Source: a virus
DNA: 31,873 nt
Strand: one strand, 5' to 3'
Virus record (IMG/VR): IMGVR_UViG_3300047352_000022
Coordinates: 1 to 31,873 of that record
The position numbers were made by a program, and so were the translations under genes. This document shows, one piece after another, positions 1 to 31,873 of this stretch (position 1 is its first letter; every line of letters begins with the position of its first letter). The notes under the pieces are model-generated. The model searched no databases. It was not told the DNA's origin and saw only the letters and a program-made list of their open reading frames with translations.

Positions 1-286
1 AAGTATTCTATTAAGCTAACTGCAACTAAACCATCTGACTGTAATTCTAATGCTTCAACACGACAAATTTTGCCTGAAAATCCTAAACCTGTATAAGTTA
101 AATCTACTATATCTCCTACATTTAACTTATACATTTCAGGAGTACCTAAGAATTGCATAGTTGTTTGATTTCTGCTTCTAACAAGAATAGCTTTACCCAT
201 GTTATAAGCTATATATGAATCAGATACATAAGGAAATTCAGCTTTAATTTCTAATATTTCATCATTATCATCTGAATAATATTCAG
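1..286. repeat. Terminal overlap, copy 1 (circular map)
   Basis: Bases 1-286 match 31588-31873 except at position 78 (A here, G at 31665) and position 159 (A here, G at 31746). Both copies lie inside the same gene and read in the same frame. Joining them restores one continuous frame of 1049 codons. The simplest reading is a circular or circularly permuted genome whose contig ends overlap, giving a 31,587-bp unit. A physical terminal repeat inside a tail gene is less likely. Confidence 0.9.
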
Positions 287-1748
287 GACTTGCATCGTGT
301 AAAACTGTTACTGTATCTAATTCATATTTTTTATTAGCGTTAAAGAATTCAACTACTACTTTATTTGCTTTTTTATCTTTATTGCCATAATCAACTGATA
401 TACCTGCATCAGAAATAATATGATCATCACTAATGCTAAAAGTAGAAGTACCTGTATCTTCTATAGATAATTCATATTGACCATTAATATAAAGAAAAAT
501 ACCTCGCATATTTGCAAGCAATTCTTTTGCATTGTCTATAACATTATTATTAGTATCTAAATAACCATTACAATGAAATCTTCTTACTTTTGCTAATGAA
601 GTACCTGTTTGTTCTGCATAGGTTGCTCCTAAAGTACCAGAAAAATAAATTTGTAATTTAACACCCTGACCATAAACATGAGTTCTTTGAACTGCTGTAA
701 TAGGTAATGAATTTATAACAACATTTCCACTAGAATCTTCTAAGGTAAATAATTCACCTACCTTATTTTGCCACCATCGCAATCCACCACCACTTCCAGC
801 TGCTACAAGAATAAAGTTAGAACCTGAAGTGCCACTCCAAGTAAATGATTTTTCAGTACCACTATAATATGGATTATCTTGTAAAGCATCTGCTGTATAA
901 GCAGCAGAACTAAATGTAGACATATTAAGTTGTAATGCAGTTAAACCTTTACCATATTCATCATTAGATATGTAGTCTAAAAAACATAAGGCTGGATTAT
1001 CTGACCACTCATAAGTAGAAGGAGTACCAAATGTTTGACCTGAATCTCTTGGATCATAAACTTTTTTACCTTTTACTTGAACTGTTAATTGTGGAACACC
1101 TGACCACATACCATGTCTTTCCCATTGATAATGTGCTGCTATATAAGCTATACCATCTAATCTATGATTTGAAGTCCAGTTAGTCATAGAAGCTACTAGC
1201 ATTGGGTCTGCTGTTTGACTTGCTGCACCATGATGACAATTCAAAACATATCTATATTGCCCAGCAGGATTAGTGCCAAAACCACCAGCACCAGCATTTA
1301 TAACTGTTGCACCATTTTGTGAAACTGTATTTAGTGATCCTGCACCTGAAGATATTTTGTCAGAACCAACATAACCGCCTTCAGTAAATCTAGCTGAATC
1401 AGTTATTAAATTTCCATCTAGTTCTATAGTTCTACCAATTATTTCTTCACATTCACCAACAGCTAAAGCATAAACGACATATAAATCTCTTGAATCATTA
1501 TTATGTGTATCCATATAGATAACTTGCGAGCCAACACGTCTTGAGCCATAAATAACAGGAATCTTACCGCCAGCAGACGTTTTATTAGCCATAATAGTCT
1601 GAGCTTGAGCTTGCATATCTTTAAGCTGTCTATAACCTTTAACACCTACTGCTAATGTTGCTAAGCCTAAAGTCCAAGAAAGAACAGAGCTTATAGTTGC
1701 TGCTGTTCCTGCCCCTATTCCTAAAAATGTTAAAAAACCAATTACCAT
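1..1748 (-). CDS. gpJ-like tail tip / host-specificity protein, N-terminal half (runs off the window edge)
   Basis: The frame is open from an ATG at 1748 to base 1 and continues across the circular junction at 31587 to a stop at 30189. The whole protein is 1048 aa, and residues 1-582 are encoded here. Residues 1-39 are hydrophobic and Gly/Ala-rich. Residues 62-73 (KIPVIYGSRRVG) and a region with HGMWSGVPQL and KGKKVYDPR are typical of the lambda gpJ / central tail tip family, which forms the distal tip and contacts the receptor. The ATG follows directly on the TAG of the upstream hub gene, so translation is probably coupled. The C-terminal half, with a fibronectin-like domain and a ten-residue repeat array, is described at 30189-31873. 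Confidence 0.85.
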   Translation of the reverse strand, partial: MVIGFLTFLGIGAGTAATISSVLSWTLGLATLAVGVKGYRQLKDMQAQAQTIMANKTSAGGKIPVIYGSRRVGSQVIYMDTHNNDSRDLYVVYALAVGECEEIIGRTIELDGNLITDSARFTEGGYVGSDKISSGAGSLNTVSQNGATVINAGAGGFGTNPAGQYRYVLNCHHGAASQTADPMLVASMTNWTSNHRLDGIAYIAAHYQWERHGMWSGVPQLTVQVKGKKVYDPRDSGQTFGTPSTYEWSDNPALCFLDYISNDEYGKGLTALQLNMSTFSSAAYTADALQDNPYYSGTEKSFTWSGTSGSNFILVAAGSGGGLRWWQNKVGELFTLEDSSGNVVINSLPITAVQRTHVYGQGVKLQIYFSGTLGATYAEQTGTSLAKVRRFHCNGYLDTNNNVIDNAKELLANMRGIFLYINGQYELSIEDTGTSTFSISDDHIISDAGISVDYGNKDKKANKVVVEFFNANKKYELDTVTVLHDASPEYYSDDNDEILEIKAEFPYVSDSYIAYNMGKAILVRSRNQTTMQFLGTPEMYKLNVGDIVDLTYTGLGFSGKICRVEALELQSDGLVAVSLIEY

Positions 1749-2297
1749 CTATAGACCCCACCTAACATCTTCTTTGACTTGAGTTGCAAATTCCATACCT
1801 CTATCACCTGAACTAAAAGCTTGCTGTGATTCATCAGAAAAGTGTCTGCCTTTTGTTAAACTCCAATTTGACCAATGGCTAGCAACTCTCATATTAATAA
1901 TTGAACTATCAATAGTTTCGACTATGCCTACATTTCTTATTTGTCCTGTAAAAAAGTTAATAGCACCAACAATAGTTTCATTAGCATCAAAATACGCTAA
2001 ATAAATATCAACAATTTTATCTGTAAATTCTCCATCTTCTACAAGACTTCTAATAGTGCTAGTAACATTTGATAATGTAATACCAACTTCATCAACTTGT
2101 AATTGACCAGTTTCAGTAGTTGCATCTACTTGTAAAAAAGAACCACCAGCTTCATAGCTGTTAGAATCATAAGTAACATTAGAATACCAATCAGTTAATC
2201 TAATAGTAGATGATAAATTTAATTCAACTAAAAAAGCTGTTTTAGTTGCTGTTGATGATACTTGAGTTTGTAAACCTGCTGATAAACTTCTAGGCAT
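1749..2297 (-). CDS. DUF2163 / BR0599-type tail hub protein (182 aa)
   Basis: This 182-aa protein has the layout of the DUF2163 / phage BR0599 family, baseplate-hub proteins of siphoviruses and gene transfer agents. An N-terminal beta-rich half carries LTDWYSNVTYDSNSYEAGG, and a middle part ends in FFTGQIRNVG. The C-terminus, DRGMEFATQVKEDVRWG, resembles the family's usual ending. The start overlaps the upstream stop by one base (TAATG), and the TAG stop abuts the ATG of the J-like gene, so it sits between the distal tail protein and the tip protein as expected. Gene transfer agents and lambda also encode an NlpC/P60 peptidase at this place; none is present here. The family call rests on reading motifs and gene order. 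Confidence 0.7.
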   Translation of the reverse strand: MPRSLSAGLQTQVSSTATKTAFLVELNLSSTIRLTDWYSNVTYDSNSYEAGGSFLQVDATTETGQLQVDEVGITLSNVTSTIRSLVEDGEFTDKIVDIYLAYFDANETIVGAINFFTGQIRNVGIVETIDSSIINMRVASHWSNWSLTKGRHFSDESQQAFSSGDRGMEFATQVKEDVRWGL

Positions 2298-2902
2298 TAG
2301 GTTATAACCTCTCTAACATCAAATGAAATACTATAAAAACCACTAGCATCTGTTGAATACATAATTTCATTGTTTTCAAGATAAACAGTAAAACTAGGTT
2401 TATTTACAGTAACAGCTTCATTATCTGCTAGAGATGCTACTAGGTTAGGTGATATAAGAACAGTTAATGCTCCACCGCTATCAGAATCAATATCTGATTG
2501 AACCATATAAACTTTACTATGATTTGCAAACTTAATTAGATCACCTGCTTTCAAAGCACCTGTCTGACTAGCTGAGAAGCCATCTAAAGCAATAGAAGCA
2601 TCTCCTGATGTATGAGCTCCAACTACTTGAATATCTGTTTCTGCTTTGCCTGCACCTAAATTATCTAATGGTGCAACTATAGTAAAGTCCTCAAAAGAAC
2701 CTTTTTGTTTTTGTAAAAATGCAAATACTTCTTGAGCCTTTTCTTGTTGTAAAGGTGGCATTTGCACTGTAAAAGAAAAATATTGACTACCTATTTGTCT
2801 GACTTGTTTTTTACCTGATAAAGTCTGATTCAATAAAGTAGGTCTATTATCTTTAAAATTTAAACTTCTAAAATTAGGAGATGTTGGAAATTGTCCTGAC
2901 AT
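2297..2902 (-). CDS. Distal tail (Dit-like) / minor tail protein (201 aa)
   Basis: A 201-aa, mostly beta protein encoded directly after the tape measure gene, the position of distal tail proteins or lambda gpM in siphoviruses. The N-terminus (FPTSPNFRSLNF, then SQYFSFTVQMPPL) and the C-terminal FYSISFDVREV fit a protein that rings the end of the tail tube. The middle (residues about 60-150) has an alternating acidic and Gly-rich insert that could be a surface domain. It overlaps both neighbours by one base (TAATG). No enzymatic motif is seen. The role is inferred mainly from order and general sequence character. Confidence 0.6.
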   Translation of the reverse strand: MSGQFPTSPNFRSLNFKDNRPTLLNQTLSGKKQVRQIGSQYFSFTVQMPPLQQEKAQEVFAFLQKQKGSFEDFTIVAPLDNLGAGKAETDIQVVGAHTSGDASIALDGFSASQTGALKAGDLIKFANHSKVYMVQSDIDSDSGGALTVLISPNLVASLADNEAVTVNKPSFTVYLENNEIMYSTDASGFYSISFDVREVIT

Positions 2903-4410
2903 TATACGACTCCCATCTTGCCTTGATTATTCATGGCATTGTTTATGATTGATGTTATCAATCCTTTTCTTGATGCTAATAACTGGTCAAATCCAGCAGC
3001 ATCTACTGTTGAGATATTAAAGTTGACTGTAGGTGCAGCTTGAATAGCCTGTCCTTTAGTGTGGTCTATAACAGTTTCTTGCGGATGTATCATAGCTAAA
3101 CGACCACCCTTACCATCTAAACCACCTGCTCTAATGCCATTGCCTGTATAACCACCGCCATCTAGGTTTTGTATGCCATCAACAGCTTTAGCAAGACTGC
3201 CATCAAATATGCTTCCAATCATAGTAATGCCTGATGTAATACCTTCAACCATTTTTTGCACTATAAAAACTTGAATTAACTCATTAATTACTGCTTGAGT
3301 AATAGATGTTGCTAATTGTTTAAAATCGTTAAATTGATCGCTTGTATAATCAAAGAAGTCTGTAAATGCTCTTGTAAGTTGACCATCAATAGTGTTTGCA
3401 AATTGTTTTACTACAGTTATATTTTCTTTAATTGAATTATTTAACTGTTTACTGGTATTAGAAATACCACTTAAATCTTTAGCAGATTCTAAAGCAATTT
3501 TTTTTCTAAGCTCTTCTGCTGTTTGTAATGTTTTAATTTCTTCATTTATGGCTTTAATATTTGCTGTTTGGTCGTCAATATTTTTATTTCTTAAACGACC
3601 TTCATTACCTATTGCAGCATTGTATTCATTTTGTATTTCTTGTAATTTAGTTAACTCATCTTGTAATTCAGGAATAGTTTTAGGAACATCTATTAAACCT
3701 ATTGCATCCATAAACATTAATACTGAATTAGCAGCACTAATAAACATATCTTGTAATGGAGCTAATATTTGTCTTTTAAGAATATTCATAGTGTCATTAA
3801 ATCTTTCTGCTCTTCTTATAGTTTCTTCATCAAGAACACCTGTAGCTGATTCAGCTAATGCTTTCATAGCTTCAGCACCATCTTTACCCATAACAGCAAG
3901 TTTTACACCTGCTCTACCCATAAGATCAGCTAAGATAGCATTTTTCTCAAACTGACTACCAACACCATCAAGAGCTTCAAATAAATCAACAAATACTTCT
4001 TCTGAACTTCTAACAGAACCATCAGTATTTTTAACTTGTACTCCAAGTTTTTCTAATGTCCTTCCAGCTTCAGATGTTCTAAGTTGTGCCTGACCTACCA
4101 TCTTGGTAAAGTTCTGCATACCTTTGTTAAATTCTTCTGTAGTTAAACCTGCTTGTTGTGCAGCAAATTGATATTTTTGTAAAAATTCTGTTTGAACACC
4201 AATAGAATCAGCAACTTTACCAATAGTATCTGCTAAAGCTAATGTCTCTTTACCAAATTCAACAATTTGTCTAACAGCAAAAACACCAGCAAAAGCACCA
4301 GCTAATTTTTTCATAGCTGATTGTGTGCTGTTGATATTTTTATTTACTGAATTAAAACCCTTTTTACTTTTATCTTGAGCTGTAATTCTTAATTTATAAT
4401 CAGTTGCCAT
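2902..4410 (-). CDS. Tail tape measure protein (502 aa)
   Basis: This protein spans the tail lumen and sets tail length. At 502 aa it is short; at the usual ~0.15 nm per residue it predicts a tail of roughly 75 nm. Helical and coiled-coil stretches cover residues ~10-130 and ~250-330, with hydrophobic segments near 36-50 and 365-405. The C-terminal region (GGGYTGNGIRAGGLDGKGG followed by HPQETVIDHTKG) is characteristic of lambda gpH-type tape measures. It lies directly downstream of the G/GT chaperone pair, and its ATG lies inside the end of the frameshifted T reading frame (overlap of 11 nt), the standard arrangement. The stop overlaps the next ATG by one base. Confidence 0.92.
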   Translation of the reverse strand: MATDYKLRITAQDKSKKGFNSVNKNINSTQSAMKKLAGAFAGVFAVRQIVEFGKETLALADTIGKVADSIGVQTEFLQKYQFAAQQAGLTTEEFNKGMQNFTKMVGQAQLRTSEAGRTLEKLGVQVKNTDGSVRSSEEVFVDLFEALDGVGSQFEKNAILADLMGRAGVKLAVMGKDGAEAMKALAESATGVLDEETIRRAERFNDTMNILKRQILAPLQDMFISAANSVLMFMDAIGLIDVPKTIPELQDELTKLQEIQNEYNAAIGNEGRLRNKNIDDQTANIKAINEEIKTLQTAEELRKKIALESAKDLSGISNTSKQLNNSIKENITVVKQFANTIDGQLTRAFTDFFDYTSDQFNDFKQLATSITQAVINELIQVFIVQKMVEGITSGITMIGSIFDGSLAKAVDGIQNLDGGGYTGNGIRAGGLDGKGGRLAMIHPQETVIDHTKGQAIQAAPTVNFNISTVDAAGFDQLLASRKGLITSIINNAMNNQGKMGVV

Positions 4411-4887
4411 TTCTTATCTGCCTATTCTTTTCCTCTAAATATGCTAACCATCCTGTATATTCTGATAAGGTCATTCTTTCTTCTAGTTCCTGAAGTGTGC
4501 AATGTAACATTTCAGCTAGATAGTATTTAGCAAATAAGTCCTTATCTTCTGCTACTTTTTTGCTTGTTGTTCCACACTTGGTGATGACATGATTTCAGTT
4601 GCAACTCTTGCAAGTACATCTTTATCTACACCATTCATAAGTGTATGTTTATCCGATAGATCAAATACTTTTTCACCATCAGAATCTAAGGCTTTATATA
4701 TTAAGCAATAAGCCATCAATGCTACGTCATCATCTTTTGCGTATCGTTGCAATTTAGACATTTCAGCAAGCGTTAATGGCTTTGCATATACTTTAAGAAC
4801 CTCATCTCCATCACTCCACTCAGGTATCTCTATCTCTTTGACATCTAATGAGTCAAAATGAGCTTTTGCCTTATCTATAAGTTTCAT
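4400..4887 (-). CDS. GT tail assembly chaperone made by -1 frameshift (162 aa)
   Basis: The first 111 codons are those of the G-like gene. At A AAA AAG (4561-4555) a slip of -1 avoids the TAG at 4554-4552 and opens 51 further codons ending at TGA 4402-4400. I translated this extension by hand: it starts VAEDKDLFAKYYLAEML and contains MTLSEYTGWLAYLEEKN, which looks like the T domain of lambda-type GT chaperones. The order G, T, tape measure and the slip just before the G stop are conserved among siphoviruses. GT coats the tape measure and recruits tube subunits; it is absent from mature virions. Slippage itself cannot be shown from sequence, but the heptamer, frame and family agree. Confidence 0.88.
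4552..4887 (-). CDS. Tail assembly chaperone, gpG-like short product (111 aa)
   Basis: This is the product made without frameshifting. The 111-aa acidic helical protein (VYAKPLTLAEMSKLQRYAK, then ALMAYCLIYKALDSDGEKVF) has the form of phage tail assembly chaperone families that recognise the tape measure protein. It ends in AKK-stop, where the two Lys codons are part of the slippery heptamer. It lies four bases after the tail tube gene's stop and just upstream of the tape measure gene. By analogy with lambda, G would be the abundant form and GT the minor one. Confidence 0.85.
   Translation of the reverse strand: MKLIDKAKAHFDSLDVKEIEIPEWSDGDEVLKVYAKPLTLAEMSKLQRYAKDDDVALMAYCLIYKALDSDGEKVFDLSDKHTLMNGVDKDVLARVATEIMSSPSVEQQAKK
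4555..4561 (-). promoter_or_regulatory. Programmed -1 ribosomal frameshift site (A AAA AAG)
   Basis: On the minus strand the bases read gcA AAA AAG TAG. In the zero frame the heptamer sits on codon boundaries as X XXY YYZ, and the zero-frame stop follows at once. Only the -1 frame continues open, for 51 codons, into the tape measure start. A run of six A then G is among the most efficient slippery sequences in bacteria. Confidence 0.88.
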
Positions 4888-4891
4888 ATTC

Positions 4892-5281
4892 TTATACTGT
4901 TGTTGATGTTAATGCACCATTACCTTGTACTGAAATGCTAGCTTCAACCAGTCCATCAAATGATGCACTTCTTGAAACACCAGTAACAATAGCTGATCCA
5001 GTATAATAAGTATCACCTGATGCATCTCCTTCAGGATATACATTAAGAGTTACTTCTGAGCCAATAGTTAAAGCACCTTGACCACTAGTATCAGTCTCAT
5101 CCCAAAATACATCTAAACTTCCTGAGAAAGAAGTCAATGATGATTTATACGTTCTAGCAGAATCACCCATTGAAGTATCTTCTAAAGTATCAGCAGATTC
5201 TTCAATAGAATAAGACCTTATTTCAGCTACAGCATTAGAACCGACTTTTACAGTTCCTTCACTTCCTTTATGTGTTGCCAT
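4892..5281 (-). CDS. Major tail tube protein (129 aa)
   Basis: A small all-beta acidic protein at the canonical place, after the tail terminator and before the G/GT chaperones. The N-terminal GSEGTVKVGSNAVAEIRSYS and the central LEDTSMGDSARTYKSSL followed by FSGSLDVFWDETD match the usual signature of siphovirus tube proteins (a beta-sandwich that polymerises as hexameric rings). No extra Ig-like C-terminal domain is present; it ends in VQGNGALTSTTV. At 129 aa it is at the lower end for the family. Its start overlaps the end of the 55-aa ORF at 5268-5435. Confidence 0.85.
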   Translation of the reverse strand: MATHKGSEGTVKVGSNAVAEIRSYSIEESADTLEDTSMGDSARTYKSSLTSFSGSLDVFWDETDTSGQGALTIGSEVTLNVYPEGDASGDTYYTGSAIVTGVSRSASFDGLVEASISVQGNGALTSTTV

Positions 5282-5435
5282 TTTCTACCTCGTCTTTCGA
5301 CTTTTTCTTAGAAGAAGATTTAATTTTATCTTGCGAATGGACTGCTTCCTCTTTCCAACCCATATTCAATAAAGACTCAACCTTAGAAGGATGAGCTTCT
5401 ATAGAAACTTTGCCATCAGGACTAATCATTTTCAT
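5268..5435 (-). CDS. Small conserved-type protein, 55 aa, unknown
   Basis: An ATG at 5435 opens a 55-codon frame ending in TAA 5270-5268, overlapping the tube gene start by 14 nt. The product starts MKMISPDGKVSIEAHPSKVE, continues LLNMGWKEEA and ends in a Lys/Ser-rich tail. The first 30 residues resemble short beta motifs found in small phage head and tail proteins. The layout (short folded part plus basic tail) recalls the neighbour at 6643-6858. It fills an otherwise empty 163-bp gap in the structural operon. Function unknown. Confidence 0.65.
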   Translation of the reverse strand: MKMISPDGKVSIEAHPSKVESLLNMGWKEEAVHSQDKIKSSSKKKSKDEVENGNT

Positions 5436-5444
5436 AATTGTCTC

Positions 5445-5885
5445 CTATACTGCTACGTCAGGATTAGTTTCCTGAACATAGTAATTTGCTAAGAAGGTTA
5501 AACTCACATATCCAAGTGGTTTTTCACCTTCACCATTAAACTCTATTTCTGTTGATTCTAAATAGCAGTCTTTAGCTAATCCATCTAAAGTTCTATCTGC
5601 TGCTATTGCTTCTTCAACTTCTTTTGATATTGTATCAATAGTATCGTCAAAGTCACTAGTAGCTTTTGCATATCCTTCTACTACTACTGACAATTCTCTA
5701 CTCATAACACGATCAGTACCTATCACTATAGGCTCAGATGTTTCTGACTTAGTGTAGATAACTAATGCTGGTACTGTTTCTAATGGATAAACCCTTGACT
5801 CATAGACTCTTGATCCAGTTGTAGCTAGACCAGTTAAAGTAGTACCAAACTTTTCTCTAATTTGTTGTCTTATATGATTTGCCAT
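5445..5885 (-). CDS. Tail terminator / completion protein, gpU-like (146 aa)
   Basis: An alpha/beta protein with an N-terminal helix (HIRQQIREKFGTTLTGL), then VPALVIYTKSE and a central SRELSVVVEGYAKA strand pair. The helix DTISKEVEEAIAAD and the final beta part PLGYVSLTFLANYYV follow. This pattern is that of the minor tail U / tail terminator family, a hexameric ring that caps the tube and joins the head. It lies between the head-tail joining genes and the tube gene, as in lambda (Z-U-V order). The start overlaps the previous stop by one base. Assignment is from pattern and order. Confidence 0.75.
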   Translation of the reverse strand: MANHIRQQIREKFGTTLTGLATTGSRVYESRVYPLETVPALVIYTKSETSEPIVIGTDRVMSRELSVVVEGYAKATSDFDDTIDTISKEVEEAIAADRTLDGLAKDCYLESTEIEFNGEGEKPLGYVSLTFLANYYVQETNPDVAV

Positions 5886-6235
5886 TATATTTCCTCTAAC
5901 ATTAATGCACTAAAACCTGTTCTATCTGCTTGTATATTAACAACAGTATAGCTTTGTGCTGCTTTGAGTATATTACCATTTGTATCTTTAATTGCAGACA
6001 CATCTAATCTATTGCCAAATGCAATATTAGGAACATCTATAGTTCTGCAATAGGCTATTGGTTTTAATGCTTCTACACCAATGCCTTCTTCTTGTTCTAC
6101 ATATTCATTATTTAAAATAATATTAATAGTTGTAGAAGTACCTGAATTTGTATAAACAGCAGATACTCCATGACCAAAATTAATATCTAAATATCCAGCC
6201 ATATCTAATTCAGTTTCTAATCTAAATTGAGACAT
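5885..6235 (-). CDS. Head-tail joining protein, gpFII-like, copy 2 (116 aa)
   Basis: A small beta protein whose C-terminal two thirds (PIAYCRTIDVPNIAFGNRLD, then YTVVNIQADRTG and LMLEE) has the same run of strands as lambda gpFII-type head-tail joining proteins. These sit under the portal ring and offer the tail attachment surface. It is clearly related to the product of the upstream gene (6235-6639): both contain GHGV near the N-terminus, an II-NNEY/DQEY strand, a DVP motif, a DTNGNILK/DQGNVLK loop and a terminal L-LEE. The two genes overlap by one base. Copy 2 lacks the roughly 20-residue insert of copy 1. Confidence 0.7.
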   Translation of the reverse strand: MSQFRLETELDMAGYLDINFGHGVSAVYTNSGTSTTINIILNNEYVEQEEGIGVEALKPIAYCRTIDVPNIAFGNRLDVSAIKDTNGNILKAAQSYTVVNIQADRTGFSALMLEEI

Positions 6236-6639
6236 TATTGTTCCTCTAAAACTAATGAAACTAATCCTGTATTATCAGGTTCTACTGTTTTTACTAGAAA
6301 TGTAGTTTCAGGTTTAAGGACATTACCTTGATCAGTTGTTATTGCATCAACAACTAATTTATCTTCTTGAGATATATAAGGTACATCAGATGATTTTATT
6401 ATTGCTCTTGGCTGATAACCAGCAACAGGAACAGTACCACCTTCAATATTGAAATATTCTTGGTCTATTATGATATTAACACTATAGGCATCTCCTGAAT
6501 CAATATCAAACCAAGTATCAATGAATCCTTGTCTTGAATCCCATAGTGAAGATTGGACTTCAAAGAAAGTGGCAGTAACACCATGACCTGTTGTTGTATC
6601 AACATAGGCGTTAAAATCTAATGCACTCTCTAAAGGCAT
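6235..6639 (-). CDS. Head-tail joining protein, gpFII-like, copy 1 (134 aa)
   Basis: The paralogue of the next gene. Shared landmarks are FNAYVDTTTGHGVTATFF near the start, a VNIIIDQEYF strand, SSDVPYISQEDKLVVDAI, QGNVLKPETTFLVKTV and the terminal SLVLEEQ. An insert around residues 28-50 (WDSRQGFIDTWFDIDSG) is absent from the other copy. The family is the phage head-tail joining group (lambda gpFII-like). Two adjacent copies suggest either stacked connector rings or one connector and one tail-side adaptor. The call rests on family resemblance and on the position between capsid and tail terminator. Confidence 0.68.
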   Translation of the reverse strand: MPLESALDFNAYVDTTTGHGVTATFFEVQSSLWDSRQGFIDTWFDIDSGDAYSVNIIIDQEYFNIEGGTVPVAGYQPRAIIKSSDVPYISQEDKLVVDAITTDQGNVLKPETTFLVKTVEPDNTGLVSLVLEEQ

Positions 6640-6642
6640 GAT

Positions 6643-6858
6643 TTATTTTTTAGCTCTTGTTTTTGGAGCTTTTGTTTTTGAAGTTTTTAGACCTACGCTT
6701 CTATCTTGTTTTTCAGCTTTAGGCTTACCTACATGAACTTCAGCTTTACCATATCCACATAAAGCATGACCTTCGTGTTCAGGTAATTCAACTATATCGC
6801 CAGCATGAACTTTAGAACCACCAGCCATTGTATCTATTAATATTTTATATTTTTTCAT
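6643..6858 (-). CDS. Small basic protein (71 aa), unknown
   Basis: A frame beginning MKKYKILIDTMAGGSKVHAG, followed by VELPEHEGHALCGYGKAEV, a small beta domain like those encoded by short genes beside capsid genes in many phages. It ends in a Lys/Arg-rich tail (TKAPKTRAKK). An in-frame ATG at 6900 would add 14 residues, but the message would then start on a strong hairpin (6867-6886), and the extra residues do not look like part of the fold, so I prefer 6858. Neither start has a clear Shine-Dalgarno sequence. The basic tail could contact DNA, RNA or acidic capsid surfaces. Function unknown. Confidence 0.6.
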   Translation of the reverse strand: MKKYKILIDTMAGGSKVHAGDIVELPEHEGHALCGYGKAEVHVGKPKAEKQDRSVGLKTSKTKAPKTRAKK

Positions 6859-6866
6859 TTCTAAGT

Positions 6867-6886
6867 TGGGGGTATTGCTACCCCCA
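6867..6886 (-). terminator. GC-rich hairpin with GCAA tetraloop behind the capsid gene
   Basis: On the minus strand a perfect 8-bp stem (TGGGGGTA with TACCCCCA) closes on a GCAA loop, a GNRA tetraloop. It starts 22 nt after the capsid stop. It is one of the most GC-rich spots in an AT-rich genome. There is no T-run behind it (ACTTAG follows), so it is not a standard intrinsic terminator. It may stabilise the 3' end of the capsid message or pause polymerase. Confidence 0.6.
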
Positions 6887-6907
6887 TTCCATTTAAGCAT
6901 CAGTTAA

Positions 6908-9475
6908 TTAGTCGCTTGATTTACAGAAAGATACTGCATGTCTTACAGCAACATCAACAGTTTGTAGAGCAACAATTCTTACTCCACCTGAAGTTGATAA
7001 TGCATAAGGATCAACAGTAATATCTAGTCCACCATACATACCAATTAATAAGTCTGCAAAGTTACCAAAGTAGAAATCACCACTTGTTACTTGATTACTT
7101 CTAACAACATTATAACCATTCATAGTGTTATCAGGAGAAACAACAAACTGAGCAGTACCAGTAGCCTTTTCAGTTGTTTTTAAAGTACCAAAATCAGCAG
7201 GTCTACAGATGTAAGCTAAAGAACCAGTTAAAGCATTGTCGTTAGCAACAGCACTTTCCATAGCTACTATTTCAGCCCATGTTGGGTTAGCAGCAGCAAA
7301 AGTTGTAGTGTTAATACCTGAAGTACTAGCAATACCTGTTGGTTGACCACTTGAACCTGAACCAGCTAAAGCACCTAAATCAATAGCAGTAGCTATAGAT
7401 TTTGTTAGGTCATCTCTGATTAAGTTCTCAACATCTAATGAAGATTGTTGTAATAAGAGTCTTGTTGCATCAGTAAAAGCACCAATTACTTTAGGAGACA
7501 TTGTTACTGAACCTGAAGTAAATTCACTTTCAGCAGCAGCACTACCTTCTGTAGCAATCCAGCCAGCAGATGAAGCAGCAGTTTTCTTAGGAATTACAAC
7601 ATTTCCTTGTAATCCTCTTAGCATTGTTGCTCCAGCTTGCATTACTGAAGATTCGTTTCTTAATACATCAATAAAATCGCCACCTCTGTAATCTTCAGCT
7701 ATTAAAGTTGAATCATCAGATGAATTGATGTCTCTTTTGCCCCAAGTTCTTAGGACTTCAGCAGGTAACATGATGCCTTGAGCATCTTTACCATACTGTC
7801 TAGCAGCTTCAGCAGAACATTCAAATTCAAATTCTGCATCTCTTTGTGCTTGTCTGTCAGATGGGTTAGCCATAGCTCTAATAGCTTTTACTAGACTGAA
7901 CTCTCTAACTTCTTCTTTAGTCATGCCAATTTCTGAAGGAGTTTCTAAAGGAGTATTGTTAGAAATGTTTTCTAATAAAATTCCTCTAAATTCTGCAACA
8001 GAGATACCATCACTAATTGCTTTATCAGCTAAATCTCTTTTGTTGTGCTTAACAGCTAAATCTATGATTTCTTTTGAATTTCTTTTGAATTCAGCTTTAG
8101 CATCTTCAACAGTTTGAGCTCTAACTTCGTCAAGATTAATATCTTGTTTCTTTTCGTTTTCCATTAGTTTTACCTCAATGTTATTATTTTGTTTATCTTT
8201 ACTACGACCAACACCTACGAGCCTACTTTGATCTGCTGGAACTGATACAGAAGATACTTCCATAGGAGTCCATTGAGCTTTGTAGTAAGTCTCATTGTCT
8301 TGTTCATAGCGTTCTAGTTTATCGATTCGATATCCGACTGATATATTCATGCGTATACCATCTTTTACATCTTCAAATACTTCACGAGCTAAAGCAGATT
8401 TTCCAAATCTAACTACAGCAGTTGTCCTCTTTGCTGTCTCATCTAATTTGAATTCTTCAATTACACCAATTTGCTTGGTCATATCATGGTCAAGCAATAA
8501 TGGTGCTCTGCCTGAATTTATAAACTCCATGTTTATATCTTCAGCAGAATGTCCTAGCACTTCCATGCCAAAACTTCTCTCAACAGGTTCTTCAGAAGAA
8601 ACACCTACACGAACCACTCTTTTGTCCTCATCAAGATAAGAATGTTTAGATAGATCAATAGTTCTATATTTCATAGGCATATCAATTACTTTTCTTTCCT
8701 CATCTGATTCAGACATAGAAACTTCGTCAGTCATTTCTACTTCTTCACCTTCATGTTCTACATCCTCATGCTTTGCAAATTCAACGATAACTTTATCATC
8801 AGTTTCACTCACATTAAGGATATGTCTATCTTCTTTATTCATAGCTTTCTCCTCTTTATTTTTAGTTGATAAAGGATGTCCTTCAGGTAGTAGGTCTGTA
8901 TCATGTTTGCCACTTCTGAACTTACCATTTCTTAAAGCAAATAAGAAACTGTTAATTCTAGCTGCTGCCCATTGTTCAGGACTACTAACTGTTGGTCTGA
9001 CTGAAGCTGGATTAGTTTTATATGCACCAATCCCTCTTTCATAAACTTTTGATAGTGTTGATACGTTAGTTCTTTTTGACTTAACATCACCAACTTCTTC
9101 ATTATGTTCTTCTACTTTATTCTTAATCATTTCAAGAGCCTTGCCTGATACTGCTCTTTCTTCTTCTTTTTTCATTTGATTTACTTTTGTTTCTGACCAC
9201 TTATAACCAGCATCACCACCCCATAATGCCCAAGCTATTCTGCCATTAGAAGGATAGCCTTCTTCACCAGCATTAAAACCTTCTGCTTTCTTATCTACTT
9301 CATGTCTTGAAAAGAAACTAAACATTCTTTTGATAGTTTCATCAGATAAGTTTTCACCAGCTACTATTTGTCTTGCTCTGACAGCACCAACTCTAGTACC
9401 ACCACGACCATGCTCCTCTCTCCAGTCTAAACCCTTTTGAGCTTCGACTTTCATTCCTTCAGTTGGTCTAGCCAT
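6908..9475 (-). CDS. N-domain / HK97 prohead protease / major capsid polyprotein (855 aa)
   Basis: One frame holds three modules. Residues 1-211 form an N-terminal region with a helical first part (MFSFFSRHEVDKKAEGF, GRIAWALWGGDAG) and a second part with PEQWAAARINSFL. Residues 212-437 are an HK97-type (S78) prohead protease: APLLLDHD gives the catalytic His and MNISVGYRI the catalytic Ser, after a very acidic stretch. Residues 438-855 are a full HK97-fold major capsid protein: a helical delta-type scaffold segment, then GNVVIPKK, TEGSAAAESE, GSGSSGQPTGI and the terminal VAVRHAVSFC. The protease would remove the scaffold during head maturation. I chose the ATG at 9475 (behind AAGAGG) over a GTG at 9493; it overlaps the portal stop by 8 nt. 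Both internal module starts have strong ribosome sites (8842, 8164), so shorter products are likely. Confidence 0.9.
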   Translation of the reverse strand: MARPTEGMKVEAQKGLDWREEHGRGGTRVGAVRARQIVAGENLSDETIKRMFSFFSRHEVDKKAEGFNAGEEGYPSNGRIAWALWGGDAGYKWSETKVNQMKKEEERAVSGKALEMIKNKVEEHNEEVGDVKSKRTNVSTLSKVYERGIGAYKTNPASVRPTVSSPEQWAAARINSFLFALRNGKFRSGKHDTDLLPEGHPLSTKNKEEKAMNKEDRHILNVSETDDKVIVEFAKHEDVEHEGEEVEMTDEVSMSESDEERKVIDMPMKYRTIDLSKHSYLDEDKRVVRVGVSSEEPVERSFGMEVLGHSAEDINMEFINSGRAPLLLDHDMTKQIGVIEEFKLDETAKRTTAVVRFGKSALAREVFEDVKDGIRMNISVGYRIDKLERYEQDNETYYKAQWTPMEVSSVSVPADQSRLVGVGRSKDKQNNNIEVKLMENEKKQDINLDEVRAQTVEDAKAEFKRNSKEIIDLAVKHNKRDLADKAISDGISVAEFRGILLENISNNTPLETPSEIGMTKEEVREFSLVKAIRAMANPSDRQAQRDAEFEFECSAEAARQYGKDAQGIMLPAEVLRTWGKRDINSSDDSTLIAEDYRGGDFIDVLRNESSVMQAGATMLRGLQGNVVIPKKTAASSAGWIATEGSAAAESEFTSGSVTMSPKVIGAFTDATRLLLQQSSLDVENLIRDDLTKSIATAIDLGALAGSGSSGQPTGIASTSGINTTTFAAANPTWAEIVAMESAVANDNALTGSLAYICRPADFGTLKTTEKATGTAQFVVSPDNTMNGYNVVRSNQVTSGDFYFGNFADLLIGMYGGLDITVDPYALSTSGGVRIVALQTVDVAVRHAVSFCKSSD
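8165..8176 (-). promoter_or_regulatory. Internal ribosome binding site for a free major capsid protein (start ATG 8164)
   Basis: Within the polyprotein frame, GAGG (8176-8173) stands 8 nt before an in-frame ATG (8164-8162, MENEKKQDIN). That start would give a 418-aa delta-domain plus capsid protein, a normal size for separate HK97-type capsid genes. Confidence 0.65.
8843..8854 (-). promoter_or_regulatory. Internal ribosome binding site for a free protease module (start ATG 8842)
   Basis: GAGGAG (8854-8849) stands 6 nt before an in-frame ATG (8842-8840, MNKEDRHILN). It is as good as the best genuine start sites elsewhere in this genome and falls exactly at the junction between the N-terminal region and the protease. 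Confidence 0.65.
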
Positions 9476-10964
9476 CGTCTTCCTCTTCTCCACCTTGTAT
9501 TTTAGCTTCTACAGGTAGTTTTTGACCAAATGGTTGATAAGCTAATTCAATATCATACTGTTTAGCTAATTCTATTTCTTTTTGATGTTGTTCAAATAAC
9601 TCTTCAGTATCTCTACCATAAGAAGCAGAAATATCAGAATAAGTAAGTGTTCCATTTTGTAAACCTATTACGTTAGCTTGCATTTCTTTTAAAGGATCAA
9701 TCCAAGCAAAACTTCTTGGAATATAATTAACTGATCTAGCAAACTTATCATATTTACCCATTGGTAAATTAATATATCCAGTTGATATAGCCATCTCTAA
9801 CCATGATTGAAATACTGGATTTACAAAATGCTCAATTACAAATTGTTGATATATCTGATACATACTTCTATCTTCTAAAGCACCTTGTCTTATTGAAGAA
9901 TAATTAACAGAAGTTAAATCATTAGATAATGAATGATAAGAAATATTTAAACCTGATGCTATGCTTCTTAAAACACTAGTTGTAAAAGAATCAAATGCAG
10001 ATGTAGGGTGAGTTGGATCAAATGCTTTGAAGTCCATGCCTTGAGGTAGTTGTTCAAATACACCAGCCTGTGCGTTCATTGTTGGATTAAAGGTATCTTC
10101 ATATTCACCATCACCAACATATCCATCACCATCAGGTGAAGTAAAGAAACCCATTTTAGATGCACCAACTCTAGCTGCAACTATTTCTGCTTCTAAATAA
10201 CCATTTAACATTTTCACATTAGCCATAGCTGTAGCAACCAAAGAAACACCTCTAGTTTGTTCTGCCCTAGAAGGTAGGTAAGCATGGATAATCTCATCAG
10301 CAGGTACTCTAATGTGTTGTGCTTGACTTAAATAAACTCTATCGTAAGGATGGTCTTTATATAAATGATAAGCAACTGGTCTGTCATACTTATCTACTTC
10401 AACACCCATCTTGATTCTATTGCCAGTAGCTTTATAAATATCATTTTTATTTTCGTCTAAATGATCTGCTTCTAAAAACTGTAACTGAAAACCAAAAGGA
10501 GAGTTGCTATCTTTTATTTTCCTGATTAATACTTCACCATCTCTACATAGTGATTCAACAAATATTTTCTGACAATCTAAGAATGATAGTCTGCCATTAG
10601 TTGTACAACTTCCGACTTGTCCCCATTCTCTCCAAGCACGTTCAATGAGCAGGTTAGCTCCAATGTCTAAAGAACCATTATCGTTCCTAGCCTTAGAGCT
10701 AACTCTTATGCCATGCTTACCGATAACATTAGATACCATCAGGTTTAAGTATCTAGCAATATAGCTATCGTTTCTTGCTAATTCTCTTGCTCTATCTCTT
10801 AGAATTCTTATGTTATCTTTTATCTCAGCATCAGCACTTGTAGATGTGGTAACAAAATCTGCAAACAATCTGCCAGTATTAGCTCCTGTATAGCTTCTTC
10901 TATATGCTTGTCTTTTCTTTTTTTTAGGTTCGTTAATACCTAATATTCTGTTATACCATGCCAT
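9468..10964 (-). CDS. Portal protein, lambda gpB family (498 aa)
   Basis: The dodecameric vertex ring through which DNA is packaged. The sequence follows the lambda-type portal family: a basic N-terminus (KKKKRQAYRRSYTGA), RDRARELARNDSYIARYLN, VSNVIGKHGIRV, WREWG, LCRDGEVLIRKI, QLQFLEADHLD and later ADEIIHAYLPSRAEQTRGVS. The C-terminus is acidic (GGEEEDDG). The length is normal. The ATG overlaps the upstream stop by one base. The lambda family of portal matches the gpA-type terminase encoded upstream, while the capsid is HK97-type. Confidence 0.92.
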   Translation of the reverse strand: MAWYNRILGINEPKKKKRQAYRRSYTGANTGRLFADFVTTSTSADAEIKDNIRILRDRARELARNDSYIARYLNLMVSNVIGKHGIRVSSKARNDNGSLDIGANLLIERAWREWGQVGSCTTNGRLSFLDCQKIFVESLCRDGEVLIRKIKDSNSPFGFQLQFLEADHLDENKNDIYKATGNRIKMGVEVDKYDRPVAYHLYKDHPYDRVYLSQAQHIRVPADEIIHAYLPSRAEQTRGVSLVATAMANVKMLNGYLEAEIVAARVGASKMGFFTSPDGDGYVGDGEYEDTFNPTMNAQAGVFEQLPQGMDFKAFDPTHPTSAFDSFTTSVLRSIASGLNISYHSLSNDLTSVNYSSIRQGALEDRSMYQIYQQFVIEHFVNPVFQSWLEMAISTGYINLPMGKYDKFARSVNYIPRSFAWIDPLKEMQANVIGLQNGTLTYSDISASYGRDTEELFEQHQKEIELAKQYDIELAYQPFGQKLPVEAKIQGGEEEDDG

Positions 10965-11581
10965 TATGTGTAACTCTTAGGAGTTGAACCAGCAACCTTA
11001 CCAAAATTAACCTTGATAGTATTTCCTGATCCACGTTTATTTTTAATTCTTTGTATTTTAACTTCTTTAAGATATTCAGCCTTATATCTATCTCTAAAAG
11101 TTAATAGTTCGTCTATAGACATTCTTGATAATGATCTACCAGCTATAGACATAGATGATTGATCAATATTTGCTCTATTCTCAATAACTGCTTCAATACT
11201 ATCTAAAACAATCTTTGCATGACTTCTAACTGAAGCAGATGTAGTTGCATAATTATCTTGAATCTCTACAAAACCTTCTTCTAACTTGACTCTTGCAGAA
11301 TCAGAAGTTCTAGTTATGTAAGAAACCCAATTGTAATTACCTTTTGCATAAGAAGATGTATTAGTAGCTTCGATTAGGTAAGTATCACCTGACTCAGTTG
11401 CAGTTAATGTAAAATTAGAAGCTGTTGATCCATCTACAAGATTAAATTCATAAGATAATGAATAATCTGCTACTGGATAATCGTTAGCTAAATCTTCTCT
11501 TTTCCATGCCCAATAGTCTCCCAACTGAAGTTCAGTAGGAACTTGGGGTGGATAATTTGTTGAATCAAATTTGTTGCTCAA
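10964..11581 (-). CDS. Two-domain connector-like protein with gpW-like C-terminus (205 aa)
   Basis: The reading frame starts with TTG at 11581, 7 nt behind GAGG; no ATG suits better. Residues 1-110 look like a beta-sandwich (SLSYEFNLVDGS, FTLTATESGDTYLIEAT, LEEGFVEIQDN). Residues 115-190 are helical (VRSHAKIVLDSIEAVIENRA, MSIDELLTFRDRYKAEYLKE) and end in a basic GSGNTIKVNFGKV strand, resembling gpW-like head completion proteins encoded between terminase and portal in lambda. It is a likely head-joining or head-completion protein, but the beta N-domain is not part of gpW. It follows the only sizeable gap within the late genes, which carries a possible promoter. Confidence 0.5.
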   Translation of the reverse strand: MSNKFDSTNYPPQVPTELQLGDYWAWKREDLANDYPVADYSLSYEFNLVDGSTASNFTLTATESGDTYLIEATNTSSYAKGNYNWVSYITRTSDSARVKLEEGFVEIQDNYATTSASVRSHAKIVLDSIEAVIENRANIDQSSMSIAGRSLSRMSIDELLTFRDRYKAEYLKEVKIQRIKNKRGSGNTIKVNFGKVAGSTPKSYT

Positions 11582-11602
11582 GCAAAAACCTCATAAATGT
11601 TT

Positions 11603-11648
11603 TAGATATATCTACATCTAACACTAATGTGCAATAGGTTATTGTCAA
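11603..11648 (-). promoter_or_regulatory. Possible late promoter with palindrome
   Basis: The 87-bp gap after terL (11582-11668) contains, on the minus strand, a perfect TTGACA (11648-11643), then 16 bp and a poor -10 TAGTGT (11626-11621). An alternative is TTGCAC (11634-11629), 18 bp, then TATATC (11610-11605). A perfect 12-bp palindrome TAGATATATCTA (11603-11614) overlaps the second -10 and could bind a dimeric regulator. No such gap exists between most late genes. Confidence 0.4.
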
Positions 11649-11668
11649 TATTTAAACTAAACTTTCTT

Positions 11669-13489
11669 CTATTTCCAAGAAGTAGCGAAATTACCTCTAT
11701 TTATACCTCTTTGAGGTCTATTTTGTGGTTTTTCTTTAGGTTTTGACTCATGGGTAAGTATTTTGTTCTCAATAGAATCATAATTAGGATTCAGGATATA
11801 AATAGCAGCAAAGTTATAAACTAATGTATCTAATGCTTCATTTCTTGGTCTTACTTGTTTCCAAACTAGCGTTTTTCTTCCTCTAACAAACTTAGTGATT
11901 CTTTTTTCTGCTGTAAGTTGCTTAAAGTATTCTTCATCAAGGTCTGAGCAGAAATGCAAAGTAGTATTTTCAGGTTCAGCAGCCAATCTAGCAAATATAG
12001 CTTCTTTTGCACTATCAGAACCAACACCATAGAGAACAGCTTTATTCTTGCCAACAAATGTAGGTCTATTAGCTATTGGTTTACCAGCTTGAGATAAACC
12101 TTTAATTGCAAAGATTCTTCTAGCTTGTCGTGGTTTAGTAAATTGATAAACCATATTTGTATGATGACCACCTGAGTCAATCGTGCAACATGATATAGGA
12201 ATTAATCTTTCAGATTCAGTTTTAAATCTTTTTTTCAAGTAAGCATCTAAATCATTCCAAACATTCATAGCATTTGGATCACCCCAAAATATCTTGTAAT
12301 CACACACCCATGCTTCATAATTTTTACCCCAACCCACTAACTGTAATTCCAATCTATCTTTTTGTGTATCAACACCAGCAGTTAAAACTAAAACATCTTC
12401 AGGTATAGTTGTATAATCATAATTCAATCTACGTTCTAGTAATGTTTCATATTCAACAGCTTCCCCTTGTTCTTCCCAAGATTCACCAAGAGCAGTATTA
12501 ATCCAAGTCTTTAACATCTCAGGATTCTTTTTAGCTTCAAGAAATGACTTAGCCATATCTGCCCAAGTAGACCAAACTGAATATAACTCTGATATATGAA
12601 ATCCTGCTGTATCTGATTTAGGTGCTGATGCAATCCATTCGCCATGTTTTAACATCCATTGTTTTTTTGATTCATCTATAACTGAACCACAATGTTCGCA
12701 GGCATAAGAAGCTGTTTCAGGTTTATCTTCATCCCAAACTACATTCTTCCATTTTAAAACTTGCTTCCCATTACATTCAGGACAAGGAACATGGTAATAG
12801 CGTTTATCTGATTCTTCAAAAGCAGTTTCTATTCTTGATAGTCCTTTTATAGTAGGAGTAGAACACATATATATTTTTCTATTCCAAAAAGTAGTTGTTC
12901 TTTTAGTAGCAAGTGATATTGGGTCTCCCTCAGAACCAGCAGATGCTTCATATCTATCAACCTCATCAGCTAATACGATTCTAATTGGTCTTGATGCAAG
13001 TCCTGATGCAGAATTAGAACCAACTATGTTTAGATTACCACCTGCAAACTTCTTAGATAAAACTGTATTACCTGAATCACGACTTCTAGGATCAGCTACA
13101 GAGTTTCTAATTTTATCTGTATCTCTTATCATAGTAGCAAGTCTGTCTTTACTAAATGTCTGAGCCATTTGTAAAGTAGGCTGTAGTATCAGCATGGGTG
13201 CTGGGTCTTGATCTATATAATAACCAATTGTATTTAATAGTATTTCAGTAGCACCAACTTGAGCAGACTTCATAAAGACTATTCTTTGAATATCAGGATC
13301 ATTAAATGAATCCATTATTTCACGTTGATATGGAGCTCTGTCAGTACGCCATATACCTGCTTCTGCTGATGCTTCAGGAGATAATCGTCTATAACTATCA
13401 GACCAATCGCTAATCTTTAGATTTTTCGGTGGTCTCCAGCTTCGATTTACGCTGTTTATTACGTTTTCTATATTTTTCAGGTATTCCAT
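11669..13489 (-). CDS. terL: Terminase large subunit, lambda gpA family (606 aa)
   Basis: The packaging motor ATPase and DNA-cutting nuclease. The Walker A-like motif is KSAQVGATE (residues 74-82) and the Walker B is IVLADEVDR (171-179). Two CxxC pairs (C236/C239 and C264/C267) form the zinc knuckle often found in gpA-type terminases. The nuclease half shows AGVDTQKDRLE (D374), CTIDSGGHHT (D438) and EALDTLVYNFA (E551/D554). The C-terminus is basic and Asn/Pro-rich. Length and layout are normal for gpA. The start overlaps terS by 80 nt in another frame; no later Met precedes the conserved region, so the overlap is probably real. gpA-type enzymes usually cut at cos sites. Confidence 0.95.
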   Translation of the reverse strand: MEYLKNIENVINSVNRSWRPPKNLKISDWSDSYRRLSPEASAEAGIWRTDRAPYQREIMDSFNDPDIQRIVFMKSAQVGATEILLNTIGYYIDQDPAPMLILQPTLQMAQTFSKDRLATMIRDTDKIRNSVADPRSRDSGNTVLSKKFAGGNLNIVGSNSASGLASRPIRIVLADEVDRYEASAGSEGDPISLATKRTTTFWNRKIYMCSTPTIKGLSRIETAFEESDKRYYHVPCPECNGKQVLKWKNVVWDEDKPETASYACEHCGSVIDESKKQWMLKHGEWIASAPKSDTAGFHISELYSVWSTWADMAKSFLEAKKNPEMLKTWINTALGESWEEQGEAVEYETLLERRLNYDYTTIPEDVLVLTAGVDTQKDRLELQLVGWGKNYEAWVCDYKIFWGDPNAMNVWNDLDAYLKKRFKTESERLIPISCCTIDSGGHHTNMVYQFTKPRQARRIFAIKGLSQAGKPIANRPTFVGKNKAVLYGVGSDSAKEAIFARLAAEPENTTLHFCSDLDEEYFKQLTAEKRITKFVRGRKTLVWKQVRPRNEALDTLVYNFAAIYILNPNYDSIENKILTHESKPKEKPQNRPQRGINRGNFATSWK

Positions 13490-13943
13490 CTTCTGCTAAT
13501 TCGTTTAGTGCTTCATGCACTTCTTCTGTTGTTATTAATAATGCTTCTTGGTAATCTTCTGCTGTTATAACTTTATGTGCTATTCTTGAGGGTAGTCCTA
13601 ATAACTTTGCTCTAACGTTAGCACTATAACCAATCCAAGTATCTTCAACTAATTGAGCAGGAATAAGCTCACCCTCTAATTCATTAACCTCTAAAGTAGC
13701 CTTATCTGCTTGTGCTTTGGTAAGTCTTAGCTTCTCGTTATGCAAATCAGTCGTGCTTATATCTTTACCAAATGCTCTTTCTCTTAAATATCTAATATAT
13801 AGAGTTACATTAGTTATTTCCCAACCTTTATTCTTTTCAGGTTTTTTTAAAATATTATCATCTGCCAATCTTCTAACATGTCGTTCAGATAAATCTAAAA
13901 GTTTAGCTATAACTGCTATTGGATAATTTGGTATTTCAGCCAT
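13410..13943 (-). CDS. terS: Terminase small subunit, Nu1-like (177 aa)
   Basis: A DNA-recognition subunit. The N-terminus is a winged-HTH of the Nu1 type (IAKLLDLSERHVRRLADDN, then GWEITNVTLYIRYLRERA). It is followed by an oligomerising helix (LRLTKAQADKATLEVNELEG), the motif LIPAQLVEDTW, and NVRAKLLGLPSRIAHKV as in other small terminases of this family. The C-terminus is highly basic (KYRKRNKQRKSK). It precedes terL and overlaps it by 80 nt, and its start overlaps the methyltransferase stop by 8 nt. The cos site it would bind should lie near or upstream of this gene, but I cannot identify it with certainty. Confidence 0.88.
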   Translation of the reverse strand: MAEIPNYPIAVIAKLLDLSERHVRRLADDNILKKPEKNKGWEITNVTLYIRYLRERAFGKDISTTDLHNEKLRLTKAQADKATLEVNELEGELIPAQLVEDTWIGYSANVRAKLLGLPSRIAHKVITAEDYQEALLITTEEVHEALNELAEDGIPEKYRKRNKQRKSKLETTEKSKD

Positions 13944-15084
13944 TGATTAGTTTTGCTTTTTTACCAGTAAAATCTTCCCAGCGTTTAACAATAACATCTA
14001 CATATATTGGGTCTAATTCCATCATGTAGCATTTTCTAGCTGATTTTTCAGCTGCAATAAGAGTAGCACCACTACCACCAAATAAATCTAGCACTATATC
14101 TGCGTTTTCTGAAGAATATCTTATAGCTCTTTCACATAATTCTACTGGCTTAGCAGTTGGATGGTCTTTTCTAACTTCTCTATCACATATCCACACATCT
14201 CCATCTAAGGTTTTCTGACCACCAAATTCACCATGATATAAAATAAATTCATGTCTTTTATAGAATTTATCTAAATTCTGAACTCTTACTTTTTTATCCC
14301 ACACTATACAAGATTTAGGATATTTTCCTGCTTCATGCATAGCTTCTTCAAAGGCACTAAAACATTTCCAGTTACAACAAAGGTACATAGGAATATCTAA
14401 AACTAGAATTAAAGATAATAAATCTTTTACATTGGATAATGATTCATCTCCTGCAATCTTTTTATGATTCTTTTTTATATCTTGATAATCTATTCCATAA
14501 GGTGGATCAGTAAAAACCATGTCTGCTTTCTTGCCATTCATTAACTTATCAACATCATCAATACTAATGCTGTCACCACACATTAATCTATGATGTCCTA
14601 GTTCATAAATATCACCTAGTTTGCTTTTAGGTTCTTTAGGTGGCTCAGGAACAGAATCTTCATCTGTCTCACCCTCTAATATGGATTCAGTTAAAACAGA
14701 TAGTGCATCTATTTGTTCAGGGGTAAAACCTGTCATGTTTAAATCATAGTTATCTTCTATAAGGTCTTTTATTTCTAAATTTAATAAATCTTTATCCCAT
14801 TCTGAATCCTCAGAGGATTTATTATCCATAATTCTGTACGCCTTTTTTTGTGCGTTAGTTAATCCTTCTGCAATATGTACTGGTACTTTTTTTAAACCCA
14901 ATTGTTTAGATGCAAGCAGCCTAGTATGTCCAGCTAAGACAATCATATCTTCATCAACTACTATAGGCTGCCTAAAACCAAACTCAGCTATGCTGTCTGC
15001 TACCTTATCTATTGAATTAGCGTTGTTTCTAGGGTTTTTATCGTATGCTTTTATATCGTTTATATCTGTATTTTTTATTTTCAT
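13936..15084 (-). CDS. ParB-domain DNA methyltransferase, beta-class N4/N6 type (382 aa)
   Basis: A two-domain protein. Residues 1-110 are a ParB/Spo0J-like domain (KAYDKNPRNN, FRQPIVVDEDMIVLAGHTR, KQLGLKKVPV). Residues 155-382 are an amino-methyltransferase with catalytic DPPY at 193-196, HPTAKPVEL at 308-316 and the AdoMet-binding DLFGGSG at 333-339. The order DPPY before FxGxG is that of the beta class, which makes N6-methyladenine or N4-methylcytosine. No restriction partner is encoded nearby. Its place directly before terS is common in phages and suggests genome protection or marking for packaging. The ATG stands behind AAGGAGAG and comes first after the putative terminator at 15132-15162. 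Confidence 0.9.
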   Translation of the reverse strand: MKIKNTDINDIKAYDKNPRNNANSIDKVADSIAEFGFRQPIVVDEDMIVLAGHTRLLASKQLGLKKVPVHIAEGLTNAQKKAYRIMDNKSSEDSEWDKDLLNLEIKDLIEDNYDLNMTGFTPEQIDALSVLTESILEGETDEDSVPEPPKEPKSKLGDIYELGHHRLMCGDSISIDDVDKLMNGKKADMVFTDPPYGIDYQDIKKNHKKIAGDESLSNVKDLLSLILVLDIPMYLCCNWKCFSAFEEAMHEAGKYPKSCIVWDKKVRVQNLDKFYKRHEFILYHGEFGGQKTLDGDVWICDREVRKDHPTAKPVELCERAIRYSSENADIVLDLFGGSGATLIAAEKSARKCYMMELDPIYVDVIVKRWEDFTGKKAKLING

Positions 15085-15131
15085 ACCTACTCTCCTTTTG
15101 GCTGTGACATGGAACTTTTAGACCTGTCGCT

Positions 15132-15162
15132 AAAAAAAAACCGTGGTCGCGAATAACCCACG
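15132..15162 (-). terminator. Putative intrinsic terminator between early and late blocks
   Basis: On the minus strand CGTGG (15162-15158) pairs with CCACG (15146-15142) across an 11-nt loop, and nine T follow (15140-15132). Flanking AA/TT can extend the stem past one bulged G. It lies 23 nt after the stop of the gpZ-like gene and about 50 nt before the ParB-methyltransferase start. A TCGCGA palindrome sits in the loop. The stem is short, so efficiency is uncertain. Because the locus lies upstream of terS, part of it might instead belong to a cos site. Confidence 0.55.
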
Positions 15163-15184
15163 TTTAATGCTGTAGAAGAACCTA

Positions 15185-15784
15185 TCATCTGCCAACTACC
15201 TTCTTTAGATTCTTATTTAATATCTTATCCAAGTTCTTCTGCACAACACCCTTAACTGTTTTATAGAACTCAATACGCTTTCTATAAAAGACTGAACTTT
15301 CAAGAGCTACGATCAGCTTCAACTTAGGATTACGCTTTCCACCAACCCTACGCCATACACCATCAATACCTTTAACATTACCCATGAACTCAGTATTCCT
15401 TTTGATTAAACCAGTTCTTTTTCCTTTGATATTACCAAATGCATTTATCTTAGCTTTGTCTACTGGTACTGGTATCTTATTCTTCTCAGGTAGTCTCATG
15501 CCACCTTCAAATTGTTTCTCTAAATACTTAGCCTGTATGTCAGGTATGAATACTAAAGCTGATAAGTCTCTAGCTTTAGCTTTAAATAATTTAACACCTG
15601 TATATGTAAACTTGGTTGGTTTATCTAGCTTCTTAAACAACTGACTTCTCATGGCATTAACTGACTTAACACCAACCTCATTAATAGAATCAGAAACTAT
15701 TTCAGGCATATGCTTCTTCTGAAACATACCTAACTTCTTTTCTATTTCTTTAGCATTAGTTTTAATATCTATGCTTACAGTCAT
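15185..15784 (-). CDS. gpZ-like minor tail / tail completion protein (199 aa)
   Basis: A basic protein with the run of motifs of the prophage minor tail Z family: VSIDIKTNAKEIEKKL, PEIVSDSINEVGVKSVNAMR, LDKPTKFTYTGVKLFKAKAR, LSALVFIPDIQAKYLEKQFE, GGMRLPEKNKIPVPV, AFGNIKGKR and IDGVWRRVGG. These proteins act at tail completion and head-tail joining. I start it at ATG 15784, 6 nt behind GGAG; an in-frame TTG at 15796 is less likely. Its place is odd: it lies at the end of the early block, upstream of the packaging genes and away from the other tail genes, with a putative terminator directly behind it. Confidence 0.72.
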   Translation of the reverse strand: MTVSIDIKTNAKEIEKKLGMFQKKHMPEIVSDSINEVGVKSVNAMRSQLFKKLDKPTKFTYTGVKLFKAKARDLSALVFIPDIQAKYLEKQFEGGMRLPEKNKIPVPVDKAKINAFGNIKGKRTGLIKRNTEFMGNVKGIDGVWRRVGGKRNPKLKLIVALESSVFYRKRIEFYKTVKGVVQKNLDKILNKNLKKVVGR

Positions 15785-15939
15785 CCTTTTCTCCAATGTG
15801 ATTGTGTCTGAAACTTAAGACCTAATGCTTTTGCTTTCCTTCTGATCGTAGATGGATGCACGTCATAAGTCATAGCAATATCATGTGATGATTTACCTTC
15901 CTTAATTTTCTGTTCTAATTTTTGTTTATCTATCTTCAT
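15781..15939 (-). CDS. Small helix-turn-helix protein (52 aa)
   Basis: An ATG at 15939 gives 52 codons to TGA 15783-15781. The product has a basic N-terminal helix (KIDKQKLEQKIKEGK) and then a clear HTH pattern: SSHDIAMTYDVHPSTIRRKA followed by KALGL. It is the size of a single DNA-binding domain and could be a transcription regulator or a packaging or replication cofactor. It overlaps the DUF3310-like gene (ATGA, 15939-15936) and the gpZ-like start by 4 nt, so it is translated as part of the operon. It is the only candidate regulator of this type in the genome. Confidence 0.7.
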   Translation of the reverse strand: MKIDKQKLEQKIKEGKSSHDIAMTYDVHPSTIRRKAKALGLKFQTQSHWRKG

Positions 15940-16169
15940 AAGTTCTCGTAATGTTCTATTAACTTATTAATATACCAAACAGACTTCTGTAAGTCTTGTA
16001 TATTGCTATCTTTGTAAGATTCTCTCCAAATGTATTTTAATGCTGCTCCCTTTAAATATCCCTTATATTCATCTTGAGTTAGTGCAGCTTTAATTGCATC
16101 AATACATTCAATAGACCCCTTCCGATAATGAGGTGGCGAGTTCACATAATCAATCTTTTCTTTTTTCAT
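15936..16169 (-). CDS. DUF3310-like protein (77 aa)
   Basis: A 77-aa protein with the DUF3310 pattern: an N-terminal VNSPPHYRKGSIECIDAIKA, a middle YLKGAALKYIWRESYK and a final LQKSVWYINKLIEHY helix. The family is widespread in phages and is loosely annotated as a nucleotide-kinase-like protein; its biochemical role is not established. No P-loop is visible here. It sits between the HNH endonuclease and the small HTH gene, overlapping the latter by 4 nt, with one base separating it from the HNH gene. Confidence 0.8.
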   Translation of the reverse strand: MKKEKIDYVNSPPHYRKGSIECIDAIKAALTQDEYKGYLKGAALKYIWRESYKDSNIQDLQKSVWYINKLIEHYENL

Positions 16170-16979
16170 TTATTTCTCCTTATATTTATTTGATTTAGTT
16201 ATATTGTCTTTTGCCCATAATGGTTGCAAATTGTTTAAAGACCAACATTCTTTAACATCATTTATATCTTTTAAATTAAACAATGATTGTGGTTTTATGT
16301 GATCGATATGTATGTCTCCATCTCTAAATACCTTCCATGTCATGTCTTTAGTGAATTGTTTCTCTAAATGATTTTTTAAATCTTCCTTTGTATATCCTAA
16401 AATATCTAAGTATTTAGTATTTTGGTTTTTTGATACTGACTGTCTAACTGCATAATCTAAATTTGGATATTTCTTTTTTTGTTTTGTTAATTGACTTCTT
16501 AGTCTTTCCTTAAGATTAAATTCTGTATCATATTTATATCTTATTCTAAAAAACAAAGTATTATCACTTGGATTATCTTTTGTTAATTTTAAAAAAGATT
16601 GGTCTGAAATTTTATAATGTTGCTTAAGTTTAGAAAAATCTTTTTTAATAATTTTTTTTGGTTCAAATTTTTTTAATCTAACTTTAAGTTTTTTAAGTAG
16701 TTTCTTGTTAGTTATTATTTCTTTTTTTAATTTAAGAATTAAGCACCAAGACTCATATGATATTCCTAATTCTTTTGCTTTATCTTTTCTTCTTTTAACA
16801 GTTGACCAATGTGGAAAACCATTTTTTATTCTTTCTTGTTTATTTTTTAAATTTATTTTTATCATGCAATCTTTACATTTTTCTCTTAAACCAAATTTGC
16901 CACCATTTTTGCATTTGTAAAAAAAATTAATATTAGCTGGCATTTCTTTTTTACAAAAAGAACAAATTTTATTTATCAT
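16170..16979 (-). CDS. HNH endonuclease with N-terminal zinc finger (269 aa)
   Basis: The N-terminus has a four-Cys zinc site (C6, C9, C35, C38: CSFCKKEMP and CKDCM). The C-terminus carries an HNH core: GDIHIDHIKPQSLFNL, then CWSLNNLQPLWAKDN and ITKSN. The middle is Lys-rich and helical, likely DNA-binding. It is visibly more AT-rich and Lys-rich than its neighbours, which fits a free-standing homing endonuclease acquired separately, though an HNH nuclease acting near the terminase is also possible. The ATG has an AAGGAGAGGGC ribosome site, and the start overlaps the previous gene by 11 nt. No intron is seen around it. Confidence 0.85.
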   Translation of the reverse strand: MINKICSFCKKEMPANINFFYKCKNGGKFGLREKCKDCMIKINLKNKQERIKNGFPHWSTVKRRKDKAKELGISYESWCLILKLKKEIITNKKLLKKLKVRLKKFEPKKIIKKDFSKLKQHYKISDQSFLKLTKDNPSDNTLFFRIRYKYDTEFNLKERLRSQLTKQKKKYPNLDYAVRQSVSKNQNTKYLDILGYTKEDLKNHLEKQFTKDMTWKVFRDGDIHIDHIKPQSLFNLKDINDVKECWSLNNLQPLWAKDNITKSNKYKEK

Positions 16980-17157
16980 GCCCTCTCCTTATTATTTCAT
17001 TCTTACATTTTTGTATGACCTTTTTCTTAGCACTAGGTGATTCAATATAATCATTCAGTTCTTTTAGTGTCATACACTTTAGATAGTAATGCTCAGTAGT
17101 TGTCTTACCTGTAGCTCTATCTCTAATCTTTGCACTTGGTTTTAGTTTTATTGGCAT
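16969..17157 (-). CDS. Small basic protein (62 aa), unknown
   Basis: The product begins MPIKLKPSAKIRDRATGKTT and continues EHYYLKCMTLKELNDYIES and IRRGHDK. I recall very similar short proteins from other marine phages, with no known function. The ATG at 17157 follows AAGGAG closely, so I prefer it to the in-frame start at 17196, whose extra 13 residues (four Arg in a row) overlap the gene before it. It overlaps the 44-aa gene by 35 nt and the HNH gene by 11 nt. Confidence 0.7.
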   Translation of the reverse strand: MPIKLKPSAKIRDRATGKTTTEHYYLKCMTLKELNDYIESPSAKKKVIQKCKNEIIRRGHDK

Positions 17158-17257
17158 CTTTCTTCTCCTTCTTAAATATCTTATCCCAGTTATCATCTAT
17201 CTTTTTCCTATCTTCTCTACGTCTACGCGAACCTTTACCACCATGCCATTTAGACAT
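17123..17257 (-). CDS. Small basic protein, KWHGGKGS type (44 aa)
   Basis: An ATG at 17257 opens 44 codons: MSKWHGGKGSRRRRED, then DDNWDKIFKKEKK and a Lys-rich end. The W-x-GGKGS start and the DNWDKIF motif occur in small proteins of other marine phages, whose role is unknown. The start overlaps the previous stop by 8 nt and the end overlaps the 62-aa gene by 35 nt in another frame. It is too short for most gene callers, but the motif makes it a real gene. Confidence 0.7.
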   Translation of the reverse strand: MSKWHGGKGSRRRREDRKKIDDNWDKIFKKEKKDANKTKTKCKD

Positions 17258-17744
17258 AAGTAACCTTCTGTATATTTACTGACTTATCTAATTTAGATAA
17301 TAATTCTTTTGCTTTCATAAAATCATCAGGAATACATCTCAATAATTCTTCTATGCTGAATATCATTATATCCTTCTCATCTTTATGTATCATTTCTAAT
17401 GCTGGTTTCTCATCATCAGCATCACAAACTAAAGCAGTTTTGTTATCAAAGTTAAAGCACTTAACATTTGGCTGGATCATAATATAACCACTTTCTTCGC
17501 ATTTAATATTTAATTGCTCATAAGCTCTTATCATCATCTCAACCATTTTAAGTTTCTGAGCAGTAGTATCACTATATAAAGAATCTTTTAATATCTGTTC
17601 TGCTTTACAAAACTTAATCTCAAACTGAACACCAACCATCTTAAAGATTCGTTTACGATTACCCCACTTCACAAAGGTTTCTAACTCATAAACCCTGAGT
17701 TCTTTTAATTTATCTTCTAATGTTTCATCTAAATATGTTTTCAT
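17250..17744 (-). CDS. Hypothetical protein (164 aa)
   Basis: I do not recognise this protein. It is mostly helical in its first half (TLEDKLKELRVYELETFVKW, KAEQILKDSLYSDTTAQKLK) with a beta segment ESGYIMIQPNVKCFNF, then NKTALVCDADDEKPALEMI and a C-terminal helical part IEELLRCIPDDFMKAKELLS. It has no signal peptide, membrane segment or catalytic motif that I can see. It follows the primase-helicase gene after a 129-bp gap filled with repeats, so it could be the first gene of a sub-transcript and may have a role in replication. Confidence 0.7.
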   Translation of the reverse strand: MKTYLDETLEDKLKELRVYELETFVKWGNRKRIFKMVGVQFEIKFCKAEQILKDSLYSDTTAQKLKMVEMMIRAYEQLNIKCEESGYIMIQPNVKCFNFDNKTALVCDADDEKPALEMIHKDEKDIMIFSIEELLRCIPDDFMKAKELLSKLDKSVNIQKVTYV

Positions 17745-17764
17745 AAAACTCCGAACATTTAGTA

Positions 17765-17801
17765 GGAAGTAAGGGAAGTATTACATACTTCCTTCCCTTC
17801 C
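17765..17801. repeat. Long imperfect hairpin
   Basis: Arms 17765-17781 and 17785-17801 flank a 3-nt loop. The inner eight pairs (GGAAGTAT with ATACTTCC) and the outer five (GGAAG with CTTCC) are perfect; 14 of 17 positions pair by Watson-Crick rules. No T-run follows on the minus strand. It lies 21 nt upstream of the start of the 164-aa gene. Confidence 0.7.
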
Positions 17802-17873
17802 TTCCGACCTATTTATTGTTTTTCATCAAAAACTTCCTTAAAACTTCCGACACTTCCTTCCGACACTTCCGAC
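17801..17873. repeat. Array of CTTCCGAC repeats
   Basis: Four exact copies of CTTCCGAC (GTCGGAAG on the coding strand) lie at 17801-17808, 17844-17851, 17857-17864 and 17866-17873, with further CTTCC half-copies between and beside them. Spacing is irregular (13, 9 and 43 nt between starts). The last copy abuts the stop of the primase-helicase gene. Such iteron-like arrays are typical of replication origins or protein-binding regulatory sites. Confidence 0.65.
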
Positions 17874-19820
17874 CTAATTATCATTTGTTTTAGGAAAATT
17901 AGGTGGCATATCCTTAAAATCTTCATGCTGATAACCCCAATCAGGATCATATACAACCTTATCTTTTTTCTTTAATGCTTCTAAATGCTTTCTAATTGTG
18001 TCTGCTTTTATGTTTTCACCTTTAAGATTTTCTACATATCCTTCTAAATCTGCTGGTTGTAAATATATGCTTTGTGGAGAAGCACTATCTTTTATCATAG
18101 CTACAGTCCTTAATGCATTTGAAGTTCTTTGTTGCATAGGTGGTAAACCAGTTTTCTTTTTAACTTTTAATTCAATATCAGTTTCTTCTAAAAATCCTGA
18201 TGTAAGATTCAACCCTTCACCTATAATCTGTACTTCTTTAAACATAAAGTTCTTAATAGCCATACCTTGACCATCTTTATTCAATGTCTGCTCAAAAGAT
18301 ACAAGCATTTGTTCATCAACAAAACCATTAACTAATTGATCATCTCTTTCTACTTTAAATTCATAATCTAATGATGCACCCATTACACTTGATCCTCTAC
18401 CTCTTGTAGAGTTGCCATGACCAGTATGATGTACTAAACATACACAACACTTATAATGTGATATAAGTCCATCTAATTTATTAATAAAGTTACCTACATC
18501 TTCAGCACTATTTTCATTACCTACAAAGTTACGCTGGAATGTATCAATAACAATCATACCTATCTCACCTACTTGCTGTGTCAATGCTTCTATTTCTTCC
18601 TCTAACATCTTAAAATCATCAGGATCATTAACTCTAACTGCTCTATCTGATAGATATAAAGGTACGTTATTTAGATCAAACATACCTTGTTGCCAAGCTG
18701 CTAATCTTCTTTTAACACCTCTCTGACCTTCACCACATACATACATGACTGGTTTAGCGTATGCTTTATTACCATAAAACCTTTCACCTTTAGCAATAGA
18801 AGCTGCCATAGCTATAGCAATAAAGGACTTACCACTCTTGGGAGCTCCAAAGATACACATCAATGATTCCTTTTCTACTACATCTTCTATGAGCCAGTCA
18901 GGATTATCTACTTGTCTTAATACCTCATCTGCTCTTGTAAAGGTAACAGCACCTTTGGGTTTCTTTTCAGTACAGTTAATTATGTATTCTTCTAAATCTT
19001 TTGACTCTTTAAAATCTCCCCTTATATATGCATCGTATAGATCATCTTTCTCATTAAATGATTCAGGTGGTTGTGCTACTTTTACTTTACAACCATTCTT
19101 CTTTAGCATCTTAGCTATGTCATTTGCACACTTAATTCCAGCTTCATCATTATCAGGAAATATCCAAACCTCCCTGCCAAATATAGGACTCCAATCTGCT
19201 TTCTCCCAGCTGTTAACCCCACCATGCCAAGTACAACTATCACCCTCATAAATCGCTTCTGAGCCACTTAGAGCCTTCTCACCTTCATTTATGATGATAG
19301 GTTTAGTAGGGTACTTATTTGTGTAATAAATAGGAAGTAAGCCTTCAGGTCGCTTCATAGACCAAGTTTGATCATTATTAAGGGTAAATGGTGCGTATTT
19401 CTGTTTAATAAAATGACCTTCAGGAAATCTCATTACCATGAAGTTATCAGCATACTTGACCTTCACAATAGCTTGTTTGTAAAGGTCAATCATCTGCTGT
19501 CTAGAGAATGATCTAGCACTACTTGCGGTCTTTGTTTTTAAGGGGGAAAAACCGCTTAATAAGGAGTCATTAGATTGTAATGCTAGATCATAACCAAACT
19601 GTTTTAAAACTGTATTGACATCTTGATTCATGTGTTTAATTAAATCTATTAATCCACCACCTGTATCATTCTCAAAATCAAACCAAGTACCTGCTTCTAA
19701 GTTAAGAACAAAAGAACCCTTGCGACCCCATCTTAATTCATTAGATGAGGTGCTAGTAGGTTCACCTAGTAATTGCTTTGCAACTTCAGGTGCTATTCTT
19801 TGCCAATCTACTGATTGCAT
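17874..19820 (-). CDS. TOPRIM primase / RepA-type (RecA-fold) helicase (648 aa)
   Basis: A bifunctional replication protein. The N-terminal part has WFDFENDTGGGLIDLIKH, typical of phage primases, then a TOPRIM domain with IIINEGEKAL (E179) and WIFPDNDEAG (D223/D225). The second half is a RecA-fold ATPase of the RepA/AAA_25 type: GAPKSGKS (325-332) is Walker A, GMIVIDTFQ (421-429) Walker B, and LVHHTGHG a sensor-like motif. A winged-helix-like C-terminus follows (ADTIRKHLEALKKKDKVVY). There is no clear zinc-binding CHC2 finger. It overlaps the SSB-like gene by one base (TGATG), so the two are coupled. It would prime and unwind for a host polymerase, since none is encoded here. Confidence 0.9.
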   Translation of the reverse strand: MQSVDWQRIAPEVAKQLLGEPTSTSSNELRWGRKGSFVLNLEAGTWFDFENDTGGGLIDLIKHMNQDVNTVLKQFGYDLALQSNDSLLSGFSPLKTKTASSARSFSRQQMIDLYKQAIVKVKYADNFMVMRFPEGHFIKQKYAPFTLNNDQTWSMKRPEGLLPIYYTNKYPTKPIIINEGEKALSGSEAIYEGDSCTWHGGVNSWEKADWSPIFGREVWIFPDNDEAGIKCANDIAKMLKKNGCKVKVAQPPESFNEKDDLYDAYIRGDFKESKDLEEYIINCTEKKPKGAVTFTRADEVLRQVDNPDWLIEDVVEKESLMCIFGAPKSGKSFIAIAMAASIAKGERFYGNKAYAKPVMYVCGEGQRGVKRRLAAWQQGMFDLNNVPLYLSDRAVRVNDPDDFKMLEEEIEALTQQVGEIGMIVIDTFQRNFVGNENSAEDVGNFINKLDGLISHYKCCVCLVHHTGHGNSTRGRGSSVMGASLDYEFKVERDDQLVNGFVDEQMLVSFEQTLNKDGQGMAIKNFMFKEVQIIGEGLNLTSGFLEETDIELKVKKKTGLPPMQQRTSNALRTVAMIKDSASPQSIYLQPADLEGYVENLKGENIKADTIRKHLEALKKKDKVVYDPDWGYQHEDFKDMPPNFPKTNDN

Positions 19821-20443
19821 CAGAATGGTATATCATCATCTGTTAATTCATTCTGACTTACCATCTCAGCTACTTTATCGCCAAGACCATCATTAGGACT
19901 CTTAAATGTGTCCTCTACTGGTGCTTCCTGATCTGTATACCAACTTGGTATCACAAACTCAGGACTTCTAGGTGCAAATTTAGCAAAGCTAAAGGTAAGC
20001 TCTGAAGAATTACCCATGCCAACCTGAATTGGTTTTGATCCCTCGAACTTAACAACAGGCAAGGAATCAGAACTTGCATCCATTTGATTCCAAAAACTAG
20101 CCAGTATGCTGTTAAATGCACTTGATTCAGCGTAAGTAAATCTTTGCCACAGATAAGCATGTTGAGCTCCTTGAGGAAATACCCAAGCACTAAATGCTCT
20201 TTTAAAATCATCTGCTGGTTTAGAATCAACTACACCAAATTTATTATCCCATTGATATTCAAAACCTTCAGCTTTTGTATAACGACCCCAGCCACTTTTA
20301 AAAGTAGCAGGATCAAGCTGTAGATATTGGAAATCAAGAGGAGTTTCACCATTTGCAAAAAACTTTTGCTGCATGGTTTTAAAAGCAAGATAAACTTGCT
20401 GACTCTCACTATTGGGATTACTCATCCCACCTAATATATCCAT
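19820..20443 (-). CDS. Single-stranded-DNA-binding-like protein (207 aa)
   Basis: The C-terminus is acidic and ends LTDDDIPF, the hallmark tip of bacterial and phage SSBs that docks replication and recombination partners. Residues about 25-150 could form an OB-like beta domain (FDYQYLQL-type strands, SGWGRYTKAEGFEYQWDNKF, PVVKFEGSKPIQVGMG, LTFSFAKFAPRS), but it is not a standard Ssb sequence. It sits directly before the primase-helicase and after nuclease genes, fitting a replication/recombination role. The ATG at 20443 follows TAGGAGAG. A RecT-like annealase is not otherwise visible, so this protein may also work with the RecE-like exonuclease. Confidence 0.65.
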   Translation of the reverse strand: MDILGGMSNPNSESQQVYLAFKTMQQKFFANGETPLDFQYLQLDPATFKSGWGRYTKAEGFEYQWDNKFGVVDSKPADDFKRAFSAWVFPQGAQHAYLWQRFTYAESSAFNSILASFWNQMDASSDSLPVVKFEGSKPIQVGMGNSSELTFSFAKFAPRSPEFVIPSWYTDQEAPVEDTFKSPNDGLGDKVAEMVSQNELTDDDIPF

Positions 20444-20457
20444 ATACTCTCCTATGG

Positions 20458-20667
20458 TTAATGTATTGTTTTCTCAATACTGTTTAAATAATCAGTTTCA
20501 AGTTGGGAATAACATCTCTCCTTAAAACTCTCATAATCCTCGTCATTTATAATGCCAAGAAAATTACAGGCGTTTTGAATCTTCTCGTAGGCAAACCTAC
20601 AATAATCTTCAAAATCCTGCTCAAGCAGGTAGCTGTTTAAATCCATCTGCTCTTTGTATGATTTCAT
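20458..20667 (-). CDS. Small acidic helical protein (69 aa), unknown
   Basis: A 69-aa protein rich in Glu, Asp and aromatic residues: MKSYKEQMDLNSYLLEQDFE, then YCRFAYEKIQNACNFLG and DYESFKERCYSQLETDYL. It looks all-helical. It overlaps the resolvase-like gene by 47 nt in another frame; a second in-frame ATG at 20646 would shorten it to 62 aa and halve the overlap. It ends 14 bp before the SSB-like gene. No function can be assigned. Confidence 0.6.
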   Translation of the reverse strand: MKSYKEQMDLNSYLLEQDFEDYCRFAYEKIQNACNFLGIINDEDYESFKERCYSQLETDYLNSIEKTIH

Positions 20668-21055
20668 CTAACCTTTCACATATATCTGATAAAGGACACA
20701 TATATGTGCAATCCCAATTAGCTTTATCAAAGTTGTTCATTAAAAATAGTGGTACAACAGCCATAATACTTCTTCTATCAAACTTATAGATCAATATAGG
20801 TATCAAGTTATCACCAGCACTATCTACTGCTTGTTGCCACCATTCGTTCTTGTAAATGTTCTGCTTACCATTGTTCTTGTATCTTTTACATTCAATAGCA
20901 AAGTTTCTGAAATAAATATCAGCCATGCCTTTTGTTTGATATTGATCCAAGTTTCTTTTTACTCTCTCTTCTAAACCTTTATCTTCTAAAACTGCATTGA
21001 GCTTGTTGACTATAACTCTCTCAAAAGCTGCACCTTTATTTCTACTGTTTACCAT
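20621..21055 (-). CDS. PD-(D/E)XK nuclease, Holliday-junction-resolvase-like (144 aa)
   Basis: The N-terminal NSRNKGAAFERVIVNKLN carries the helix Glu (E12) seen in archaeal-Hjc-like phage resolvases. DQYQTKGMADIYFR supplies D46, and FAIECKRYKN gives the E-x-K pair (E55, K57). QQAVDSAGDNLIPILIYKFD follows as the usual strand-helix part. This is the full PD-(D/E)XK layout. In phages such proteins resolve branched replication and packaging intermediates or recycle host DNA. The ATG overlaps the stop of the small membrane peptide gene by one base (TAATG). Confidence 0.78.
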   Translation of the reverse strand: MVNSRNKGAAFERVIVNKLNAVLEDKGLEERVKRNLDQYQTKGMADIYFRNFAIECKRYKNNGKQNIYKNEWWQQAVDSAGDNLIPILIYKFDRRSIMAVVPLFLMNNFDKANWDCTYMCPLSDICERLDEIIQRADGFKQLPA

Positions 21056-21162
21056 TAATCTAACTCTCTAATTACATATATAAATGCTAATACACTTAAA
21101 ATGATTCCTATAAATACTAATCCAAATATTCCTGCAATAAAATATAGAATCCACTCAAGCAT
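21055..21162 (-). CDS. Small single-span membrane peptide (35 aa)
   Basis: An ATG at 21162 gives 35 codons. Residues 4-31 are strongly hydrophobic (ILYFIAGIFGLVFIGIILSV and on), with a charged end IRELD. It overlaps the 54-aa gene before it (ATGCTTGA) and the resolvase-like gene after it (TAATG), which argues that it is translated. Its role is unknown. Confidence 0.55.
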   Translation of the reverse strand: MLEWILYFIAGIFGLVFIGIILSVLAFIYVIRELD

Positions 21163-21319
21163 TAAAATCAGTCCTTACTACTTTGCCACTCATATAAGTT
21201 ATTTCCCTATAATGCTTACCAGCACCCTTTTGGAAATAATATGTTTTGATTTGCTTATCTAGTTTTTCTTGTTCTAGTTCTTTTCTGCGTTGCTCTACTT
21301 TTGCTTTATGCTGACCCAT
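21155..21319 (-). CDS. Small basic protein (54 aa), unknown
   Basis: An ATG at 21319, behind AAGGAGAATAATC, opens 54 codons. The first half is a charged helix (HKAKVEQRRKELEQEKLDKQ). The second half is beta-like (TYYFQKGAGKHYREITYMSG, KVVRTDF). It could be a small nucleic-acid-binding protein. It overlaps both neighbours, by 14 nt upstream and 8 nt downstream. Confidence 0.65.
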   Translation of the reverse strand: MGQHKAKVEQRRKELEQEKLDKQIKTYYFQKGAGKHYREITYMSGKVVRTDFNA

Positions 21320-21467
21320 GATTATTCTCCTTATAAGAAACCATGCCTAGCTTCAGCAATAGCTGAGTAGCAGATTCAATATTCATATTATTTGTGATTG
21401 CAAAAACCTTGATATCCTTATGTAATTCTTCAGGAATCCAAAGTGCCTTTTTTGTTTTTTCGTTCAT
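21306..21467 (-). CDS. Ribbon-helix-helix-like protein (53 aa)
   Basis: An ATG at 21467, behind GGAGAG, opens 53 codons. The sequence KALWIPEELHKDIKVFAITN followed by IESATQLLLKLGM has the strand-helix-helix pattern of Arc/CopG-type DNA-binding proteins. Small RHH proteins often regulate early genes. Its gene lies in the early block with a 150-bp stretch in front of it that holds at most one short frame. The assignment rests on the pattern alone. Confidence 0.6.
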   Translation of the reverse strand: MNEKTKKALWIPEELHKDIKVFAITNNMNIESATQLLLKLGMVSYKENNHGSA

Positions 21468-21494
21468 AATGACTCTCCGTTTTTAATATTAATA

Positions 21495-21599
21495 TTATTT
21501 TGATAATAAAGCTAGAACTTTATTACCTACTCTTCCAAAAACCCTTATACTAATCTCAAGGGCGTAAGATAAACTCTCCATAAATCTAAATACTCTCAT
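21495..21599 (-). CDS. Possible 34-aa peptide
   Basis: A short frame from ATG 21599 to TAA 21497-21495 could encode MRVFRFMESLSYALEISIRV and 14 more residues, ending LLSK. AAGGG stands 11 nt before the ATG, which is rather far. It nearly fills the gap between the RecE-like gene and the RHH-like gene. It may be a real peptide or chance. Confidence 0.3.
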   Translation of the reverse strand: MRVFRFMESLSYALEISIRVFGRVGNKVLALLSK

Positions 21600-21617
21600 A
21601 TATCTATTCGCCCTTAC

Positions 21618-22448
21618 TTACAACACCAAATCCACAACATTAGGACTATTGTAAATACTTAGAGGTTTACCCTTTTGATATTCTTTATAATCGTTCAGGT
21701 ATTGTTCCATCATAGTCCAGCCATAATCCATTTGTTCTTTAGTGATCCTAAATACCTTAGATGCATAAGGCTGAACCTTCTCTTGAGCTATAAATAAGAA
21801 ATCAGTAACTTCATATCCTGCCATCTCAACTCCTCTTCGATAATAAGCAGCTTGCATATCATAACCATACTTCTTAACTGAATAATTAAAAGCATGAGGT
21901 TCGCAAGATATAGTAGTTTTATAATCTATAACAACTATCTTGTTATCTGAATTAGGTTCATCTAAAGGCGGACACATAACATCAGGTCTACATTTACATA
22001 GCACATCGTCTTCATACCAGTAAATACTTGCTTCAGGTATCTTACCTTTTGCATTTAGATAAGCATTACCTTCATAGATCATATTCTCTTTCATGCCAGT
22101 AATAATCTCAGCTTCATCTTCTTTTAACACTATGAATCCTTGTTCTTCATATTCAGCCTTCTCTTCTTTATATGCTTTTGTATATGGAGAACCTGTAAGC
22201 ACTCTGACTTCTTTATCAAATGCTTCTTGTCCTTCTACTAATAAAGAATGTGCTGCTGTGCCAAACTTTAGTGCTGGAGTAGATTCAGAAGTATGATTTA
22301 CTGCATGAAGTTGAGATTGACCAAATCTTCTAACATAACTACTACTAATCCCTACACTTGCATGATAGTCCTCATTGGGTAAGTCTTTATAAATAAGAGC
22401 CTGACCCTTTTGTTTAGATTCAAAGTTCTTTAGTGATTCTATTTTCAT
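21618..22448 (-). CDS. RecE-like PD-(D/E)XK exonuclease (276 aa)
   Basis: The sequence follows the RecE C-terminal / exonuclease VIII-like family. It has YHASVGISSSYVRRF, then ALKFGTAAHSLLVEG (H67), EASIYWYEDDVLCKCRPDVM (E139, D156), VVIDYKTT (D175, K177) and YDMQAAYYRRGV as the QxxxY motif. All expected PD-(D/E)XK residues are present. Such enzymes chew double-stranded ends to make 3' single strands for annealing. The expected partner RecT/Beta is not recognised next door; the SSB-like protein encoded downstream may serve. Its ATG overlaps the stop of the 58-aa gene (ATGA). Confidence 0.85.
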   Translation of the reverse strand: MKIESLKNFESKQKGQALIYKDLPNEDYHASVGISSSYVRRFGQSQLHAVNHTSESTPALKFGTAAHSLLVEGQEAFDKEVRVLTGSPYTKAYKEEKAEYEEQGFIVLKEDEAEIITGMKENMIYEGNAYLNAKGKIPEASIYWYEDDVLCKCRPDVMCPPLDEPNSDNKIVVIDYKTTISCEPHAFNYSVKKYGYDMQAAYYRRGVEMAGYEVTDFLFIAQEKVQPYASKVFRITKEQMDYGWTMMEQYLNDYKEYQKGKPLSIYNSPNVVDLVL

Positions 22449-22621
22449 CTTGCTATTCCTAAAATGTATTTAACTTCATCAAGTGAATCCCTGACTTTGT
22501 ATTCATCTTCACCAACTTCAACAATAACCTCACTAGTGAATTGATCTTTGTAAAAGCCACTTATTGCTCTTGGTGGAATATTTAACTCACCACCACCTAA
22601 TAAATTAAATGTTACATTCAT
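22445..22621 (-). CDS. Small FlbD-like beta protein (58 aa)
   Basis: An ATG at 22621 gives 58 codons. The sequence LGGGELNIPPRAISGFYKDQ, then SEVIVEVGEDEYKVRDSLDE and VKYILG, has the strand pattern (P-x-I, I/V-x-V, Y-x-V-R-x-S-x-x-E-V) of small FlbD-like domains, which are common in phage early genes and of unknown function. It overlaps its neighbours by 4 nt on both sides. Confidence 0.62.
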   Translation of the reverse strand: MNVTFNLLGGGELNIPPRAISGFYKDQFTSEVIVEVGEDEYKVRDSLDEVKYILGIAR

Positions 22622-22716
22622 TTTCTGTTATTCCTGTCGTGTATTATTAAAGCTGCTCCATAACATAGGTAGCACATAACAGCTAATAATATTAATGTTT
22701 GTGGACTCTCAATCAT
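22618..22716 (-). CDS. Small membrane peptide (32 aa)
   Basis: An ATG at 22716, behind AAGGAG, gives MIESPQTLILLAVMCYLCYG and a short tail IIHDRNNRK. There is one hydrophobic span (residues 6-25) with a basic end. The strong ribosome site and 4-nt overlaps with both neighbours argue that it is expressed. Role unknown. Confidence 0.55.
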   Translation of the reverse strand: MIESPQTLILLAVMCYLCYGAALIIHDRNNRK

Positions 22717-22859
22717 AATTTCTTCTCCTTAGTTAATTTAACCTTATGCCCTTGATCAATTAATCTTGCTCTCTTACTAGCCATGTAGAATAAGTCGCTA
22801 GTCTTGATAGCAACCACCCAGCCTAAGCTAGGTAGTTGAACTTGTAGTGTGTATCTCAT
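22713..22859 (-). CDS. Small protein (48 aa), unknown
   Basis: An ATG at 22859, overlapping the previous stop by one base (TAATG), opens 48 codons: MRYTLQVQLPSLGWVVAIKT, then FYMASKRARLIDQGHKVKL and a Lys-rich end. It looks like a strand pair followed by a helix. No family is recognised. Confidence 0.58.
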   Translation of the reverse strand: MRYTLQVQLPSLGWVVAIKTSDLFYMASKRARLIDQGHKVKLTKEKKL

Positions 22860-23050
22860 TATTTATCTCCCTTTTGTATTTCTATAGCAAAATTAATAGC
22901 ATTTACAGTTTCCTGATTAGCAACTTTGTTAAGATAATCTTGCATTAAAGGTAATATATCTTTTGGGTTAGTAATTTCTACTTCATTCTTTTCATTACCC
23001 CAGCCACAAAAATCTCTGCTATCGCTGTATACTTTAAATATTGTTTTCAT
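22859..23050 (-). CDS. First early gene: small protein (63 aa), unknown
   Basis: The ATG at 23050 follows AAGGAG by 9 nt and gives a 63-aa acidic protein: MKTIFKVYSDSRDFCGWG, then EVEITNPKDILPLMQDYLNK and a helix ending IEIQKGDK. An in-frame ATG at 23080 would add ten residues but lies only 7 bp after the promoter's -10 box and lacks a ribosome site. It is the first gene behind the strongest promoter of the genome, a position often held by host-takeover proteins. No known domain is recognised. Confidence 0.68.
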   Translation of the reverse strand: MKTIFKVYSDSRDFCGWGNEKNEVEITNPKDILPLMQDYLNKVANQETVNAINFAIEIQKGDK

Positions 23051-23086
23051 GTTATTTAACTCCTTATTTTTAATTAACATACCCCC

Positions 23087-23114
23087 ATTATATATATATG
23101 TATATAAATGTAAA
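23087..23114 (-). promoter_or_regulatory. Strong sigma70-type early promoter
   Basis: On the minus strand TTTACA (23114-23109) stands 16 bp before a perfect TATAAT (23092-23087). It lies between the end of the last late gene (23129) and the start of the first early gene (23050). The spacer is pure alternating AT. This is the best promoter I find in the window and would serve host RNA polymerase. Confidence 0.75.
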
Positions 23115-23128
23115 GAATTATTTATGTA

Positions 23129-23575
23129 TTAAATTAAAGGATTTAGAACTGGTACTGAGCTTAGATTGTCTAGTGTTTCTTTTAAAGAATCTAATTCCAT
23201 AGATTCAGTAATAACTTTACTATCAAAAGTAAAATAGTTTTGTGATGATGTATTTGCTTTAAACATGATTCGCTTTTCTTCTGCATCAAAGAATACAAAA
23301 GCTAAGATATCGCAATTATAGTGTTTGTAAGTTTCAGACATTGACCTTGAGTTCTCAGCAGCAAAGATAAACTTCTTTTCTTTAGTGGCTCTTCTGCTCT
23401 TTACTTGTACTGTATATTTAGCTGATCCAAATTCAACCATTAAATCAGCAGGATGTTTTTCTTGGGTTGGATAACAAAAGTCAGCGTACTCAAGCAGAAA
23501 AGTTTGGACTAATGATTCGCCTAGTGCACCAAGTCTTGAATTAGCTTGATGTTGATCTGATGTTTTTCTTGGCAC
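23129..23575 (-). CDS. PD-(D/E)XK nuclease-like protein (148 aa)
   Basis: The sequence SRLGALGESLVQTFLLEYAD carries a helix Glu (E20). HPADLMVEFG gives D44, and KYTVQVKSRRA gives Q57-x-K59, a (E/Q)xK variant found in the PDDEXK nuclease superfamily. A following FIFAAENSRS and DILAFVFFDAEEKRIMF complete a restriction-like fold. It is the last gene of the late block, after the lysis cassette, and begins with a GTG inside the lysozyme gene (35-nt overlap). There is no clear ribosome site, so it probably depends on upstream translation. Its target is unknown; it may be a superinfection or homing-type nuclease. Confidence 0.62.
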   Translation of the reverse strand: MPRKTSDQHQANSRLGALGESLVQTFLLEYADFCYPTQEKHPADLMVEFGSAKYTVQVKSRRATKEKKFIFAAENSRSMSETYKHYNCDILAFVFFDAEEKRIMFKANTSSQNYFTFDSKVITESMELDSLKETLDNLSSVPVLNPLI

Positions 23576-23984
23576 TTTTACACAAAGCTAGTTTTCTTGA
23601 ATTTCTAGCTGCCCTATTTGGAGTTTGAACTGCATACTTACTTCTTAATACTTCCTCTGATGCTTCCAACCAACAACCCATCTCCATCAGAGCTCGTGTT
23701 TGTCTAAAATTCATAAATCCTGCTATACCCATTTGAAATGCCATATCAACACATACTTCTTGAGCAGGTACAGGGAAACTTCTCCATACTTCCCACATCT
23801 TATCTAAATTAGCTACAACTCTATTGATATCATTTTCTAAAAGATACATAGCCTCATCTTCTGATATACCATTAGCTTCTAAGTTTCTGCCTACGCCTAT
23901 TGTTAGTTTGTTAGCACTACAATGATAAGGATTACATACTAATCCTTCATTCTTGATTAGCATTTCTTTTATGTTGTCGTACAT
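23541..23984 (-). CDS. Endolysin, GH24 lysozyme with Glu-Cys-Thr triad (147 aa)
   Basis: The protein cuts the glycan strands of peptidoglycan at lysis. EMLIKNEGL supplies the catalytic Glu (E13), and PYHCSANKLTIGVGR follows. The spacing E13-C22-T28 equals that of E11-D20-T26 in T4 lysozyme, so the Asp is replaced by Cys, a variant known from other phage GH24 enzymes. The conserved end part (ALMEMGCWLEASEEVLRS, then QTPNRAARNSRKLALC) is complete. The true start is ATG 23984, directly after the holin stop; the open frame extends to 24095 but that part overlaps the holin. There is no signal peptide, so it needs the holin for release. Confidence 0.88.
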   Translation of the reverse strand: MYDNIKEMLIKNEGLVCNPYHCSANKLTIGVGRNLEANGISEDEAMYLLENDINRVVANLDKMWEVWRSFPVPAQEVCVDMAFQMGIAGFMNFRQTRALMEMGCWLEASEEVLRSKYAVQTPNRAARNSRKLALCKSAKKNIRSTSS

Positions 23985-23985
23985 T

Positions 23986-24357
23986 TTATTTTTTGGTTTT
24001 TTCGTAGGTTCTAAGTGTTGACATACCAAGCATAGCCATAACGATTGTAGATAATTGGCTAAAGTCAAACTCAGGCGTTTCAAATTGAATTGCATTGACG
24101 ATAAGAATATATTGAATAATAGGTTCTAAGATAAAGTGATAACCGATTGAAAAACCACATATCCAACCAATAGCAGGACGCCACCCTGAAACGAATATAT
24201 TACTGTGTTTTGCTTCAACTTTATTTACTTCTAATTGTGCTTTGTTTAACGAAATTATTTCTTTCTCAAGTTCATGAGATAGTTTTATTTTTAAATCTTT
24301 ATCGGCAACAAATTTATCTAAAATGTCACCAACAGGTTGGATAAGTTTATCTATCAT
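23986..24357 (-). CDS. Holin, GTA/3-TM type (123 aa)
   Basis: A charged N-terminal helix of about 50 residues (LSHELEKEIISLNKAQLEV) is followed by a hydrophobic region: SGWRPAIGWICGFSIGYHFI, then EPIIQYILIV and a last segment LSTIVMAMLGMSTLRTYEKT. The W-R-P motif and the terminal RTYEK are those of the GTA-holin 3-TM family. It lies directly before the lysozyme gene (one base between stop and ATG), which confirms the lysis role. Its start overlaps the 78-aa membrane protein gene by 4 nt. Confidence 0.83.
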   Translation of the reverse strand: MIDKLIQPVGDILDKFVADKDLKIKLSHELEKEIISLNKAQLEVNKVEAKHSNIFVSGWRPAIGWICGFSIGYHFILEPIIQYILIVNAIQFETPEFDFSQLSTIVMAMLGMSTLRTYEKTKK

Positions 24358-24590
24358 AATTTAATAATCAAGGTGATAATGCCACTTAATAGTATTAATA
24401 TTACTGCACCCAAACCACCTTTAATAGACCAGTCAATCTTGTTAAGTTTAGCTTCTGTTTTACCATCTAAATCTTTAACTTGTTCTTCTATTTTTTTTAG
24501 TCTATTCCAGTTTTGAGTCCATCTTTCACCGCATTGGATTTCGTGTTTTTCTAATTCAACTCCGATATCTTGTGCGGTGACTCTAGGCAT
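24354..24590 (-). CDS. XhlA-like membrane protein, possible antiholin (78 aa)
   Basis: Residues 1-52 form a charged coiled coil (NWNRLKKIEEQVKDLDGKTE), and residues 55-77 are one membrane span (GGLGAVILILLSGIITLII). This is the layout of XhlA/holin-associated proteins encoded before holins. It overlaps the holin gene (ATGA) and the gene before it (TAATG). It could regulate lysis timing or be a second holin. The role is inferred from topology and context. Confidence 0.6.
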   Translation of the reverse strand: MPRVTAQDIGVELEKHEIQCGERWTQNWNRLKKIEEQVKDLDGKTEAKLNKIDWSIKGGLGAVILILLSGIITLIIKL

Positions 24591-24847
24591 TATTCTTCCT
24601 CTACTACCTCGACCTCTTCAGGATTGATAGCTCTATCAAATGATTCAATAACTAAGTTTTTGTATTCATTAGTAATGACATAATCATCATAAGCATCTTG
24701 AAGTCTAGCTAGTTTTTTACCAGCTACATTTAATTTAGCAGCTAAAGCCATTTGTTCTTCGTTTAGATCAGAAGCTCTATACTCTGTGCCATTATATGTA
24801 ATTACTACTGGTTCTTGGTTTTCCATCTTATTCTCTTCTTTACTCAT
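24590..24847 (-). CDS. Acidic coiled-coil protein, DUF6447-like (85 aa)
   Basis: The sequence PVVITYNGTEYRASDLNEEQ followed by a helical part (LAAKLNVAGKKLARLQDAYD) resembles a short domain (DUF6447-like) frequent in marine phages, encoded between fibre and lysis genes. The C-terminus is acidic (EEVEVVEEE). The ATG at 24847 follows AGGAG by 6 nt. Function unknown; it has no membrane span. Confidence 0.6.
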   Translation of the reverse strand: MSKEENKMENQEPVVITYNGTEYRASDLNEEQMALAAKLNVAGKKLARLQDAYDDYVITNEYKNLVIESFDRAINPEEVEVVEEE

Positions 24848-24885
24848 TTAACTCTCCTATAAGTTTATTAAAATTAAATTATATA

Positions 24886-25197
24886 CTAAGAATCTAGTGT
24901 TTTTGTAATAGATGTTGGATTTTTTTGATCTTCTATTTGTTGATCCAAACTTGCTTCTAAATTAGCAACTTCATCTTCACCCATAGCATCAATAACCCAA
25001 CCTTTAACCATATCTGCTGTTACCTCAGCAAATGCAGTAAAGTCTGATAAATCAGATGTATCTATTGATTGAGTACCATAAGATAATGCTGAATAATCGC
25101 CATCTACTTTTGATACTGACCAATGCACGTTATAAATAACGTCATCATGTCCTTCTTCATGTGGATGTACGTCTACTGTGTTTACATTCCATTCCAT
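24886..25197 (-). CDS. Tail-fibre-associated conserved protein (103 aa)
   Basis: The sequence DVIYNVHWSVSKVDGDYSAL, then DTSDLSDFTAFAEVTADMVK, WVIDAMGEDEVANLEASLD and QKNPTSITKTL is a conserved type that I recall from many marine phages next to structural or fibre genes. Its function is not known. It could be a small virion or fibre-assembly protein. The ATG follows AAGGAG, 12 bp after the fibre stop. Confidence 0.65.
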   Translation of the reverse strand: MEWNVNTVDVHPHEEGHDDVIYNVHWSVSKVDGDYSALSYGTQSIDTSDLSDFTAFAEVTADMVKGWVIDAMGEDEVANLEASLDQQIEDQKNPTSITKTLDS

Positions 25198-25209
25198 TTT
25201 TATTCTCCT

Positions 25210-28200
25210 TTAGCCTTCTAAGGCTTCTATTCTTGATTTTAAATTATCAATCTGTGTTTGTTGTTCTTGTATAGCTTTTATTAAATAAGGTGTAAGTTTT
25301 CCATAATCAACACCCCAAGGCTCTTCAGTAACATCATCTCCGCCTTCTTGAACTACATTAGGTATTACCTCGTTTAATTCTTGTGCAATCACACCAACTT
25401 CGTGATGACCATTATTTACCCAATCAAACTCTCTAATTTGTATATTGTTAATTACATCTAATTGAGAGGAAGCATCTACGATGTTTTCTTTCATTCTTCT
25501 ATCAGAAGATGTGTTGTAAGCTACAGTTGTTCCACTTGCTGCTGAAACAGAACCCATAACACTATTGCTATCTCTAAATCTTATAAATTGACCTCCAGTA
25601 GCATCTGTATCTCCACTAAATGAAAGAAGCTGTATTAAATTTGAAGAAGCAACAGAACCATCAGTATCAAAAAATCCTACTATTCCACCAAACCCTGCTG
25701 TTTCACCACCAGCAGAAACCTGTAATTTACCATAAGTAAGATTACTAGAACTTTGGTTTATTAACAAATTTCCATTGACATCAAGCCTCATTTTTTCACT
25801 AAAACTAAAAGTTCCACCTGCTGTACCACTAGCCGCACTTTCAAACAAGAAATTTCCTTGATGGTCTAATTTTAATACTTGGGTAGGCTGTGCTAATACT
25901 CTTTGTCTTTGAGTTGAACTATTTATATAAAAATTATTTCCTAATTGAGTTACACCGTAACCATTATTTTGAAAAGATAAATGACCACCATAGTTACTAG
26001 AAATTGCGTTAAAAAACTGTGACCAATTAGGGTCTACTTTTTCTGTTCCAAAAGATATATTGCCTGAAGCATCAATACGCATTCTTTCTGTTGATGAGGT
26101 AAATACTCTCATAGAATCATCACTATGGTTATAAACTAATTGACCTCTTCTTGATAAACTTCCTGTTTCTTGTGTATCACCAAAATATATGCTTCCAGAA
26201 CTAGAAGTGCCACTAATTATACTTAAACCATTATCACCACTTGTTGCACCTATTACTAAATTATTTCCATCTCCACTATAACTACTAGGAGATGTATTAT
26301 TAATTCCAACATTGCCTGATGAATCAATACGCATTCTTTCTGTATCACTTGTACTAAATCTCATTGGTATTGCATCAGCAGTGCCTATAAACATGGTAGA
26401 ACTTGCCATTCCAATATAACCATCTTTATCAGTATCAGTTTCATGTAGTAATACTATAGGTTGGGTATGAGCTACGTTAATACCTTTAGTTGCACCAAAA
26501 GCACCTGTATTAAATGAAGTTGCTCCCACCAACAAGTTACCTGAAGAATCAATACGCATGGCTTCTGTTCCGCCACTTCTTTGAAATAATAAACTTGCTC
26601 CTCTCAAAAGAAGATTTTTGTCTTCAACTCCATCTTGACCACATCGTATTGCTCCGAAGTCGTTAGAATCTTCATAAGACATAGTTATATTTTTAGCATC
26701 AGTAGCTAAACTTTCTGCTCTAATAGTATCTGAAGCTGCTTTGACTGTTAGTTTTGCTATAGGCGAAGTATCTCCAATTCCAACATTGCCTGTATTTGTT
26801 GCAACTAATCTATAGGCTTGATTTGTTCTATCAAATACACCAAAGAAATCTAATCCTGCTCCATCTCCTGAAGCATATAACTCCCAGTCATTGGTATATG
26901 ATCCTGTTCCTTGTAGCCTAAGACCAACATAACCTGTGGAAGTTGATGTTAAAGTTAATGGAGCACCAATTCCACTTACAGGACTACTTGTGCCAATTCC
27001 AACATTAGTGCCATCAAATACAAAATTAGATTCACCATTTAATGTATCAGCAGTATCACTACCTGTAATAACTCTATTGTCAGCATTGTTATTAATAGTT
27101 GTTGAAGTTCCGCCTGAAGCTGTTGTAAAAGATAAATTACCAGCACCATCAGTTGTTAGAACCTGACCATTAGTACCATCTGTTACATTTATTTCTGTAA
27201 TACCAACTGTATTTGCATCAATAGAAGCTGATAAAGCTACATTACCAGTTCCATCAAAAGAAACTGCTGAAGCTGTTATATCTCCTGTAATACTAAAGTC
27301 TCTTGCAGTTGCTAAAGCTGTTGCTGTTCCTGCATTACCTGTAGCCGAAGCTGCAACTACATTTAAAGCATCTACAAATGTTTTTGTAACTCTAGTATCA
27401 ATAGCACTATTTGCTCTAGCGTCTGTGTAATAAAGGTTGCTTCCTTCTGATAAATCAGATGTAGATTTAGAACTTAAATCTAAGTTAGCACCTGTTTGTA
27501 AATTAACCCTAGCATCTGCTCTTGCATTAGTATAGTAAAGGTTAGTTGACCCTTCTCCTATATCATCAGTATCTAGTACAACAGCACCAGTTTGTGTATT
27601 TACACTTGTTACTGGAGCAGTAGATTGAGTAAAGCTAATAACACCAGTTGAACTATTATAAGAAATATCACCAGTTGCAGATATAGCACTTCTTGATCTT
27701 GCATCTGTATAATATAAGTTTGATCCTTCTGCTAAGTCTCCAGTATCGTGATTAGATAGGCTAGAAACTGTACCTGTTACATTACCTGTAACTGCTCCTT
27801 CAATATTTGCAACTAAAGTACCAAGTGAATTAAGAGTAATATTACCTGTAGCACTACCATCTGCTGTAGTTAATCCTAATGTAAATTTATCAGCAGATTC
27901 ATCCCACATAAAGATACCATTATCAGCAGTACCTCTATTAATAAGCATACCTGAATCATTTACAGGACTACCTGTTAATCCTGCATTAAGCTGGAATAAG
28001 TTATCTTCTATATCTAAGTTAGTAGTATCAAGAGATGTTAGTGTGCCATTAACTGTTAAATTACCTGCTACTGTTAAGCTATCTGCAATTTGCACATCAT
28101 CAGGCAATGTTAGTGTTATGTTTGCAGACTCACTTCCACTACCTGATACTGAAATCTTATTAGCTGTACCTGTTATTGTTGCAACATAATTGCCTGTAGT

Positions 28201-29754
28201 ATCTGTTCCAAGTGTTACTGAATTAGCAGCTACACTTGATGCTTGTATTCCTAATGCATCAACAAATGCTTTTGTTACTCTTGCATCTATAGCAGCATTA
28301 GCTCTTGTATCTGTATAGTATAAATTTGTATTTTCTGCTAAATCAGCAGTTGTTTTATTACCAAATGCAGAATCAAATCTTGTAGTTGTGTAATATAAAT
28401 TAGTGCCTTCTGCTAAATCAGATGTAGACTTAGTTGCAAGTCTAGTATCAAAATCTGAATTAACTCTAGCTGTTGTGTAATATAAGTTGCTACCTTCTGT
28501 TAAGTCACCTGTATCTTTAGTAGCTAATCTTGTATCGAAATCTGTATTTGCTCTTGTAGATGTATAGTAAAGATTTGTTGATCCTTCACTAAGATCATCA
28601 GTATCTTTTGCAGTAAAAGCAGAATCAAATCTTGCTTGGGTATAATATAAATTTGTATTTTCAACAACTATAGAAGTATCAAGTGTTGATGTAACAGCTT
28701 GATTAGAAGCATTACCTATAAATATTTTGCCATCATTTAGATTAGGCGTAGCATTACTTCTACCAGCACCACCTACTTTTATTGAACCATTAACAGCATG
28801 ACTTCTTAAAACCTTACCTATGTTTTGTATAGCTGCTGATTCTCCTGTTGGTGGAGTTGTTGTGTATTCACCTGCTGTTGTAGATACATAAAGTATTTCA
28901 CCAACTGACTCATTGGAAGTATCAATATTAGTTAGATTACCAAAAGTAACTATTTGTAAATTGTTATTAGCATTAGCATCTTCTATAGCCATACCAAATG
29001 CAGGCATTTTAGAAGCATCATCAGCTTTTGCTTTTCCTACTGTTGTTGTATTTCCTGAAACACCTGATACATAAACTATATCTCCCTTAGATAGTGATTC
29101 GTCAGCTTTAGCTGTAAATCTAACAGCACCATCAATGTCACCAATAAATTCTTCGCTTGCTGTAACAATATTAAAAGTAACATCATCAGTTATAGCTACA
29201 GCTTGTCCTATAGCAATACTAGGAGTAGAACCCTCACCAGTTCCACCTGTTACTGTTACTCCAGTTCCACCTGAAATAGATTGCACATAATCACCTGTAG
29301 TATCTGTGCCTAAAGCAATAGAATCAATTTGTGCTGTAGTTGTAATAGTAATATCACCACTACCATCAAAAGAAGCTGATCCTGCAACATCTCCTGATAA
29401 AGATATAGTTCTTGCAGTTGCAAGTGTTGTAGCTGTGTCTGCATTACCTGTTAAATCTCCAGTAACATTACCTGTAACATTACCTGTTACATTACCAGTA
29501 ACATTACCTGTTAAGTTACCTGTAAATGTATTAGATGCATTAATACTAACACCTGTAGTAATCCAAGCACTATCAGTACCATTTCTGATCTTTAATACAT
29601 TGCTTGATGTATCTACCCATAATTGATGAGCATAAGTAGTTGATGGTTCAGTTGAACCACTATTTGTAGTTGCAATAGCAGATAAAGCATTGTTTAAATC
29701 TGCTCTAAAGTCTGCACCTGACTGGTTTGCTAAGTTGTAATCGTGTTGTGCCAT
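25210..29754 (-). CDS. Long tail fibre with C-terminal S74 chaperone domain (1514 aa)
   Basis: The N-terminus (residues 1-75: MAQHDYNLANQSGADFRADL and WVDTSSNVLKIRNG) is a common virion-attachment segment. A GNVT tandem follows (83-99). Eight NLYYT repeats lie at about 368, 394, 423, 452, 478, 679, 738 and 773. Around residues 1040-1330 the RMRIDSSGNVGI type repeat recurs. The last 100 residues are a Peptidase_S74 chaperone (SSDRRMKENI, HHEVGVIAQELNEVIP), which trimerises the fibre and then cuts itself off at the Ser before DRRMKEN. It ends in a coiled coil. This is the main receptor-binding candidate besides J. The ATG follows AGGA, and the gene stands between the chaperone-like gene and the 103-aa gene. 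Confidence 0.9.
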   Translation of the reverse strand: MAQHDYNLANQSGADFRADLNNALSAIATTNSGSTEPSTTYAHQLWVDTSSNVLKIRNGTDSAWITTGVSINASNTFTGNLTGNVTGNVTGNVTGNVTGDLTGNADTATTLATARTISLSGDVAGSASFDGSGDITITTTAQIDSIALGTDTTGDYVQSISGGTGVTVTGGTGEGSTPSIAIGQAVAITDDVTFNIVTASEEFIGDIDGAVRFTAKADESLSKGDIVYVSGVSGNTTTVGKAKADDASKMPAFGMAIEDANANNNLQIVTFGNLTNIDTSNESVGEILYVSTTAGEYTTTPPTGESAAIQNIGKVLRSHAVNGSIKVGGAGRSNATPNLNDGKIFIGNASNQAVTSTLDTSIVVENTNLYYTQARFDSAFTAKDTDDLSEGSTNLYYTSTRANTDFDTRLATKDTGDLTEGSNLYYTTARVNSDFDTRLATKSTSDLAEGTNLYYTTTRFDSAFGNKTTADLAENTNLYYTDTRANAAIDARVTKAFVDALGIQASSVAANSVTLGTDTTGNYVATITGTANKISVSGSGSESANITLTLPDDVQIADSLTVAGNLTVNGTLTSLDTTNLDIEDNLFQLNAGLTGSPVNDSGMLINRGTADNGIFMWDESADKFTLGLTTADGSATGNITLNSLGTLVANIEGAVTGNVTGTVSSLSNHDTGDLAEGSNLYYTDARSRSAISATGDISYNSSTGVISFTQSTAPVTSVNTQTGAVVLDTDDIGEGSTNLYYTNARADARVNLQTGANLDLSSKSTSDLSEGSNLYYTDARANSAIDTRVTKTFVDALNVVAASATGNAGTATALATARDFSITGDITASAVSFDGTGNVALSASIDANTVGITEINVTDGTNGQVLTTDGAGNLSFTTASGGTSTTINNNADNRVITGSDTADTLNGESNFVFDGTNVGIGTSSPVSGIGAPLTLTSTSTGYVGLRLQGTGSYTNDWELYASGDGAGLDFFGVFDRTNQAYRLVATNTGNVGIGDTSPIAKLTVKAASDTIRAESLATDAKNITMSYEDSNDFGAIRCGQDGVEDKNLLLRGASLLFQRSGGTEAMRIDSSGNLLVGATSFNTGAFGATKGINVAHTQPIVLLHETDTDKDGYIGMASSTMFIGTADAIPMRFSTSDTERMRIDSSGNVGINNTSPSSYSGDGNNLVIGATSGDNGLSIISGTSSSGSIYFGDTQETGSLSRRGQLVYNHSDDSMRVFTSSTERMRIDASGNISFGTEKVDPNWSQFFNAISSNYGGHLSFQNNGYGVTQLGNNFYINSSTQRQRVLAQPTQVLKLDHQGNFLFESAASGTAGGTFSFSEKMRLDVNGNLLINQSSSNLTYGKLQVSAGGETAGFGGIVGFFDTDGSVASSNLIQLLSFSGDTDATGGQFIRFRDSNSVMGSVSAASGTTVAYNTSSDRRMKENIVDASSQLDVINNIQIREFDWVNNGHHEVGVIAQELNEVIPNVVQEGGDDVTEEPWGVDYGKLTPYLIKAIQEQQTQIDNLKSRIEALEG
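29454..29523. repeat. Tandem 12-bp repeat in the fibre gene
   Basis: About six near-copies of a 12-bp unit (GGTAATGTTACA on the coding strand, encoding Gly-Asn-Val-Thr) follow each other. Copies differ mostly at third codon positions (ACA/ACT, AAT/AAC, GTT/GTA), so the protein repeat is kept while the DNA has drifted. The unit number could change by slippage. Confidence 0.75.
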
Positions 29755-29782
29755 ATTAAAATCCTATTTTATATATCTTAAA

Positions 29783-30187
29783 TCATTCAGGGATAGTTGG
29801 AAATATAACATCATCAATATTATTTGTTGTTTGATGTGTTGATGGTAAATCCCTTAATGTTTGTCTATATGTTGCCCATTCTTGTTTTTTTGCATCAGAT
29901 AGTGGACTATCATTAAATTGTGTCCAGTCACTTGCTAATAATTGTTTATCTCTTTTACTTCTTAATTTAAACAAACATACTTCTATAAGTTCTGCTTCAG
30001 TTTTTTCTATAGCAGCAATAGTTATTAAATTATTTTGTTCGTCAAAAGTTGTTTGAACTATATGCGTATCTAAGTTTATATCAGTAAATTGTTTATCAAC
30101 AGGAATCCAATCGTTGCTATCATCACCTTTATTCTTTTGTTCACCAATTAGAATCTTGTTATTGTCATAATCCCATTTTGCCCACAT
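29783..30187 (-). CDS. Tail fibre assembly / tail chaperone-like protein (134 aa)
   Basis: The C-terminal half, CLFKLRSKRDKQLLASDWTQ, then DAKKQEWATYRQTLRDLPS and VIFPTIPE, is the typical end of phage tail-assembly chaperone / fibre-assembly proteins. The N-terminal half (KWDYDNNKILIGEQKNKGDD) is beta-rich and would hold the client specificity. Its place between the J-like tip gene and the large fibre gene fits a chaperone for the fibre. One base separates its ATG from the J stop codon. Confidence 0.78.
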   Translation of the reverse strand: MWAKWDYDNNKILIGEQKNKGDDSNDWIPVDKQFTDINLDTHIVQTTFDEQNNLITIAAIEKTEAELIEVCLFKLRSKRDKQLLASDWTQFNDSPLSDAKKQEWATYRQTLRDLPSTHQTTNNIDDVIFPTIPE

Positions 30188-30188
30188 A

Positions 30189-31873
30189 TTAACCTGCCCT
30201 TAATCCTGCATATACACCTTGTATTTTATTTAAAGTAATGCTTCCTGCATTTCTTTTAGCATATAACTTCAAATCACAATATGAAAAAACTTTTTGATTA
30301 AAAGAACCTGAGATAGATTGAGATACTGGTCCACTATTAAAATTATGGTCTTGCCCTGATTCAGCAGCGGTATAAGTTGTGAAAGATGTTACATCTCCTG
30401 CGACAGTCATAGCATATAAAGTTACCTTTAAATCCATTTCTAAACCACCGCTTGTTTGTGTAGCTGATATCACAAAACTGAAAAATGGAGTATGCCCACC
30501 ATCTGCTGTTAATATATCAGGTGCGGATAAACGTATTGTTGAAATTAAAGAATAAGATGTTGATAAAGAATTATTAGTAGCAACATTTACAGGCTCTAAT
30601 TTATCTATATCACCTGAAATATTGTCAGCAGTAAAATTAGTAACTGTTATAACACTTGCATCAATAGTACCTGCTGATAATTTAGTAGCAGACAAGCTAT
30701 CTACTTTTGCATCTGTTATAGCATCATCTGCTATTTGTGTAGTATCTACACCACCTGATTTAATAATTAAATTACCGCTACCATCAGAATCTAAAGTTAC
30801 ATCATCTATTTGTATATTATCAGCACTTAAAGTACCAGTTGTTATATTATCTGCATCAAGATTAGTAACTGTTACGTTAGAAGCATTTAATGTTCCTGTA
30901 GTCATATCGTCAGCAGATATAGTTCCAAATACACCTGATGCAGAAGTTAATGTTCCTGTAGCTATATCATCTGCAACTATAGTATTAGCTGCTATGTTTG
31001 CTGATGTAATTGTGCTTGCTGCTATTTCAGATGTAGTTATAGTTCCAGCTACTATTTCTGTAGCTGTTACTGCATTTGCAGCAATACTATCTTGATTAAC
31101 AGCATCAGTAGCTATTAAAGCATTAGTTACAGCATCATCAATGATCTTAGCTGTTGTTACTGCATCATCTGCTAATTTATCTGTTGTGATTGCACCATCT
31201 GCTATATCTGCTGCAACTGTTGGCTCATCTGCAACAGTAAATGTTCCTGTTGTTGGAAATCTTGCTGGTGATGATTCACTTCCTAATACATTTAATGAAG
31301 TAATATTAGCGACATAAGAACCTTTAGGTATAAAGTTTAAATCTACAGAAGTTACATCTACTATTCTGTTTAAAACTTGATTATCTGAATCATCTACAAT
31401 ATTAACTCTATATTGATAGTCAGGAAAATCTGTTGGCTCATCCCAAGATAAAAATGGTCTATTGATAGCACTTGAATCAGTATCAGTAAAAGTTATATTA
31501 GTTGGAGCTTTTACAGCATAAGCAGAAGGCGTATCAGCTAATTCTTCAAAATCTTCTTGCGGTGGCACTTCCCATGTATAAACATCAAAGTATTCTATTA
31601 AGCTAACTGCAACTAAACCATCTGACTGTAATTCTAATGCTTCAACACGACAAATTTTGCCTGAGAATCCTAAACCTGTATAAGTTAAATCTACTATATC
31701 TCCTACATTTAACTTATACATTTCAGGAGTACCTAAGAATTGCATGGTTGTTTGATTTCTGCTTCTAACAAGAATAGCTTTACCCATGTTATAAGCTATA
31801 TATGAATCAGATACATAAGGAAATTCAGCTTTAATTTCTAATATTTCATCATTATCATCTGAATAATATTCAG
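30189..31873 (-). CDS. gpJ-like tail tip protein, C-terminal half (continues across the circular junction)
   Basis: This is the 3' part of the 1048-aa gene that starts at 1748. In the window the frame runs from the right edge to the TAA at 30189; bases 31588-31873 duplicate 1-286. Met at 31787 is residue 517, an internal Met and not the start. Residues about 610-702 are a fibronectin-III-like domain (APTNITFTDTD, FLSWDEPTDFPDYQYRV). Residues 717-846 are thirteen exact ten-residue repeats, and the C-terminus is a beta domain (FFSFVISATQTS, YAGLRAG). This part probably projects as a fibre and touches the receptor. Confidence 0.88.
   Translation of the reverse strand, partial: EYYSDDNDEILEIKAEFPYVSDSYIAYNMGKAILVRSRNQTTMQFLGTPEMYKLNVGDIVDLTYTGLGFSGKICRVEALELQSDGLVAVSLIEYFDVYTWEVPPQEDFEELADTPSAYAVKAPTNITFTDTDSSAINRPFLSWDEPTDFPDYQYRVNIVDDSDNQVLNRIVDVTSVDLNFIPKGSYVANITSLNVLGSESSPARFPTTGTFTVADEPTVAADIADGAITTDKLADDAVTTAKIIDDAVTNALIATDAVNQDSIAANAVTATEIVAGTITTSEIAASTITSANIAANTIVADDIATGTLTSASGVFGTISADDMTTGTLNASNVTVTNLDADNITTGTLSADNIQIDDVTLDSDGSGNLIIKSGGVDTTQIADDAITDAKVDSLSATKLSAGTIDASVITVTNFTADNISGDIDKLEPVNVATNNSLSTSYSLISTIRLSAPDILTADGGHTPFFSFVISATQTSGGLEMDLKVTLYAMTVAGDVTSFTTYTAAESGQDHNFNSGPVSQSISGSFNQKVFSYCDLKLYAKRNAGSITLNKIQGVYAGLRAG
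30798..31187. repeat. Thirteen ten-residue (30-bp) repeats in gpJ-like protein
   Basis: From residue 717 on, thirteen consecutive blocks of exactly ten residues end in a pattern like (D/A/G/S)(A/T)(V/I/L): for example TTDKLADDAV, TTAKIIDDAV, TATEIVAGTI, TTSEIAASTI and SADDMTTGTL. There is no insertion or deletion across 130 residues. The regularity points to a beta-helix or a triple-stranded beta shaft with a ten-residue rung. Confidence 0.8.
31588..31873. repeat. Terminal overlap, copy 2
   Basis: Second copy of bases 1-286; differs at 31665 (G against A at 78) and 31746 (G against A at 159). In the gene both are third codon positions and silent: Phe TTC/TTT and Thr ACC/ACT. Confidence 0.9.

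Follow-up and report, generated by a model that had tools for sequence, protein, structure and literature searches.

Does the 129-bp gap behind the primase-helicase gene of an uncultured virus contain the origin of replication, as proposed in an earlier note on this sequence, or is it a site of transcriptional or translational regulation, as the same note allowed? The analysed stretch, here called the window, is the 31,873-nucleotide record IMGVR_UViG_3300047352_000022 of IMG/VR. Scans of the window identified terminase, portal, head, tail and lysis genes, and thus it belongs to a tailed phage. It has no nucleotide relatives in the collection of named phages. Most of its ORFs, and the longest ones, are on the minus strand.

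The gap (17745-17873) carries four of the five copies of CTTCCGAC found in the window, at positions 17801, 17844, 17857 and 17866 of the plus strand. Only 0.04 copies are expected window-wide, and none of 100 shuffles yielded five. Hence the four exact repeats described previously are confirmed, and so are the numerous half-sites: positions 17700-17900 contain nine CTTCC and two GGAAG. The reported hairpin indeed has a loop of 3 nt; however, its arms (17764-17781 and 17785-17802) are not 17 bp long, but comprise 18 nt each and are imperfect, with 83% complementarity. With RNA parameters, region 17762-17805 is predicted to fold at -19.5 to -20 kcal/mol. On the minus strand, the helicase stop codon is followed by GTCGGAAG repeats, a spacer of about 24 bp that is rich in A+T (0.68 over the 25 bases preceding the hairpin as found by the script), another GTCGGAAG, the hairpin, a degenerate copy and the start of the 164-aa ORF. 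The distance between the last left and the first right repeat is 32 bp. No sigma-70-like promoter and no terminator-like site was found in the gap. GC skew is negative across the whole window without inversion anywhere, including 17.8 kb; it was rejected as an origin signal and neither supports nor weakens the origin reading. The fifth copy of CTTCCGAC (10609-10616, inside ORF 9468-10964) and a lone CTTCCGA at 16119-16125, also within an ORF, are probably due to chance.

Table. Features in and around the gap, with positions in the window and, where given, the strand and the basis of assignment
Feature	Position	Strand	Basis
Primase-helicase gene, 648 aa, proposed initiator	17874..19820	-	Pfam, PHROG, profile, model
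Predicted winged-helix domain, helicase residues 540-648, proposed iteron reader	17877..18203	-	AlphaFold2, Mantel test, parsimony
Left iteron set, three GTCGGAAG and one degenerate AAGGAAG, directly after the helicase stop codon	17833..17873	-	
AT-rich spacer, candidate DNA-unwinding element	17809..17832	-	from sequence
First iteron of the right-hand set, beside the hairpin 5' arm (gene orientation)	17801..17808	-	
Hairpin, both orientations of the iteron half-site present in its arms, candidate site of priming or loading	17764..17802	-	
Degenerate copy, CTCCGAA on the plus strand, just ahead of the 164-aa ORF start	17749..17755		from sequence
164-aa ORF, downstream of the array (gene orientation), linkage control	17250..17744	-	
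207-aa SSB-like ORF, upstream of the helicase gene	19820..20443	-	C-terminal DDDIPF, position in roseophages

The primase-helicase consists of an N-terminal primase-like part, a TOPRIM domain, a RecA-fold (AAA_25) helicase and a predicted C-terminal winged helix. Its only Pfam matches are AAA_25 (4.6e-36) and Toprim_2 (2.8e-5), with no match to DUF927 or D5/Primase_Cterm; it matches PHROG 906/239. Neither Pfam nor PHROG indicated an archaeo-eukaryotic primase and SF3 helicase. The profile search gave one sequence relative of solved structure, RepA of RSF1010 (1g8y, E 4.5e-9). The full-length model (pLDDT 77.7, pTM 0.43) resembles Twinkle, T7 gp4 and RepA. Its top Foldseek rows, 7t8b, 6n9x and 5ikn, have E-values of 1e-14 to 1e-13 with low whole-chain TM-scores of 0.26-0.44, and TMt against RepA (1nlf) is 0.73. 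A scan of 30 window proteins gave no match to a DNA polymerase proper, apart from the helicase's hit to a PHROG named DNA polymerase/primase.

The 207-aa protein has no family match at E 0.001 in Pfam or PHROG. It ends with DDDIPF, presumably the C-terminal tail of an SSB, and the ORF at its position in roseophages is annotated as an ssDNA-binding protein. The earlier note placed both replication genes next to the gap. This holds for the primase-helicase gene, which adjoins it, whereas the SSB-like gene lies beyond the helicase and does not touch the gap. The 164-aa protein has no Pfam or PHROG match and no relative in the named phage collection; it is kept beside the array in nearly all relatives, without tracking the repeat word. 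Elsewhere in the window, ORF 13936-15084 encodes a ParB N-terminal domain (ParB_N) fused to an N6/N4 DNA methyltransferase. A 78-aa ORF (24354-24590) beside the holin and endolysin genes weakly matches a PHROG named hemolysin (E 3.5e-4) and probably encodes a lysis protein.

Viral contigs were scanned twice and genome contigs once, which yielded 112 loci, including the window, that each carry the terminal part of a helicase relative (identity of roughly 46% and above). The downstream ORF is present in 111 of them, and 84 combinations of helicase and gap are unique. The gaps are 99-149 bp long (median 130.5). All 84 unique gaps contain significant repeats (dinucleotide shuffle, p<0.05; 82 at p<0.01), compared to none of the 84 control stretches inside the helicase gene. 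The absence of repeats at this place in relatives had been named earlier as evidence against an origin; they are present throughout. The order of array, spacer and hairpin is also retained, and the hairpin scores of the 84 relatives (minimum 6, median 8.75) exceed those of shuffled sequences (median 5, 95th percentile 7).

The repeat words themselves differ: GTCGGAAG, AAGGAAG, CAGGGAA, CGGAA, GGTTTGG, GGATTGG and GTGTGTAA were observed. The word changes in all copies of a gap at once, including those in the hairpin arms, and in several relatives and classes the copy near the next start codon often changes with it. The copies changing in concert are spread over approximately 120 bp and have both orientations. 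In loci of the GGAAG and GGTTTGG classes the direct repeats are spaced by 11-12 bp, and the distance of 32 bp between the left and right repeats recurs in the CAGGGAA and CAAGGAA/CGGAA classes. The best autocorrelation lag deviates in other cases, being 13 in five of six A1 loci, 20-22 in ten of twelve CAGGGAA loci and 8 in seven of thirteen GTGTGTAA loci. Several classes can occur in one metagenome sample, for example in 3300025853 (CAGGGAA in L029, AAGGAAG in L046, GGATTGG in L092, GTGTGTAA in L150). One relative with a GGTTGG-type array, L157, lies on a contig of 32 kb that was assigned to a Flavobacteriaceae MAG by binning; the contig being phage-sized, this is a weak hint at the host.

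Word-spectrum distances were compared with protein distances by Mantel tests on 55 non-redundant loci (97% filter), taken from the 70 of 84 having a full-length helicase and an upstream ORF. The correlation is highest for the helicase C-terminus, approximately 100 residues from position 540 (r 0.885), followed by the rest of the helicase (0.746), and is 0.328 for the upstream protein and 0.326 for the 164-aa neighbour. The partial correlation of the C-terminus given the rest is 0.719, and that of the 164-aa neighbour given the C-terminus is -0.023. A weak link between the N-terminal part and the word persists when the C-terminus is controlled for (0.117, p 0.002). In windows of 50 columns, tracking falls with distance along the helicase gene. 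However, the last full helicase windows have 0.86, and the first 50 residues of the gene across the gap only 0.41; since this fall is one-sided, closeness alone does not explain the tracking.

The trees of the four proteins or protein parts agree with this. Seven hand-labelled word classes require six changes on the tree of the helicase C-terminus, the minimum possible, against eight on the N-terminal tree, 11 on the tree of the 164-aa protein and 14 on that of the 207-aa protein. By this measure, neither neighbour tracks the word. The window and L025 have different words; their helicases share 95% identity over residues 1-539 and 40% over the remainder, and at the DNA level the identity is 0.81-0.99 up to nucleotide 1600 of the helicase gene, 0.44-0.67 from there through the gap and 0.79-0.88 in the next gene. 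The window and L030 (85% and 52% in the same protein regions) have the GGAAG core in common. Judging from these comparisons, the repeat word and the proposed C-terminal reader domain were most likely swapped together among relatives as a cassette.

The AlphaFold2 model of this domain, built on 55 sequences, is a winged helix (pLDDT 83.9) with helices at 19-35, 47-50 and 64-76 and a beta-hairpin of strands 80-83 and 87-90. Foldseek with the domain model gave no match below E 0.001; its upper rows include the winged-helix regulators ToxR, LexA and MntR. The VIA-align Z-scores against winged-helix PDB chains are 7-9, which is middling for a common fold. The domain of P4 alpha is absent from the best 50 rows of the fold comparisons, which is uninformative either way. 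The most class-specific of 106 positions, 70 and 73, are both in the third (recognition) helix. However, this helix as a region is not enriched in class-specific residues (mean difference 0.39 vs. 0.49 in helix 1). A search for the domain outside helicases retrieved only the window's own close family, seven loci.

The same layout is found after the primase/helicase gene of the cultured roseophages CRP-823, CRP-821, CRP-811 and CRP-831. The words are around TTTGTAGT in CRP-823 and CRP-811 and TTTATAC in CRP-821 and CRP-831. The helicases of CRP-823 and CRP-821 are 97.5% identical before the last 110 residues and 67.3% identical in them, and their words differ, although both phages infect one host, Roseobacter strain FZCC0197. 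Conversely, pairs with a common word are closer in the last 110 residues than before them: 98.2% vs. 89.0% for CRP-823 and CRP-811, 99.1% vs. 90.6% for CRP-821 and CRP-831. The roseophage paper mentions a replication module; its main text contains the word "repeat" nowhere and "origin" once, as "originate" (PMC12629253).

A scan with the CRP-823 helicase produced 76 loci with 72 usable rows, the four named phages among them; 43 are non-redundant, and all but L350 have a significant array (42 of 43). In this set the word correlates with the C-terminus at 0.766 and with the rest of the helicase at 0.668, and the partial correlations are 0.538 for the C-terminus given the rest and 0.216 (p 0.001) for the rest given the C-terminus. 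In the 26 loci with a downstream ORF the latter value is -0.059, and that of the neighbour given the C-terminus is -0.155. The hairpin apex is CTWTAG or a close variant in 35 of the 43 loci. Its flanks pair over at least 3 bp in 27 of the 35, and the stems are many and different. This suggests that the structure of the hairpin is retained even as the words are replaced. In L181 (3761-3946), L183 (3739-3913) and the roseophage-type loci the apex N-CTWTAG-N' is conserved and the arms follow the repeat word. A conserved apex on varying paired stems is a possible structure-specific priming signal.

Among 15 phages with similar helicases, the window included, eight have a 3' array and seven do not. 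Significant arrays lie 3' of the primase genes of Salicola phage CGphi29, Halomonas phage H4907 and Stenotrophomonas phage S1. By the same score, none was found in Pseudomonas PG1 (repetitive by eye, although not significant), Microcystis JY30, Mycobacterium Solosis, myovirus ctyzp037, Gordonia Wooper and two Vibrio phages. The exact two-unit GTCGGAAG 17-mer occurs in 16 viral contigs. Six belong to the window's family, seven have arrays 3' of other primase/helicase-type genes (L003, L007, L010, L011, L012, L013, L015; proteins of six were scanned), and three (L001, L005, L008) have only two copies, inside long ORFs.

Of the control words, the reversed one occurs in 33 contigs, two of them with at least four copies, and the shuffled one in 31, 14 of them with at least four. 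Among the 23 contigs with at least three copies of the shuffled word, 22 were examined, and in 19 the array is 3' of a long ORF; all eight of the preceding genes that were scanned encode D5_N. The idea that GTCGGAAG itself is special was thus rejected: a shared word is no evidence, the placement is. Short-unit iteron arrays 3' of unrelated D5_N/VapE/DUF5906-type helicase genes were seen in L003, L007, L010, L011, L013, L015 and L272-L301, which suggests that the 3' placement of origins is widespread in phages and prophages. In L012 (758-934), GTCGGAAG copies lie 3' of the gene for an AAA_25 helicase that is only distantly related (33% identity over residues 287-551), and the use of this word is probably convergent.

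Several known replication systems combine some of these elements. The P4 alpha helicase is of another superfamily, SF3, and the P4 origin is not known to lie just 3' of alpha. Like the window protein, P4 alpha joins a TOPRIM-type primase, a helicase and a winged helix, predicted in the window and binding origin repeats in P4, in one polypeptide, according to the relevant passages of PMC4234260. The same passages describe the oriV of RSF1010, with separate RepA, RepB' and RepC, iterons, and stem-loops for priming. The window has a RepA-like helicase, by fold and sequence relation only, iterons, and a hairpin kept across word classes, but the helicase, the primase-like part and the proposed reader are one polypeptide. 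A separate RepC-like iteron binder was not encountered, as the domain that follows the word is part of the helicase itself and the neighbours do not track the word. ORF904 of pRN1, also described there, has a C-terminal winged helix and an essential 3' stem-loop that diverges among relatives in sequence but not in structure. A stem-loop 3' of the replication gene and a predicted C-terminal winged helix are found in the window as well; the archaeo-eukaryotic primase, the SF3 helicase and the lack of iterons in pRN1 are all different.

In SaPI Rep and SCCmec Cch2, as excerpts of PMC7581432 describe, iterons directly 3' of the helicase gene are bound through the C-terminal domain; Cch2 binding needs direct rather than inverted repeats, and a self-loading helicase is the model. 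The window likewise has direct repeats of a short unit immediately behind its helicase gene; its C-terminal domain, the predicted winged helix, co-varies with the word. However, the SaPI and SCCmec helicases are of the DUF927, D5/Primase_Cterm type rather than TOPRIM and RecA-fold (AAA_25), and in the window and its relatives a hairpin built of the word is present. In PLE, according to parts of PMC8263062, the DNA-binding domain of RepA_N and the ori iterons swap together while the rest is conserved, with cognate specificity demonstrated by experiment. The exchange in the window's relatives is like that in the system of PLE RepA_N/ori modules and Odn nuclease, but PLE is a satellite with an unrelated RepA_N domain at the N-terminus of a protein without helicase, whereas here the domain is C-terminal on a helicase. 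Exchange of a wHTH between near-identical genomes of Gordonia phages was reported for the initiators, a different protein, and is not connected to origin sequence in the portion of the text covering it (PMC10684548). TOPRIM together with a RecA-fold helicase is the fold of T7 gp4 and Twinkle. By analogy, the best reading is that the proposed origin would work like those of P4 alpha, SaPI Rep, PLE RepA and RSF1010, on a different helicase fold. No report of such an array, or of co-variation between the word and the helicase domain, in RecA-fold phage primase-helicases was found in the open-licence PMC literature.

Co-variation of the word with the predicted DNA-binding domain of the helicase is what would be expected of an iteron origin read by the helicase. 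Identical co-variation would also arise if the winged helix bound the array as an operator controlling its own operon or the 164-aa gene, with replication starting elsewhere, and in several classes a copy does lie just ahead of the start codon of this gene. However, the absence of promoter- and terminator-like sites from the gap, together with the failure of the downstream gene to track the word, makes a regulatory site, the alternative in the earlier note, less likely. An array with an AT-rich spacer and a hairpin is a known origin layout of helicase initiators, and the 3' placement recurs with unrelated D5/VapE helicases; thus we consider the operator unlikely. A translational switch, with the hairpin and repeats in the leader of the 164-aa mRNA, would fit a hairpin whose end is some 20 nt ahead of the start codon and for which good folding as RNA is predicted, and a degenerate copy overlapping the region ahead of this codon. 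But the 164-aa protein does not follow the word (partial correlation -0.02; 11 changes), and the spacing of about one helical turn in several classes points to double-stranded DNA, leaving this explanation very unlikely.

It is highly improbable that the array has no protein reader and that its words change through slippage, hitchhiking with the adjacent 3' part of the helicase gene. The weakening of the tracking with distance along this gene agrees with such linkage, but the drop is one-sided, the copies change in concert over approximately 120 bp and in both orientations, and the roseophage family repeats the pattern. A partition or packaging site, suggested by the ParB_N-methyltransferase gene, has hardly any probability: this gene is approximately 3 kb off, and the word tracks the helicase domain abutting the array.

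The candidate origin of the earlier note is thus supported by the arrays in all 84 relatives and by words that co-vary with the predicted DNA-binding domain. Quite probably, as far as can be judged from sequence comparison, the gap is the replication origin of the phage, and its iterons would be read by the phage's own T7-gp4/RepA-like primase-helicase as initiator. Speaking against this are the residual link between the N-terminal part and the word, class-specific residues that are not concentrated in the recognition helix, repeat periods other than 11 in some classes, and the seven phages with similar helicases but no 3' array. From the observed patterns we infer physical binding, melting, loading, priming and firing of the origin in the following way. 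The C-terminal winged helix would bind the direct repeats, which, being about one helical turn apart, would present one face of the DNA. Subunits gathered at the repeats could then open the AT-rich spacer, be loaded there as a helicase ring of the RecA fold and synthesize primers. The hairpin, with arms made up of additional repeat copies, may provide a second set of binding sites or, like the ssi of RSF1010, a signal for priming on single-stranded DNA. The host polymerase is proposed to extend the primers, because the scan of 30 window proteins identified no DNA polymerase.

These data suggest that origin recognition, usually taken as conserved, changes fast in these phages. As for the driver of the fast change, PLE and Odn are the one worked example in the literature considered. 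A tentative generalization, which we regard as possible rather than probable, is that many dsDNA phage origins are private words, with the 3' iterons and their reader forming an exchangeable cassette that recurs in unrelated helicase families, and that the words diversify because sharing one is costly when phages, satellites or origin-directed nucleases meet in a cell. Replicon interference or origin-directed attack could explain the word differences. If this is true, phage replicons would fall into incompatibility-like classes even on one host, as with CRP-821 and CRP-823. The natural swaps, between the window and L025 and between CRP-823 and CRP-821, make the specificity directly testable, and origins in uncultured phages would become findable from sequence alone, each paired with its reader.
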